Assembly: GCA_020050685.1 (NCBI GenBank)
Contig: JAGVKG010000003.1
Location: forward strand, 1 to 52,155
Length of the DNA: 52,155 nt
Source of the DNA: Candidatus Obscuribacterales bacterium
GTDB lineage: Bacteria > Cyanobacteriota > Vampirovibrionia > Obscuribacterales > Obscuribacteraceae
Direction: 5' to 3'
Shown here: one piece after another, positions 1-52,155 of the stretch
Layout: each line of letters begins with the position of its first letter
Numbering within the stretch: position 1 is the stretch's first letter
Translations under genes and position numbers: made by a program
Notes under the pieces: model-generated
The model's database searches: none
Seen by the model: only the letters and a program-made list of their open reading frames with translations
What the model was told of the DNA's origin: nothing

Positions 1-95
1 CTAACAAGCCAGGCTTTCCTTTGCTGCAAAACTTACGCGACCATTCTTATGCCACCATCTCTGAGAAATCTTCTGCCACTTTGCGTGAAAAATGA
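1..95 (+). CDS. possible 3' end of an upstream gene (partial)
   Basis: Reading frame 3 is open from the window edge to a TGA at 93-95, giving about 30 residues ending SSATLREK. The stop overlaps the ATG at 92 as ATGA, the usual arrangement for translational coupling. The fragment is too short to assign a family, and an open frame of this length can occur by chance. Confidence 0.3.
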   Translation, partial: NKPGFPLLQNLRDHSYATISEKSSATLREK

Positions 96-469
96 CACTG
101 AGAGGACTTGTGCTCGATCATTTGCTTCCGTTAGCGGTGAGAGAGCCAGCGAGGAAGCGGATAGAAGTGTCGCATGTTGTCTGCTTCAAATTCAAAGGCG
201 GCGTCAGTCGGCAAGAAATTGAGCAGGTGGCGATTGACTTTCGCAGAATGGCCAAACGAACTTCCTTGGTGCGGTCGATCAAATACGGGCGCAACAACTC
301 ACCGGAGAAGTTGAACAATGGTTTGACGCACTGTTTCGTGCTGACTTTTAAAAGTACTAGAGAGCGAGATCAGTATCTCGTTCATCGGGAGCACCAAGAA
401 TTCAGTCGGAGCATTGAACCGCTTCTGGCTGATGTGTTCGTGATCGATTTTATCGATCGAATCTTGTAA
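92..469 (+). CDS. Dabb (stress-responsive alpha/beta-barrel) domain protein
   Basis: The protein has the ferredoxin-like Dabb pattern: an opening strand SHVVCFKFK, a central IKYGRNNSPEKL segment, and the closing THCFVLTF / YLVHREHQEF / FVIDFID strands with a conserved histidine pair. Dabb proteins are small dimeric proteins of mostly unknown, sometimes stress-related, function. The ATG at 92 has no clear Shine-Dalgarno sequence but overlaps an upstream stop (ATGA). A GTG at 167, with GAGGAAG just before it, would start the protein at VSHVVCF and give 100 residues, the normal family length, so the true start may be 167. The family call is fairly secure. The start is not. Confidence 0.72.
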   Translation: MTLRGLVLDHLLPLAVREPARKRIEVSHVVCFKFKGGVSRQEIEQVAIDFRRMAKRTSLVRSIKYGRNNSPEKLNNGLTHCFVLTFKSTRERDQYLVHREHQEFSRSIEPLLADVFVIDFIDRIL

Positions 470-528
470 TGCAATTTACCTAAGGAGGAGAAACATCGGT
501 CGCGACAGAGTTCAAGGAGTAACTAAGA

Positions 529-1080
529 ATGGACAGAGAAGATCAAAACAAGGAGATGGACAATATGGAAAATAAAACAACAGTGCTTGAGTCACCCGCG
601 ATTGTAGAAATGCTGAAGTTGCTTGAAGACTTCTGGGAATTTCAGCGCATCAGCGTGGAAGAGGATGAGGAAACCGGTATTGTGACTATTCAAAGCCGGC
701 GCCGGGCGCACTTTGACGCTTACGGCAAGCCGAACAAGCCTACGGATTGGTTCCAGGTTGGAGATGAGTTGTACTTGACTCTCTATCCTCAGGAACTTCC
801 TGTGATGGAACGAGCGTGGGATGTCTGCGATAACTCTTCTCGCGAGTGGCCGCGTATTGTCGCGGAAAAGAACAATATCGTTACGTATCTGGAAAACAGA
901 ACGTTGAAACCAATTGTTCAATATCTCCTGAGCAAAGGGTTCAACTATGTGACATCAAAGTGGGATGACGCGCACGATGCGCAAGAAAATCCTGAGATCA
1001 CCCTCTATCTCGGAGTTATAGCTCGTGGCGGGATGATAAGAGGGCTGACACTCACGCTCGGCGCTGTCGATGTTCGGTGA
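529..1080 (+). CDS. hypothetical acidic protein, 183 aa
   Basis: I do not recognise this protein. It is soluble and acidic with no signal peptide. It is predicted helical around IVEMLKLLEDFWEFQRI and has a beta-rich C-terminal end (EITLYLGVIARGG...LTLTLGAV). AAGGAG lies nine bases before the ATG at 529. A second in-frame ATG (MENKTT) follows 11 codons later and is a possible alternative. An unused strong Shine-Dalgarno-like run (AAGGAGGAG) sits at about 481-489. It is followed by a hairpin and a small membrane-protein gene. Confidence 0.6.
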   Translation: MDREDQNKEMDNMENKTTVLESPAIVEMLKLLEDFWEFQRISVEEDEETGIVTIQSRRRAHFDAYGKPNKPTDWFQVGDELYLTLYPQELPVMERAWDVCDNSSREWPRIVAEKNNIVTYLENRTLKPIVQYLLSKGFNYVTSKWDDAHDAQENPEITLYLGVIARGGMIRGLTLTLGAVDVR

Positions 1081-1111
1081 AGTGTACTGACTAAGGCATA
1101 GAGAATAGTGA

Positions 1112-1156
1112 CGCGCAAGAGGATGGATGACCTTGATCGATCCAGCCTCTTGCGCG
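1112..1156 (+). terminator. intergenic hairpin
   Basis: CGCGCAAGAGG (1112-1122) pairs perfectly with CCTCTTGCGCG (1146-1156), an 11-bp stem between the stop of the 529 gene and the next ribosome-binding site. There is no T-tract. It may stabilise or separate transcripts rather than terminate. Confidence 0.5.
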
Positions 1157-1184
1157 CACATTCAAATCAAACGAGGTAACGAAA

Positions 1185-1319
1185 ATGAGAAATTTGATTT
1201 ATAGATACTGGGTGATTAGCAGCGGCGTTTTGTCATGGCTTTGCGCCGGCTTGCTTTGGGCTCTTGTAGGATTTGGTGGCTTCTTTGTGTATGCTTGGGC
1301 TTGTTCGGTATTCGGCTAA
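1185..1319 (+). CDS. small membrane protein, 44 aa
   Basis: ATG at 1185 follows a GAGG ribosome-binding site by seven bases and runs 44 codons to TAA. After a short basic start (MRNLIYRYW) nearly the whole protein is one hydrophobic segment rich in Trp, Gly and Phe (LLWALVGFGGFFVYAWA), so it is predicted to span the membrane once or as a hairpin. No family is recognised. It is flanked by the hairpin at 1112-1156 and by the FGE-like gene at 1369. The good ribosome-binding site and coherent composition support a real small gene. Confidence 0.5.
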   Translation: MRNLIYRYWVISSGVLSWLCAGLLWALVGFGGFFVYAWACSVFG

Positions 1320-1368
1320 CCAAGCATGGGTTCTGTTCTTTTAGTAGAGACAATTGGAGGTTTCTGTG

Positions 1369-1833
1369 ATGGAAAAAGCACTGTTTGGTGACGACAATAT
1401 TGTGAAAGAAAATGGCAATGTGTGTTTGATGACATACGAAGATGCTGTTGGTTACTGCAAGGAGCACGGTGGTCGCATGCCGACTCCTCGCGAGTTCGCC
1501 GAGTTTGTCAATCCGAAAGGCGACGGCATACTCGAGTCTGAGTATGTAGACAAAGTGTTCGGTGGCAAGACGCCGGAAGGCTTTCTCAAAGTCGAGTGTC
1601 AGAACGAAGACGGAAAGGTCGAAACGTTTTACTTCGCCAAAGCGATGTTTCGGCCGATGACGGGCGAGTTAGGCAAACACGCCTACTGGGCTTGGTCGAG
1701 AGTTGTGGGCTATCCAGGATACGCTCATGTATTCTACGGCGCCACCGGATCCGGCGGCGCCGACACGCAAGAAGAAGTGGACAATCACCGCTTCGACAAA
1801 CCGCACGCAGTTATCCTGATCAAGGAAAGCTAA
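1369..1833 (+). CDS. hypothetical protein with weak FGE-sulfatase/C-type-lectin-fold resemblance
   Basis: The start is set by GGAGG at 1356-1360, nine bases before ATG 1369, giving 154 residues (MEKALFGDD...). There is no signal peptide. The stretch GGRMPTPREFAEFVNP resembles the RLPTEAEWE signature of formylglycine-generating-enzyme-like folds, and the later YWAWSR and HAVILIK segments could be core strands. It is far shorter than real FGE proteins and lacks obvious catalytic cysteines, so only a distant fold similarity is proposed. It is followed by a bidirectional terminator. Confidence 0.6.
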   Translation: MEKALFGDDNIVKENGNVCLMTYEDAVGYCKEHGGRMPTPREFAEFVNPKGDGILESEYVDKVFGGKTPEGFLKVECQNEDGKVETFYFAKAMFRPMTGELGKHAYWAWSRVVGYPGYAHVFYGATGSGGADTQEEVDNHRFDKPHAVILIKES

Positions 1834-1885
1834 CGCGTCATGGTGCGGTAAGCATGTGCAACGCGCGCCAGTGAGTGAGCAAAGT

Positions 1886-1925
1886 AAAAGAGGATCAGAT
1901 TAGTTATTCGATCTGATCCTCTTTT
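1886..1925 (+). terminator. bidirectional rho-independent terminator
   Basis: AAAAGAGGATCAGAT pairs with ATCTGATCCTCTTTT across a 10-base loop, a 15-bp stem with T/A tracts on both sides. It lies between convergent genes, the 1369 gene on plus and the MazF-like gene on minus. Confidence 0.85.
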
Positions 1926-1968
1926 TGCACTTTTTGACCTTTAATTGGTGGCACCAACGATTCTTTGA

Positions 1969-2334
1969 CTATTGAAACTGTTCTTCGAGCAATGCCGACA
2001 CGGCGGCTTGAAGTTTGTTTTGATCTTTCTTGGAAATACGACCAATTGTTTCGGCGATGAATCGATGATCGAGAGTAAATAGTTTCATGCGAATGATAGA
2101 AGGAGCTGGCAGCCCGGCTGTCTTTAGATCGGAAATTGTCACATCCAAGGGCCAACGCGTATTTTTTGCGCTCGTGATCATGGCTAAAACGCTGTGTCCG
2201 ATTTGTCCATTGAAATTCGTTTTTGAGGACAGCACTACGGCTGGCCGTTTTTTCGACTGTGCTGAATCTGTGAAAGGAAATGGAACTACTACTACATCAA
2301 AGGCATTACAGATCACGATATGCTTCCTCGTCAA
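1969..2334 (-). CDS. PemK/MazF-like toxin (endoribonuclease)
   Basis: The sequence has the MazF/PemK barrel signature: FDVVVVPFPFTD near residue 12, KKRPAVVLSS near 28, and a final TIGRISKKDQNKL helix. MazF toxins cleave mRNA at short sequence motifs and are neutralised by a cognate antitoxin, here the AbrB-type protein encoded immediately upstream. The ATG at 2334 overlaps the antitoxin gene by 29 bases. A GTG six codons later would reduce this to about 11 bases. At 121 residues it is of normal family length and looks intact, with the KRP motif present. Confidence 0.85.
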   Translation of the reverse strand: MTRKHIVICNAFDVVVVPFPFTDSAQSKKRPAVVLSSKTNFNGQIGHSVLAMITSAKNTRWPLDVTISDLKTAGLPAPSIIRMKLFTLDHRFIAETIGRISKKDQNKLQAAVSALLEEQFQ

Positions 2335-2533
2335 ATGGAGAATTCCATTCCGACAATGTATCGCTGAGTGATTTTGCCAATTCCATATCTAAATGGCTCG
2401 CCTTTCGCAGGGTCACAACCTTGTTCTCTATTTCGAAAGCAATTCTGTCCCCACCTTTTAGTTTGAGGAATCGCCGAATCTCTTCCGGCACAGTTGCCTG
2501 GTATTTTTGCGTTAGTTTTGAGGTCAAAGTCAT
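2306..2533 (-). CDS. AbrB/MazE-type antitoxin
   Basis: The protein has an N-terminal swapped-hairpin AbrB DNA-binding domain (MTLTSKLTQKYQATVPEEIRR, then LKLKGGDRIAFEIENKVVTLRKA). The acidic helical tail (residues ~47-75) would wrap the toxin. It overlaps the downstream MazF-like gene, the usual antitoxin-first order. Proteins of this type bind their own promoter and are degraded by Lon or Clp proteases. The Shine-Dalgarno sequence is weak. At 75 residues the length is typical. Confidence 0.85.
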   Translation of the reverse strand: MTLTSKLTQKYQATVPEEIRRFLKLKGGDRIAFEIENKVVTLRKASHLDMELAKSLSDTLSEWNSPFDEEAYRDL

Positions 2534-2602
2534 TTTTTTTGCCTGAAGGTATTACCATACTCATTGTAATACTAGCCCACGAGTTAAGCAAGATACGTGC
2601 TC

Positions 2603-3013
2603 CTACAATCTCTGGTCCACGAAATCGCGCACTGAAATTATCGGATACAGTGCATTCATCGACAGCAAATCAGAATCACCAGTTATGAGAAAGTCCGCAT
2701 TGCCGGATACAAGGCATTTGAGCAAGAACTCGTCGTTTATGTCGCTAGGCGTTTTAACCGTCACGCCGGAGATATTTGTGATCTCGCATTGATACTTTAA
2801 CGATCGAATGAAGTTCAAGATCCTTTCTTCACCCCATTTCAGTCTCTTGTTGATTTTCGGATAATGCAGAACCTGAGCAATCTCCATCAGTTGCTCAGTG
2901 CAAGAAACTACGACCAACGAGTTGTTTTGCCAGCTAGACAAAATTTTCCCAGGCAAACTCTTTGGTATCATCAACCCAGACACAAATACATTGGTGTCTA
3001 GAACGATCCTCAC
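2603..3013 (-). CDS. PIN-domain toxin (VapC-like ribonuclease)
   Basis: The PIN fold is clear: MRIVLDTNVFVSGL opens with the first catalytic Asp, an E lies in the QLMEIAQVL helix, DINDEFLL gives the central acidic residues, and ADFLITGDSDLL carries the last Asp pair. These residues bind Mg2+ for RNA cleavage. The protein matches the PIN-family putative toxin group paired with Phd-type antitoxins. It overlaps its antitoxin (3010-3300) by four bases, so the two are translationally coupled. Confidence 0.88.
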   Translation of the reverse strand: MRIVLDTNVFVSGLMIPKSLPGKILSSWQNNSLVVVSCTEQLMEIAQVLHYPKINKRLKWGEERILNFIRSLKYQCEITNISGVTVKTPSDINDEFLLKCLVSGNADFLITGDSDLLSMNALYPIISVRDFVDQRL

Positions 3014-3300
3014 CGTTTCTTCGTCCTGTTCTTAGAACCGCGAGCTGCCCGTACGGCTTCATCAATCTCTTTGGTTGCGGTGCGCGGATCTACTGCCGTG
3101 TAAGTGCTACTCAGCTCCTTGACCATTAGCTCAAATTCGTCTCTAAACGAACGGATCTTCTCGAACAATTCCATGTCTACCAATGCGGCGACAGGTTTGC
3201 CATCTCTGGTAATTACTACGCTGTCCTTGCGGTACTGTACTTCGTTGAGCACTTCACCGAGGTTTTGTCTTAAGGTTACAGCCGGCGTTTCTTTAATCAT
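3010..3300 (-). CDS. Phd/YefM-type antitoxin
   Basis: MIKETPAVTLRQNLGEVLNEV followed by VVITRDGKPVAALVDMELFEKI is the Phd/YefM DNA-binding and dimerisation domain. The C-terminal part (residues ~50-96) is basic and lysine/arginine-rich, longer than in minimal Phd proteins, and probably contacts the PIN toxin. The gene precedes and overlaps the toxin gene. Autoregulation is likely through the tandem repeats just upstream (3323-3349). Confidence 0.88.
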   Translation of the reverse strand: MIKETPAVTLRQNLGEVLNEVQYRKDSVVITRDGKPVAALVDMELFEKIRSFRDEFELMVKELSSTYTAVDPRTATKEIDEAVRAARGSKNRTKKR

Positions 3301-3322
3301 GATGGTTACCTTGGATGCATAG

Positions 3323-3349
3323 CGATCAATACGATCATATCGATCATAT
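3323..3349 (-). promoter_or_regulatory. three tandem 9-bp repeats upstream of phd, candidate operator
   Basis: Reading plus, CGATCAATA CGATCATAT CGATCATAT are three head-to-tail 9-mers about 25-50 bases before the antitoxin start. On the minus strand they contain TATGATCG units that could overlap a -10 element. Phd-family proteins repress their own operons at multiple sites, so these are the obvious candidate operator. Confidence 0.55.
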
Positions 3350-3484
3350 CAGTTACTGGGCGCTCAGACAAGACTAGCCATGCACTCTAGCGTTATAAGT
3401 TTTGCATGCTAGCAGCGTCGCAGGCTCATCAAAACGGTGTGACCTAGAAGCCGTACGTGGAGAAAAATGAATCGGAATCAATTC

Positions 3485-3790
3485 CTATACGTTATGGTTT
3501 TCGAGAAATTTGATGAAGTCGTCGGCTTGCTTTACGGTCTTGCTGTTATCTTTGGTGGACAGTGCCAATTGAAAAGCATCATAGTTCATGCCCTTAAATT
3601 CAAGGCAATCTTCTTTTGTATTTACCTTCGCATCGGAAAATACCGTAGAACCATTTGCATAGGCTTTTTCGAGCGCTGTTATCGTTTTGCTAAAGGCATC
3701 ATCCAGAGCATCGAATAGTCCTGGTACGCCATCTGTTGTTCTTGTGGCGTCGGTGGTGCGTTTGGTGTCGGAGATTTCTGGGGTGAACAT
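3485..3790 (-). CDS. hypothetical protein, 101 aa
   Basis: This is an unrecognised small soluble protein. Its Thr/Asp-rich N-terminus (TKRTTDATRTTDG) contains a short internal repeat. It is then helical (LFDALDDAFSKTITALEKAYANG) and ends in a predicted helix (ADDFIKFLENHNV). No membrane segment or signal is visible. It stands alone between the Phd/PIN operon and a dispersed-repeat copy. Confidence 0.55.
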   Translation of the reverse strand: MFTPEISDTKRTTDATRTTDGVPGLFDALDDAFSKTITALEKAYANGSTVFSDAKVNTKEDCLEFKGMNYDAFQLALSTKDNSKTVKQADDFIKFLENHNV

Positions 3791-3819
3791 TTTGTTTCTA
3801 GCTAGTGGTAAGTGGGTGT

Positions 3820-3851
3820 ATGAGAGGTCCTTCGCTTTGCTCAGGATGACA
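3820..3851. repeat. dispersed repeat, single-arm copy 1
   Basis: ATGAGAGGTCCTTCG...CTCAGGATGACA is one half-unit of the dispersed palindromic repeat seen at 7557, 10706, 40411, 41876 and 46409. Confidence 0.8.
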
Positions 3852-3978
3852 ATTTATGGGAAGGTTGTAGCCCGGCTAACAGTTTGAATGCATTGCACTG
3901 GGGACGCTTTGCCCTGTGCCTACATATATAAATGTAGTGGCAATATCATGGCACTAAAATTGATGATGTCAAGCAGAA

Positions 3979-4404
3979 TTAACGAGGCAGGCTGTGGGGT
4001 CCGAAGGCTTGGGGAAGCAGCTCGGAGAGCGTCATGATGGACAGCGTGCCATCTGTCCCCTCAACGATTACATCCAGATTTAATCCAAACTCAGCTAAGA
4101 ATTGGCGGCAAATTCCGCACGGCCAGCAATCTTTCAATTTTTTGCAGACAACCGCAACTGCCACAAATTCTCTGTAGCCTTCGGACACGGCCTTGACCAA
4201 GGCGGTTCTTTCCGCGCAAGTGGTGCCGTCCCAAGTTGAACATTCAATATTGCAGCCCGTAAAGATGCGACCATCTTTGGCTAGCAGTGCCGCACCCACA
4301 GGAAACTTGGAATACGGTGAATAACTTTGCTCGGCAGCTTTTACTGCGGCCTCCAAAAGCTTTTTGTAGGTTTCCTGTTTGTCTTTAGTGGTAAGTTCTT
4401 GCAT
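3979..4404 (-). CDS. cdd: cytidine deaminase
   Basis: Hydrolytic deamination of (deoxy)cytidine to (deoxy)uridine in pyrimidine salvage, acting in the cytosol. All signature elements are present: SYSPYSKFPVGAALL, TGCNIECS, TTCAERTA with zinc ligand C63 and general acid/base E65, and PCGICRQ with zinc ligands C96 and C99. At 141 residues it is the size of the homotetrameric bacterial class. It starts 15 bases after the TPR gene ends on the same strand, so the two probably form an operon. The residues suggest full activity. Confidence 0.95.
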   Translation of the reverse strand: MQELTTKDKQETYKKLLEAAVKAAEQSYSPYSKFPVGAALLAKDGRIFTGCNIECSTWDGTTCAERTALVKAVSEGYREFVAVAVVCKKLKDCWPCGICRQFLAEFGLNLDVIVEGTDGTLSIMTLSELLPQAFGPHSLPR

Positions 4405-4419
4405 GGTGATCCAATCTAG

Positions 4420-5472
4420 TTAGAAATACTTGGTGTTCCAAGGGGAAGAAATCGGACTGGGTGATGCCGATTGTGGTGGCACTGGCATTGAAGATCTCTG
4501 ATCGACTGGTGGGCGCGGCACGCTTTGTGCAACGGCTGTTCCGCTTCTTTGATCTTGCTCTTCTTTCTTGTCTTGATCGCGCGGATCAATTGCCACCATG
4601 CGACGACCGTTATCCACCATACGAAACTCGGCTGGTGGAATATTGGCTACATCATCTTGATTCGGCAATGCGCGCAGCTTGTACAAACCGCCAACGCAGG
4701 CGGTTTGTAAATCACGGTTATCGCCGGAATTTGCCAGGGCAAGATTGTATTCGTTGATTGCTTCATTCAAGCGATTGCGGTGCCAGTATGTTTCTGCCAA
4801 CAGGTAATGTGCCTCGCCGTCTTCCGGATGTTTTCTCAAGCGAGAAACGAGCGGCTGCATTGCGCCATCATAATCGGCAGAATAAATATGACGATAGGCG
4901 TTATCCATGTGGCGATCTTCCGCTTCCTGCATGTCGTCGTTGCTTGGAGACGTGAGCGGTGGGCCGTTATAGATGATTTTTACCGTGCGCACATAATCAC
5001 AATCTGGTGGCACCGAAAAAGAAATCGAGGAATTTGGTGCAAAGCTAAGCAATTGCGTTGCGTGTCCATTTGTATCGTAAAACTTTTGGGAGACATTGCC
5101 GAATTCTTTGTCGATGTCGGCAAACATCAGCTCGCCATTTTGCAAATGCATGATGAAAGTGGAGGCCACCACTTTGCCCGGCAACACTTCTGCTTGCCAA
5201 AGTTCATACAGCGGAATGTGACCGATGCCATACCAGAAGAATCTTTTTGTCTGCCCATATCGCTGGTCTTTGTCGTTTTCCGGACGTCCGATTAGATGTT
5301 CGAGATAGTCGCGATTCATCAGCTCGGGTTGGTGCGAAAGGCGATCCATTAGTTCAGAATCAAATGGATCAACCGCAGGAGAATGCGCGGCAAAAACTTT
5401 TGCCGAACCGGAACTGAGGCACAAAATAGAGCCGGCAATTACTGTTGCATTTTTGAGCGAAAGACGCACCAA
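4420..5472 (-). CDS. secreted TPR-repeat protein
   Basis: The N-terminus is a signal peptide (LSLKNATVIAGSILCLSSGSAKVFAA). A beta-rich domain follows (residues ~60-175), then tetratricopeptide repeats around 190-260 (AYRHIYSADYDGAMQPL; AHYLLAETYWHRNRLNEAINEYNLAL) and a Pro/Ser/Gln-rich disordered tail. TPRs mediate protein-protein contacts. Location is probably periplasmic. The start is TTG 5472 or the adjacent GTG 5469, with AGGAG upstream. It leads an operon with cdd, although no functional link to deamination is evident. Confidence 0.75.
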   Translation of the reverse strand: MVRLSLKNATVIAGSILCLSSGSAKVFAAHSPAVDPFDSELMDRLSHQPELMNRDYLEHLIGRPENDKDQRYGQTKRFFWYGIGHIPLYELWQAEVLPGKVVASTFIMHLQNGELMFADIDKEFGNVSQKFYDTNGHATQLLSFAPNSSISFSVPPDCDYVRTVKIIYNGPPLTSPSNDDMQEAEDRHMDNAYRHIYSADYDGAMQPLVSRLRKHPEDGEAHYLLAETYWHRNRLNEAINEYNLALANSGDNRDLQTACVGGLYKLRALPNQDDVANIPPAEFRMVDNGRRMVAIDPRDQDKKEEQDQRSGTAVAQSVPRPPVDQRSSMPVPPQSASPSPISSPWNTKYF

Positions 5473-5501
5473 GAGATCTCCTGATAACCTTTGGGATAGT
5501 A

Positions 5502-5532
5502 ATTATATAGGCAATAGCGGCATTCTGTTCAA
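5502..5532 (-). promoter_or_regulatory. candidate sigma-70 promoter for the TPR-cdd operon
   Basis: On the minus strand TTGAAC (5532-5527) precedes a TATATAAT stretch (about 5509-5502), a 17-19 base spacer, ending about 30 bases before the start codon. Confidence 0.5.
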
Positions 5533-5828
5533 CATTTGATAGTGTCAAAGCTAAGAGCCGTCTCACATTCTGCGCTCGCGCAAACGACGCTAACTTCGCG
5601 CGAGGAAATCCCATGGGAAGACCACTTAGTACAAGGCCAACTATTTTCCAATTTGTATTGAAGACAATAGAGATAAATCACTAAGTTGAATACACAGGCC
5701 AATTGTTTGTCACGGATCGAATTACCCAGGAATAAATCTAAGACGGAATCATCATCGGCTTTTGAAGCATTTGTCTCGCTCATTTGAGCGTGCGGATGGC
5801 GGCTACAACGCGTTATGAGGAGTTTGCT

Positions 5829-6536
5829 ATGAATGGATGTGATACTAATGTCGAAGGCAGAAACGGAATGCGCAAATTTGTCTTTGAGTTCCAGCGCAGG
5901 ATGAGCACAAGAGAAGTCCAGAAGTGGAAAGAACATTTGCAACGAAAGCAATTGCTACTGCAACTTCATTCCGCGGGTGGCGACCAAATTGATCTCGAAA
6001 CTCTGAAGGTCAACGAGTACGGAACCGGAGGGTCTCTATTCTGCACTCAAGAAGGCATGTTTCAACTTGACGGGTACGCATTTGGTGCCTGGGACTCGCC
6101 AGAAGATCTTAGCGATAAACCTGTCAAATCACTCGCAATGGTTGATTGTGTACAAAAGTGTTTGGCTCGCGCCCTTACCGGAATTGGTGGCGACCTAGCC
6201 AAATGTGCCGGCAAGGAGAAAGTTGCATCGCGAAGCGCGCAACTGAAATTGAGAGCGAATTCTAGAGGGACTCGCGATGGATCGATCTCGGTGTCGCTTC
6301 GTTTTGAACGGATTCAAGAGTGGCCGGTGTTTATGTTTGCTGCCCTGCCACCAGGAGCAGACAAGGTTGCCTCTGTACTGGTGGTCGATTACATCTACGG
6401 ACGTTGGTACGAGGATAATGGATCGAAAGTCCTGACTATCGGCCCAGCGATGGTTATGATTGCGACAGGCATGTGGCCATTTGTCAAAGTCTTCGAAGCA
6501 GAAGTGTCCTATGTTGTAACCGAATCTTTTCGCTAG
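5829..6536 (+). CDS. hypothetical protein, 235 aa
   Basis: The start at ATG 5829 is supported by GAGGAG six bases upstream. A TTG at 5784 is in frame but has no such site. I do not recognise the family. The N-terminal third is basic and helical (MSTREVQKWKEHLQRKQLLLQL). The remainder is mixed, with hydrophobic strands near the C-terminus (VASVLVVDYIYGRW; GPAMVMIATGMWPFVKVFEAEVSYVV). There is no signal peptide. It is divergent from the TPR gene and followed by two strong hairpins. Confidence 0.6.
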   Translation: MNGCDTNVEGRNGMRKFVFEFQRRMSTREVQKWKEHLQRKQLLLQLHSAGGDQIDLETLKVNEYGTGGSLFCTQEGMFQLDGYAFGAWDSPEDLSDKPVKSLAMVDCVQKCLARALTGIGGDLAKCAGKEKVASRSAQLKLRANSRGTRDGSISVSLRFERIQEWPVFMFAALPPGADKVASVLVVDYIYGRWYEDNGSKVLTIGPAMVMIATGMWPFVKVFEAEVSYVVTESFR

Positions 6537-6578
6537 AAGAATTCGGAGACAATGTTTCTTATGAACAATGCAGCGCGG

Positions 6579-6665
6579 CGTCGATCGAAATGTTACCGAT
6601 CGACGTTGTTCTGTCGGCTACAGAAGGATTCGCGTAGGCTCGTCTAGAACATAGGCGAGCCTACG
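6579..6665 (+). terminator. tandem hairpins in a gene-free stretch
   Basis: Two perfect stems lie back to back: CGTCGATCG (6579-6587)/CGATCGACG (6597-6605) and CGTAGGCTCG (6633-6642)/CGAGCCTACG (6656-6665). Neither has a clean T-tract. They probably mark the 3' end of the 5829 transcript. I see no gene in the rest of 6666-6933. Confidence 0.5.
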
Positions 6666-6933
6666 TGCTTCTCTATATCCAACGTATTATTAAAACGACA
6701 GAACTACTACAGAAAGTCGCAAGCAGCCGAACAAAAATTGTGAGCGTAATTTGATCAGGGTTCAGCCCATGACGCAACACAGTTCCCTCGAAATTGTTCG
6801 TGGGTTCGTATTGTGTCAGGGCTGGTCTTGATCTTCTGCCGGATTATTTGTTGGCTGCCTGGGGTGCAACCGGTGGTGGCACGCGCATCTTCCTTTCGGC
6901 TGATGCGATGTGCCACCACTTTGGTGTCGCAGC

Positions 6934-7482
6934 CTAGTGACTGCGCTTGCTGTTTACTCGCGCCCAGTTGACACGATTGATGCGGCCGGTTTTGACAATT
7001 GGTGCAATGGCAATGCGCACCAATTGATTCGCTTGGCGTACCAGTGTTTTGTCAAACACGGGTATGTATGAGTACAACAACATCGCCAGCGCGGCGCGGA
7101 CTTCCATGGCGTCTCCTTCTGTGTCAACGTTTACTTGGTTGTCGCCTGGAACTACCAGCACCGGATCGCCGAGGCCGGCAGATTCTAATGCTGCTTGCAG
7201 TAACAGAACGTGACGGCTTTTGTGTTCAGGATGCGTGTCGGCCTCGTAGACATCCGCGATGTGGAAGTCGACGTGATACACGCCGTTGAGTTTCAATTTA
7301 ATCGACTGAACATCGTCAACAAATGCGCGTCCTTCGGCAGCGCGACCGGGTTTTGTCAGACATTCAACGGCGCCGTTGATGTCAACGAAGCCGAGGATGT
7401 CATCTTTGTTTGCGGCGCGTGCGGCGGCGTTGAGCATGTTTGCGAGTTGTTGTGAGCTGGTTAACATGTTTTCTAACCTCAT
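6934..7482 (-). CDS. hypothetical protein, 182 aa
   Basis: This is an unrecognised soluble protein. Features include a small-residue N-terminal helix (LANMLNAAARAANKDD), a beta segment (IKLKLNGVYHVDFHIADVYEAD), a helical middle (LLLQAALESAGLG), and a basic C-terminus (RINRVNWARVNSKRSH). No signal peptide or membrane helix. The N-terminal methionine choice is uncertain: M1 and M6 are both plausible. Confidence 0.55.
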   Translation of the reverse strand: MRLENMLTSSQQLANMLNAAARAANKDDILGFVDINGAVECLTKPGRAAEGRAFVDDVQSIKLKLNGVYHVDFHIADVYEADTHPEHKSRHVLLLQAALESAGLGDPVLVVPGDNQVNVDTEGDAMEVRAALAMLLYSYIPVFDKTLVRQANQLVRIAIAPIVKTGRINRVNWARVNSKRSH

Positions 7483-7556
7483 CGGTAAGGGGTGTGATTA
7501 CTTGAGTTCATCGTGATGATGCGCGCGACAGTTTCTCTCGTCATGTCTTGTGAGGC

Positions 7557-7601
7557 ATGAGAGGTCCTTCGTCGGCGCTGGGCGCCTCCTCAGGATGACA
7601 G
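7557..7601. repeat. dispersed repeat, single-arm copy 2
   Basis: ATGAGAGGTCCTTCG...CTCCTCAGGATGACAG, the same half-unit as copy 1 with a longer GC-rich centre (TCGGCGCTGGGCGCC). Confidence 0.85.
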
Positions 7602-7654
7602 TCCAGAAGGAGCTCCTCGCGATGACAGAACTTTTTTGTGTGGTGGCAAACGGA

Positions 7655-8290
7655 TTAACGTTTGCGTGCCACGACGCTGAACATGTGCGTGTAGTAGTGC
7701 GTGCCGTTCAATCGCTGGATTCTTTCTTCCGATTCACCTAAGTGTTCTACGTCAAACGAATCTAAGAAGAGTTCATCGAGCTCGCGCTGCGATAGGCGTG
7801 TTGCTTCTTCGCAGCGGCGGTCTTTTCTGCCAACCAATGTACCGGCGAATCTTCCTCCGCGCCTGAGCGATTTGGTGATTTTCTGCCAGAGCACAGGCAG
7901 ATATTCGCGCGGACAAAGGTGCAGCGAAAGGTTGGCGTTGACCAGTTCAACTTTTCCCCACTCTGCTTGTTCAAAGCGAGCAATAACAGTTTGCAATCGC
8001 TTTTTGTCATTCGACAAAATGTCATGGCGATTAGACACTCGCTTGAGTGCTTCCGCTTCGCTATCAATAGCAATAACGTGGAAGCCTCGCTTCAAAAGTT
8101 CTGCCGTGTCACGACCCTCGCCGCAACCAAGGTCGACCGCCGACAATTTTCTCAGCTTGATGCCTTGCTTCTGAAACTCGTCGATGGCACGGAGCAGAGG
8201 GGCGCTTGGACCCCATGTGGAGGCGCGATTGTAATAGGCTGCCCATGAGTCCGTAGATATATCGGTGGGGTTTTTCTTTTGTTGGTCCAT
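7655..8290 (-). CDS. class I SAM-dependent methyltransferase
   Basis: Motif I VDLGCGEGRD (residues ~52-61), the acidic end of beta-2 (VIAIDSEAEAL), motif III-like VELVNANLSLHLCP and motif post-I LRRGGRFAGTLVG define a Rossmann-fold methyltransferase of the TehB/UbiE-like type. The N-terminus (SWAAYYNRASTWGPSAPLL) is typical of small-molecule enzymes that bind YxR-type substrates. The substrate cannot be predicted. AAAGGAAA precedes the ATG. A structured leader lies immediately upstream (8319-8380). Confidence 0.88.
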   Translation of the reverse strand: MDQQKKNPTDISTDSWAAYYNRASTWGPSAPLLRAIDEFQKQGIKLRKLSAVDLGCGEGRDTAELLKRGFHVIAIDSEAEALKRVSNRHDILSNDKKRLQTVIARFEQAEWGKVELVNANLSLHLCPREYLPVLWQKITKSLRRGGRFAGTLVGRKDRRCEEATRLSQRELDELFLDSFDVEHLGESEERIQRLNGTHYYTHMFSVVARKR

Positions 8291-8318
8291 AGGTGTTTCC
8301 TTTTGGGCGACACAAAAG

Positions 8319-8380
8319 CAGCCGGCAATTTACCCCCATCGAACGAAAAGTTCGTGGCAATTGGGCAAAAATGTCGGCTG
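8319..8380 (-). promoter_or_regulatory. structured 5' leader of the methyltransferase gene
   Basis: CAGCCGGCA (8319-8327) pairs with TGTCGGCTG (8372-8380). Inside lie AATT/AATT and a CGAAC/GTTCG hairpin (8340-8354). On the minus strand the outer stem is followed by CTTTTGTG, then the ribosome-binding site. It could be an attenuator or ligand-binding leader. No known riboswitch consensus was recognised. Confidence 0.4.
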
Positions 8381-8511
8381 GTTTTGGTCTCTGCTAAGTT
8401 TTGGTTGGTGTGGAGTTACAAATTCAAATTGAACTTAGCAATTAACTACTAAGCTTTTCAAGGGGTGTTGTAACAATCCGCAATTTTTTATCTTGACGCT
8501 GCTGCGCGAGG

Positions 8512-8784
8512 TTACGCCATGGTGGTTTTATACAAATCCAGCTGATCTTTCAGGTGGTTATTGATGTAATCCCCAGTGGCATCGCCGAGCTTACTTTCGG
8601 AAGCCGAACCCATCTTTGCTGCACGCAAACTTGCCAGGGCCGAAACATAATCATCCGGGCGAGCAACTTGCGGTAGTTCGGCCAGCGGCTCGAATGATTC
8701 CACTTGAGCCGCGCTCGGCTCAACTTCTGCCGCGCTAGCATCTGCTTGCGGGGATTGGGGCAATTCAGTGTCTGGCTGTTCCAT
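8512..8784 (-). CDS. hypothetical acidic Ala/Glu/Ser-rich protein, 90 aa
   Basis: This is a low-complexity acidic protein (PQADASAAEVEPSAAQVE near residues 12-29) with a predicted C-terminal helix (GDYINNHLKDQLDLYKTTM). No family, signal or membrane segment is recognised. The N-terminal half is probably disordered. It is isolated, with about 220 gene-free bases on each side. Confidence 0.5.
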   Translation of the reverse strand: MEQPDTELPQSPQADASAAEVEPSAAQVESFEPLAELPQVARPDDYVSALASLRAAKMGSASESKLGDATGDYINNHLKDQLDLYKTTMA

Positions 8785-9002
8785 ATTAATTGCTCGGCGG
8801 GACTGCTGTCTGGGTATTCAAGGGTCTACCGAATTCATACCCGAAAACAGGAGAAATATTCCTGTTCCGCCCCCGTGCTATTCGCGTAACAACTAACTAT
8901 AATGTGATGTAGTTCATAATTTGATCGATTGTCGTCAAGTGGCGCAAGCCCGACAAAACATTTCAGACCGAGAAAGAAATCGAGAAAGGTAAGTAGCGGC
9001 AT

Positions 9003-10079
9003 ATGAGATACAAAGCCCTGGTTATGGCATCAATCTTTGTTGGTTCATCGCTGGCTTGGCCGGCTTTGGCTCAGACAAGTACGAAAAAATCACAGCCAAG
9101 AACACCCGTGCGTCGAACAAGGGCTTTGCCACCACCAGTGCAACCAGTTTTGCAGATGGCGCCGGAAGCGGTGGAACAACCTGGTGTAGCGCAACCGCCG
9201 GTCGCTGTTGCTGACCCAAACATTTTGTTGATACAAGAATCGCGCCCTTATGTAGCGCGCACAAATGCCGTGCAACGTTTTGTCGATTACATAAATTTTG
9301 GTCCGGGACAAGAAAAACTTCCGCTCACGCTTACTTTCAAAAATGGAAAAGTGGAGAATGATGAGCAAACAGCGCCGCGCTATGCTTGGATTCGTGCATC
9401 GGTTGGTGGCAGTTCTGTTTTAGCTGACAATGAGTTTGCTAGCAAAGGCAAAGTTTCAGTCGATTTGACCGGCAAGGTTGGTGCTGGTGCTGATCAAATA
9501 ATTATTCAAGCTGGTGGCATTACTGGTGCAACGCTAAGTTGGGCTGTGACAGCACCAAAAGTGGTGCTCACATCCTGCAAGCCGGAGGAAGTAGCACCGG
9601 GCGATAAGCTAACGCTCAAGGGTGCAAATTTTAGTACCAGCACTTTGGACAACATTGTCAATTTTGGTGATAAGCAGGCTCAAGTTACTCAAGCAACACC
9701 AACCAGTTTGGATATTAAAGTGCCGGATGATGCACAAACCGGAAAAGTAAAAGTCTCTGTCACTCTTTGCGGCACACAGACCCAATCAATTGATGTAAAA
9801 GTGAAAGCGATACCAGTGCTTGATTCTGCTGATCTCATGGAAGGTCCGCCTGGTCAACCTGTCGTGATCGCCGGCAAGAATTTTTCCAATAAGCCGAGTG
9901 ACAACAAGGTTCTCTTTGGTGATTTCTCTGCTTATATCGATTCAGCAAGTCCGACGAGCCTAACCGTGATAGTGCCGGAAATGCCGAACCCTCAGTACAA
10001 CGTGCCTATTACCATTGAAGTTAAGGGCGTCAAATCGAAAACTTCGCTGATGTTCAATATTTATAATCGCGTGTTTTAG
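9003..10079 (+). CDS. secreted IPT/TIG-domain protein, 358 aa
   Basis: A signal peptide (MRYKALVMASIFVGSSLAWPALAQ) is followed by a Pro/Gln/Val-rich linker, an unassigned beta domain (~80-180), and two immunoglobulin-like IPT/TIG repeats (~185-265 and ~270-358). Each repeat has the GxNFS..xxDNxVxFG...A..TSLxxxVP pattern. IPT/TIG domains are extracellular or periplasmic adhesion or binding modules. It lies 13 bases from a shorter paralogue, probably as one operon. Confidence 0.85.
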   Translation: MRYKALVMASIFVGSSLAWPALAQTSTKKSQPRTPVRRTRALPPPVQPVLQMAPEAVEQPGVAQPPVAVADPNILLIQESRPYVARTNAVQRFVDYINFGPGQEKLPLTLTFKNGKVENDEQTAPRYAWIRASVGGSSVLADNEFASKGKVSVDLTGKVGAGADQIIIQAGGITGATLSWAVTAPKVVLTSCKPEEVAPGDKLTLKGANFSTSTLDNIVNFGDKQAQVTQATPTSLDIKVPDDAQTGKVKVSVTLCGTQTQSIDVKVKAIPVLDSADLMEGPPGQPVVIAGKNFSNKPSDNKVLFGDFSAYIDSASPTSLTVIVPEMPNPQYNVPITIEVKGVKSKTSLMFNIYNRVF

Positions 10080-10092
10080 TGGAGAAATACAA

Positions 10093-10674
10093 ATGAAGAA
10101 ACTTGCCATTGCCTTGGTAGCGCTTGCAGTGTCGACACTGACGCCGGCACTTGCCGAGGTCAAACTTTCAGCTGTTAAACCGCAGGAAGCTTGTGTCGGC
10201 GACAGAGTTAACATAAGCGGATCGGGATTCAACCCCAATGCTTATTCGAACACTGTAATGTTCGGTGCGATTAATGCGCAAGTGCTTTTCGTCACTCCAA
10301 CCGGTATCGATGTTAGAGTGCCAAATGTACCGATGGGAGCGAATAACATAACAGTGGTTGTCGGTCGCGATAAATCGAACGCTGTTCCTATCAAGATTTT
10401 TGCTTATCCTGAAATTAGTGGGCTTAGTTTGTCCTCTGTAACTCCCGGCATGGAATTTACAATATCCGGCAAGAACTTTTCCCCCAAAGCCTCAGACAAT
10501 AAAGTAACGGTTGATGGAACCACTGTACAAGTTACTTCCGCCAGCCAGAACAGTTTGACCGTATTAGTGCCGGAAACTATTTCCTATCGATTAGGTGTGC
10601 CGGTGCAAGTGCAAGTAGGCACTGTTAAATCAAGAGAGCGTATGAACATCGACGTGCAGTTGCGAACTTATTAA
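10093..10674 (+). CDS. secreted protein with two IPT/TIG domains
   Basis: Signal peptide MKKLAIALVALAVSTLTPALA, then two IPT/TIG domains: SGSGFNPNAYSNTVMFG...VRVPN and SGKNFSPKASDNKVTV...SLTVLVPE. The second is closely similar to the last domain of the preceding gene (AGKNFSNKPSDNKVLFG), so the pair arose by duplication. Export to periplasm or surface is expected. GGAGAAATACAA precedes the ATG, and co-transcription with the 9003 gene is likely. Confidence 0.85.
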   Translation: MKKLAIALVALAVSTLTPALAEVKLSAVKPQEACVGDRVNISGSGFNPNAYSNTVMFGAINAQVLFVTPTGIDVRVPNVPMGANNITVVVGRDKSNAVPIKIFAYPEISGLSLSSVTPGMEFTISGKNFSPKASDNKVTVDGTTVQVTSASQNSLTVLVPETISYRLGVPVQVQVGTVKSRERMNIDVQLRTY

Positions 10675-10705
10675 TTTCGTCGAGCACGCAACGCAACTAG
10701 ACGGC

Positions 10706-10802
10706 TGTCATCCTGAGGCGCAAAGCGCCGAAGGACCTCTCATATCGACGAAGTGACCTTGAGAGGTCCTCGTACGTCGCTCTGCTCCTCCTCAGGATGA
10801 CA
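10706..10802. repeat. dispersed repeat, full palindromic copy 3
   Basis: TGTCATCCTGAGGCG...GAAGGACCTCTCAT is followed by GAGAGGTCCTCG...CTCCTCAGGATGACA, so both arms are present and the element can fold as one long hairpin. Its right edge overlaps the 3' end of the FAD oxidoreductase gene and supplies that gene's stop codon. Confidence 0.9.
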
Positions 10803-11976
10803 ACTTTGAGGGGGTGCAAGGTGAGAGTAAACGTTTTGCGCTGAAGGGGCCGGCGTCTTTTCCGTCTAGGGCAACTTCGGTTAAGAGGCGTGACATGTTG
10901 ATGCCGTAGCCCATGCCGTGTCCGTTGCATGCTACGGCGAAATATATACCCGGGTTGTCCGGCAATTCTCCGACTATTGGCAGACTGTCGTCTGAAAATC
11001 CCATGATGCCGGACCAGCGATAATCGACTGAGGCTCCGGCTGCTTCCGGAAAACGCTCTTTCAAATAATCTTCCAGCGATGCTTGCAATTGTGGTGTCAC
11101 TTGATCGGTGTATCCGACTTCGTCTTCGATATGCAATTCGCGACAGCCACCAAGTAAGAATCGATTATCAGGCAACTGGCGGAAATATTCCCAGCCGTAA
11201 TTGGCGTAGCAAACTTTGTCGAGGATCTTTTTCTTCAAAGGCTTGGTCACCAGAATTTGTCCGCGTACCGGGCGCACTTTGTCCGTGAACCACGGTTCTA
11301 ATAACGGTGCATAAGCATTTGTGCAAAGCAAAATCTTTTGACAGCTGACTATGCGCTTGGGAGTAATCAAACTCAATCCGGATTGTTGATTATTGTCGAT
11401 GCGAATAATTGGTTCATTGTCGTAAATGGCAATACCACTTGCTTCCGCCACGGCTCGCACAAACTTTGCCGGATGCAGACCGGCATCGCCGGGATTGAGG
11501 AGTGCGCCGTAATAGCCGCGTTCGAGCGGGTCACTTTTAAGATACGTAACTTCAAAACCATCCTCGAGCATAAGCTCGGCTGATTGATCGAGATTTTGTA
11601 ATTCTTCGACAGAACAAGCAAGCAAATAGGAACCGGAGCGATCGTACTCAAAAGAATTACCATGCTTCTCTGCAAATTCTGCAATCAAGCGTTGGTTTTC
11701 TTCTGTGAATTGAAAGACCTCCTTGCTGATTTGCCGCCCGTATTCTTTTATAGCCTGATTGTAATAACTGTGCATGCCACGCAGAAGAAATCCGGCATTG
11801 CGTCCTGATGCGCCAGAGGCAATTTGCCCCGCGTCAAATAACGCCGCTTTGATATTCTTTCTTTGTGATAACCAATAAGCGCAACCGGCGCCGACTATGC
11901 CACCACCAATTATGGCGATGTCAATTTCCAGTCGATCCTTGCCCGAAGGTTTGTCCAGCCACAGCGATAAAGTCAT
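10792..11976 (-). CDS. FAD-dependent oxidoreductase, DAO (glycine/D-amino-acid oxidase) family
   Basis: DIAIIGGGIVGAGCAYWL (residues ~19-36) is the FAD dinucleotide-binding GxGxxG motif. SGASGRNAGFLLRGMH is the DAO-family motif after the first helix. PVRGQILVTKP, LLGGCRE and the C-terminal WSGIMGFSDDSLPIVGELP...GHGMGYGINMSRLL complete the fold. Such enzymes oxidise amines or amino acids to imines with release of H2O2. The substrate is not predictable. The last codons (about SKLSS and the TGA) lie inside the dispersed repeat, so the native C-terminus has probably been altered. Confidence 0.92.
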   Translation of the reverse strand: MTLSLWLDKPSGKDRLEIDIAIIGGGIVGAGCAYWLSQRKNIKAALFDAGQIASGASGRNAGFLLRGMHSYYNQAIKEYGRQISKEVFQFTEENQRLIAEFAEKHGNSFEYDRSGSYLLACSVEELQNLDQSAELMLEDGFEVTYLKSDPLERGYYGALLNPGDAGLHPAKFVRAVAEASGIAIYDNEPIIRIDNNQQSGLSLITPKRIVSCQKILLCTNAYAPLLEPWFTDKVRPVRGQILVTKPLKKKILDKVCYANYGWEYFRQLPDNRFLLGGCRELHIEDEVGYTDQVTPQLQASLEDYLKERFPEAAGASVDYRWSGIMGFSDDSLPIVGELPDNPGIYFAVACNGHGMGYGINMSRLLTEVALDGKDAGPFSAKRLLSPCTPSKLSS

Positions 11977-12146
11977 TGCTACTCTTTTCCTGGTTAAATG
12001 AGTCGACTCTTATTTTGATTTTCCAATTGGCTAAGTATAGCTGATAGTTTTAGTGCCGCGAATTCTTCACTATTCTGATTTAAACACAGCATTTAATCGC
12101 TCGTATATAATGTCGTTTGAGAAGTGGCAGCAAAGGATTTGCCGAG

Positions 12147-13266
12147 ATGATGTTATCCGAACTCAAGCGTGAAGTGGAAGAACTACAGGAGCACCTGACG
12201 AGAGTCAGGGACTATCTTTGAGCCGGATAAGTTATATAGCGAACTCAAGAGTTTAGAAGAAGAAGCAGCCGACCCAGCGCTTTGGGAAGATCAGAAAAAG
12301 GCCAAGCAAGTTACCCAGCGGATGAGCCGGCTGAAGGCTGCCATAGAACAATACGAATCATGGAGCCGATTGGCCAGTGATGTGGCTGTTCTTTTGGAAG
12401 TGGCTTTGGATGAGGGTGACGAATCAATTGCTCAGGAAATTGAAACTGGCTGCAAGCGGTTAGCAAAAGAACTTGAACAATTTGAATTAACGCGATTGCT
12501 TTCCGGAGAGTATGATGACTCGTCGGCGCTGATGACAATCAACGCTGGTGCGGGTGGCACCGATGCTCAGGACTGGGCCGAAATGCTTTTGCGCATGTAC
12601 TTGCGTTGGTGTCAACGGCGCGGATTTAAAACGGAAATCTTAGATCAATCGGCTGGTGAAGAAGCTGGAATTAAGAGCGTAACGTTTCGCGTTGATGGGC
12701 CGTTTGCTTACGGTTATGCATCTTGTGAAAAGGGTGTGCACCGTTTGGTGCGCAAATCACCATTCAAGCAAGGCAATGACTCACGTCAAACCAGTTTTGC
12801 GGCACTGGAAGTTAGCCCGTTGATGAGCGATATCGATGCGCTTGTGGAAATTGACGACGACGACATCGAAGTTGATACCATGCGCTCAGGTGGTGCCGGT
12901 GGTCAGAACGTCAACAAAGTTGAATCGGCCGTGCGCATTGTGCATAAGCCAACGGGAATAATGGTCAAGTGCCAGCAAGAACGTAGTCAGTTGCAAAACA
13001 AAGCCTTGGCAATGGAACTCTTGCGTTCAAAACTGCTAGCAATAAAACAAGCCGAACGTGATGAAGAACTTGCCCGATTAAAAGGCGAAAATGTTTCGGC
13101 GACTTTCGGCAATGCGATCCGCTCTTATGTTCTGGACGACCGGATGGTTAAAGACGTGCGCACAAAAGTAGAAACACCGCATGTCGAAGCTGTGCTAGAT
13201 GGTGACCTCGATGAATTCATCGAAGCATATTTGCGTCAAAAGGCCTTGGCTAGCACCGGACTGTAG
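12147..13266 (+). CDS. prfB: peptide chain release factor 2 (programmed +1 frameshift)
   Basis: Release factor for UGA and UAA codons. Translation starts at ATG 12147 (or the adjacent ATG 12150) and reads 24 codons to an in-frame TGA at 12219-12221. It then shifts +1 on CTT TGA and continues from 12220 to 13266, 372 residues in all. The SPF tripeptide that recognises UGA/UAA ([10 protein letters not shown]) and the catalytic GGQ ([17 protein letters not shown]) are both present. The length is normal for RF2. The gene stands alone and should be essential. Confidence 0.97.
12207..12221 (+). promoter_or_regulatory. prfB: RF2 +1 frameshift site
   Basis: AGGGACTATCTTTGA: an internal Shine-Dalgarno-like AGGGA, then TAT CTT, then in-frame TGA. 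It matches the canonical AGGGGGTATCTTTGA closely. Low RF2 levels stall termination here and favour the +1 slip, so the protein autoregulates its synthesis. Confidence 0.96.
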
Positions 13267-13746
13267 CTTTCTCGTTGGTAATTCCAGTAAAGATATTTGC
13301 CGCTTTTGACCAATTGTATTTGCTCCCTTGGTGCAAGTCATCACATATGATGACTTTTGCTGTAGTGAAAAAAATGAGCAAGTGTCCGAAAAGCAGCACC
13401 TGGGTTCGATTTGTAAAAATGTAAAAAATCAGGGCGTGTCATGAAATATGATGACTTGGCCTAGGCCGCAATGGCTAGACCTGCGTTAACTGTTCTTTGA
13501 CCGCACGGCTGCCCAGCTATGTCACCTGCGCTAGATATGAAATTTAAAATAGATTGGTAATTGTATAAGCATATGTAATTGTGCTTTTAATTGCCTAGTC
13601 TCATTTGTTAGGTTATGGGCAGTAATATTTTCAGTTGCTTCTATAAGTAAACAAGAAAACCCAGCCAAAGCCCCACTCTGTTAGACATATCAAACACGAT
13701 GCACCAAATGAGGTGTGTTGCTGGTTACTAGTTCCCAACCCCATCA
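13267..13746. other. gene-free stretch with palindromes
   Basis: No convincing ORF. It holds a near-perfect palindrome AAGTCATCACATATGATGACTT (13336-13357) and a related GTCAT...ATGATGAC about 100 bases later. An AT-rich, promoter-like section (about 13540-13640) follows. It could serve as the leader of the 13822 gene. Confidence 0.5.
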
Positions 13747-13778
13747 CACCGCTCGCGCAAGCAAGCGGTGTTTTTTTT
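13747..13778 (+). terminator. rho-independent terminator before the 13822 gene
   Basis: CACCGCT (13747-13753) pairs with AGCGGTG (13764-13770), followed by eight Ts. It lies 44 bases before the next start codon and 480 bases after prfB. It could therefore be an attenuator or the end of a short untranslated transcript. Confidence 0.75.
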
Positions 13779-13821
13779 CACCCCCCCATTAGTCCGGCCT
13801 TGAAAGCCAAGGAAAAGTCAC

Positions 13822-15072
13822 ATGAAACAATTGCTAGGCAGACCATTTGCTCAACTGCTGGCATGCCAGCTCATGCTGCAAGCATTGGTCGTTGTTCTTC
13901 TCGCAGCAGGTCCGCTCAATCTCCTAGTTCAATCAAGTGCTGGTGCAAGCAGTCCGGCAAAGGTCGCGGCAGTCGCTAACGACAAACTGCTCGTGGCTGG
14001 ATGGAAACGCGCTCTCCTTGAATGGGGGCAACAAATTCCAGATGTAGCTGAACGTGCCCAGTTCGCTTTCGACATCAATGCCTTTGAGCAGCGCGCCAAA
14101 GCTGCGAACCTCAGTTCGTACGTCATTGGTGCAACATACTGGCATGTCTGTGAGTTGCTTGGTGAAAACAAAACAGCCAAGGTAAGCAGTGCGGATCGCA
14201 TCAAGCTTGCTATGCAAGTAATGCATCAAGCAGCCGATCCGACAAGCATCGATCAAGGGCGCCACAATACCTGTGCTTCCACAAGCTTGGAAAAGCGTGT
14301 TTATTCGCGCGATCCCAACTGTGCTGCCGACGCCATTATGCAGATTGCCACCACAGGCAGTTACAAGGCTGCCGACGGTGTTGTTGTCCGCTTTGATGAA
14401 CTTGGCGATCCGAGCCTCACTCCAGATTGGGAAGCCGCTGTTTTCCGTGTCAATAAAGCAAACACGGATGCCAGTCGTAGTTATGCCAGCCAGCTATTTC
14501 AAGTGATGGCCGGCAAACTCTTTCTGCAAGAAAGAAGCAAGAAGTTGCGCTACGAACAGCATCCCAATCCGGATGACAGTGCAGATACTGGCACGCGCTT
14601 GGTGAATCTTTCCACGGGTGCGGTAAGCAAAGTGACCATGAGCGAGTTTTCACCGGCGTTAATGGATTGCGACAAGATGTATTACTTGGTGACGGGAAAA
14701 CACGACACCAAGTTCTCAATCCTCGGCAAACCATCTGCAGATTCGACTTTGTACTTTTCCGCTCCTGGTGCGTATACAGTCACGACTGCTGCCAAACTGA
14801 AAGAGGCGCTCATAGAAATTCAAACCGAAGGGAGAATGCCAGCTGTTGTGATGGTTCAAAGCAAGAATGAACCGTTGCTCAGTGATGCTCCCAATTCGGA
14901 AAGTGTCTGGCATGAAATGACCATCGTCTGGTTCGATGCATCAACTGGCAATGTCTACCTGGATAACCAGTGGGGCAGAGCCAAAGATCATTTGGGCCGA
15001 CCAGATGGACTCGCTTGCGTGCACTACACGGTTCTCTTCAAGGGAATCATCAACGCCGCCAACGCCAGATAG
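13822..15072 (+). CDS. secreted papain-like cysteine peptidase candidate
   Basis: A signal peptide (hydrophobic ~12-40, ending SSAGASS) precedes about 370 exported residues. The fold is suggested by a Gln/Cys pair in DQGRHNTCASTS (Cys151), a late histidine in SVWHEMTIVWFDASTG (His364), and Asn382 in VYLDNQWG. Their spacing copies the papain/C39 Cys-His-Asn triad, in which HAVTV...G...N.WG is typical. Between them lies a long insert. No named family is recognised, so peptidase activity is an inference. A hairpin separates it from a downstream S41 protease gene. Confidence 0.65.
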   Translation: MKQLLGRPFAQLLACQLMLQALVVVLLAAGPLNLLVQSSAGASSPAKVAAVANDKLLVAGWKRALLEWGQQIPDVAERAQFAFDINAFEQRAKAANLSSYVIGATYWHVCELLGENKTAKVSSADRIKLAMQVMHQAADPTSIDQGRHNTCASTSLEKRVYSRDPNCAADAIMQIATTGSYKAADGVVVRFDELGDPSLTPDWEAAVFRVNKANTDASRSYASQLFQVMAGKLFLQERSKKLRYEQHPNPDDSADTGTRLVNLSTGAVSKVTMSEFSPALMDCDKMYYLVTGKHDTKFSILGKPSADSTLYFSAPGAYTVTTAAKLKEALIEIQTEGRMPAVVMVQSKNEPLLSDAPNSESVWHEMTIVWFDASTGNVYLDNQWGRAKDHLGRPDGLACVHYTVLFKGIINAANAR

Positions 15073-15111
15073 CGTTCTGCAAGAGAACTATATGCACCGC
15101 CTGTGGTGATT

Positions 15112-15147
15112 GCACGAGAGCTCATGTTCACACGTGAGCTCTCGTGT
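15112..15147 (+). terminator. intergenic hairpin
   Basis: GCACGAGAGCTCA (15112-15124) pairs with TGAGCTCTCGTGT (15135-15147), a 13-bp stem with one G-T pair. It is followed by CTTTCG rather than a T-run. It lies between the papain-like gene and the S41 gene. Confidence 0.6.
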
Positions 15148-15297
15148 CTTTCGCCTGTGTTGGTGTGATCTTGCACGTTTATACCCTTTTTGAAACGCCA
15201 TCCAATTACGCGCTGGTCAGATTCGCGCACAGATTCATATCGACTCGAATGGAATCTACGACCACGCCTTGCACTTGGATGCTCGGAGGATACTTAT

Positions 15298-16755
15298 ATG
15301 ACTACGAAATTGCAATGGACGTTACGGTTCATTCTTGTCCTTGCTTTTTTGCTCACATCATTGCCCAGCGCTCGTGCTGATACCACAGTTGTTACGAGTG
15401 ATGCCACCATCGTTGTTACGAGTGATTCTCGCATTCCGCTGCCGATCGCTACGATCTTCGGTGTACCGACAGAACCGTTTTCACCAGTAGGTCTTTATCA
15501 TCAAGTCTGGCAGGTAGTTAAAGAGAAGTACTTTGACACAGCCAAGCTGGAGAAGTTGCAGTGGAATTCGCTTGAGCATGCCTATGACGAACAAATCAAA
15601 ACAGAAGCCGATGCGGAAGCTGCGATAAAGACGCTTCTCGCAAAACTCGGCGATCGATATACTCGTTTTCTTGGCCGTCGAAGCGCTGCTGAACAAGACA
15701 CTCAACTAGAAGGCAAGTTTGGTGGCATTGGCGCATCATTCGGATACGCCTACAGCAAAGAAGGGCAATGGATCAAGAACGCTAAAGATGAGCACATGCC
15801 ATTTGCCGATGAGAACGGTTATCCGGTTGTCGCAACTGTATACCTCAATACGCCTGCAGAAAAAGCGGGCATATTGCCGGGAGATGCGGTTGTCTCGATA
15901 GATGGTCGAACATCAAAAGGTTTGTCATTTGATGATTTTGTCGACTCGGTTAAGGGCGATCCGAAAACGCAGGTGAAGTTAGAAATCTTGCGCAACGGTA
16001 AGTCCATGACTCTGACGATAACCCGCGAAGAAATCGAGATTCCCAATGTTGTCGTGCGCAAGCTGCCGAACAATATAGGATACATCCGCATCGTTAGCTT
16101 CATGGGTGGGAAAACTCGCTCACAGCTCTTGGATGCATTGTGGGATCTAAAGGATGCAGATTCACTAATTATCGACTTGCGCGATAATCCCGGTGGGCTG
16201 ATGTTGCCGACAATAAACATGGCTGCGTTCTGTCTTGATGCTAATCAGAAAATCATGATCTGGCGCTATCGCAATGGTAACCAAATCGTTCGCCAAGATT
16301 ATGATAGGGCGCTAGGCTATCCCAACTTCAGCAATGAAGGAAAACGCAAACCGATGGCGCTTTTGGTTAACGAAGGTTCTGCAAGTGCGTCGGAAATTTT
16401 TGCCGGAGCACTTGTGGATAACGGTCGTGCCGTGCTTGTCGGTACGCGCACATATGGAAAGGGCCTTGTGCAAATTGTCCAGCATCTGCCTGGTGGATAC
16501 GCCTGCGACATAACCATCGCCGGTTGGAACACACCAAAGGACTATTCCGTTGGCAATGGTGATGGAAAGAACAGCGCACTGGCACCGACGCCGGAAAGAA
16601 CTGTTACCTTGAACAAGGGACAGTACATCGATCTGGTCAACGATGTTGTTGGCAAAGATAGCGAAGTGGATCTGAAAAATGATCCACAGTTGCTGCGTGC
16701 CACCGAAGTCGTTCAGGCGATGAAGTCCAATTCAAACGATGCTGCTGCGAAGTAA
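15298..16755 (+). CDS. S41 family C-terminal processing protease
   Basis: ATG 15298 follows GGAGGA and starts a signal peptide (MTTKLQWTLRFILVLAFLL). A helical N-domain (~50-135) is followed by a PDZ domain (~140-240; VVATVYLNTPAEKAGILPGD) and the S41 core. Catalytic Ser363 is in NEGSASASEIFAGAL and Lys388 in TRTYGKGLVQ, the canonical 25-residue spacing. LIIDLRDNPGG is the oxyanion/core motif. It is predicted to cut exported substrates at their C-termini. At 485 residues it is complete and should be active. Confidence 0.95.
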   Translation: MTTKLQWTLRFILVLAFLLTSLPSARADTTVVTSDATIVVTSDSRIPLPIATIFGVPTEPFSPVGLYHQVWQVVKEKYFDTAKLEKLQWNSLEHAYDEQIKTEADAEAAIKTLLAKLGDRYTRFLGRRSAAEQDTQLEGKFGGIGASFGYAYSKEGQWIKNAKDEHMPFADENGYPVVATVYLNTPAEKAGILPGDAVVSIDGRTSKGLSFDDFVDSVKGDPKTQVKLEILRNGKSMTLTITREEIEIPNVVVRKLPNNIGYIRIVSFMGGKTRSQLLDALWDLKDADSLIIDLRDNPGGLMLPTINMAAFCLDANQKIMIWRYRNGNQIVRQDYDRALGYPNFSNEGKRKPMALLVNEGSASASEIFAGALVDNGRAVLVGTRTYGKGLVQIVQHLPGGYACDITIAGWNTPKDYSVGNGDGKNSALAPTPERTVTLNKGQYIDLVNDVVGKDSEVDLKNDPQLLRATEVVQAMKSNSNDAAAK

Positions 16756-16789
16756 TGCAGTAGCGCTGAAGATGCATTGCTTGTTGCGA

Positions 16790-16818
16790 GCGGAAGTGAT
16801 CTTTTAGATTGCTTCCGC
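16790..16818 (+). terminator. intergenic hairpin
   Basis: GCGGAAG (16790-16796) pairs with CTTCCGC (16812-16818), with inner ATCT/AGAT pairing, just before the next ribosome-binding site. There is no T-tract. Confidence 0.55.
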
Positions 16819-16862
16819 CGCAGCATGCAGCGCGTATCGGCTTACTAGGAAATTGAAAGAAA

Positions 16863-17933
16863 ATGGAGGGCAGTATGGGATCCGAAAATGAAGATCACAG
16901 AATAGACGTAGAACAAGCGATCAAAGATGCGAAGATAGAATTTGCATCTTGGGCGGATGCCGCCAAAGCCAAAATCAGTGAGCTTGAGTTGTTTAATAAG
17001 ATGGAGCACAAATCACCAGTGCGCTCTACCGATTCGCAAACAGCGCTCAAAAAGTTGAAGCTGGAGTTCGCTTGTTTCAAAGGCGCTCAGACAGCGCGTG
17101 GAAAGCAAGAGAAGTGCCTGGTCGTTGCCAATGGCAAGACTGTGCTGATGCTCGACAAGTATTTTTCGGCAAGTGATAAATTCGACGAATACGATGGCAT
17201 TGTCCGAATTGGAATTCTGCCTGATCTGCCGAAGAAATTTGTGGCGGAGCTGAGCTGGATTTTGGTTGCCCAGGAAGAGCGTGCCCAATCGAACGTGAGC
17301 AATTACAAAACCGCCGTAAAAGCAACTGCTGCCAATTGGCTGCGCAAATCGAATCATGCGCAAGAGATTGACACCAGATCTGCCGTGCAGATTTGTATGG
17401 ATATGCGGAGAGGCACTCACGCTGGAATACGCGTGTATGCTGAGGTACCAGCAATACCGAAAGCCGCATTAAGAGTAGCTCTAGAGATTGCCAAAGAGAT
17501 ACCGCATTCAAAATTCCACATCGTCTTTTCCCCAAACTGGGTAGTCGAACAGTGGAGTGCCGCGCCGGTAGACCGATTGTGGAAAGTGGTGTGTGCAATT
17601 GTACCGACTTTCGTGTTCAGCGTCTTCATCCAATTGATGATGGAGCCGATAACGAAATGCACAAGCTTCTTGCAATACTTTGTTGGCTTGACTTGGTCAG
17701 CTTGGTATCCGTTAATTGCTCCCGCATTTATTCTTGGTACATTCCTCTGCGGACTAATGGGACTAGGAGTTCTAGCTGGTTGGGTTGGCTTTGCCATGAT
17801 CGTATTTGATTGCACAAAGGAATATGCCAGGCGTGCTGTCATGGCTTGTTTAACACAAGCCGTGTTCAAGTCGCGCAAGGTGCAATTGTTTATGACCGTT
17901 GGTGACGCGCAATACAAGCTTGCCCAATGGTGA
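16863..17933 (+). CDS. hypothetical membrane protein, 356 aa
   Basis: A soluble N-terminal region (~1-235) with a helical start (EQAIKDAKIEFASWADAAKAKISELEL) is followed by two strong hydrophobic segments near 240-262 (VVCAIVPTFVFSVFIQLMM) and 275-318 (LIAPAFILGTFLCGLMGLGVLAGW). It ends in a cytosolic tail. I recognise no family. The start is ATG 16863, or ATG 16875 (MGSENED) five codons in, which has a better-placed GGAGGG. It is the last gene before a strong terminator. Confidence 0.65.
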   Translation: MEGSMGSENEDHRIDVEQAIKDAKIEFASWADAAKAKISELELFNKMEHKSPVRSTDSQTALKKLKLEFACFKGAQTARGKQEKCLVVANGKTVLMLDKYFSASDKFDEYDGIVRIGILPDLPKKFVAELSWILVAQEERAQSNVSNYKTAVKATAANWLRKSNHAQEIDTRSAVQICMDMRRGTHAGIRVYAEVPAIPKAALRVALEIAKEIPHSKFHIVFSPNWVVEQWSAAPVDRLWKVVCAIVPTFVFSVFIQLMMEPITKCTSFLQYFVGLTWSAWYPLIAPAFILGTFLCGLMGLGVLAGWVGFAMIVFDCTKEYARRAVMACLTQAVFKSRKVQLFMTVGDAQYKLAQW

Positions 17934-17941
17934 AAACAATT

Positions 17942-17987
17942 ACCGCCACGATCAATCTATATATATGTATAAGTTGATTGTGGCGGT
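17942..17987 (+). terminator. terminator hairpin after the 16863 gene
   Basis: ACCGCCACGATCAA pairs with TTGATTGTGGCGGT (14 bp with one G-U pair) across an AT-rich loop containing TATATATATG. Confidence 0.7.
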
Positions 17988-18049
17988 TTGCCAGTCGGAA
18001 GTTGGTGTTGTTTGGGCTGAACTAGACACAACCAACAAGGAAACTAATC

Positions 18050-18400
18050 ATGCCAAAAATTGATGACTACATAAGCTTCATGGTCGAGGTGGTGAAGGGC
18101 AAATCTCTAAAAGCGTATGGGAAACGGATCAGTGCCTGCATGCAAGAAGTGTGGGCGAATCCGGGTACCCAAAAAGGGCCTAGGGGATTTATAGAGCGGG
18201 TGAACAAGCGCTTAGAGGCTGAGCAAAGCGAGTATGGTTTGGCCCTAGAAAATGTACATGGACCAGTTGATGGTCGGCGTGGAGGCGAAGATGGAGGCCC
18301 TGGGCGCCGCAAGACGAGCTACAATGCAGAACTTGTCCTTGTCCACAATAAAACGGAGGAAGTGGATAGGATTGTTGTCGATATTGTCATACTGCATTAA
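18050..18400 (+). CDS. hypothetical protein, 116 aa
   Basis: This is an unrecognised basic protein with a good AAGGAA site upstream of ATG 18050. The N-terminal half is helical and Lys-rich (VEVVKGKSLKAYGKRISACMQEVW). A Gly/Arg-rich loop follows (DGRRGGEDGGPGRRKTSYN), then a final beta strand pair (AELVLVHNKTEEVDRIVVDIVIL). No signal peptide or membrane segment. It ends in its own terminator. Confidence 0.55.
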   Translation: MPKIDDYISFMVEVVKGKSLKAYGKRISACMQEVWANPGTQKGPRGFIERVNKRLEAEQSEYGLALENVHGPVDGRRGGEDGGPGRRKTSYNAELVLVHNKTEEVDRIVVDIVILH

Positions 18401-18420
18401 TCGATGGTTCTAATTGCCGC

Positions 18421-18450
18421 AAAAAGTCCGCCAGCAATGGCAGACTTTTT
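18421..18450 (+). terminator. rho-independent terminator
   Basis: AAAAAGTCcGCCA pairs with TGGCaGACTTTTT across GCAA, ending in a T-tract, just after the 18050 gene. Confidence 0.85.
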
Positions 18451-18489
18451 GACTGTGCCAAACTACTATACGCAGTCGCAGAAGAACGG

Positions 18490-18528
18490 AAAAAGCAAAT
18501 GATCAGGCACGCGGCTTGATCATTTGCT
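18490..18528 (-). terminator. rho-independent terminator for the 18556 gene
   Basis: AAAGCAAATGATCA (18490-18503) pairs perfectly with TGATCATTTGCTTT (18515-18528). On the minus strand the stem runs into CTTTTTCC. Confidence 0.8.
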
Positions 18529-18555
18529 TTGGGCGGGCGGGCGAAGAAAGTGTAA

Positions 18556-19002
18556 CTAGATTGACTTCACCTCAATGGTGGTGTCAATTTGCCAGATTTC
18601 GAAAGCGGACACTCGCACGCGCCGCATCGTATGTGTGGACGGCTCCAGTCTCTCGCAAACCCTATCTGGGCAGATGTGCGAAAGATCCCTCGGCTTTCTG
18701 AGTTTCTCCACCAAGGTGGCTGTTTTCTCGGCGATTCGGTCTGCATATGTCCAGGCGTCCAGAATGTCTTTTTCCTTGACGTTCTGGTGCGGGAGAGTGG
18801 AAAGCACTCTTGCACTCACCACAAGTTCGACGCTGCTGATTTGCAATGTTCTCTTTGGTAGAGGAACATCGCACTGGGCCGTGTTGATTGGCACCCCATC
18901 GTTTTCGCGCACTAAGTTCAAGGACGTGATCAGCCATTCGCTGACCGGTAGACGGAAGATATTTTGTTCGGTGGCGGCTGGGGGTTGATTCGTTTGTCCC
19001 AT
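18556..19002 (-). CDS. hypothetical protein, 148 aa
   Basis: The start at ATG 19002 (MGQTNQPPAA) is chosen because AAGGAG lies seven bases upstream. A longer in-frame start at 19056 has no such site. The protein is soluble and unrecognised, with a beta-rich middle (RTLQISSVELVVSARVLSTL), a helix (ILDAWTYADRIAEKTATLVEKL) and a C-terminal strand (FEIWQIDTTIEVKSI). It lies just downstream of the 19093 gene on the same strand and is probably co-transcribed with it. Confidence 0.6.
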   Translation of the reverse strand: MGQTNQPPAATEQNIFRLPVSEWLITSLNLVRENDGVPINTAQCDVPLPKRTLQISSVELVVSARVLSTLPHQNVKEKDILDAWTYADRIAEKTATLVEKLRKPRDLSHICPDRVCERLEPSTHTMRRVRVSAFEIWQIDTTIEVKSI

Positions 19003-19092
19003 GCATTTTCTCCTTGGTAGATGTAGTTGGAATCTGCAGCGCGACAATGCCACCATTAAGTGGTGCCATTGCGGCGACGCATGTGTGTTTGT

Positions 19093-19689
19093 TCAAAACA
19101 TTTGCAGCATGGCGCGCAGGTCGACCTGGAGCGGCACGATCACTTGCTTGCCATCGATCAGCACGCTGACTACGCTGAACAATTTGCCGGCCGGTCTCCA
19201 ATCGTTGCCATTGAGGCGTCGACCCTGGCGGAGAAATTTTCGATGAGTCCAACCGACTGCTCGCAGCCGTTTGGAAAAACAATCGAGAGACTCCGACTCT
19301 TCCTTGCTCTTGCTTGCAGGCAGCAAGATTTTACCGTCGAAGAATATTTTGAGCACCGATTTGGCAATTGCCTTTCCGTCCGGTCCGGGAAAGTATTCTG
19401 CTATCTCCGCGTTTTCGTGAAAACTTTGCGGGAAGGAAAGTTCCTTGGGCGCCAACGGAACTTTCCGTTCAGGCTCCGGCGGGGAGAGATAGAATGTCCC
19501 ATCCTTATTGGGAGCAAGTGAAAACCCGAGGTCGAGTGCGTGCTTGATTGTTGATACCACTGCGAGCGGCAGAGTTCTTGCCACGATGCGGTTGAATACT
19601 TGCCGTGTCGTTTGTTGTAACTTCTCCGAATTGCGAACATCCTCTTTACGTGACTCGTAGTCTTTATGTGTTTCGTGGTCTTGATTCAT
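19093..19689 (-). CDS. hypothetical protein, 198 aa
   Basis: GGAGG precedes the ATG. The N-terminal 30 residues are charged and helical (HKDYESRKEDVRNSEKLQQ). The remainder is mixed, with VVSTIKHALDLGFSL, IAKSVLKIFFDGKILLP and a C-terminal LFSVVSVLIDGKQVIVPL strand pair. No family is recognised and there is no export signal. It heads a two-gene unit with 18556-19002. Between the two genes lies one of the small CACCA/TGGTG palindromes. Confidence 0.6.
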   Translation of the reverse strand: MNQDHETHKDYESRKEDVRNSEKLQQTTRQVFNRIVARTLPLAVVSTIKHALDLGFSLAPNKDGTFYLSPPEPERKVPLAPKELSFPQSFHENAEIAEYFPGPDGKAIAKSVLKIFFDGKILLPASKSKEESESLDCFSKRLRAVGWTHRKFLRQGRRLNGNDWRPAGKLFSVVSVLIDGKQVIVPLQVDLRAMLQMF

Positions 19690-20471
19690 GCGGACTTGCC
19701 TCCATGTAGGTTGTGTTGAAGAAAGCAGTGCGATGCCACCATGCTGCTGGCATGGTGCGGATGGAAAAGAGAGCGGTACATAAGGTGCTACACCCTAAAA
19801 CACACGAGTGCTTTGTGAGTGGTGCTGCTTTGGTTTATTGAACTGTTGTTGTGATGCGGATTCCGTGCGGTGTTGGGTTATCAAGAACTAGATTTCCAAT
19901 ATAGGCAAATGCTTGTGCCCTAGGCAATACGCCCAGAGCACCATCTGTGGAAGAAATTGTGAATATTGTTGCGTTTCAGGTGTTATCACCACTAATGGTG
20001 GCATTCTGCGAGTTGCGCTAGTTCGCGCAGTTCGCGCTAGGTCTGTGGTATCACAAACAATTTTTCTTTGATCCTGCGCAAACTTCCGCTAATCCTTAAG
20101 GAAATGTTGAGACGATATTAACGCTTTCAAGAGCAAAAGAATCGCCGAATAGCCTTGTCGCACATTGCTTTCCAGGAGCAAAATTCGCTACGGTAATGCT
20201 AAATAAATTGTGAACTTACCACAAGGATAGACAGCAAGAAACCGAACGACGAAGCCACCAATCCCTATATTCAAATTGCAATCCTGAGGCAAAAACGCCG
20301 AGGGAATTTCCATTGGAAAAAAGCAAACCGAACATATTGAGCGGAGTTTTGTCTGTCGAGTTCTTTCTGCCTGTCTATGTGACATCGCGCCTTGGCACCG
20401 CTTTTGAATAAGCATAGTGTCACCACTCTCGTTCAAGAGCCGGGAAGCGCATCACAAAAAGTACCTACTAC
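19690..20471. other. gene-free stretch upstream of clpC
   Basis: About 780 bases with no supported ORF. It contains GCCACCA...TGGCATGG and CACCACTAATGGTGG mini-palindromes (about 19732-19755 and 19986-20000) and GCGC-rich direct repeats (GTTGCGCTAGTTCGCGCAGTTCGCGCTAG near 20015-20040, seen as three GTTCGCGC-like units). I did not find a CIRCE element. Confidence 0.5.
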
Positions 20472-20505
20472 GAGAGCTCTGCTAACGCAGCGGCTCTTTT
20501 TTGTT
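20472..20505 (+). terminator. rho-independent terminator/attenuator upstream of clpC
   Basis: AGAGCTCTGC / GCAGCGGCTCT with a TAAC loop is followed by six Ts and ends about 20 bases before the clpC start. It either ends an upstream transcript or acts as an attenuator of clpC. Confidence 0.7.
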
Positions 20506-20525
20506 ATGTAACAAAGGAGGCAACG

Positions 20526-22913
20526 ATGTTCGAACGATTTACCGAGCAAGCCATCAAATCGATCATGCTTGCGCAAACTGAAGCAAAGAATATGGGTCAC
20601 TCATACGTTGGTACCGAACAGATCCTTCTTGGCCTACTCGGCGCCGGAGGCATCGCCCAAAGAACACTCAATGACGCAGGCATCGAGATCAAAGAAGTCC
20701 GCCGCCGAGTTGGAAATATGATTGGCAGGGGCTCCGGTCACTTCCCCGTGGAAGTTCCCTTCTCGCCGCGCGCCAAACAATTGCTAGAGGCTTCGTGGGA
20801 CCAAGCCCGGGCACTCGGCCACAACTTCATCGGTACAGAGCACCTGCTCTTGGGTCTGATTGTCCTAAACGAGGGGGTTGCTGTCCAAATCCTCGAACAC
20901 ATGGTCGATCTATATGTATTGCGCCAGGTCATTTTGGAAAGGATCGGGCAAGCAGATCAAACAGAGTCTAATTCGGGTCAGAGTGGAACACAGTCTCGCC
21001 CGCGTCCAGGTCGCGCATCCAACGGCGTGACTCAGCACACTCAATCTGCAAACGCTAAAGCAACTCCGATGCTAGAGAAGTTTGGCGAAGACCTCGTCAA
21101 ACGGGCTGCGGACGACAAGCTCCAACCTGTAATCGGTCGCGGCAAAGAGCTAAGGAGAATGTTCGAAGTTCTCACTAGCTCCAAAGCCAACAACGTTATA
21201 TTGGTTGGCGAAAGTGGTGCAGGTAAGACTGCAGTTATTGAAGCGCTCGCTGGACTGATGAGAATCAACAAAGTGCCGAAGTCTCTCAGAGGCAAACGGT
21301 TGGTTGCAATCAACCTTGGCGCAATGGTGGCAGGCACGAAATTTCGCGGTGAGTTCGAAGAACGAATTCAAGGCGTGATCGACGAAGTCGCCAAACAAGA
21401 TGGCAGGGTCATCGTGGTAATCGAAGACCTTACAGAAATGATGGGTGCTGGCTCGGCAGAAGGTTCGCTTGACGCATGCGCAATGTTCAAGAGAGCCATG
21501 AAAGAGGGCAAGATGCAAATCATCAGTTCTGGTAAACCATCCGACTACTCCAACCGTATTGAGAAGGATCCCTCCCTAAAAGGATTGTTCGCAAAGGTCG
21601 ATATTGCTCCGGCGACCATCGAAGAAACGGTCGAGATTCTCAAAGGTCTGAAACATGCAGAAGAGTTGCACAGCAACGTCACGATTAGCGATGAAGTAGC
21701 GGAAGCCATTCCGATGCTCGCCAGTCGCTATCTTAGCGAAGGTGTGTTGCCGAAGAAGGCCATCGATCTTCTCGCCAAAACTTGCTCCCGCATGCGAGTC
21801 GAAGCAGATGAACGTATCGTAGATGATACGAAGCCAGATGAGACTCCGGAAGTTACCGTAAACGACATCGCACTGACGATTACGGATATCACCGGAATTC
21901 CGGCCGCTTCCATAACGGAATCGGAAAAGTCGAAGTTGCTGCGCATGGAAGATGAATTGCATCTGCGAGTCATCGGACAGAACGAAGCAATTGAGGCAGT
22001 AGCCGATGCTGTTCGCATTGCACGAGCAGGAATCGGTGAGCCCGGAAAACCGATCGCCTCATTCATCTTCTCCGGACCAACTGGTGTAGGAAAGACCGAG
22101 CTATCGAAGGCTCTTGCTGAATATCTATTCAACGATGAGAAGGCAATTGTTCGCATCGACATGAATGAATTCAGCGAGAAGATTGCAGTCACCAGATTGA
22201 CTGGCTCGGCTCCTGGTTACGTTGGTTACGAGGAAGGCGGTCAGCTGACGGAGCAAGTTCGAGCTAAACCGTTTAGCGTCGTGCTCTTCGATGAGATTGA
22301 AAAGGCTCATCCGGATGTGCACAATGTTCTACTTCGTCTCGTCGATGAAGGAAAGCTCACAGACGCGAAGGGACGCACGGTAGACTTCACGAATACGATC
22401 GTCATTGCCACCACTAACGTGGGAGCAGAAGCGATTGCGAATTGCGGAACCTCAATTTCAATCGGTCTCAAACTGCCACCAAAACCGGGGCAGAATGCCG
22501 AGGTTGTGGATCATGCAAGTCGCCAGGAGCGAATAGTTGCTGGCGTGAAGGAAGCCATGAAGAAAGTGTTCAAGCCGGAGTTCCTGAATAGATTCGGCGG
22601 AATACTCACCTTCCAACAGCTCACGAAAGTAGAGATTGGCAGTATCGTTGACTTGCAACTTGGTCGTCTTTCTGAGCGGCTGCAAGCACAATCGAAGCAG
22701 TTGGTCTTTAGCGACGACGTCAAAGAATTCCTTGGAGAAGTTGGGTTTGACCCAGCTTTTGGTGCGCGTCCTCTTCAACGCGCAATTAAGGACAATGTTG
22801 AAAAGCCGCTTGCGAAAGCCGTTCTGCAAGGTCGGTTCAGCGAGGGTGACACGATAGTGGCATCCCTCGGCGCCGATCGCACTGTGGTCTTCACTAAGAA
22901 GGAAGACGCATAG
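20526..22913 (+). CDS. clpC: ClpC/ClpA-type AAA+ unfoldase with a divergent first ATPase domain
   Basis: HSP100 unfoldase expected to feed substrates into ClpP. Two Clp-N repeats (1-148) precede D1 with Walker A GESGAGKT (228-235) and D2 with Walker A GPTGVGKT (517-524), Walker B VLFDEIEKAH (~583-592), NRF arginine finger and GAR sensor 2. D1 is unusual: Walker B reads IEDL instead of IDE, the sensor-1 ATT becomes SSG, and the arginine-finger ERRF becomes KGLF. The ~65-residue middle domain of ClpC is missing. An IGL tripeptide (SISIGLKLPP) is a plausible ClpP-binding loop. It is directly upstream of clpP. Confidence 0.93.
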   Translation: MFERFTEQAIKSIMLAQTEAKNMGHSYVGTEQILLGLLGAGGIAQRTLNDAGIEIKEVRRRVGNMIGRGSGHFPVEVPFSPRAKQLLEASWDQARALGHNFIGTEHLLLGLIVLNEGVAVQILEHMVDLYVLRQVILERIGQADQTESNSGQSGTQSRPRPGRASNGVTQHTQSANAKATPMLEKFGEDLVKRAADDKLQPVIGRGKELRRMFEVLTSSKANNVILVGESGAGKTAVIEALAGLMRINKVPKSLRGKRLVAINLGAMVAGTKFRGEFEERIQGVIDEVAKQDGRVIVVIEDLTEMMGAGSAEGSLDACAMFKRAMKEGKMQIISSGKPSDYSNRIEKDPSLKGLFAKVDIAPATIEETVEILKGLKHAEELHSNVTISDEVAEAIPMLASRYLSEGVLPKKAIDLLAKTCSRMRVEADERIVDDTKPDETPEVTVNDIALTITDITGIPAASITESEKSKLLRMEDELHLRVIGQNEAIEAVADAVRIARAGIGEPGKPIASFIFSGPTGVGKTELSKALAEYLFNDEKAIVRIDMNEFSEKIAVTRLTGSAPGYVGYEEGGQLTEQVRAKPFSVVLFDEIEKAHPDVHNVLLRLVDEGKLTDAKGRTVDFTNTIVIATTNVGAEAIANCGTSISIGLKLPPKPGQNAEVVDHASRQERIVAGVKEAMKKVFKPEFLNRFGGILTFQQLTKVEIGSIVDLQLGRLSERLQAQSKQLVFSDDVKEFLGEVGFDPAFGARPLQRAIKDNVEKPLAKAVLQGRFSEGDTIVASLGADRTVVFTKKEDA

Positions 22914-22985
22914 GCTTCTCTGCATCAACGCGTTAAGAACAATCACCCCAGCTCGAATGCGGTAGCTTGAGGTATAACATAAGAT

Positions 22986-23017
22986 ACCCGAGTCCTTTTG
23001 CTAGGACTCGGGTTCTT
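22986..23017 (+). terminator. rho-independent terminator between clpC and clpP
   Basis: ACCCGAGTCC (22986-22995) pairs with GGACTCGGGT (23004-23013), followed by TCTTTTG. It lies 44 bases before clpP, so the two genes can be uncoupled. Confidence 0.8.
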
Positions 23018-23061
23018 TTGTTTGCCCCTGTTGCTCATCGAGAACAGCGAGGACACTAAGT

Positions 23062-23853
23062 ATGTATCAACCAAGAATTATTCCACAAGCGATCTACGAC
23101 GCTGCTTCCAAGTACGATGTGTGGAGCATTGCGCAGGGATATCAGGAACCTAGTCAATCTGTCTACGTTCCGACAGTTATCAGAAAGACACCCACGGGTG
23201 AGAGAGCATTCGACATATTCTCCGCTTTCTTGGAAGAGAATGCGGTTTTTCTCGAAAGCGCGATCGACCAATCGGTTGCGACCAACGTCTCAAACCAACT
23301 TCTCTATCTCGCCACTCAATCGGACAAAAAGGTAAAAGAAATCAACCTCTACATCAGTTCGCCTGGTGGTTCGGTTCCGGCAGGATTGCAAATTCTCGAC
23401 ACGATGTCGTACATCGAAACGGTGCATTCCGTCACGGTGAATACAATCTGCACTGGCATTGCTATGTCGATGGGCGCATTCTTGCTCGCTGCTGGCACCG
23501 GTCGGCGCATGGCATTTCCGAATGCTAGCATCATGATTCACCAGCCACTCTCCCGAGGGGGCGGCGGCGGCCAAGCAACCGAGATGGAAATCGGCAACAA
23601 GTACATGCAAGACATCAAGAAACTGCTGACCTGCTATTTGGCATTGCACACCGGCAAGAAGGTTAAGAGGGTTCTGAATGACTGCGAACGCGACAACTTC
23701 ATGACGGCAGAAGAAGCCCAAGCCTATGGCATCATCGATCAAATCTATGAGATCGGTCGACGCCAAGAATTGGCCCCTCTCTTCGCCGAATACGATGCCG
23801 CGCACGAGAAGATGGTTGCCGCCCGCAAGAGCGTACCGGACACCGACGACTAA
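23062..23853 (+). CDS. clpP: ATP-dependent Clp protease proteolytic subunit
   Basis: Serine peptidase of the ClpP family that forms two stacked heptameric rings. The catalytic triad is intact: Ser in GIAMSMGAFLLAAG, His in ASIMIHQPLS, Asp in NDCERDNFMTAEEA. The oxyanion loop LYISSPGGSVPAG is present. At 263 residues it is longer than usual (~195-205), with about 35 extra N-terminal residues (rich in Tyr, Gln and Pro) and about 25 extra acidic or basic C-terminal residues. The N-terminal extension could be processed as in other ClpPs. It sits directly behind the divergent clpC. Confidence 0.94.
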   Translation: MYQPRIIPQAIYDAASKYDVWSIAQGYQEPSQSVYVPTVIRKTPTGERAFDIFSAFLEENAVFLESAIDQSVATNVSNQLLYLATQSDKKVKEINLYISSPGGSVPAGLQILDTMSYIETVHSVTVNTICTGIAMSMGAFLLAAGTGRRMAFPNASIMIHQPLSRGGGGGQATEMEIGNKYMQDIKKLLTCYLALHTGKKVKRVLNDCERDNFMTAEEAQAYGIIDQIYEIGRRQELAPLFAEYDAAHEKMVAARKSVPDTDD

Positions 23854-23864
23854 ACCCCAACCCC

Positions 23865-23899
23865 AAAAGAAAGCGGACTCCACATCCGCTTTCTTTTTT
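23865..23899 (+). terminator. rho-independent terminator after clpP
   Basis: AAAAGAAAGCGGA pairs with TCCGCTTTCTTTT (13 bp) and runs into a T-tract. Confidence 0.9.
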
Positions 23900-24473
23900 C
23901 TTTGATGTCTACTAGGCGTAATCGTAGAAATGGCAGTTGATCAAACCAACGCCTCTACATATATAAGGATATTTGAGCGGTGAAAAGTTCAATGGAAAAG
24001 TTGTGCGAGCTTGCGCTAAGTTTTCTGGATGTTCGCGAGTGAGATGTGCCACCAAGGCAAAATGGGCGATTGTGCAAGCTGCGCTAAGCGGGGTTCGATT
24101 AGCATCTGCACATAAAGGGTGGTTGTAAGTAAATTTCTGATGTGGCAGATATGGCTGAAACCCTGCAACAGTGCGGGTTGTGGTCTGTTACGCAATGTTA
24201 CTTATATAAAGGTATTTCACTTGTCATGAGACGCCCGATTTCGATAGATATAAGTCGACTCAATGCATCTCTCGCTTTACGGAATCAACAACCACAAAAC
24301 TATAGTCAATTCGCGAAAAAAACCATCGGCACATTACCTATATCAATAGGTAGGGTACCGCTATTCGTTTTGCGAATGCATGGTGGCACTGTTGAGGAAG
24401 GACGAACTTGAGTTTGCAAGTCGTGAATCACGACCTACAAAAAGTAGACCCTAACTCTAGAGGAACAAGGAAC
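23900..24473. other. AT-rich gene-free stretch
   Basis: No supported gene. It holds two near-copies of GTGCRAGCTKGCGCTAAG (about 24003-24020 and 24072-24090), two similar TATATAA-GRTATTT boxes (about 23957-23975 and 24196-24215) that look promoter-like, and the palindrome GTCGTGAATCACGAC (24419-24433) just before the next gene. Confidence 0.5.
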
Positions 24474-25298
24474 ATGAGTAAGCAAACACCCGGACTTATC
24501 CAGAATGGTGCCGAACTAGTCCAAAAGACCGTTAAAGCTCTTCTCGACGCTGCCAACAAAATCGGTGGAGCTGCCGGCGAAGCACTGCGCAAGGAAGCTA
24601 AGGCCATCCAACAGGCCGCCGAAAACGTCAAGGAATGGACAATCGAAAAACTGCATCAATTCATGGATGCGCTCGAGAAGCTCGAAGACAAGATCATCGA
24701 TGCCCTCCGGCACGTTGCCGAATTCGCTCAGCAAGTCGGTGAAGATGTCGAGAACGTCTACGACCAGGCTCTAACCAACCTGCACCGTGACCTCGATACG
24801 CTGCGCGACGAAGCCTGCAAAATCGGCGAAGCCCTGAAGGAAGCTGGCGAAGAAATCGGCGAAACGCTCGAGCAAAACCGCGAAGAGATGACCGAAGTTC
24901 TCCAAGGAACTCTGGCCGGACAATTCGTGGTTCGCGTCGGCGAATTCATCGAAAGAGCGACCGCCAAGGTTAAGGAAACTGTTGAGTACGGTATCGACAC
25001 CGTAGCCAACAAGGCCGAAACTTTGATCGACGCCGTCAAGTCCAACGATGAACCCAACGCCCGCGTCGCAAGTGCGAAGCAAGGCGCTGCGATGCTCAAC
25101 TCGCAACTCGGCGACATCTTTGATGTTGAATCCGCACGCTGGAATCACGCCACGCGTCAGGTCGACATCAACGTGACCGAACAAGCCGGTGCTGACATGG
25201 CCGAAGCTGCCATGCAGCTCGAAGCCTTCGTCATGGAACTCGGGTTCGAGCCGGAAGGCGGAAAAGCAGTCAACGTGCTGCCTCCGTCGGCCCAGTAA
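24474..25298 (+). CDS. amphipathic-helix (apolipoprotein/LEA-like) protein, 274 aa
   Basis: ATG 24474 follows AAGGA and starts the compositionally distinctive protein. An upstream TTG is in frame but unlikely. Almost the whole chain (20-215) is predicted amphipathic helix with heptad-like Ala/Glu/Lys runs (ALRKEAKAIQQAAENVKEW; EALKEAGEEIGETLEQNREE). This resembles apolipoprotein, LEA or phasin-like proteins that coat membranes, lipids or aggregates. The last 60 residues form a small mixed domain (QVDINVTEQAGADMAEAAMQLEAFVMELGF). It has no signal peptide, so a cytosolic role is likely. The function is not established. Confidence 0.6.
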   Translation: MSKQTPGLIQNGAELVQKTVKALLDAANKIGGAAGEALRKEAKAIQQAAENVKEWTIEKLHQFMDALEKLEDKIIDALRHVAEFAQQVGEDVENVYDQALTNLHRDLDTLRDEACKIGEALKEAGEEIGETLEQNREEMTEVLQGTLAGQFVVRVGEFIERATAKVKETVEYGIDTVANKAETLIDAVKSNDEPNARVASAKQGAAMLNSQLGDIFDVESARWNHATRQVDINVTEQAGADMAEAAMQLEAFVMELGFEPEGGKAVNVLPPSAQ

Positions 25299-25301
25299 AC
25301 A

Positions 25302-25672
25302 TCGGGTTTTCCCGAAGAGAGAGAGAGTCACATACGTCCGGGGTGCGTAGTGGCTTGATTCGGCAGCGCAGTAGGTAGTCGATCCTCCTACTTCTACCGT
25401 CCACTAACAGGTACGAGGAGCATCACTACGGCAAGGGTCCTTCGGGAACTTAGCCGCGGTGCTCGTACCTGTTGGTTGCTGCGCTGTCCGATATCTCTCA
25501 CCATTGACCCCATCCTTTCCCAGGGCAAGTCCCGTCGTCCTCCCTACGCCACACCGCAGTGTGGACTTGCCAAATGCAGTTGAAGAATAACCGCGCCTAA
25601 AAGCCGATTCTTCATCCGACAGGTATGCGCGTACTCGCCAACGCATGCCTGTCGGTGACCTGCATTTTTTTG
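25302..25672 (+). ncRNA. large highly structured RNA candidate
   Basis: The gene-free stretch folds into many long helices: GAGAGA/TCTCTC (25317/25494), CGGCAGCGCAG/CTGCGCTGTCCG (25361/25479), AACAGGTACGAG/CTCGTACCTGTT (25406/25462) capped by a TTCG loop, GGCAAGTCC/GGACTTGCC (25524/25563), and a 3' domain. The 3' domain is closed by AAATGCAG/CTGCATTT (25572/25660) around GAAGAAT/ATTCTTC and a 14-bp CCGACAGGTATGCG/CGCATGCCTGTCGG hairpin. It ends in seven Ts. I do not recognise it as RNase P, tmRNA, 6S or SRP RNA. Confidence 0.6.
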
Positions 25673-25761
25673 CTTCGTTCCGATTTTTTTTGGCCCATAC
25701 AACCTTACTAGCAATTTTTTTCGCCCGTTCGACAACTAAATAATCTCAAGGAGGAGTCATC

Positions 25762-26763
25762 ATGAATGGCTTACGTTGGCTTCTGGCGCTCGTATTAGCG
25801 CTCGTTTGCGCGCTGCCTCAAGCGTGCTTGGCTGCATCGTCACCCGCAGCACCCGAGGTTGTCTATATAGAAGACAGCCAAATGTTTTCTGACTTGCATG
25901 TTCCTACTTATATATGGATGCCTGACGGCGTTGCACTAAAAGGTATTTGTGTCGCAATGCACGGTGGCTGTTTGCACGGAAGAAACTTCGAGCATCTCGC
26001 TCGACTTCTTGCAGCACGTGGCTACATGCTAGTGAGTATGGACATGCTCGGCTATGGCAAGTATCACTACTCAAACTATGGCGGCGACTATGGCAAGACA
26101 TTCCACTACAAACATTCAATGAGGAATGTGGTGGCAATCGTTAATCGGTTGCGCGAGAAATATCCCGACACTCGAATATTTGGCGTGGGAGAAAGTCTTG
26201 GTGCCAATGCGGCAATGCAAATTGCTGCAGAGCAACCGCATCTTCTGGACGGCATCATAGTCGTTAGTGGTTATGCCAGGGCTAGGCTCAAATTAGCTGC
26301 GCATCCGTATATGGTTGTGCACGCTCTGCAGTTTGTCCTCAGACCAACGAGCAGGCTAAACCTTGCGCCTAATCTCAATTCCAATTTGGCGGAAAAGAAG
26401 GAATGGGCACTTGAACAAACTAGCGATCCGCTTGCACGTGATCGCCAAAGCGTTGTTGAGTTGCTTAGGAGTCTCTTCTTCAATAAGCGTGGTAGTCGCT
26501 TGGCGCGACAAATTCCCGCAGACACTCCCGTATTGTTTATACACGGCCAACGCGATCGGCTGTGCGCCCCAAAGGCCACTTTTGGGTTGTATAACAAACT
26601 GAACATCATTGATAAGCAGTTCAAGCTTTTGCCCGGTCGTGGACATCTGCTTGTCGAAACAGCGCATATCCCTCCTGAGGTTATGCAGATCCTTACCGAG
26701 TGGCTCGATAGTCATATTGGTGGAAACCCAACCAGAAACGAAGGAGAAAAACCCAATGAGTAA
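25762..26763 (+). CDS. secreted alpha/beta hydrolase (S33/lysophospholipase-like)
   Basis: A signal peptide (MNGLRWLLALVLALVCALPQACLA) precedes an alpha/beta-hydrolase fold. The oxyanion HGG motif lies in CVAMHGGCLHGRNF, the nucleophile Ser is in GVGESLGANAAM, Asp is in FIHGQRDRLCAP, and the catalytic His is in LPGRGHLLVE. It probably hydrolyses an ester or lipid outside the cytoplasm. AAGGAGG precedes the start. The stop codon overlaps the start of the next gene by eight bases, indicating coupling. Confidence 0.88.
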   Translation: MNGLRWLLALVLALVCALPQACLAASSPAAPEVVYIEDSQMFSDLHVPTYIWMPDGVALKGICVAMHGGCLHGRNFEHLARLLAARGYMLVSMDMLGYGKYHYSNYGGDYGKTFHYKHSMRNVVAIVNRLREKYPDTRIFGVGESLGANAAMQIAAEQPHLLDGIIVVSGYARARLKLAAHPYMVVHALQFVLRPTSRLNLAPNLNSNLAEKKEWALEQTSDPLARDRQSVVELLRSLFFNKRGSRLARQIPADTPVLFIHGQRDRLCAPKATFGLYNKLNIIDKQFKLLPGRGHLLVETAHIPPEVMQILTEWLDSHIGGNPTRNEGEKPNE

Positions 26764-27214
26764 GAAAAGTCCTTTGAACATGACTGAGGAAGTCAAACAA
26801 GGAATCGAAGATCAGCTCAGCAAGACCGAGAAGGACATCGCTATCGCGACCTTCTACAATCAGGGGCGTGATTTGCGATCTGCTGTGACGGTTTCGTGTA
26901 CCGTTTGCGTGAGAAATGTGAAAAGCGGCACCTATGTGGATGCGATCCAGAGCATGGCTGGTTCGAGTACCTATCAAGGTGCAACTGGCCCGCTAGCCGA
27001 AGAACCGGATCATTCGCCGCTGGCAATCGCGTGTGACCTTGCAAGCCTTGCCACCAAGGTCATGCAATATGTTCGTGGTGAGCAGTTCGCAGTGCATGCT
27101 GCTGCCTCTATCCAGCGCGCAGGAGAGATCGGAGGTCAAATGATCTTCGTAGTTGCCTACGTCGATGAGGCCGGCAACTTGGCTCTTCGCACCGAGCGGC
27201 CACAGCAGAAGTAA
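26756..27214 (+). CDS. hypothetical protein, 152 aa
   Basis: Starts at ATG 26756 with GAAGGAG upstream, overlapping the hydrolase gene by eight bases. This is an unrecognised soluble protein with a charged N-terminus (MTEEVKQGIEDQLSKTEKD), a Cys-containing strand (VTVSCTVCVRNV) and a C-terminal beta strand (GGQMIFVVAYVDEAGNLALR). The tight coupling suggests it works with the hydrolase, perhaps as a partner. It has no export signal, unlike the hydrolase. Confidence 0.6.
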   Translation: MSKKSPLNMTEEVKQGIEDQLSKTEKDIAIATFYNQGRDLRSAVTVSCTVCVRNVKSGTYVDAIQSMAGSSTYQGATGPLAEEPDHSPLAIACDLASLATKVMQYVRGEQFAVHAAASIQRAGEIGGQMIFVVAYVDEAGNLALRTERPQQK

Positions 27215-27257
27215 CTCCACTCCGCAAGTAACGAATCTCCCGCTTATTGAAATCGAA

Positions 27258-27298
27258 GTCCTAATACTGCACGCACTTGTTGCGTGTTTAATCAGGAC
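27258..27298 (+). terminator. intergenic hairpin
   Basis: GTCCT...AGGAC encloses ACGCA/TGCGT (27271-27285), forming a two-tier stem just before the ribosome-binding site of the CopG-like gene. There is no T-tract. Confidence 0.45.
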
Positions 27299-27321
27299 AC
27301 TAACACATGGAGGTAGACACT

Positions 27322-27615
27322 ATGTCTAACAACCAAATGGATTTCGATAACTTTGAGTGGACAGACGAGGAACTCGCAGAGATTGAAAAATGGGACAACC
27401 GAGAGCTAGGAGCGGAAGAAGAGTTCGTCCGCGTGGTGCCAAAAAGCGAATCGCAGCAAATTGACGAAGCCATCGGGCTGAAGACAATTCGCCTCCGTTT
27501 GCGAAAAGAACTCTTGGAGGAAATCCAAGAAATGGCAGCCTACAAGGGCATTCACGTGCAAACGTGGATTCGCATCGCACTTATGAAACAGATTCATGAG
27601 AGCAACCTAGCTTAA
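27322..27615 (+). CDS. CopG/ribbon-helix-helix antitoxin-like protein
   Basis: GGAGG lies eight bases before ATG 27322. An earlier in-frame ATG at 27307 overlaps that site and is unlikely. The C-terminal half (residues ~52-95), IRLRLRKELLEEIQEMAAYKGIHVQTWIRIAL, matches the CopG-antitoxin DNA-binding motif (isIRL..elLe.l...A..kGi.yQtwIr). The acidic N-terminus (DFDNFEWTDEELAEIE) would bind a toxin. No toxin gene is adjacent, so it may be an orphan or a plain transcription regulator. Confidence 0.75.
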   Translation: MSNNQMDFDNFEWTDEELAEIEKWDNRELGAEEEFVRVVPKSESQQIDEAIGLKTIRLRLRKELLEEIQEMAAYKGIHVQTWIRIALMKQIHESNLA

Positions 27616-27623
27616 CCGCTGAA

Positions 27624-27661
27624 GAGAGCTCGGTATCTCATAAAGATATCGGGCTTTTCTT
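27624..27661 (+). terminator. rho-independent terminator after the CopG-like gene
   Basis: AGCTCGGTATCT pairs with AGATATCGGGCT across CATAA, followed by TTTTCTTTT. Confidence 0.8.
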
Positions 27662-27766
27662 TTGCGTGCGAACTACTATAGAGGTACGTAAGAAATTGAA
27701 AAAAATAAAGATCGCGCAGAAATGTGGGAAGCAGTTGCCCGCTCCCACATTACTGCACGGTGGTAT

Positions 27767-28078
27767 TTAGTTTCCTGAGGCCCCGGTTTCATCATCGTGA
27801 TTAGCGCTGATGAAACCGAGGTCGTCATTATTGGTATTGGTTGCATCTGTGGAAGTTGTGTCTGCAGCTTCTTCTGACTTACTGTTAACTTGGTCCCTGA
27901 CAAAACCAAGTGCATGAAGTAAGGGAAAGATGAGGTCCCTCATCTCCTCCTTCTCGTATTTAGTGATCTCATTTTGTTCGTATAAGCAACAAACCTCATT
28001 CCATATCTCAAATAATCTCTTGGAACTGGCTGTAGTTCGTGCCCTTTGCTGATATTCGACCAAATCAAACTGACGCAT
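27767..28078 (-). CDS. hypothetical protein, 103 aa
   Basis: ATG 28078 has GGAG eight bases upstream, preferred over ATG 28114, which has none. The protein is unrecognised. The N-terminal half is helical and charged (FDLVEYQQRARTTASSKRLFE; YEKEEMRDLIFPLLHALGF). The tail from ~70 is an Asp/Asn/Thr-rich disordered region. There is no signal peptide. It is the last gene of a long minus-strand series. Confidence 0.5.
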   Translation of the reverse strand: MRQFDLVEYQQRARTTASSKRLFEIWNEVCCLYEQNEITKYEKEEMRDLIFPLLHALGFVRDQVNSKSEEAADTTSTDATNTNNDDLGFISANHDDETGASGN

Positions 28079-28170
28079 TCGTACATCTCCATGTTTAGAA
28101 TCTTTTCGCTGCAACGAAAAACAGTCCGAAGAACTTGTCTTCGGACATCATGAACTTTTGGGGTGGTTAC

Positions 28171-28698
28171 CTATTTATGAGGCTTAGGCGTTTTAGGTGG
28201 TTTGTCATCCGGCTTAGGCTTGGTTTTGCTCGCGGACGAACTGGTGGATCGTGTGGACGCAGATGTCTTCTTGCCCAGGGATCCTAAAGCGGATTGCAAA
28301 GTCTTGATGATAAATTTCGTCAAGAAGCTGAGAACAGTAACCGGCATCATCAGCATCTTGGTGGAGATGCGATGACTTTGTTTGGTCATGACTTCAAAAC
28401 CATAAATGAGAATCATGATTAGCATCCACGCCCCAATCAGGGGTGACAGCGTGGAAGCAAATATCAAGAGTAGCCCGGAAATTATCTCCATGAACTCGAT
28501 TGTACTCTTCTGTGTAATTTTGTCCAGGTGGATTAGGTCGTGCTCGCAACATTTGCGCGAGAGCAAGACATTAATACCTGGATTGAGGGACTGGTTGGCT
28601 TTGGGGGTTACTGTTCGATGTATGGTGTGATTGAGTACTAACTGAGCATGCAGAATAGTCGTTATGAGAAAAAAGCCTGTACGTTTTGTGTTAAGCAT
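28171..28698 (-). CDS. hypothetical membrane protein
   Basis: The C-terminal part contains two strong hydrophobic segments (IISGLLLIFASTLSPLIGAWMLIMILIYGF and MLMMPVTVLSFLTKFIIKTL) followed by a long basic Ser/Thr/Lys/Pro tail ending PPKTPKPHK. The ATG at 28698 would add an N-terminal hydrophobic segment (TGFFLITTILHAQLVLNH) plus a Cys-containing loop. ATG 28491 (MEIISG) would start at the first strong segment and give 106 residues. None of the candidate starts has a good Shine-Dalgarno site, so the start is uncertain. The membrane topology is clear and the function is not. Confidence 0.45.
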   Translation of the reverse strand: MLNTKRTGFFLITTILHAQLVLNHTIHRTVTPKANQSLNPGINVLLSRKCCEHDLIHLDKITQKSTIEFMEIISGLLLIFASTLSPLIGAWMLIMILIYGFEVMTKQSHRISTKMLMMPVTVLSFLTKFIIKTLQSALGSLGKKTSASTRSTSSSASKTKPKPDDKPPKTPKPHK

Positions 28699-28743
28699 TT
28701 TGTCTGATATTTTGCGGCACTTCGGTTCGCGCAATTCTGCCAA

Positions 28744-29039
28744 CTACGGTTTACCGCAGTGCAGTGTTGGCTGTTTGCCGACTAGCGCGGCTCTGCCAAT
28801 TAGAGCTCGTTAAACGAATGCCATCTTTGACTTGGTTTGGTTGATTCAAGGTCTATTGAAACAGTAAGTTCAAGTTACTTACGTATTCACCCAAGCGATC
28901 CCAAATCTAACCCAAGACAAGCACAGCACACGAATCCAGATTCTCGCAGTCCATTAGTTGGCTGTGGGGAACCTTCGTTCGCTGTGCAAGAGCGCTTGCA
29001 CGGATGTGTTGTTACCAATTTATAGAAGGAGATGTGACC
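28744..29039. other. gene-free stretch between divergent genes
   Basis: No supported ORF. It contains CAACTACGGTTTACCGCAGTGCAGTGTTGGC, an imperfect palindrome, and probably the divergent promoters for the genes at 28171 (minus) and 29040 (plus). Confidence 0.4.
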
Positions 29040-29360
29040 ATGGAGAGCATTGGAGATCCGATTCGCGATCAGGCGAAGGTACTAGCCGAGAAACTTATTG
29101 ATACCGATGGAAAGCTGCAGCGAAACAAGCCTCAACTGCAGGCGTACTTTGGTAGAGACAACAGCGAGCTCACTTCGATTGCGAGCTTGGTTGGTTATGT
29201 CAACGACGAATTTAGGGACCACGACTCGAGAATTCGTCTGAAATTCAAAATGTTGTCCAAGCCATGGCAGGGTTGGGTCGAGCTGGAAACATATGAACAT
29301 ATCCAACACAAAGATCAAACAATCGACAAAGCAACCGTCGATACAAATTTCAAACTGTAA
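29040..29360 (+). CDS. hypothetical protein, 106 aa
   Basis: GAAGGAG precedes ATG 29040, which makes this start preferable to an upstream ATG in the same frame. It is a small soluble protein with no recognised family: helical N-terminus (RDQAKVLAEKLIDTDGKLQRN) and strand-rich C-terminus (IRLKFKMLSKPWQGWVELETY). It is followed 46 bases later by the 29407 gene, probably in the same transcript. Confidence 0.55.
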   Translation: MESIGDPIRDQAKVLAEKLIDTDGKLQRNKPQLQAYFGRDNSELTSIASLVGYVNDEFRDHDSRIRLKFKMLSKPWQGWVELETYEHIQHKDQTIDKATVDTNFKL

Positions 29361-29406
29361 ATGTCCCACTACCGCACGAAAGGACGTGTAAGGAGTTAGA
29401 AAGAAA

Positions 29407-29937
29407 ATGAGTAAGAGAAAAAAGCCAAAACCAACTTGGCAAAATGGCAACGATGCGCAAAAGCATAATCAGAAGAAAAAGAAACGCATTCCGCCGCAAA
29501 CCTGGCAGGACGGTGACGACGCGATGAAGCATGGTCAGCAAAAGTCGATATTCGGCCCTGCTGTTCCCCACGTTCCGCCGGATCCGACTGCACCGCACCG
29601 GGATGGATTCATCAAGAGTTTGGTTTCCGCAGCCGCAGATGGTGAGCTCAGCCAGAGCGATATCACCAATCTGAAGCACGGGGTCAATGGGCAAATTGAA
29701 AACGGTGGTCTGTCGAAGGAAAACCTTCGCCATCGATTCGATGAAGCCAATCGGCAACTTGCTGAGGCCGGAAACATCTACCGAGTTGTACTGCGTGAAT
29801 ACGGGGTACACGAGAAGCCAACCCATGTGGGTGTGATTGTAAGCTACCACCTTGAGATGGCTATTCTCGACTCGGTCAAGGCAAGCGAAATTGGAAAGCC
29901 GGTGTTGATCGCGGGAGTGATAACCATCGTGTTCTAA
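29407..29937 (+). CDS. hypothetical protein with tandem TWQxGxDAxKH repeats
   Basis: GGAG precedes ATG 29407. The very basic N-terminus holds two copies of a short repeat, TWQNGNDAQKH (residues ~10-20) and TWQDGDDAMKH (~32-42), separated by a lysine run. The rest is soluble (DGELSQSDITNLKHGVNG; LRHRFDEANRQLAEAGNIY) with a hydrophobic C-terminus. The repeat plus Lys/Arg clusters might bind RNA or a partner, but this is a guess. No family is recognised. It is followed by a strong hairpin. Confidence 0.55.
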   Translation: MSKRKKPKPTWQNGNDAQKHNQKKKKRIPPQTWQDGDDAMKHGQQKSIFGPAVPHVPPDPTAPHRDGFIKSLVSAAADGELSQSDITNLKHGVNGQIENGGLSKENLRHRFDEANRQLAEAGNIYRVVLREYGVHEKPTHVGVIVSYHLEMAILDSVKASEIGKPVLIAGVITIVF

Positions 29938-29952
29938 AGCGATTGCAGAGGT

Positions 29953-29996
29953 CAGACGCCGAGAGTTTACCGTTGGTTGTAAATTCTCGGCGTCTG
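29953..29996 (+). terminator. terminator-like hairpin
   Basis: CAGACGCCGAGA pairs perfectly with TCTCGGCGTCTG, with further GTTTAC/GTAAAT pairing inside. There is no T-tract directly after. Confidence 0.65.
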
Positions 29997-30107
29997 TCCA
30001 CGCTTGTTTGCGGGGCATCTTTTTTGCGTCCGAGCTACTACGGGTGGTAGCAAGAAAAAGGAAAAACGAAGAAGGAAGTGGTGCTCCCTCCTTGTTTTGA
30101 TCTCAAT

Positions 30108-30908
30108 TTATTTGTGAGATCCTGATTTTGCTGGTCTAATACTTACCAGCCAGTTGGTGCGATCTTCTTCCTTGACGCTTAATTGCCATTCGCCTTGTGC
30201 TTGAAGAGTGCGCTGCACGTAAATGAGTGCGTGCTCAATGTGCTTCGAGTTGCCTGTCCAGGGCCAAAAAGTTTGTACTCCGAAGCAGATTTCTTGATCT
30301 GGATGGAGAGGATCAAAACGTTCGGTTGCCCGCGAGACTCCCTTGAGGAGTTCTCTGACCATACTTATGTACCAACCCCGCTCCTCATTGATTTTTGCGG
30401 ACATTATCTCTGCAGGTGTTGGAATTAAGCCTTCTGTTTCTGGGTCTGAAGATCCACGGTCCGGGCATTGATCCTCGATACCAGCAAGCGGATCTACTGG
30501 CTCAATATGTGTACTGGGATGAACGTATATAGACTGTGGATCAGCATCCCATGACGGACCTGGTTTGAGTTCGGTGGCCCAGCCCTTTTGGGCTAAGATT
30601 TGCTGAACCTCCGACTTCATTGTCTGGTAGCGATCCCCCCTGTAGAAAGGACAGAATATTTCTGCATTCGGATTCTCTAACTCCATGTTCTTCTGTATGC
30701 GCTTGCCAATGAAATCCAGAACGGCATTCAGTTCCTCGACATGCTTGAGATGAGCTTTTTCCTTTGCATTCGATATAGCCTCGCTCACCGACGGCACGGG
30801 GTATTCGAAGCACTCGCGGGCATTGGCTATGGGTGTGCTTGTTAGAAAAGTCACGCCGATGATTGCGGCTAGGAGGAGTGTAGCTACTCCTGTTTTCTGC
30901 GTGTGCAT
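30108..30908 (-). CDS. secreted hypothetical protein, 266 aa
   Basis: ATG 30908 has AGAGGT upstream. The longer start at 30935 does not. Signal peptide MHTQKTGVATLLLAAIIGVTFLTSTPIANA is followed by a soluble domain with cysteines spread through it (CFEYPVP, AEIFCPFY, GIEDQCPD, QEICFGVQ), suggesting two disulfides in the periplasm. No family is recognised. It is the first of a series of exported proteins around the sigma factors. Confidence 0.6.
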   Translation of the reverse strand: MHTQKTGVATLLLAAIIGVTFLTSTPIANARECFEYPVPSVSEAISNAKEKAHLKHVEELNAVLDFIGKRIQKNMELENPNAEIFCPFYRGDRYQTMKSEVQQILAQKGWATELKPGPSWDADPQSIYVHPSTHIEPVDPLAGIEDQCPDRGSSDPETEGLIPTPAEIMSAKINEERGWYISMVRELLKGVSRATERFDPLHPDQEICFGVQTFWPWTGNSKHIEHALIYVQRTLQAQGEWQLSVKEEDRTNWLVSIRPAKSGSHK

Positions 30909-30985
30909 GATGATGTACCTCTGATAAAGAGTCAATAAGTAGCGTCAGGTTGACTGATGCTAAGATAGAAAAAGACATGCAGACA

Positions 30986-31018
30986 AAGGGAGAGACAACT
31001 CTTCATCGTCTCTCCCTT
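30986..31018 (-). terminator. intergenic hairpin after the sigma factor gene
   Basis: AAGGGAGAGAC (30986-30996) pairs perfectly with GTCTCTCCCTT (31008-31018). It sits between the sigma factor stop and the next start. Confidence 0.55.
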
Positions 31019-31080
31019 GTCGCATGATGTGGTCCTAGATGGCGCGGGCCTGCTAAGCAGTGCGCTCGAGGTCTCGTGGT

Positions 31081-32178
31081 TTACTGCTCCGGTAGAACTT
31101 GCTTAGTCCTTCTGCCTCGCTTTGATTTGCGATAACCCAAGGCAAGCAGAGTTTCCGCATCGAGTTGGGCAATCCCACGCTTCATTAGTTGATACACTGC
31201 TTGGGGTTTGATTCCCATACATTCTGCAACCTCTCGGCTCGTCATCTTCTGTCCGTTTGGAAGACCGAAGTATAGCGAGATCGCTTCGAATTGGCGCCGG
31301 GGCAATCGGCGTTTTAGAGTGGTTGTTAATTCCAACCGCTCCTCGTGCGATATCTCTACCTTCAATGATTGTCCCCGCTGACAGCTTACAGATGTGTTCA
31401 TTTCAAGGCAAACGGTATCCATTTCGCCTATGATTTTGCTTAGCTTTTTCTGTGCTAATCGCCAGCGACGCGAAATCTCCATTTGTCCGACACCAAGCAT
31501 CTGCGCTATGTCAACCTGAGTGCGATCCTCAAGACGGAGCTTGACGACATCCTGCAGACGCTGCGGCAGTCGTTCAATTGCCGCGTACAAACGTTGATAT
31601 TCGTCGGCACGCTCCATTTGTTGTTGGCATCGTTCGTCCAGTACGAACTCATGGAGCTTGCTGCTTTCAGCATCATCATTAGCACACGGTTGATCAAGTG
31701 ATACCATATAAGACTTGCGCTCGGCATCTAGCGCTTCCAGTACGTTCTCGAGAGGAACTTCAAGAATCTGGGCGATGACATTTGTGCTTGGCTCAGCATC
31801 GTGTTTAAGCTCAAACGCTTGTCGGCACTTATTGATCCTAGAGATTAGTTCTTGGATGTCTCTCGGAAGTTTCAGTGTCCCTGCCTTATCGCGTACATAA
31901 TGGAGTATTGCTCCGTTAATGTAATGGGTCGCATAGGTTTTAAACGTAGCGCCATTTGCCTTTGAGCAATCATGCTTTTGGATTGCTCTGAACAAACCGA
32001 TGCTGCCGACTTGAATTAAATCGTCGTGCTCCACTTTATCCTTGTACTTCCATGCGATGGATCTAACCAAGCCGTCATATTTTGTTACCAGCTTGCTACG
32101 AGCTCGTTCGCCTTCGGAGGTGCTGAGCTTCGCGGTAAGCAGGAGGTCTTCCTCATTTTCAAACTTGTGGGTGATCAT
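31081..32178 (-). CDS. alternative sigma-70 factor with a second region-4-like domain
   Basis: ATG 32178 follows AGCGAGGG. Region 2 (~27-105) reads LVTKYDGLVRSIAWKYKD...DLIQVGSIGLFRAI...FKTYATHYINGAI, the core-binding and -10-recognition domain. Region 3 follows (~110-190), and region 4 (~205-255, LPQRLQDVVKLRLEDRTQVDIAQMLGVGQMEISRR) holds the -35-reading helix-turn-helix. After it comes an additional HTH block (~285-345, LPRRQFEAISLYFGLPNG...TSREVAECMGIKPQAVYQLMKR) that also looks like region 4. Duplicated region 4 is unusual. It resembles SigB/SigF/SigG-type factors rather than RpoD. Confidence 0.9.
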   Translation of the reverse strand: MITHKFENEEDLLLTAKLSTSEGERARSKLVTKYDGLVRSIAWKYKDKVEHDDLIQVGSIGLFRAIQKHDCSKANGATFKTYATHYINGAILHYVRDKAGTLKLPRDIQELISRINKCRQAFELKHDAEPSTNVIAQILEVPLENVLEALDAERKSYMVSLDQPCANDDAESSKLHEFVLDERCQQQMERADEYQRLYAAIERLPQRLQDVVKLRLEDRTQVDIAQMLGVGQMEISRRWRLAQKKLSKIIGEMDTVCLEMNTSVSCQRGQSLKVEISHEERLELTTTLKRRLPRRQFEAISLYFGLPNGQKMTSREVAECMGIKPQAVYQLMKRGIAQLDAETLLALGYRKSKRGRRTKQVLPEQ

Positions 32179-32291
32179 TATTTTCCCTCGCTGTTGCGTG
32201 AGGCTTCCAAGGCAGAACAAAACAAGCCCTTCTTTGACTTCCTTTGTGCTGCTTTGGTCCTGACTGAAAATCTCACTTGTGCCTTCGCCAT

Positions 32292-32325
32292 CAAGACGAG
32301 GAGGCTGCGAAGCCTCCTCGTCTTG
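32292..32325 (-). terminator. perfect 15-bp hairpin with a GNRA loop
   Basis: CAAGACGAGGAGGCT (32292-32306) pairs perfectly with AGCCTCCTCGTCTTG (32311-32325) around a GCGA tetraloop. It lies between the stop of the 32339 gene and the sigma factor start. Confidence 0.7.
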
Positions 32326-32338
32326 TGATGCGAGTGCA

Positions 32339-33130
32339 TTATTTCGATGCTTGGGTCTCCCCAAGCATGTGCTCTTGTCCGCGGATCTGCCTCAGGGCGG
32401 CGACGGTCTTCTCAATGGTCGCAAAGATTTGTTGATCTTTTGCATCGGTGCTGTGGTCTAGCTGCTGCAGAAGCGGGCTGGCTTTATATGCCTGCACGAA
32501 GTTGGTACGTGTTGGTGTACGCTGAATGTCTTCGTCCTTTACGGGCTTTCCTTGTTTCTCGTACTCTTCAAATATTGGCACGGAAATTTCTTGCCCGTCG
32601 CGAAGCTCGACCGAAAACGCGTAGGGATCGTAGTAGTTCACGTACACAGTTGTGTTTTTGTGCAGGGCCCTGACGATGGTGGCGTTGTTCTGTTTGTCGA
32701 CAACTACTTGAGTTATCGCGCCTTTGCTTGGGGTGATTTGGCAACCCAAGCTTATGAGGTAGGATGGTTGGCCATCTCTGCAAGTTGCCACCACTTCACC
32801 GGCGCGCACGTGCATCGCCGACACATCGAGGTTCTCGTCTTTTTCCAGCGTGGTATTACTCGTGTGGCGAAACTCCACCGTGCGGCTGAAGAGCTTCGGC
32901 TTTCGACCAGGCACCAGCTCGATTGCTCTAAAGCTGGTTAGCGCGGCGGGTGGTCCGGATGGCTTTTGCGGCTTTTTAACACTAGTTGATCCACCGCCAT
33001 TCATGGCTGGAAGCTTTTCGCGACCATGCCCAAGTGGTGGGGTTTGATCGATCGAAGTGATAGTGCCACCAACATAGGCAGCCGTCCCGATGATTGCTGC
33101 TGCTGCGACTCCAATTATTATTCTGCTCAT
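32339..33130 (-). CDS. membrane-anchored hypothetical protein, 263 aa
   Basis: ATG 33130 (MSRIIIGVAAAAII) follows TGGAGGGAAA, so the longer reading frame upstream is rejected. A single N-terminal membrane segment (IIIGVAAAAIIGTAAYVGG) is followed by a flexible Pro/Lys linker, a beta-rich domain (~70-190) and a helical tail (KDQQIFATIEKTVAALRQI). It resembles an inner-membrane-anchored periplasmic protein of unknown role. It lies directly upstream of the alternative sigma factor, raising the possibility of an anti-sigma-type partner. It has no recognisable anti-sigma domain. Confidence 0.6.
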   Translation of the reverse strand: MSRIIIGVAAAAIIGTAAYVGGTITSIDQTPPLGHGREKLPAMNGGGSTSVKKPQKPSGPPAALTSFRAIELVPGRKPKLFSRTVEFRHTSNTTLEKDENLDVSAMHVRAGEVVATCRDGQPSYLISLGCQITPSKGAITQVVVDKQNNATIVRALHKNTTVYVNYYDPYAFSVELRDGQEISVPIFEEYEKQGKPVKDEDIQRTPTRTNFVQAYKASPLLQQLDHSTDAKDQQIFATIEKTVAALRQIRGQEHMLGETQASK

Positions 33131-33196
33131 GGAATTTCCCTCCAAAGGAAAACGGCGAGTGCAAACCCGCCTTATCTGTGACCTGTTATTGACGAA

Positions 33197-33233
33197 ACGA
33201 ACGGGCACTGCAATAAGCGCAGTGCCCGTTCGT
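33197..33233 (-). terminator. 14-15 bp intergenic hairpin
   Basis: ACGAACGGGCACTG (33197-33210) pairs perfectly with CAGTGCCCGTTCGT (33220-33233), without a T-tract. Confidence 0.65.
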
Positions 33234-33256
33234 GCAAGAACTGATGTTCTCGACTG

Positions 33257-34114
33257 CTACTTCAGGTAACCGAAGCGGTAGCCGAGTGATTGAGCTGCGC
33301 GAAAGCGATAGTGGCGACGCAAGGCAAGTTTCATGAGAGTTGAATTGGAATTAATTCCAAGTGCTTCTCGCATGATTGCAAATTGTTCCATGACTGTCGG
33401 ACGACAAATCATTTCCATAATGCAATATGCTTTTGTTCGCGGAGGATTAGGGAAACCGGCTTCGCTTTCAAATGAAAACAAGCCAGCTTCGTCTGTCTCC
33501 TCGACTACCTGAGGCTTGCCATCCACTGGTTTGTAGATGACCAATTGTTTTCCCTCTGCGCGTGTTTCTTCGCAATACTCAAGAAGTCTGCGCGCTGCAA
33601 GAAAGATGTCGATTGCCTGGAGGTCTGACATTTCCATCAGCCATTCGAGCATTTCGAATTCTTCCTTGGAGAGTGATATGTACTCGCTTTGCGGTGCAAC
33701 ACTTTCCTTATCCTCTTGATTTGCTCCGGCTTCCAGATCCTGAGTGCGATACGCATAGGAAATGATTCGCCATTCTAGAGCAGCCAATATAGCCTTCGCT
33801 GGGCCAGTGATGTGGATGGTGTTTCTGATCGTTCCGGCGCGCGGATTGAGATTGTCCTGGCGAAGATTGTCGAGCAACGCATTTGTGATCAATTCGAACT
33901 TGATCTTGCGTGCATGCGCTTGGGCGAGTCGCCACTGCTCTTCCGAGTCAAATTCTTCACGTGGTCCGACCTGGACGAAGTCCAAATCCTCGTCGGTTAA
34001 ATTGTCCGGCGAAAATTGGATCGTTACATCCAAGGGGTTGTCCTGTCCCGACATGATCAAATCCAATTGCAGGTTTTTGTGTGCTTTATGAAATGCTCCT
34101 CTGGGGATGTTCAT
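33257..34114 (-). CDS. hypothetical protein, 285 aa
   Basis: GAGGT precedes ATG 34114. It is a soluble, largely helical protein with acidic stretches (DNLTDEDLDFVQVGPREEFDSEEQWRLAQAHARK; YISLSKEEFEMLEWLMEMSD). Its C-terminus (MREALGINSNSTLMKLALRRHYRFRAAQSLGY) could be a DNA-binding or ribbon-type element. I do not recognise a family. It belongs to the hairpin-separated minus-strand series. Confidence 0.6.
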   Translation of the reverse strand: MNIPRGAFHKAHKNLQLDLIMSGQDNPLDVTIQFSPDNLTDEDLDFVQVGPREEFDSEEQWRLAQAHARKIKFELITNALLDNLRQDNLNPRAGTIRNTIHITGPAKAILAALEWRIISYAYRTQDLEAGANQEDKESVAPQSEYISLSKEEFEMLEWLMEMSDLQAIDIFLAARRLLEYCEETRAEGKQLVIYKPVDGKPQVVEETDEAGLFSFESEAGFPNPPRTKAYCIMEMICRPTVMEQFAIMREALGINSNSTLMKLALRRHYRFRAAQSLGYRFGYLK

Positions 34115-34160
34115 GGTGTTATACCTCGATAATTGAAATCAAGGCAGGGCGCCCTGACTA

Positions 34161-34913
34161 CTAGAGAATTAGTTCGTCGCTGTAGACCGCGTCTACAATT
34201 AGGACGCGACGTTTCAGAGGGTCGTCGCTGAAGCGCGCGCAGTGTTCTTGCAATTCCAAAAGAATGCCGGCTGCTTTGAGGCAACGTGCTTGCTCTTCGG
34301 TTTCGCTGTCTGACTCAAAGACCATCAGGCAATTTATGAGAAAACTTACGTAGTCCTCATAAGCTTGCATGTGAGCGATGGCAAGTAATCCGGTGCACAA
34401 ACTAATGAGACAGCAGACCCATTCGACTATCTCAGCCATGGAGGAACACGCAATTGCTTTGGTGATGGGCAAGTCTTCCGTGCCGGAGTTCTTGCGCAAT
34501 AGTCTGTATTCACGCACGAGATAATCTATGGCTTCGTCGTAGCGCTCCAGATGAATGCAGGCGTTGCCGAGTTGATGCAACAATTCGGCGCGACTGTTGA
34601 GCGTGTCTTCGTTTGTTTCGTCAAGTTGGCGCGCGATGCTGAGAGCATATTTCATTGTTTTGCGTGCTGAATCGCGATGTGTCAGCCTCGGAAGATTTGA
34701 GCGTGAGTTGCTCTTTGCTTTCACGGATTGATCCAAGTCTCTTTGTGCTTCTGCCAGCGAAAGCGCACAGCGCTGCTCGTCAGTATGCGCATACGGAAAT
34801 GAATTCGGAACCGCAAGTGTGTCGTCCTGAGGAACCTCAGTGTTGTGAGCATCATTGTTGGGCACGTCACTATTGGATGCGTCATTATTTTCCGGGATAT
34901 TCTGGTTGGACAT
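34161..34913 (-). CDS. TPR-like hypothetical protein, 250 aa
   Basis: The N-terminal 35 residues are a low-complexity Asn/Asp/Pro repeat (DASNSDVPNNDAHNTEVPQD). A helical region follows with TPR-like pairs (AELLHQLGNACIHLERYDEAIDYLV around 108-132) and a hydrophobic helix (WVCCLISLCTGLLAIAH) that may be buried or membrane-associated. TPRs usually mediate protein interaction. AAGGAGGAAC precedes the start. There is no signal peptide. Confidence 0.6.
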   Translation of the reverse strand: MSNQNIPENNDASNSDVPNNDAHNTEVPQDDTLAVPNSFPYAHTDEQRCALSLAEAQRDLDQSVKAKSNSRSNLPRLTHRDSARKTMKYALSIARQLDETNEDTLNSRAELLHQLGNACIHLERYDEAIDYLVREYRLLRKNSGTEDLPITKAIACSSMAEIVEWVCCLISLCTGLLAIAHMQAYEDYVSFLINCLMVFESDSETEEQARCLKAAGILLELQEHCARFSDDPLKRRVLIVDAVYSDELIL

Positions 34914-34950
34914 GAAGTTCCTCCTTCTTAATAGCGATGGAAGTGGTAAT

Positions 34951-34978
34951 GAGAGTCACGTCGAGAAACGTGACTCTC
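34951..34978 (-). terminator. intergenic hairpin
   Basis: GAGAGTCACGT pairs perfectly with ACGTGACTCTC across CGAGAA, between the stop of the 34998 gene and the ribosome-binding site of the 34161-34913 gene. Confidence 0.6.
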
Positions 34979-34997
34979 CTGTGAATTGGCCGCCGGG

Positions 34998-35741
34998 TCA
35001 AGCAGCCGAGATGGCGCTTTTCCTTTTGCCGCCGATTGTGATGGTAGGCACAATCGCTTGACCGTGTGGCAGCATGGCTAGCGTGAGTGTGGCGTCATGG
35101 TCTTGAAGAAACGTAAACAACTCAAGGGTAGAAGTGAACGTAACTCTGCGGCATTGCCACTGTTCGTCATAGGTGTAGCAATCACTTTCCCTAAGTTGCT
35201 TTTTCAGTTTCTTGCTTCCCGCAAACACTAGTTGAATGATCGAAAGATCAACTACTGTGTGTTGCTTCTTTTGCGAAAGGTTTTGACTCCTTTTCGAAGG
35301 CGGCTGAAAGCTGATTACCGGCTGGCCGAGTTCGAATGAGAGCATGCCGTTCGTCCCGGTTGCAATGTAACGAAGCAATTTGCCTAGATGGTGTGGCATA
35401 AAACGTACAGCCGGAAGTCCGGTACCTTCTTCTTGATACTTAGTTCCTTCTGGGAGTGAGCTCAACATAGCAGTGAGAGCGGCTTCCTCAGACGTATCGT
35501 GCTTAGCCTTGGTATTGAACGAGACTCTGATGATCGTGGAAAATATCAGCCCTTCAATTTCTGCTTGGCAGAGGGAGCAGCGCGGCACGCGTGGAATTAG
35601 TGAAAGTTCGCCGAAATAATTTGGAATGCATCCAGTGAGCTCGTGGTGGTATTGGCAGGAGGTGCAGTAGTAGTGAAATTGATCGTCTTCCTCCCATCTG
35701 TGATAGCCAACGATTCGCAAAGAGTTGCCTTGTTCGTTCAT
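34998..35741 (-). CDS. hypothetical protein with a possible zinc ribbon, 247 aa
   Basis: ATG 35741 (MNEQGNSLR) follows AAAGGGAG and is preferred over the longer frame from 35885, whose first codons overlap an intergenic hairpin. CTSCQYHH and CSLCQAE about 35 residues apart give a CxxC...CxxC arrangement typical of a zinc ribbon. The rest is mixed beta (VRFMPHHLGKLLRYI; LSIIQLVFAGSKKLKKQL) with a C-terminal strand pair. No named family. It lies in the hairpin-separated minus-strand array. Confidence 0.6.
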   Translation of the reverse strand: MNEQGNSLRIVGYHRWEEDDQFHYYCTSCQYHHELTGCIPNYFGELSLIPRVPRCSLCQAEIEGLIFSTIIRVSFNTKAKHDTSEEAALTAMLSSLPEGTKYQEEGTGLPAVRFMPHHLGKLLRYIATGTNGMLSFELGQPVISFQPPSKRSQNLSQKKQHTVVDLSIIQLVFAGSKKLKKQLRESDCYTYDEQWQCRRVTFTSTLELFTFLQDHDATLTLAMLPHGQAIVPTITIGGKRKSAISAA

Positions 35742-35842
35742 GTTGAAGTTCTCCCTTTGTAGTGTTTCCGACCAGGGTTGCTGGCGGTAATGAATCGCGT
35801 ACAACATTGCCCCTGGTTCGACAGGGATAGACACGCTAAGAG

Positions 35843-35873
35843 AAGGGACCGGACTCTTGCGAGTTGGTCCCTT
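35843..35873 (-). terminator. intergenic hairpin
   Basis: AAGGGACC...GGTCCCTT (35843-35850/35866-35873) with an inner ACTC/GAGT pairing, between the 35935 gene and the 34998 gene. Confidence 0.6.
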
Positions 35874-35934
35874 GTCTTTGCGCATTGTGATCAGCGTGTT
35901 GCGATTAGTTCGCGCTTAACTGATCAGCCCACGA

Positions 35935-36246
35935 CTAGCCGCCTGTGATTGGTGTATCACATTGGTCGCCGTAGTCTTGGGACGAATCGCCCGAGATCGG
36001 TTCTTGGTCGAAGTACTTTTTCGCCTCGTCGATAATTTCGCCGACGGGCGCCTGCTTGTTCTCTCCGGCAGCCGGTTGAGATTGGCAGGAAGCTTGCGAG
36101 CTGCAGTCGGAGCCGTCGGCCGCTTTGGCGGGAGCGATGGCGACGCAGAGCGCAAAGGACATGAACACGAGCATTAGCCGAAGGGAGACCTGCCGAGAGA
36201 CCTGCAAAGTATTCGGCTTGTTGGTTTTTGTCGTATTGTTCAACAT
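35935..36246 (-). CDS. small secreted protein, 103 aa
   Basis: GGAG lies seven bases before ATG 36246. The N-terminus is a signal peptide (LRLMLVFMSFALCVAIAPAKA). The mature chain is short and Cys/Gln/Ser-rich (DCSSQASCQSQPAAGENK), likely periplasmic with a disulfide. No family is recognised. It has its own hairpin upstream and downstream. Confidence 0.55.
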   Translation of the reverse strand: MLNNTTKTNKPNTLQVSRQVSLRLMLVFMSFALCVAIAPAKAADGSDCSSQASCQSQPAAGENKQAPVGEIIDEAKKYFDQEPISGDSSQDYGDQCDTPITGG

Positions 36247-36285
36247 GGTGATTTCTCCAAGTTGTGTGCGATACACTACGGGTGA

Positions 36286-36323
36286 AAGTGAATAGGCGCG
36301 TATCGCGGAAAACCTATTCACTT
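36286..36323 (-). terminator. intergenic hairpin
   Basis: AAGTGAATAGG (36286-36296) pairs perfectly with CCTATTCACTT (36313-36323). Confidence 0.6.
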
Positions 36324-36470
36324 CTGCAACTGCCACCACTTTTGTTGCGGGGCAATTACAATATTGAGCGTAGTCGCTCACGTGAGGACTCCACGTACAT
36401 CTAGATGCACACGGCAGGCGTCACGCGAGGACAACACTTTTGCAGGTCTCGGTCATAGGGCGTTCATCTG

Positions 36471-36980
36471 CTAGGGTACAGATGATTCTAGTAGCGTATT
36501 TAGTCCGTAGACTTCACATACCAGTTCGTGCGCTTCATATTGAAGCGTGGTTCGCGGAGCCTTCGTGGTGCTGAGCCTGCGAATGCGTTCGATGCGATCG
36601 AAGGCGCTCAGAGTCATTTCACCCAAGTCCTTCCAAGCAGCTTTCGCGTTCTTGGTGCTCGCCTTTGGTGGCTTGCAGTTGCTCACCGCGCTGTTCACCA
36701 GACATAGTGACTCCTCTGTTGCGTCGAGCAGTTGCCCGGCTTTTTCTTGAGTCACGTCGTCTTCCAGTTTTTTGCTGGTAATAGCCGCTGCTGCGATTGC
36801 CTCTTTCATCGCGGCTTTTTGTGCGGCGCAGACTGGCAACAGTTTGCACTTGTTCTTGGTGCAAACATAGTTGCACTGTTTGGCGGATTTGGCTATTGCC
36901 GGTTGGTGTATAGCTTGTGGCAACAGAGTGAGTAACAGCATGAGCTTGAGCGTAGCGATCGAGTGTTTGGAAATGCGCAT
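36471..36980 (-). CDS. secreted Cys-containing protein, 169 aa
   Basis: Signal peptide TLKLMLLLTLLPQAIHQPAIA is followed by a Lys/Cys-rich segment (CNYVCTKNKCKLLPVCAAQ) and mostly helical remainder (KAAMKEAIAAAAITSKKLEDD). Six cysteines overall suggest disulfides outside the cytoplasm. No recognised family. It belongs to the exported protein series. Confidence 0.55.
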   Translation of the reverse strand: MRISKHSIATLKLMLLLTLLPQAIHQPAIAKSAKQCNYVCTKNKCKLLPVCAAQKAAMKEAIAAAAITSKKLEDDVTQEKAGQLLDATEESLCLVNSAVSNCKPPKASTKNAKAAWKDLGEMTLSAFDRIERIRRLSTTKAPRTTLQYEAHELVCEVYGLNTLLESSVP

Positions 36981-37055
36981 TGCTGACCGACCTTATGTAT
37001 GAGGGGGCTGACGAGTGATACCAAGTTTCTTGAACTTGTTTGCCGAAAACAAGCC

Positions 37056-37089
37056 ACACATCGATCGACCTTTCGGTCGACCGATGTGT
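37056..37089 (-). terminator. intergenic hairpin
   Basis: ACACATCGATCGACC pairs with GGTCGACCGATGTGT across TTTC with a single mismatch, between the 37112 and 36471 genes. Confidence 0.6.
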
Positions 37090-37111
37090 AACTGTGCTCT
37101 TGCGAGGAGGC

Positions 37112-37348
37112 CTATCCTTGTACGTAGCGGATCTTGAACACCTTGACCAACTCCTCTTTCTCGACGATGGAAAGATCCTTTAGCTTGACCACCAGCTCGA
37201 CTTCGTCTGAAGTGAGATTCCATCCTTCGATGCCCGCGTAGTTGGCTTGATGATGATTGGTCATTAAGACATCAGCAAGTGCCTTGATCACGGCATTGAT
37301 CTCTTCATGTCCTTCGGTCTGGCTGGGATTCTTGGTTTGTTCGTCCAT
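37112..37348 (-). CDS. hypothetical protein, 78 aa
   Basis: ATG 37348 (MDEQTKNPSQ) with GTGGAG upstream is preferred to the longer frame. It is a small soluble acidic protein (HEEINAVIKALADVLMTNH; TSDEVELVVKLKDLSIVEKEELVKVFKI). No family is recognised. It sits between the M16 peptidase gene and the secreted protein at 36471. Confidence 0.5.
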   Translation of the reverse strand: MDEQTKNPSQTEGHEEINAVIKALADVLMTNHHQANYAGIEGWNLTSDEVELVVKLKDLSIVEKEELVKVFKIRYVQG

Positions 37349-37434
37349 GGTAGTTATCTCCACAGTGTAGTGTCTTACTTTGCAAAAACAGGACCGTTTT
37401 GCTATCGGTAAGTTGGGGTGCAATGCTAGTAAGC

Positions 37435-37462
37435 GTAGGGGCGAGGCATGCCTGACCCCTAC
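37435..37462 (-). terminator. intergenic hairpin after the M16 gene
   Basis: GTAGGGG...CCCCTAC with an inner AGGCATGCCT palindrome (37435-37462). Confidence 0.6.
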
Positions 37463-37478
37463 GATGTGTTGTCCGTTC

Positions 37479-40349
37479 TTACGCGAGCTGCTCGGTGGGT
37501 ACCGAGCCGGCGATGACAGTCACCAATTTGTCCGGGTGTATCAAATCCCGGACGGCGCTGTTCATCTGATCGCGCTTGACCTTTGCGACGTTGTCGGTGT
37601 ACTCGTCCATAAACTTGACACCATTGCCTGGCATGAGTAGCTCATGATAGGCGAGGCTGGTTGCAAGACCAGCATAGGTGCGCAGGTTCAACAGGAAGTA
37701 ACCCTGGGCGCGGCCGATTTCCATTTTATAGGTTTCCTCGTCCACGCCGTTTGCCACGAAGTCGGTCACTATGCCATTCACAATTTCGTGCGATTGCTTC
37801 ACGTTTTTCGGATTGACGGTAAAGGTGATGAACCAGGTGCCACCACTTGTGGTGACATTCTGGAACTTACACCGAATACCATAAGTCAAACCGTATTTGA
37901 CGCGAAGCGCACCAAGCGGCGTGGTGAACATGTCTACACCCAAGGCATTGCAGGCAAGCAGATAGGCGAAGTAATCTTCGGCCGTTATGCTTACTTTGCA
38001 AGGATGCCCTAAGAGGTTGTCGACGTTCGCCTTGCCTGGAATCGCAATGGTGATAGTTCTGGCTGTAGTCGGCAGCGGCGACTGAGGTGCGGTGATGCTC
38101 TTGCGTGCACCGCCGACCCAATTGCTGAAGCGTTCTTCCAGAAGTGTGACCGTAGCGGCTGGATCCACATCTCCCACAATGGACAGTGTCATGTTTGCCG
38201 GAGAGAAGTGTTCCTTATGGAACGCCTTCAGGTCGTCAACCGTTATCGCATCCACTTCTTCAATCAACTCATCAAACGTCTTGGTCCAATATGGTGAACC
38301 AGGAACGTACAGTGCACGGCTAAGCGCATTGTGAGCGGCGGCAGATGTGTTGTTCTTCGAATCAGCGAGGCCAGCCCTCGTCAGTTCTTTGCGTGTGGCT
38401 AACTCGCTTTCGTCAAACAATGGATTGCGGATAATGTCCTGCAACAGATCGAGCAGTCTGGTGAAATCTCCAATCACAGCATCGGACTTCAACGAGCATA
38501 TAAATGCATCGCTGGCTACGCTGAGACTTGTGCCCATATCGTCGAGAGTGTCGCCGATGACTTCCTTGCTGAAACGCGCAGAACCCATCGTCAGCATTCG
38601 TGCAACCATTGAAGGCACTAGCGATTTACCTTGCGGTGCAAAGAAGTCCCCGGCTAAGAACTGCATGGAAACCGATACGGTCTTGCTGCGCTTGAGCGGC
38701 ATGATCATAACCGGCATTCCATTGAGGAATTGCTTTTGCACAACCTGCTTGTTGAGATCCACGCGCGGTATTTCCATCGGACCGATTATTGGCGATCGTT
38801 TGGCAGCGCATGCACCTTTACTCGATCGTTTGCAAGCCTTTGGTGCAACCGGTTTGCCACGCTTGCTGGGTGTTCTTCTTGCCGGCGTGGCTTTCGGTTC
38901 CTCTTTCTGTTCCGGCTCAGGTGGCTTTTCATTTGTCGAAGATGTTTGATCATCCGGCAAATAATAGCCAACCGTGCGCTGCTTCCAGGTGAAGAATCGT
39001 TGAGCCACTTGTTGGATCTCTTCTTTGGTTACCGCGTTGATGTTTGCGGGATAATCGCGAAGCCATTTCCAACTACCGCTGATTGCAATCGACTCAGTTA
39101 ATTGTTGAGCAAGCTCGACAATATCAGAGGTGCGCAAAGTCATACTCTTGATCAAGTAATTCTTTGCACGTTGCAATTCCTCATCGCTAACCAGTTCGGT
39201 GCTGAATCGCGCCATCATGGCACAAAGCGCATGCTCCAAATCTTCTGGTTTTGTTTCCGGCAGTGCCTGCGCCGTAACATAAAACAGATAGGGATGGCGC
39301 AACTGCATGTTGGAAGCATAGCCGAAAGTAGCCAGTGGCTTCTTGCCGCCGATTAGCATTTGGTAGCTACGCGTGTTGGCACGTGATGTGTCGCCGACGA
39401 TGGCGGCGATCACGTTCATCACATGCGAGCTCTTCTTGCAGCCGGCTTCGTTGTGCCAAGCAACGTTGACGTACGCCAGGTCATTTCCCTTTTTGATCAC
39501 CACGCGTTTCTCGCCTTCTTGCGGCGGGTCGACGATGTCTACTTTGGGAATTGGTTTTGGCGATCGATTTAGTTTGCCCATTTCTTTCTTGATCAGCGAC
39601 AGTGCTTCCTCGCGTTCGAAGTTACCGAGCACCATGACCACCAAATTATCAGACCAGTAATACTTCTTCAGGAAGTCTACGAGCTTTGCTCTGGTGACGC
39701 CTTCGATGCCGCTGTTTGTTCCTATCGTATCCACGCGATACGAATGATAGGGAATGGCAACTTCGGCGATGGTCGACAGCAACTTTTGATCCGGATTGTT
39801 CTCACCACGTTCTTTCTCGTTGCGCACGACTTGAATTTGCAGCTTGATAGCCGCATCGCTCAAGAGCAGGCCGCCTTGACGCCAGCGATCGTACTCAAAC
39901 GAGAGCACTACGCGCAGGCGTTCTTTGCCTGTGAGGAATTCCTCATGGTAGTTGGTGCGGTCGAACCAAGTGGTGGCATTGTTCATTCCGCCTGCCAACT
40001 TCGTGAGAATCCAATCGATGCTGGTTTTCTTATCCGGCCGGAACCTGACACTGCCATCAAATCCAAGATGCTCGAGGAAGTGTGTTAGTCCTCGCGTATC
40101 ATCGAGTTCATCGACGCTGCCAATCTCGAAAACAAGATTCACCATCTGCATCGGCAGTGATTTGTCTTGCAGAAGATAAACGCGCATCGCATTCTTCAAA
40201 AGAACAAACTCTTCGATGCCGCTGGCGAAGTTGTAGTCGTAGTCGACCAGGCGATACCCGTTCTTGTCCAGAAAGCTCTTAAAGAGTTGCTCGTCATCTG
40301 GTGTAATGACGACTCGCCGCTTCCTGCGTTTTCTGTTGGATGTGTTCAT
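37479..40349 (-). CDS. two-domain M16 family zinc metallopeptidase
   Basis: The HxxEH zinc motif is THFLEHLGF (His90, Glu93, His94), with the distal zinc-ligand Glu in VVRNEKERGEN (about Glu178). The N-terminal half (~40-470) is the active M16A-like domain. The C-terminal half (~545-930) is the usual second M16 domain without the HxxEH motif but with GNF/GDVDP- and GRAQGYFLL-type motifs. A Pro/Lys/Arg/Ala-rich linker (~475-530) joins them. No signal peptide is evident, so a cytosolic location is likely. It cleaves peptides or short unfolded substrates. The 956-residue length is normal. Confidence 0.93.
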   Translation of the reverse strand: MNTSNRKRRKRRVVITPDDEQLFKSFLDKNGYRLVDYDYNFASGIEEFVLLKNAMRVYLLQDKSLPMQMVNLVFEIGSVDELDDTRGLTHFLEHLGFDGSVRFRPDKKTSIDWILTKLAGGMNNATTWFDRTNYHEEFLTGKERLRVVLSFEYDRWRQGGLLLSDAAIKLQIQVVRNEKERGENNPDQKLLSTIAEVAIPYHSYRVDTIGTNSGIEGVTRAKLVDFLKKYYWSDNLVVMVLGNFEREEALSLIKKEMGKLNRSPKPIPKVDIVDPPQEGEKRVVIKKGNDLAYVNVAWHNEAGCKKSSHVMNVIAAIVGDTSRANTRSYQMLIGGKKPLATFGYASNMQLRHPYLFYVTAQALPETKPEDLEHALCAMMARFSTELVSDEELQRAKNYLIKSMTLRTSDIVELAQQLTESIAISGSWKWLRDYPANINAVTKEEIQQVAQRFFTWKQRTVGYYLPDDQTSSTNEKPPEPEQKEEPKATPARRTPSKRGKPVAPKACKRSSKGACAAKRSPIIGPMEIPRVDLNKQVVQKQFLNGMPVMIMPLKRSKTVSVSMQFLAGDFFAPQGKSLVPSMVARMLTMGSARFSKEVIGDTLDDMGTSLSVASDAFICSLKSDAVIGDFTRLLDLLQDIIRNPLFDESELATRKELTRAGLADSKNNTSAAAHNALSRALYVPGSPYWTKTFDELIEEVDAITVDDLKAFHKEHFSPANMTLSIVGDVDPAATVTLLEERFSNWVGGARKSITAPQSPLPTTARTITIAIPGKANVDNLLGHPCKVSITAEDYFAYLLACNALGVDMFTTPLGALRVKYGLTYGIRCKFQNVTTSGGTWFITFTVNPKNVKQSHEIVNGIVTDFVANGVDEETYKMEIGRAQGYFLLNLRTYAGLATSLAYHELLMPGNGVKFMDEYTDNVAKVKRDQMNSAVRDLIHPDKLVTVIAGSVPTEQLA

Positions 40350-40410
40350 TGTACCTTCTCCTAATTAGACATCTGCGCATTCTGCGATGCGCAACATAGA
40401 CTGGTAAAAG

Positions 40411-40487
40411 CGACGAAGGACCCCTCAGTTTCATCGAAGTTTAATGAGAGGTCCTTCGTCGGCACGACGCGCCTCCTCAGGATGACA
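40411..40487. repeat. dispersed repeat, copy 4
   Basis: CGACGAAGGACCCCTCA and ATGAGAGGTCCTTCGTCG form an arm pair, followed by CTCCTCAGGATGACA. It lies just upstream of the M16 gene. Confidence 0.8.
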
Positions 40488-40530
40488 ATCAGATGATTGT
40501 TCCTGAGGAGGACGATCGTTCGGCAGCGGA

Positions 40531-41064
40531 CTATCTGTGACGACGAGTTCGTCGCTTGCCTACTGTGCCGTCGCTGTTGAGATATTGCTTCTCACCAGTG
40601 CCGTTCGCATTGATGTATTCACGACCGTTTGCATCGACATGAACTTTGTGGCGCTCACGCAGGTCTGATGTGTTGCCGTATTTGTCCACGTATGGAACTA
40701 GAACGTCGATCCGATTCTTTTTGCCAGTGCGTTGGAAGCTTGTGCTTCTTCCGGATGTGTCACGATGGCTTCCCGCTGCTTTTCCGTCAGAGGCATCATA
40801 CGTTCCGAGATCGCTTGGTCGTGTTGCCGGCGGACGGTTGTCGTTGTTGCGCGGACGAGGTGCTTGGCGATCGCGGATGATGATCACCTCGGGAGCCGGC
40901 CGAACGATGATTGGCGCCGGCATGGGTCTCACGATAATCGGAGCGGGAGTTCGATGGATGATGACCGGTCGTGGTTCGACATAAGTCACATCACCACAGG
41001 CGGTTAGTGAGGCGGTGCCAGTTAAGACTGCAATTGCGAGCATGATCATTTGTCTTAGCTTCAT
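40531..41064 (-). CDS. lipoprotein with PAPIIVRP repeats
   Basis: The lipobox SLTAC (residues ~19-23) marks a lipoprotein. A mature chain of repeated PAPIIVRPMPAPIIVRPAP units and a Pro/Arg/Asn-rich linker follow, then a C-terminal domain (~115-170) containing DLRERHKVHVDANG...NANGTGEKQYLNSDGTV. That last domain is shared with the 41222 protein. It is predicted to be anchored in an envelope membrane. No known family. A dispersed-repeat copy lies immediately downstream. Confidence 0.65.
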   Translation of the reverse strand: MKLRQMIMLAIAVLTGTASLTACGDVTYVEPRPVIIHRTPAPIIVRPMPAPIIVRPAPEVIIIRDRQAPRPRNNDNRPPATRPSDLGTYDASDGKAAGSHRDTSGRSTSFQRTGKKNRIDVLVPYVDKYGNTSDLRERHKVHVDANGREYINANGTGEKQYLNSDGTVGKRRTRRHR

Positions 41065-41165
41065 TGTTCTGCGAACCTCTCATTGGTTGTGTTAATCGAG
41101 AATCAAATAAGTACCAGCTCCGCAATGTGGCTCTCGACAGTCACATGGGTGCTTCGGGGTGGTAA

Positions 41166-41204
41166 GAAGGACCTCTCGGATTTCCCAATCGCGAGAGGTC
41201 CTTC
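41166..41204 (-). repeat. hairpin derived from the dispersed repeat
   Basis: GAAGGACCTCTCG (41166-41178) pairs perfectly with CGAGAGGTCCTTC (41192-41204). It is the central core of the dispersed repeat without the TGTCATCCTGAG ends, acting as an intergenic hairpin. Confidence 0.7.
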
Positions 41205-41221
41205 ATTGTGTACGGCGCAAT

Positions 41222-41698
41222 TTAGCGGCGGCTATTCGGATAGCTGTTGTCGACGGTGCCGTTGTTCAATAGTTTGAACTCGTCGCCGGTTCCATTCGCT
41301 TTGATTGCGTAGTTGTAGTCGCCGAACCAGTCCTGCTTGACGGAGACTTTCTTGTGCTCTCTCAGGTCGTAGGAGAAGCCGTGCTTCATTTTGTACGGAA
41401 CGAAGAGATATATCTTCGACTTGTTGCTGGCCTTATCCCATTGCCAGGAGACGGATTTGCTGCGATCGCGTTCGTCGCTCTTGTTCAGCTTGCCTTGCTG
41501 AGCATCGACAGCCAGTCGACCGGAGCGACTCGGACCGGATTTCGCTTTCGATGGACGAACTTCTGTTGCGTCGTCCGTAATGATGATGACGGTGCCATCG
41601 CCCGTAACTATTTGTGCTTGTTTGGCATCGACGGCAGAACCGCTTGCGATGATCAAGGCCATGGCGAGCATGGAGAATAGTTTGGTCAGCATATTCAT
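41222..41698 (-). CDS. secreted protein sharing a domain with the 40531 lipoprotein
   Basis: ATG 41698 follows GGAGG. The upstream part of the frame is not used. Signal peptide (LTKLFSMLAMALIIASGSAVDA) precedes a mature protein whose C-terminal part (IYLFVPYKMKHGFSYDLREHKKVSVK...KANGTGDEFKLLNNGTV) is clearly related to the end of the 40531 lipoprotein. The two are paralogues by domain, one lipid-anchored and one soluble. Function is unknown. Confidence 0.6.
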   Translation of the reverse strand: MNMLTKLFSMLAMALIIASGSAVDAKQAQIVTGDGTVIIITDDATEVRPSKAKSGPSRSGRLAVDAQQGKLNKSDERDRSKSVSWQWDKASNKSKIYLFVPYKMKHGFSYDLREHKKVSVKQDWFGDYNYAIKANGTGDEFKLLNNGTVDNSYPNSRR

Positions 41699-41725
41699 CG
41701 AATAACCTCCAAAGGTTACGTGATG

Positions 41726-41770
41726 GTCATCAGTGCTCAAGCATCGTGTGCTTGAATACTGATGACCTGG
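41726..41770 (-). terminator. long intergenic hairpin
   Basis: GGTCATCAGT-CTCAAGCA pairs with TGCTTGA-ACTGATGACC around TCGTG, just upstream of the 41222 gene's ribosome-binding site. Confidence 0.65.
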
Positions 41771-41875
41771 GTGTGTGATACGTGTTTCGAGACGGTCCGT
41801 TATGTTATACAGGGTTCCGCGACGAGTTCTCGAATACTCGCGGGATTTTTGGCTAGTAAGGTATGGGAGATCGAT

Positions 41876-41968
41876 TGTCATCCTGAGCCGCAGGCGAAGG
41901 ACCCCTCATAGCTTCGTAGAAGTTGTATGAGAGGTCCTTCGTCGTGCTGTGCACTCCTCAGGATGACA
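41876..41968. repeat. dispersed repeat, full palindromic copy 5
   Basis: TGTCATCCTGAGCCG...GAAGGACCCCTCAT and ATGAGAGGTCCTTCG...CTCCTCAGGATGACA are complementary arms about 93 bases end to end. Confidence 0.9.
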
Positions 41969-42010
41969 ATCTTGTTGATTGTTCTCCTTTGGAGTGCGAG
42001 TGCTCAGTCG

Positions 42011-42619
42011 CTATCTCTTGCAGTGCGGTGCCGCCGTGGTGGGCGGTCCGTTACCAGGGAGATCTCGCTGGAAGTTATCGAAACCCATCCACGAGTACTT
42101 CGACGGCGATTTGTCGTTGAAGTAGGCGCACACTTCGCGATTTTCGTCGCGATAATGGAAACGTTGGAAGCACTTGCATGCTTCGTTCCATATTTGTATG
42201 TCGCCTTCTTCGTAGACGAATTCCTTGCGATTTGGGTAGTTGGGATTTTCCTTTATGCCCTTGCACGTCTTACAGCGCACCGGCGTTGGGTTCACAACTG
42301 GATTTGTCGCAGGTTTGCTCTGCTCGAAGTTCTTCAGCAAGAACGCCACGGCTTCGCCGGATATTTCCGGAGTACCTTTCGTATCGAACGTACACGAGAA
42401 GGTGCGAACGATCGACTCTTTGCCGTCCTGGGCTGTGAACACCACTACCTTACCGCTGGTGCCGGAAGCGGAAGTGGTTTCGACTCGAATCTGCGGTTTG
42501 GGTGCATCCGGCGATTTGTCCGGATTCTTGAGGTTGCAAGCGCTGAGTATGCTGCTGATTGTTGCAAACAGCATTAACATCATCGCGAAGCGCCCGATGT
42601 TTTTACGAAAAGTGTTCAT
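42011..42619 (-). CDS. lipoprotein with Cys motifs, 202 aa
   Basis: The N-terminus (RFAMMLMLFATISSILSAC) carries a lipobox, ILSAC, so it is predicted to be lipid-anchored. A CxxC-type segment (PVRCKTCKG) and later cysteines (NEACKCFQR, EVCAYF) suggest a metal-binding or disulfide module. No family is recognised. It sits just downstream of the RpoD-like sigma gene, from which it is separated by a hairpin. Confidence 0.65.
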   Translation of the reverse strand: MNTFRKNIGRFAMMLMLFATISSILSACNLKNPDKSPDAPKPQIRVETTSASGTSGKVVVFTAQDGKESIVRTFSCTFDTKGTPEISGEAVAFLLKNFEQSKPATNPVVNPTPVRCKTCKGIKENPNYPNRKEFVYEEGDIQIWNEACKCFQRFHYRDENREVCAYFNDKSPSKYSWMGFDNFQRDLPGNGPPTTAAPHCKR

Positions 42620-42660
42620 AATGAACCCTCCTGATATGCGAAAGTTGTGTTACGGGAAAA

Positions 42661-42730
42661 GCGCTCCGCAAACCAATCAGCCTCCTAGCACCACAAGTGG
42701 TGCCATTCAACAAATTGATTGACGGAGCGC
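42661..42730 (-). terminator. nested intergenic hairpin
   Basis: GCGCTCCG (42661-42668)/CGGAGCGC (42723-42730) encloses AATCA/TGATT and GCACCAC-AA-GTGGTGC (42688-42703). It lies just downstream of the sigma factor stop at 42745. Confidence 0.65.
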
Positions 42731-42744
42731 CGTGAAAAGTCTTT

Positions 42745-43830
42745 CTACAGATATTCGCGCAAAGACCGTAAGGTCTGTGCGGAAGTTGTGGGCAGTTGTG
42801 AGTTGGCTCGGTCGCGAAGTTTCTTCAGAGCACGAGCCTCAATCTGACGAATGCGCTCGCGCGTGACACCGCGAATTGTTCCAACTTGCTCAAGCGTGCG
42901 CTGAACGCCGTCGTCCAGCCCATACCGCAACCGCAGAACAGCCTGCTCCACAGGGAGCAAAATGTTCAGAGCTGCAATGAGGTCTTGGTGCAGTAGTCGG
43001 CCGCAGGCGGATTCATTTGGATCCAGTGAATCGTTGTCCGGCCGATATTTGTCCGACGCTTCCAGGATATCGCCGAGGCTGGCTTCTCGATCGCCTGAGC
43101 GGCCTGGCCTTAACGGAGTATCGAGCGAAAAGATTGCCTGCATGTGGGTCAAGTGCATCAGCACTTTTGTGACGTCCATTTCCAACACATTGGCAATCTC
43201 TACCTCGGTTGGTTGGCGTCCCAGTTCTTCGCTGAGCTTTTTCGTTACCTTGTAGATTTTGCAAAGCGTTTCATGCTCATGTACTGGCACGCGAATTGCA
43301 CGACTCAGGTCGGCGAGCCCGCGTGTGATTCTTTGGCGAATCCACCAGGTGGCATAAGTGGAAAACTTGAAACCCTTTTCCGGATCGAATTTCTCTGCTG
43401 CTCGAATCAGACCGAGATTGCCTTCCTGAATCAGATCCAAGAATCCCAGTCCGCGATACCGATATTTCCTGGCGATGCTCACAACCAAGCGAAGGTTATG
43501 GTTCACCAGTTTTTGTTTGGCGGCGAGATTACCTTGCCGGACTTTGCGACCGAGCTCGACTTCTTCCCGCGGTTCGAGTATTTTGAACTTCCCGATTGTG
43601 TTCAGATACTGTTTGATCGAATCGCCCGTGGAAGTGTCGACAGCAATCGGTGCAGCGTCGTCGCCACTTGCCTCGGTATCGTCGTCGACGAAGACGAGAT
43701 CATCTGTGCTGAACTGCGGCTCGTCGTCATCTTCTATGTCGACAAAGTCTTGCGAGTCATCAGAGAAGCTTTCTTCCGTGAGAACTTCTTCCACGCTATT
43801 GTCTGATTTGTTTTGCTTACGCTTAGCCAT
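42745..43830 (-). CDS. RpoD-like group 2 sigma-70 factor
   Basis: ATG 43830 has AGGAGG upstream, giving 361 residues. The acidic N-terminus lacks a full region 1.1. Region 1.2 ([16 protein letters not shown]), region 2 ([48 protein letters not shown]), region 3 and region 4 ([39 protein letters not shown]) match the primary-type family. The missing region 1.1 and shorter length suggest a non-essential group 2 factor. It is the second sigma gene in 12 kb. Confidence 0.92.
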
Positions 43831-44398
43831 CGATATTTCCTCCTGAAGTGCTGTCGATAGCAATGCAAAGGTCCGCGCCACTGCTGCTATGCAGCGGCTT
43901 CAAGGGGAGTGCATTGAATAAGATGTAACTTTGTCTGGCGCAAATGCCAGGAAATGTAGTTTGAGTTTCTGAGTGCGGCTGGGGTTTTTGTGGTGCCTAC
44001 AGATAACTGAACTGATATATATACAAATTGAACCTAACAAATCAGTCTGTAATAAGAAAAGCTCTTTTTATTAGGGCGGTAAGGCGAGCGAAAATAGCGC
44101 AATGCCTAAACTGCTGTGCATTCCGGGCGTTTGGTGGCATTGATGCGTTGCATGGTTATCAAGAGTTAACTGAATGCCATAGCGCAACTACGCTAACGAT
44201 GCGGCATGAAGTGCGGGTGCAGATTTAGCGAAGCTATGCGATATGTGGATTGGATTAAGCCACCACAGATGGTGCTGTCAGTATTGATCTCGTGAGCCCG
44301 TTTTCATTATGTTGGCCATGTTAAGGATTTGTTTATATTTCTTGAGAACCACGACCAGAGAACATTTAGAGCACTATCAACAGCAAAAACAACAACAT
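43831..44398. other. gene-free stretch
   Basis: No supported gene. It includes TGATATATATACAAATTGAACC (promoter-like, near 44012) and a CCACCACAGATGGTG mini-palindrome near 44261. It forms the promoter side of the sigma gene and the leader of the structured RNA candidate. Confidence 0.4.
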
Positions 44399-44686
44399 CG
44401 GGGGATGGCCGCCGACCGCAGGTGCAAGTCCTGCTCTCTCCACCATTTTTTGTGAAATTGCATCATATATAAGTCTGCATGCTCCAGCGAAGCGTGTCGA
44501 CGTATTTATGTGTGCGGTGCACAAGCCACAGCGCAGCGCAGAATTCCGATGAGGAATTCGGAGCGAAGCGTCTTAACGTGCGGAGGAGTCGATGTTACGC
44601 ATCGACTTCGGAGCACTTATATATGGAGAGATCGGAAAGACACGTGAATCACGGCAGGTGAAAGCCCTGCTCCCCCGCCATTTTTT
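44399..44686 (+). ncRNA. nested structured RNA with two tRNA-like CCA ends
   Basis: Unit A: GCAGG-TGCAAGT-CCTGC (44418-44434) then TCTCTCC-A-CCA-TTTTTT. Unit B: GCAGG-TGAAAGC-CCTGC (44654-44670) then TCCCCC-G-CCA-TTTTTT. B's 5' GGAGAGA (44625-44631) pairs perfectly with A's TCTCTCC (44435-44441). A's 5' CGGGGGA (44399-44405) pairs with B's TCCCCCG (44671-44677). Between the units ACTTATATAT (44615-44624), which runs straight into GGAGAGA, pairs with ATATATAAGT (44465-44474). Topology is like a circularly permuted tRNA/tmRNA precursor, but the T-loops (TGC/TGA) are non-canonical. Confidence 0.6.
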
Positions 44687-45144
44687 CTATCGTCTGTGAT
44701 AGCTGCGCTAACTAGTCTCACTGCGCCAACACATATTTGTGCTGGCGCTCTGTGTCGTGCGCAATCTTATTCGCTTCCATTTGATTAGCACGCTTTGACT
44801 GCCTGTGTTTGGAAACGCACAGCACAAGTGAGTTTTTGTCCTTTAAGTGCTGCTAGCGCAAACTTGCGCGGGCTTTAGCCGCACGCGTTGCCCGCAATTC
44901 TATTAAAAACGTTGAACTAGAAATAGAGCTTCTAAATACACTAGTTTTAAGGCATAGTCACTTTTTTAGATCTATACGTAAATCTCTCAAATCAAATAAC
45001 TAGCCAACACTTTCCCATTTTTACTTACCAGAAATCTCTGGCTAGTGTTCAACGCTCCTAAGCAAGCGGATGGTTGCACAACATTCGTGCGTCGCCGATT
45101 GCTTTCAACCATTTACCCCACCCAATCCTAAGGAGCGCGCGGCG
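44687..45144. other. gene-free stretch
   Basis: No supported gene. GCGCTAAC and related GCGC motifs recur (near 44705 and 44868). The last 40 bases before the 45183 gene include a half repeat. Confidence 0.4.
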
Positions 45145-45162
45145 CGACGAAGGACCTCTCAT
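45145..45162. repeat. dispersed repeat, half-arm copy 6
   Basis: CGACGAAGGACCTCTCAT, one arm core, sits directly before the ribosome-binding site of the 45183 gene. Confidence 0.7.
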
Positions 45163-45182
45163 AAAATAGGAGGGTCAACTTT

Positions 45183-46388
45183 ATGTTGCTCAAAATTCTC
45201 AATGCCTTGAGATACGCGATTCAACCGCTCTCGATGGTGTCATGGTTAGCGGCAGTGTTCTGGCAAGGACAGCTGCAGCAATACTTCGGCTTGTACACTG
45301 CTTGCGTTGTGACCGCTGCCATAAGTTTGGTGACAATCCTGGCAGCGCCGAAGTTCCGATTAAGGACATTGTTCACCGCTCCTTCGCGTGTGTGGATAAT
45401 CTGGCCAATCAGAATTGCCACTGTGGCGAATGTGATTGCGTTCACCATCGCTGCATGCCAGGCGAACAATTCGTTTTTGATTGCTCTGCCTTTTATTGGG
45501 CAGCTCGCTTTCCTTCGCCTGTATTTGCTCTATCGCGATCGCTTGGGCGAATACGCAATAGATTGGAACGGTGTCAATCCGATTGGTGCCTGGTACAACC
45601 CACCTCTGGAAAAAATCGAACCGGGTGATTCGATTGTGTCCGGACACGGTGGCGCTCGTAAGGAAGGATCATCCGGTGGTCATGCTGAGAAAGTTGGCCG
45701 GAACAAACACGGACGATTGGTGACATACAGCTCATATATGAACGCTGGTATGGCTGAGCGTGATCTTGAAGCACAGCTTGCGCGCTGGAATGAATCTGGC
45801 GAAAGATATTTCGTGCTCAAGCCAGTCAATCCGGAAACGGGCGAATTCAATCCACTTTCCGAAGAAGAAATCAAACTGCAAGATGATTTCTTCCAGGCAA
45901 TGTGGTGGGTGAATAAGACCGAGCAGGCGAGAATTAATCGCCGGCGACGCGCTCTAATCGGCATGTTGCCGATTTCGCTCAGTAAGAAAAAGTGGCTCGT
46001 GAAGAAAAGACACTGGACCGGATACAACTGGCGAGCGCTGGTTCGTCAGGACTTCACGAACTTCAAGATGCCGAAACCGGGTGAACTTCCGCGACCGACA
46101 AGAAAGTCTTGGACTTGCGTGTCCGCTGTTGTGGAACTGAGCTACGCAGTTGGTCGAGTGGCACGCTCGTATGGTCGAGATATATTCGGGCTGAAGTTCG
46201 GTGTCGTGAAGATGGCAATTCGCCCGCTTGAATTGCTCTACGATCCCGGCTACGCATATCTCACGCTTGCAGATAAGGCAGCCTATGAGGCCGAACACGG
46301 TATCAAACTGTTCGAGCCGCCGACCAGAAAAGTCGAGTACACGATGATGGACAAGTTCCGGCTCTGGTGCTGGGGCGTCTACGTGTAA
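45183..46388 (+). CDS. membrane protein A1, permuted NlpC/P60 (papain-like) candidate
   Basis: AGGAGG lies nine bases upstream of ATG. About four hydrophobic segments (15-120) are followed by a large domain. KIEPGDSIVSGH and GGHAEKVG give a conserved His167 with Glu169, RYFVLKPV follows, WTGYNW is an aromatic motif, and SWTCVSAVVELSYAVG gives Cys312. The HxE ... C order with ~145 residues between matches the circularly permuted NlpC/P60 (YiiX/LRAT) fold, in which His comes first and Cys last. It could act on cell-envelope amide or ester bonds. Its closest relative is the 49136 gene. Confidence 0.68.
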   Translation: MLLKILNALRYAIQPLSMVSWLAAVFWQGQLQQYFGLYTACVVTAAISLVTILAAPKFRLRTLFTAPSRVWIIWPIRIATVANVIAFTIAACQANNSFLIALPFIGQLAFLRLYLLYRDRLGEYAIDWNGVNPIGAWYNPPLEKIEPGDSIVSGHGGARKEGSSGGHAEKVGRNKHGRLVTYSSYMNAGMAERDLEAQLARWNESGERYFVLKPVNPETGEFNPLSEEEIKLQDDFFQAMWWVNKTEQARINRRRRALIGMLPISLSKKKWLVKKRHWTGYNWRALVRQDFTNFKMPKPGELPRPTRKSWTCVSAVVELSYAVGRVARSYGRDIFGLKFGVVKMAIRPLELLYDPGYAYLTLADKAAYEAEHGIKLFEPPTRKVEYTMMDKFRLWCWGVYV

Positions 46389-46408
46389 CGATTCACAAAT
46401 AACACAAC

Positions 46409-46510
46409 TGTCATCCTGAGCCGAGTTATCGGCGAAGGACCTCTCTTGTTTTTACGAAATCTACGTAAGACATGGGAGGTCCTTCGGCATCGGCGTGCCT
46501 CAGGAAGACA
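46409..46510. repeat. dispersed repeat, full palindromic copy 7
   Basis: TGTCATCCTGAGCCG...GAAGGACCTCTC followed by GGGAGGTCCTTCGG...CCTCAGGAAGACATG. It separates A1 from B1 and is slightly degenerate at its right end. Confidence 0.85.
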
Positions 46511-46563
46511 TGTTGCCCATTTTAGTAATCCCCCATTTGAGACCCCCCAAGGAGGTGGACGTT

Positions 46564-47766
46564 ATGATCCACAAAGAAAATGTGTTTCGATTTCTGATGA
46601 TGACCACGCTTTGCGTGTGGCTCGCGCTCACCGTCCTTGGTGTGAGTGGGCAACTTAACTCACTTGTGGTTTTCGAGATTGGCGTTGGCTGGTTCGTATT
46701 CGTTAGCGCAATCTTTGGTTATGTTAGCGAGACGTTCATGAACCCGTTCTCTCGCCGGCTGTACTCAATCGCAACAGCGCTCGGTATTCTCACCAGCGCT
46801 TTTGCATCGTTCTACTTTGCCGACGTGCTGCTCAAGCTTATCGCGGTACTCATGGTTTTCCCATGGATGTTCGTCTTAGGCTTGTACGTTAAAGAGCACG
46901 AGAAGTACGAACAGACCGGCCGCGGACTGATGATCAAAGGAGCGTATGTTGATCCGCCAGTCAGCGAATGGAAATCTGGCATGGTGCTAGCTTCTGAAGG
47001 AACGGGTTCGAATGGTGATTTGTCGCTCTGTCATGGAGAACTGATCATCCAGAATCCGAGCACCGGAGCATTGGAGACCATCGCCGACTACATGGAGAAG
47101 GGTCCGCACTTCTACACCGCCGATGTCGTCTATGACCGGTTCGTCAACAAGAACAACGAAAGGTTCTACTTGCTCGAACCAGTTGTTCCGTGGACCGAAG
47201 AACAACATCGTCTGGCTTGGGACGAAGCGAAAGCAATGTGGCGAGATAATCGCAAACTGCGCTGCGTGAAAAACAAGCCATTGAAGGCGATGATTGAAAC
47301 CAAGTTTGCTCACCTAACCGCCGACGAACAGCACGAGATGCGGAAGAAGAAGTATTACACTGGCTACTATTGGAAAGGCCTATGGTGTGGTGCAGAATCT
47401 AAAGAGCCCGAATGGACATGCATAAGCTTTGTCCTCGTGCTTCTGCATCGCATTGGCGTCAAGACTTGTCGCCATGCAATTGGTTTGTTCGGTCTCGGCA
47501 CGGGCATTCTCGATCCGATCATTCCGGTCAATTTCGCTACGGATAGAAAACACTTCCGTATCGTCATGCGCCCGGACTATCAACCAGAACCGCTCAGGCG
47601 GTATTCTTTGCTGGAAACAATCCGGCTTGGTGTGACTGGCTGGCCGCTAATGGTGGCAGACATAACTAAGTTCGTCAAAGCTGTTTGCGAACAGTTTTCG
47701 GGAGCTCCCCCAATCCCTCCAGTAATTGAGGACGATGAAGCGGGGCTCGACGAGCACGTTGCTTAG
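46564..47766 (+). CDS. membrane protein B1, permuted NlpC/P60 (papain-like) candidate
   Basis: AAGGAGG precedes ATG 46564 (MIHKENVFRF). Three or four N-terminal membrane segments (8-110) precede the domain. WKSGMVLAS, LCHGELIIQ (His157, Glu159), RFYLLEPVVPWTEEQ, YTGYYW and EWTCISFVLVLLHRIG (Cys286) are the same series of motifs as in A1. Closest relative is the adjacent B2. GLFGLGTGILDPIIP follows Cys, another motif shared by all four. The enzyme role is inferred from fold motifs. Confidence 0.68.
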   Translation: MIHKENVFRFLMMTTLCVWLALTVLGVSGQLNSLVVFEIGVGWFVFVSAIFGYVSETFMNPFSRRLYSIATALGILTSAFASFYFADVLLKLIAVLMVFPWMFVLGLYVKEHEKYEQTGRGLMIKGAYVDPPVSEWKSGMVLASEGTGSNGDLSLCHGELIIQNPSTGALETIADYMEKGPHFYTADVVYDRFVNKNNERFYLLEPVVPWTEEQHRLAWDEAKAMWRDNRKLRCVKNKPLKAMIETKFAHLTADEQHEMRKKKYYTGYYWKGLWCGAESKEPEWTCISFVLVLLHRIGVKTCRHAIGLFGLGTGILDPIIPVNFATDRKHFRIVMRPDYQPEPLRRYSLLETIRLGVTGWPLMVADITKFVKAVCEQFSGAPPIPPVIEDDEAGLDEHVA

Positions 47767-47774
47767 GACACAAC

Positions 47775-47805
47775 AGGGCACCACCTTGGTCGATGGTGGT
47801 GCCCT
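47775..47805 (+). terminator. intergenic hairpin between B1 and B2
   Basis: AGGGCACCACC (47775-47785) pairs perfectly with GGTGGTGCCCT (47795-47805). Confidence 0.65.
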
Positions 47806-47837
47806 TGATTCTCGTTTTAGATAGGAGAGCCACGAAT

Positions 47838-49028
47838 ATGATTATTCAAAAAGCATATCGATTTTTGATGATGATCTGTTTGCTGGCATTGTCAGCATGC
47901 AGTTTGTCATGCTTCTTCGAGCACGGTCACGCTGATGTTGCACTGATGTGCTTCCAAGTTGGCGTGTTTTGGTGGGTGTTCGTCAACATCATCTTCAGAT
48001 ATGTTGCCGAAACTTTCATCAATTCCTTCTCGCGCTTTCTTTATGTGATGTCTGTCGTGTGCGGCATGATGGTAAGCGCTATTGCTTGCGTCATGTTCCT
48101 TCCAAATGTATTGCTATCGGCACTGTCATTCTTGATGGTGGTACCGTGGCTCTTCATGTTTGGCAGGTACATCGAACAGTACGAGCAATACGAAGAAGCA
48201 GACGGTCAAGGGCTGGTGCGCAAAGGCGCTTACGAAAGCCCACCGCTTTCCGAATGGACAGCAGGTAGCATCCTGTTGTCCGCTGGGCTTGGTCCAAATC
48301 AGTATCGTCTTCCCGGTCGCCATGCGGAACTTAACTTGGTCAATCGCATGACTGGAGAGCTCTGCACGTTCAGTAACTTCATCGAGCATGGCTGTAAATT
48401 CACATCTTCCGAGGAAGCGTATCAACGGTTTGTCGACCAGAAGGAAAAGTTCTGGCTCGTGGATACGGTTGAACCGTGGACACCGGAGAAACTGGAGAAG
48501 GCCTGGGAAATCGCTAAAGTAATGGAGGAGGAAAATCGTCGGCACCAGATAGAATCCGGAAATGCCTTCATCCTCGGAATTCACGAAGCGTTCTGTTGGC
48601 TCGGTGAGCACGGTTGGACACCACAACGATGGCTGATCGCAAGATTGCGCGCGATGTGGACTGGCTACGACTGGCGAGGTGTTTTGTTCGGTGCGGATTC
48701 CAAACATCCAGAGTGGACCTGTATCTCAAGCGTCGTCGTATTACTTAGGCGCGTTGGGTTCAAAACATTTCACTACGGAATCGGCTTGTTCGGTTTTGGT
48801 GGTGGCTTTGCTGATCCCACGATTCCTCTGAGCTTGATGGCGGATCGCCGCAATTTCAAAGTTAGGTTGCGGCCTGGCTATGTGCCGGAACCAGTCAAAA
48901 AGTATTCGTTGCAGCAAACACTGCTGCACGGACTAACTGGCTGGCCGATTGTATGGTCTGGTGCGCGCAAGTCTCTTGCGGATTTCCGGATTCGCATGCA
49001 GATGCTATTAAGCGGACGCTTGATATAG
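47838..49028 (+). CDS. membrane protein B2, permuted NlpC/P60 (papain-like) candidate
   Basis: AGGAG precedes ATG 47838. The N-terminal membrane region is followed by WTAGSILLS, GRHAELNLV (His162, Glu164), KFWLVDTVEPWTPEK, WTGYDW and EWTCISSVVVLLRRVG (Cys294). After Cys comes GLFGFGGGFADPTIP. B2 is closely similar to B1 in the membrane segments and around His and Cys, so the two are a tandem duplication. The conserved His, Glu and Cys support catalytic activity. Confidence 0.68.
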   Translation: MIIQKAYRFLMMICLLALSACSLSCFFEHGHADVALMCFQVGVFWWVFVNIIFRYVAETFINSFSRFLYVMSVVCGMMVSAIACVMFLPNVLLSALSFLMVVPWLFMFGRYIEQYEQYEEADGQGLVRKGAYESPPLSEWTAGSILLSAGLGPNQYRLPGRHAELNLVNRMTGELCTFSNFIEHGCKFTSSEEAYQRFVDQKEKFWLVDTVEPWTPEKLEKAWEIAKVMEEENRRHQIESGNAFILGIHEAFCWLGEHGWTPQRWLIARLRAMWTGYDWRGVLFGADSKHPEWTCISSVVVLLRRVGFKTFHYGIGLFGFGGGFADPTIPLSLMADRRNFKVRLRPGYVPEPVKKYSLQQTLLHGLTGWPIVWSGARKSLADFRIRMQMLLSGRLI

Positions 49029-49135
49029 AAGCGCTTGTTCCATCTTGCCTATCAGGACGGACATAGCGCCTCTATATCAGCGCCGCTGTTTTTATAAAGC
49101 TATCACAACTTCACCAAGGGAGGTGAGGAGGGTTC

Positions 49136-50335
49136 ATGTTGACGTTATTTTTGCAACGAAGCGTATTGTTCATTCGAGGTGTGGCATTATTTGCATGGTT
49201 GTGCTTGACTGGTGCCTTGGCACAAGGTGCGCTGCTGCAAGTAATCGGCGTCTATGCGGCATGCATGACTCTGTCCATTGACGGACTGATCATTACCTTG
49301 CCGCGACTGAAGCACCTCTTGCGCACGATCTACAATTCCGGCTCACGCTGGTGGATCGTTTGGCCTTTCCGTGTTGCCACAATTGCTAATGTGGTGGCAT
49401 ACATTGCTGCTGTGCACGATCATCGCTGGCTGCTCGCTCTGGTTCCGCTGGCGTGCCAGTGGTACTGGATGATGGTCATCCTAGATTATCGCTTAGAGCT
49501 CAAGCGGTGTGTGATCGATTGGAATGGAGTTAATCCTCCCAATGCCTGGTCAAACCCGATATTGGACGACGTGAAACCTGGAGATATCTTTGTCTCAGGT
49601 CATCCATTTGCTCGTGGAGCTGGAGTTGATCCGGATGGTCATATCGAAATTGCGTTCCGCGGTCACGATGGGCGCATGCGATTGGCCAGTTCGAATTTGG
49701 AGTACGGTATGACCACCCATGACCTTGAGTGGAAAGTTACCGATTGGAAGAAAGCGCAAGAGCGTTACTTCGTCCTTGGTGTGAAGCAAGAGTTGACAGA
49801 AGAGGAGAGCAATTACCTCACAGCGTACATTTACAAAATGTGTGCTGCCAATCGGATTCGTCGACACATCTTCAACGCCAACATCCGCAAGTTCATCGAC
49901 ATGTTGCCGATTCCACGCGCGTGGAATTTCAAACTCGCGAAGTTCGCGCGTTGGAGCGGCTACAACTTTGTCGGGCTTGTTCACGAGCCGGCTCACAAGC
50001 CGCGTCGAGTGAATTTGGACATTGAACAAATCCAAATTCAACAAAGCGATTGGACTTGTGTTTCCGCCATTGTCGAAATGATGGAAGCGCTCGGACGCAG
50101 CAAGCGACACTATGGTGTGGATTTGTTCGGTTTGCCTTTTGGAATTATTCGCCCGCCGATTTTTCCTTGGCAGTTGCTGGATGATCCTGCATATCGCTTG
50201 TGGACAAACGAAGACAAGAAAAAGGCTGAAGCAAGACTCGGAATCACCATTGTTGATCCGGTTCAACGCGAAGCAAAGAAAAATCCCAGACTAATCGCCC
50301 GAGTGCGTGATTGGTTCTGGGGAGTGTATGTCTAA
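49136..50335 (+). CDS. membrane protein A2, permuted NlpC/P60 (papain-like) candidate
   Basis: GGAGG is close before ATG 49136. About four membrane segments (8-120) precede VKPGDIFVSGH, DGHIEIAFR (His169, Glu171), RYFVLGV, WSGYNF and SDWTCVSAIVEMMEALG (Cys308), then LFGLPFGIIRPPIFP. It ends DWFWGVYV, like A1 (LWCWGVYV), confirming they are paralogues that flank B1/B2 in an A-B-B-A order. The family is unnamed, and the papain-like reading is an inference from motif order and spacing. Confidence 0.68.
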   Translation: MLTLFLQRSVLFIRGVALFAWLCLTGALAQGALLQVIGVYAACMTLSIDGLIITLPRLKHLLRTIYNSGSRWWIVWPFRVATIANVVAYIAAVHDHRWLLALVPLACQWYWMMVILDYRLELKRCVIDWNGVNPPNAWSNPILDDVKPGDIFVSGHPFARGAGVDPDGHIEIAFRGHDGRMRLASSNLEYGMTTHDLEWKVTDWKKAQERYFVLGVKQELTEEESNYLTAYIYKMCAANRIRRHIFNANIRKFIDMLPIPRAWNFKLAKFARWSGYNFVGLVHEPAHKPRRVNLDIEQIQIQQSDWTCVSAIVEMMEALGRSKRHYGVDLFGLPFGIIRPPIFPWQLLDDPAYRLWTNEDKKKAEARLGITIVDPVQREAKKNPRLIARVRDWFWGVYV

Positions 50336-50373
50336 TGGTGGCAATTGCCCTTGCCGTCGAAACAATGATGGGT

Positions 50374-50426
50374 ATTGAGGTGCGGGTTCCCCCAAGAGGT
50401 TTCTAAATTAGAATCCGCACCTCAAT
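50374..50426 (+). terminator. hairpin with a sister copy at 51565
   Basis: ATTGAGGTGCGG (50374-50385) pairs with CCGCACCTCAAT (50415-50426), followed by AACGTCAC. Confidence 0.7.
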
Positions 50427-50576
50427 AACGTCACTGGATAATTAGATAGAAGATGCGGAATCAGGGACCGCCACAGACGGCTCTGAAACACGCCTCTTTT
50501 CCGACGTGATTAGGTTGAACCAAAGAGCATGTGCCTTTTTGAGATCATGGGCGCAACTGGAATGAGGAATGAAGTT

Positions 50577-51527
50577 ATGACGACAACGATTGAAGGAAAA
50601 GTTGTGTGGGGAAAGATCAGGGATATTTCGGGGAATATCGAAGGTACTGAAATAGAAGGCACGTTAATATTTCTGCGTGCTGATCCATCCGATCGACCGA
50701 TGCAGGATTGTGTATACAACCTAGTTGCGTCAGGTAAGTCCTGGTCGGAACAAGATGAGCTAAGACAGTTTGCCGGCCATCAATGCAAAGTAACTGGTCA
50801 GTTGACAGAGGTAGGCTATCATATTGTATTTGTTGTGACTACGATCGAAGCAACTGACGACACGTGCGAAGTGAGAAAAGAATTCAAGGAACGGCGACCA
50901 TTCGGTGCTTTGGCTGCGAGTGCATTGGAATCGGTGAAAAGCCTGGAGAGCGCACGGGAAACGACAGTACTTTATCTTAAAAGTCTGGCAACGAATGATT
51001 TCCTCATGGCCAAGCAAGCGCGTGTTGAAGTGCACGTTCCAATCTTCGACGGATGTTGCGATGAAGCGTGTCGCAAGGACTGCGAGTTGTATTTAGAGGC
51101 AGAGCAACTGTGGCTCAAGCTGCTGAGCAAGCGTCATGAATATTCCGATGCGAAGCGGATACAGGAACTGCACCACAGCCAACATCAAAGCGCGGTGTCG
51201 ATGCTTGTGAACAAGCTTCCAGGTACCGGAGAAAACCTGGGGATGTTTCAATATCGTCCTGTCTCGGTTACGTGTAAGTCCAGCGCGAGATTGGCAGACG
51301 GCAGTTACCTGACGATATCAGTGACTGCTGAAGGTGTATTTGTCTACACAAACAAAGCGAAACGGAACCTCGACGAGATGGCGAGCCAGCACTTCCAAAA
51401 GAGCTACCAACATCTGGAAAATCCAAAAGTTGGAACGACCAACATCAAAAGCGATGTGGAGGTTGTTTACAAACACGGCAGTCACATAGCGATGAGCTTG
51501 CATACGACTATAACGAAAGATCGCTAA
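50577..51527 (+). CDS. hypothetical protein, 316 aa
   Basis: TGAGGA about ten bases upstream supports ATG 50577. Other in-frame ATGs (50529, 50562) exist. An N-terminal beta domain (VVWGKIRDISGNIEGTEIEGT...HQCKVTGQLTEVGYHIVFVVTTI) could be an OB-like barrel. The middle is helical (ESVKSLESARETTVLYLKSL). A Cys cluster (DGCCDEACRKDC, ~160-172) is striking and might bind metal. The C-terminus is basic. No named family. It is flanked by two sister hairpins. Confidence 0.6.
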   Translation: MTTTIEGKVVWGKIRDISGNIEGTEIEGTLIFLRADPSDRPMQDCVYNLVASGKSWSEQDELRQFAGHQCKVTGQLTEVGYHIVFVVTTIEATDDTCEVRKEFKERRPFGALAASALESVKSLESARETTVLYLKSLATNDFLMAKQARVEVHVPIFDGCCDEACRKDCELYLEAEQLWLKLLSKRHEYSDAKRIQELHHSQHQSAVSMLVNKLPGTGENLGMFQYRPVSVTCKSSARLADGSYLTISVTAEGVFVYTNKAKRNLDEMASQHFQKSYQHLENPKVGTTNIKSDVEVVYKHGSHIAMSLHTTITKDR

Positions 51528-51564
51528 ACAGGTGGCAAATTGCTCTTGTCGCCAAGAAGATGGA

Positions 51565-51603
51565 TATTGAGGTGCGGATTCCCAAAGGAGTTCGCACCTC
51601 AAT
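51565..51603. terminator. bidirectional terminator, sister copy of 50374
   Basis: ATTGAGGTGCG pairs with CGCACCTCAAT, followed by AACGTCAC, the same ends as the hairpin at 50374. It serves the 50577 gene and, on minus, the YgiT gene. Confidence 0.75.
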
Positions 51604-51607
51604 AACG

Positions 51608-51835
51608 TCACGCTACCTGATATTCCCGAATCACGACAATTACTTTGTCCTTTTCGGCCTTTTTGGCGATCTTATCAATCTGCTTTGAGGTGGCCTCGTC
51701 AAAGTAACCCTCTCCACATTGCGTGCAGACCTCTGCGGGCACAGACCTAATAATTATGGTTGAACCTTCTCGATCAAATGTGACTGTAGTGGTACCTGGT
51801 TTTGTTTCACCGGTTTTACAAATGACACATTTCAT
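51608..51835 (-). CDS. YgiT/MqsA-type zinc-finger antitoxin
   Basis: MKCVICKTGETKPG and VCTQCGEGYFDEATS give the CxxC...CxxC zinc finger of YgiT-type proteins. The tail (IDKIAKKAEKDKVIVVIREYQ) is shorter than in MqsA. The start overlaps the upstream toxin gene by four bases (ATGA). It is predicted to bind and neutralise the DUF4258 protein. Confidence 0.82.
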   Translation of the reverse strand: MKCVICKTGETKPGTTTVTFDREGSTIIIRSVPAEVCTQCGEGYFDEATSKQIDKIAKKAEKDKVIVVIREYQVA

Positions 51836-52122
51836 TTGCGTTTTCTCCTGCTACTGAACGTGGAATCCCATTTATCGACATCCGGCTCGTACACGGTAAC
51901 GATTATTCTTTCTTTTCTATTATAGTCCTTGGCCACTACGACATGGATAGTCCTTCCCTTAATTGTTCCCGTTAGCAGGTCGCATGGATATGGTTTAGCA
52001 TGGGGATATGTCTGGATAACTTCTCCATTGTTCACAATCTCTTCGATGTCCGTGTGCTCAATTCCGCGTGTAAGCATACGCTCACGAGCATGATTCGTAA
52101 TTATGAGTTCGAAATGAAACAT
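51832..52122 (-). CDS. DUF4258 family toxin-like protein
   Basis: FELIITNHARERMLTRGIEHTDIEEIV followed by GEVIQTYPHAKPYPCDLLTGTIKGRTIHVVVAKDYNRKERIIVTVYEPD matches DUF4258, a small family repeatedly paired with YgiT-type antitoxins. ATG 52122 (MFHFELII) starts the domain, although an in-frame ATG at 52143 is possible. It overlaps the YgiT gene, so the two form one toxin-antitoxin operon. RNase activity is inferred from family context. Confidence 0.8.
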   Translation of the reverse strand: MFHFELIITNHARERMLTRGIEHTDIEEIVNNGEVIQTYPHAKPYPCDLLTGTIKGRTIHVVVAKDYNRKERIIVTVYEPDVDKWDSTFSSRRKRK

Positions 52123-52155
52123 GGTACTTGTCCCGCCTGACAATAGCCGATCGAG

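Follow-up and report, generated by a model that had tools for sequence, protein, structure and literature searches.

Four consecutive genes of about 1.2 kb lie near the end of the 52,155-nt stretch of Candidatus Obscuribacterales DNA analyzed here (the window), and they raise the question of what kind of enzyme they encode and whether together they form a system not previously described. The initial annotation took them for paralogous membrane proteins in an A-B-B-A order with a circularly permuted papain-like fold. The genes are as follows:

45183–46388, + strand: gene A1, 401 aa (H167, E169, Y281, C312), with four helices at residues ~2–121 and a predicted permuted NlpC/P60 domain at residues ~124–365 (AlphaFold model and structural matches)
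46564–47766, + strand: gene B1, with a likely start at ATG 46564 that gives 400 aa (H157 and C286 in 400-aa numbering)
47838–49028, + strand: gene B2, with a likely start at ATG 47838 that gives 396 aa (H162 and C295 in 396-aa numbering)
49136–50335, + strand: gene A2, 399 aa (H169, E171, Y276, C308)

At full length, the four same-strand open reading frames span 45183–46388, 46495–47766, 47793–49028, and 49136–50335 (all +). The longest frame of B1 begins at GTG 46495 and that of B2 at ATG 47793, which is within a hairpin; both upstream alternatives are in or beside intergenic hairpins. Shine-Dalgarno sequences were identified for ATG 46564 of B1 (AAGGAGGT) and ATG 47838 of B2 (TAGGAG), and these two codons are most likely the true starts. 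Pairwise identity was 39% for A1–A2, 40% for B1–B2, and 18–22% between A and B proteins. In the tree, A1 with A2 and B1 with B2 were each united at 100/100, so the four neighboring paralogs do follow an A-B-B-A order. The neighboring gene at 50529–51527, considered as a possible partner, lacked homologs in the 52 further genomes sampled from the order.

The same annotation had called the cluster an operon. The intervals between and behind the genes contained the following elements:

46409–46510, + strand: long hairpin in the A1/B1 gap, built from the dispersed GAAGGACCTCTC repeat (z −8.8)
47775–47805, + strand: 11-bp perfect hairpin in the B1/B2 gap (z −3.3)
49021–49079, + strand: hairpin in the B2/A2 gap, overlapping the B2 stop (z −5.4)
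50373–50427, + strand: 17-bp hairpin 3′ of A2 (z −6.2)
51565–51604: the same stem sequence as in the post-A2 hairpin, again after the next gene (z −8.4)

The gene order stands, but each gene is followed by a strong hairpin of its own, and an operon is thus not demonstrated.

Residues shared by the four proteins were investigated in an alignment of 47 family members. The codons of the putative catalytic residues in the window are:

45681–45683, + strand: His167 of A1, invariant in the family
47032–47034 (B1), 48321–48323 (B2), and 49640–49642 (A2), + strand: equivalent His codons
46023–46025, + strand: Tyr281 of A1, aligned to YiiX Tyr115
47365–47367 (B1), 48666–48668 (B2), and 49961–49963 (A2), + strand: equivalent Tyr codons
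46116–46118, + strand: Cys312 of A1, first residue of a predicted helix
47419–47421 (B1), 48720–48722 (B2), and 50057–50059 (A2), + strand: equivalent Cys codons

The His was retained in 47/47 members, and the Tyr, the Cys, and the Glu of the HxE motif (E169 in A1, two residues past the His) in 45/47 each; one of the two Cys losses was a frameshifted gene. The HxE and WTC[VI]S series was common to all four window proteins, as had been noted, and across the family the Cys motif was WTC[VI][GS]. A six-frame scan of the 52 kb for HxE followed after 100–160 residues by TC[VI][SGA] matched only these four reading frames. Several finer readings needed correction. The reported His-to-Cys spacings of 145, 129, and 139 hold for A1, B1, and A2, and that of B2 is 133 instead of 132. 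Exceptions were also found to the reported LFG motif (IFG in A1), RYF/RFY strand (KFW in B2), and GY(N/D)W motif (GYYW in B1, GYNF in A2).

AlphaFold models were made for one protein of each type (A1 and B2; pTM 0.83). They showed four long N-terminal helices followed by a domain, and simple hydropathy gave three to four membrane segments in each of the four proteins, which confirms the N-terminal membrane segments. In both models a predicted helix started at the putative catalytic Cys (C312 in A1; C297 in B2, model numbering). A Foldseek search of the PDB with these models returned no significant match (best E 1.3–1.6). Structural alignment with VIA-align, which was applied to Foldseek candidates only and says nothing on other folds, gave BcPPNE of Bacillus cereus (3KW0) and YiiX of E. 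coli (2IF6) as the best solved matches, with Z 12.2 over 171 residues between A1 and 3KW0, and Z 13.6 to 3KW0 and 13.5 to 2IF6 for B2. In 45/45 members, Lys and Arg were more numerous on that side of the helices where the catalytic domain lies (mean ~9.9 vs. 1.5). Judged from these charge counts, the catalytic domain probably faces the cytoplasm, unlike that of YiiX.

Relation to known families was assessed with profiles. Aligned with hhalign, the family profile matched a C92 plus YiiX profile (Prob 95.7, E 8.9e-9, score 65), while 13 null controls (one reversed, 12 column-shuffled) scored at most 18.1. The GD motif, His, Tyr, and Cys were collinear with YiiX H49, Y115, and C128 in this alignment. 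The PF04970 (LRAT) profile scored 13.4, the level of the shuffled controls, and a sequence relation to LRAT was rejected. The likeness to YiiX and LRAT that had been suggested is thus right for YiiX and holds for LRAT by general fold only. Scanning the four proteins against Pfam and NCBIfam gave no meaningful match, PF05708 (Peptidase_C92) reached at best 9.3 bits in this genome (cut-off 27) and a best E of 0.05 among 29 family members, and searching PDB sequences with the family profile returned unrelated weak matches only. Weak matches to a PHROG labeled "enoyl-CoA hydratase-like" were also seen (E 0.001). At the position of the acidic third catalytic residue of C92 (Glu64 in BcPPNE) there was no conserved acid, and the aligned strand read F/L-S-S-Y. 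Two outcomes had been set in advance as speaking against the permuted NlpC/P60 reading, a predicted fold without a His–Cys pocket and distant homologs lacking either residue; the reading withstood both, given the matches of the predicted fold to 3KW0 and 2IF6 over the catalytic domain and the retention described above. Predicted fold, profile match, and residue retention together place these proteins among permuted NlpC/P60 enzymes, on the YiiX side.

The family was present in 33 of 53 Obscuribacterales genomes, all within one family of the order, and in 0 of 291 other genomes of the phylum. Only the genome of the window carried the A-B-B-A cluster; relatives had a single gene or a tight pair, with tight paralog pairs in two genera. 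The neighborhood search therefore did not bear out A-B-B-A as a conserved system. What had been proposed as an undescribed system is an undescribed, lineage-specific family in which a known enzyme fold takes a new form, rather than a new kind of system.

A gene for a patatin phospholipase was found beside the family gene in at least seven genera of one branch. It was on the same strand, adjacent or up to ~1.2 kb upstream, at 10 loci, and just downstream at an eleventh. No patatin gene was present beside the window cluster or beside most members. The adjacency in this one branch supports lipid chemistry. TldD/PmbA metallopeptidase genes occurred near eight members, including at patatin-linked loci, and give no pointer to lipids.

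The explanation that we favor, with somewhat better than even confidence in it as a whole, is that the four genes are an Obscuribacterales-specific expansion of membrane-anchored, cytoplasm-facing, YiiX-like thiol enzymes acting on acyl lipids. The four helices would serve as an inner-membrane anchor and leave the catalytic domain on the cytoplasmic face. There the Cys thiolate (C312 in A1), activated by the His (H167) with help from the conserved Tyr (Y281), would attack an acyl bond in its substrate, either a membrane lipid or a lipidated molecule, held in a hydrophobic pocket. An acyl-thioester would form, and the acyl group would then pass to water (hydrolysis) or to another acceptor (transfer). 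Of this scheme, the family, its predicted fold, the order and retention of the residues, the confinement to one lineage, the pairing of the paralogs, and the patatin adjacency in one branch come from computation; the cytoplasmic orientation, the lipid substrate, hydrolysis as against transfer, and any cooperation of A with B are inferred. The S1 pockets of the permuted group are hydrophobic, and YiiX contains a bound fatty acid (PMC3142127); LnsA, Lnb, and Tox-Act1 have been linked to acyl-lipid chemistry (PMC7387801, PMC12994826). A further step, which we regard as speculative and on the doubtful side, is that these proteins are a new class of integral-membrane acyl hydrolases or transferases and cooperate with patatins in an Obscuribacterales-specific remodeling of inner-leaflet or storage lipids, diverged paralogs (the tight pairs of two genera, A and B in the window) forming mixed complexes.

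That the domain faces the cytoplasm as a PPPDE/Desi-like protease or protein deacylase, cutting peptide or acyl-lysine bonds of membrane-proximal proteins, seems unlikely. The C97/PPPDE deubiquitinases and desumoylases do have permuted NlpC/P60 folds, and PPPDE1 also lacks a third polar residue, with Phe instead (PMC3142127, PMC10318531). The TldD/PmbA neighbors would suit such a role. However, the profile likeness is to C92/YiiX, the direct same-strand neighbor in one branch is a patatin and not a peptidase, and embedding by four helices better fits a lipid substrate.

YiiX, YaeF, LnsA, and Lnb are exported proteins, many C92 proteins of the sampled phylum have signal- or lipoprotein-like starts, and Lnb is a lipoprotein N-acyltransferase from the permuted group. 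A periplasmic peptidoglycan amidase or lipoprotein-modifying enzyme, after the pattern of canonical NlpC/P60, LnsA, or Lnb, is nevertheless improbable, as the charge bias points to a cytoplasmic domain in every member counted and no cell-wall gene was a recurrent neighbor. A role in place of a missing Lnt was rejected separately: Lnt is matched twice in the genome, at 212 and 202 bits against a cut-off of 133, so there is no absent lipoprotein N-acyltransferase to account for.

Deep divergence in a lineage-specific expansion, the use of permuted NlpC/P60 domains by T6SS effectors (PMC12994826), and the weak likeness of some neighboring patatins to CBASS phospholipases (PADLOC, NCBIfam) could suggest a conflict or defense module, against phages or competitors, with fast-diversifying paralogs. 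We consider this very improbable: the four proteins had no PADLOC match, Pfam scans of the surroundings turned up neither a secretion module nor an immunity gene alongside, no homologs occurred in viral contig, plasmid, or phage collections, and one conserved copy across many genera is housekeeping-like. That the four copies are partly inactive scaffolds or regulators is scarcely credible: a relative that has lost the Cys (G026 C186, locus L034/L122; WLVIST) retains its patatin neighbor and the C10 copy in the genome of the window has Phe for Tyr, but His, Glu, Tyr, and Cys are intact in all four window proteins at 18–40% mutual identity.

Most permuted NlpC/P60 enzymes so far known from bacteria are exported or injected, and the lipid roles of LnsA, Lnb, and Tox-Act1 were uncovered only recently. 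A conserved, membrane-built, patatin-adjacent branch, cytoplasm-facing by charge, would carry this chemistry to inner-leaflet lipids. The patatin and the permuted enzyme form a concrete, testable gene pair in uncultured, non-photosynthetic relatives of cyanobacteria. New here are the confinement to one Obscuribacterales family, the domain that is cytoplasmic by charge, and the patatin adjacency in one branch.

Among known systems, the LRAT/HRASLS (PLAAT) acyltransferases (PF04970) share the permuted NlpC/P60 topology and membrane association, and their substrates are phospholipid acyl chains; LRAT proteins of cyanobacteria have an NCEHF motif around the Cys, which is absent from the window family. 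The lipoprotein N-acyltransferase Lnb_N/DUF4105 from Bacteroides and Staphylococcus aureus LnsA combine the permuted fold with acyl-lipid chemistry at the membrane (PMC12994826, PMC7387801). An export signal sets LnsA apart from the window family, and Lnb_N/DUF4105 (PF13387) had no match in this genome, in 291 others of the phylum, or in scans of the members. Human TMEM222, a eukaryotic protein compared here by its published description, is transmembrane and belongs to a papain-like NlpC/P60 cluster (PMC10318531). Compared with the YaeF/YiiX-like proteins (PF05708, MEROPS C92; 2IF6, 3KW0), the window family has the four N-terminal membrane helices, lacks the acidic third residue, falls below the PF05708 cut-off, and is ~36 residues longer from the last strand to the Tyr, a stretch by which YiiX shapes its S1 pocket. 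With them it shares the predicted fold, the order of His then Cys, the GD motif, the Tyr equivalent to YiiX Tyr115, and the Cys that opens a helix.

Open reading frame (ORF) calling placed the four genes of the cluster where the initial annotation had them, with an orphan gene downstream:

45183–46388, + strand, A1
46564–47766, + strand, B1
47838–49028, + strand, B2
49136–50335, + strand, A2
50529–51527, orphan gene, 332-aa protein

The starts of B1 and B2 are probably ATG 46564 and ATG 47838, as Shine-Dalgarno sequences occur there and longer starts lie in or beside hairpins. Identity was 39% for A1/A2, 40% for B1/B2, and 18–22% across types. In a maximum-likelihood tree built from 47 non-redundant members of the family, A1 joined A2 and B1 joined B2, each at 100/100, so the proposed A-B-B-A order is right. 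The HxE...TC signature was also confirmed, as a six-frame scan of the window matched HxE..100-160..TC[VI][SGA] only in these four ORFs. His–Cys distances were 145 (A1), 129 (B1), 133 (B2), and 139 (A2) residues, as first reported except for the third, given then as 132. A separate strong hairpin lacking a T-run lies downstream of each gene; a single transcript therefore cannot be assumed, and of the suggested "A-B-B-A operon" the order is retained. None of the four proteins had a PADLOC match.

The orphan protein had no Pfam match, and a search of 52 further genomes from the order gave no homologue. Nearly identical long hairpins (50373–50427 and 51565–51604, stem TATTGAGGTGCGG) follow two successive unrelated genes. 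The window also carries 12 copies of a dispersed repeat, GAAGGACCTCTC (0.25 expected by chance), often as inverted pairs between genes, which looks like a REP-type palindromic element. Its positions are:

3822, 7559, 10730, 40415–40457, 41166–41204, 41896–41940, 45149, 46434–46485

Two stretches within 44400–44750 resemble tRNA 3' ends (e.g., GCAGGTGCAAGTCCTGCTCTCTCCACCATTTTTT). ARAGORN identified no tRNA there, and one stretch coincides in part with a Twister-sister match that, at 17.4 bits, stays below the cut-off of 34.

The proposed permuted papain-like (NlpC/P60) fold was supported by both profile and structure comparison. In hhalign, the family scored 65 (Prob 95.7, E 8.9e-9) against a C92 alignment combining E. 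coli YiiX with seventeen proteins of the phylum. As controls, this alignment was reversed once and column-shuffled twelve times, and no control scored above 18.1. With just the four window proteins the match was weaker (score 43.6); it is the wider family that makes it firm. PGD aligned with GD of YiiX and, in the canonical copy, H166 with H49, Y272 with Y115, and C289 with C128. YiiX Tyr115 and His49, Glu64, Cys154, and Tyr127 of the B. cereus protein BcPPNE are active-site residues (PMC3142127). At the level of sequence profiles the likeness to LRAT did not hold: 20 aligned cyanobacterial LRAT proteins scored 13.4, within the range of the shuffles.

AlphaFold models of A1 and B2 each reached a pTM of 0.83, although both were built on one common set of 37 homologues and are not fully independent. 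Both contained four long N-terminal helices, the fourth broken in two in B2, in agreement with the four membrane segments originally described. The mixed domain that follows begins with the PGD/SG strand and the His strand; after two further strands, a helix and one more strand come a long helix pair, then the GY(D/N) Tyr and finally a helix starting at Cys. Foldseek alone gave no significant match for either model. In VIA-align, run on candidates supplied by Foldseek, BcPPNE (3KW0) was the top match of A1 (Z 12.2, 171 residues) and of B2 (Z 13.6, 165 residues); for B2, YiiX (2IF6) came next (Z 13.5, 151 residues). These matches span the catalytic domain and score above the helical bundles further down, which reach a Z of about 11 and align chiefly with the membrane helices.

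Homologues retained the proposed catalytic pair, with His kept in 47/47 members and Cys in 45/47, as were Tyr and the HxE Glu (45/47 each). Cys loss at locus L070 reflects a split, frameshifted gene; the copy at L034 (contig G026:C186) reads WLVIST and, judged by sequence, looks inactive. C92 enzymes have an acidic third residue, whereas the family has no equivalent, the strand reading F-S-S-Y. PPPDE1 likewise lacks this residue, and mutagenesis of LRAT suggested that it may be dispensable (PMC3142127); the family may thus still be catalytic.

Two further members occur in the host genome (contigs 38 and 10). At least one member was found in 33 of 53 genomes of the order, all from the host's own family, and none in the three genomes of the order's other family or in 291 other genomes across the phylum. 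Across 84,980 species genomes, 34 loci were recovered by a scan whose patterns were built from close relatives and could miss distant members in other phyla. Most loci were labelled Obscuribacterales, Obscuribacter, Melainabacteria, or Cyanobacteria. Other bin labels were rare, and at least two such contigs (SBAT01000359.1 and JAJPJO010000254.1) appear to correspond to host-family genomes. L042 (labelled Chloroflexi) and L073 (Proteobacteria) look mislabelled, since they appear to correspond to genomes placed in the host's family; L049, labelled Mariniblastus, may be contamination or transfer. Viral, plasmid, and phage collections held no member. A tandem pair of diverged members, 12 bp apart or nearly overlapping, occurs in two genomes from different genera (L071, L072). 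Both copies are orthologous between the genera in the tree, which suggests that these paralogues function jointly.

One large branch has a patatin-like phospholipase gene upstream on the same strand, either next to the family gene or no more than about 1.2 kb away:

Upstream patatin: L052 (two copies), L055, L060, L061, L063, L064, L065 (two copies), L066, L067, L073
Patatin just downstream: L122 (the Cys-less member on G026:C186; 63 bp, same strand)

Patatin-linked loci span at least seven genera. With six patatins in the 4.2 Mb host genome, chance adjacency would be ~0.1% per locus, though the loci share ancestry. No patatin was found nearby in other branches or beside the window cluster. 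At L055, L060, and L061, a 3-hydroxybutyrate dehydrogenase-type SDR gene lies between patatin and enzyme, a possible hint at mobilisation of storage polymers or fatty acids. TldD/PmbA genes occur near the enzyme in eight loci.

In place of the "undescribed system" of the initial annotation, the better description is an undescribed subfamily, restricted to one lineage, that has grown to four tandem copies in this genome, the only one with four family genes in a row. Our literature search, which mostly did not reach subscription papers, found no account of a four-helix permuted architecture, and the subfamily is probably novel.

The host genome has two Lnt matches that exceed the curated cut-off, which disfavours a role as stand-in lipoprotein N-acyltransferase. 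The best reading is that these proteins would be membrane-anchored, cytoplasm-facing thiol acyl hydrolases or transferases. Its bias towards lipids comes from permuted NlpC/P60 chemistry, membrane embedding, the patatin link, and about 36 extra residues where YiiX has the segment shaping its S1 pocket. A fatty acid is held by YiiX (PMC3142127). LRAT, a permuted NlpC/P60 enzyme, is tied to acyl-lipid reactions, as are LnsA, Lnb, and Tox-Act1 (PMC7387801, PMC12994826). Lys+Arg counts in loops of 45 aligned members were higher on the side of the N-terminus, helix 2–3 loop, and catalytic domain in 45/45 (mean about 9.9 vs. about 1.5), which by the positive-inside rule points to a cytoplasmic enzyme domain. 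YiiX and LnsA, in contrast, are exported. In the phylum sample, many C92 proteins have a signal- or lipoprotein-like start, and a multi-helix membrane region was seen in none of them.
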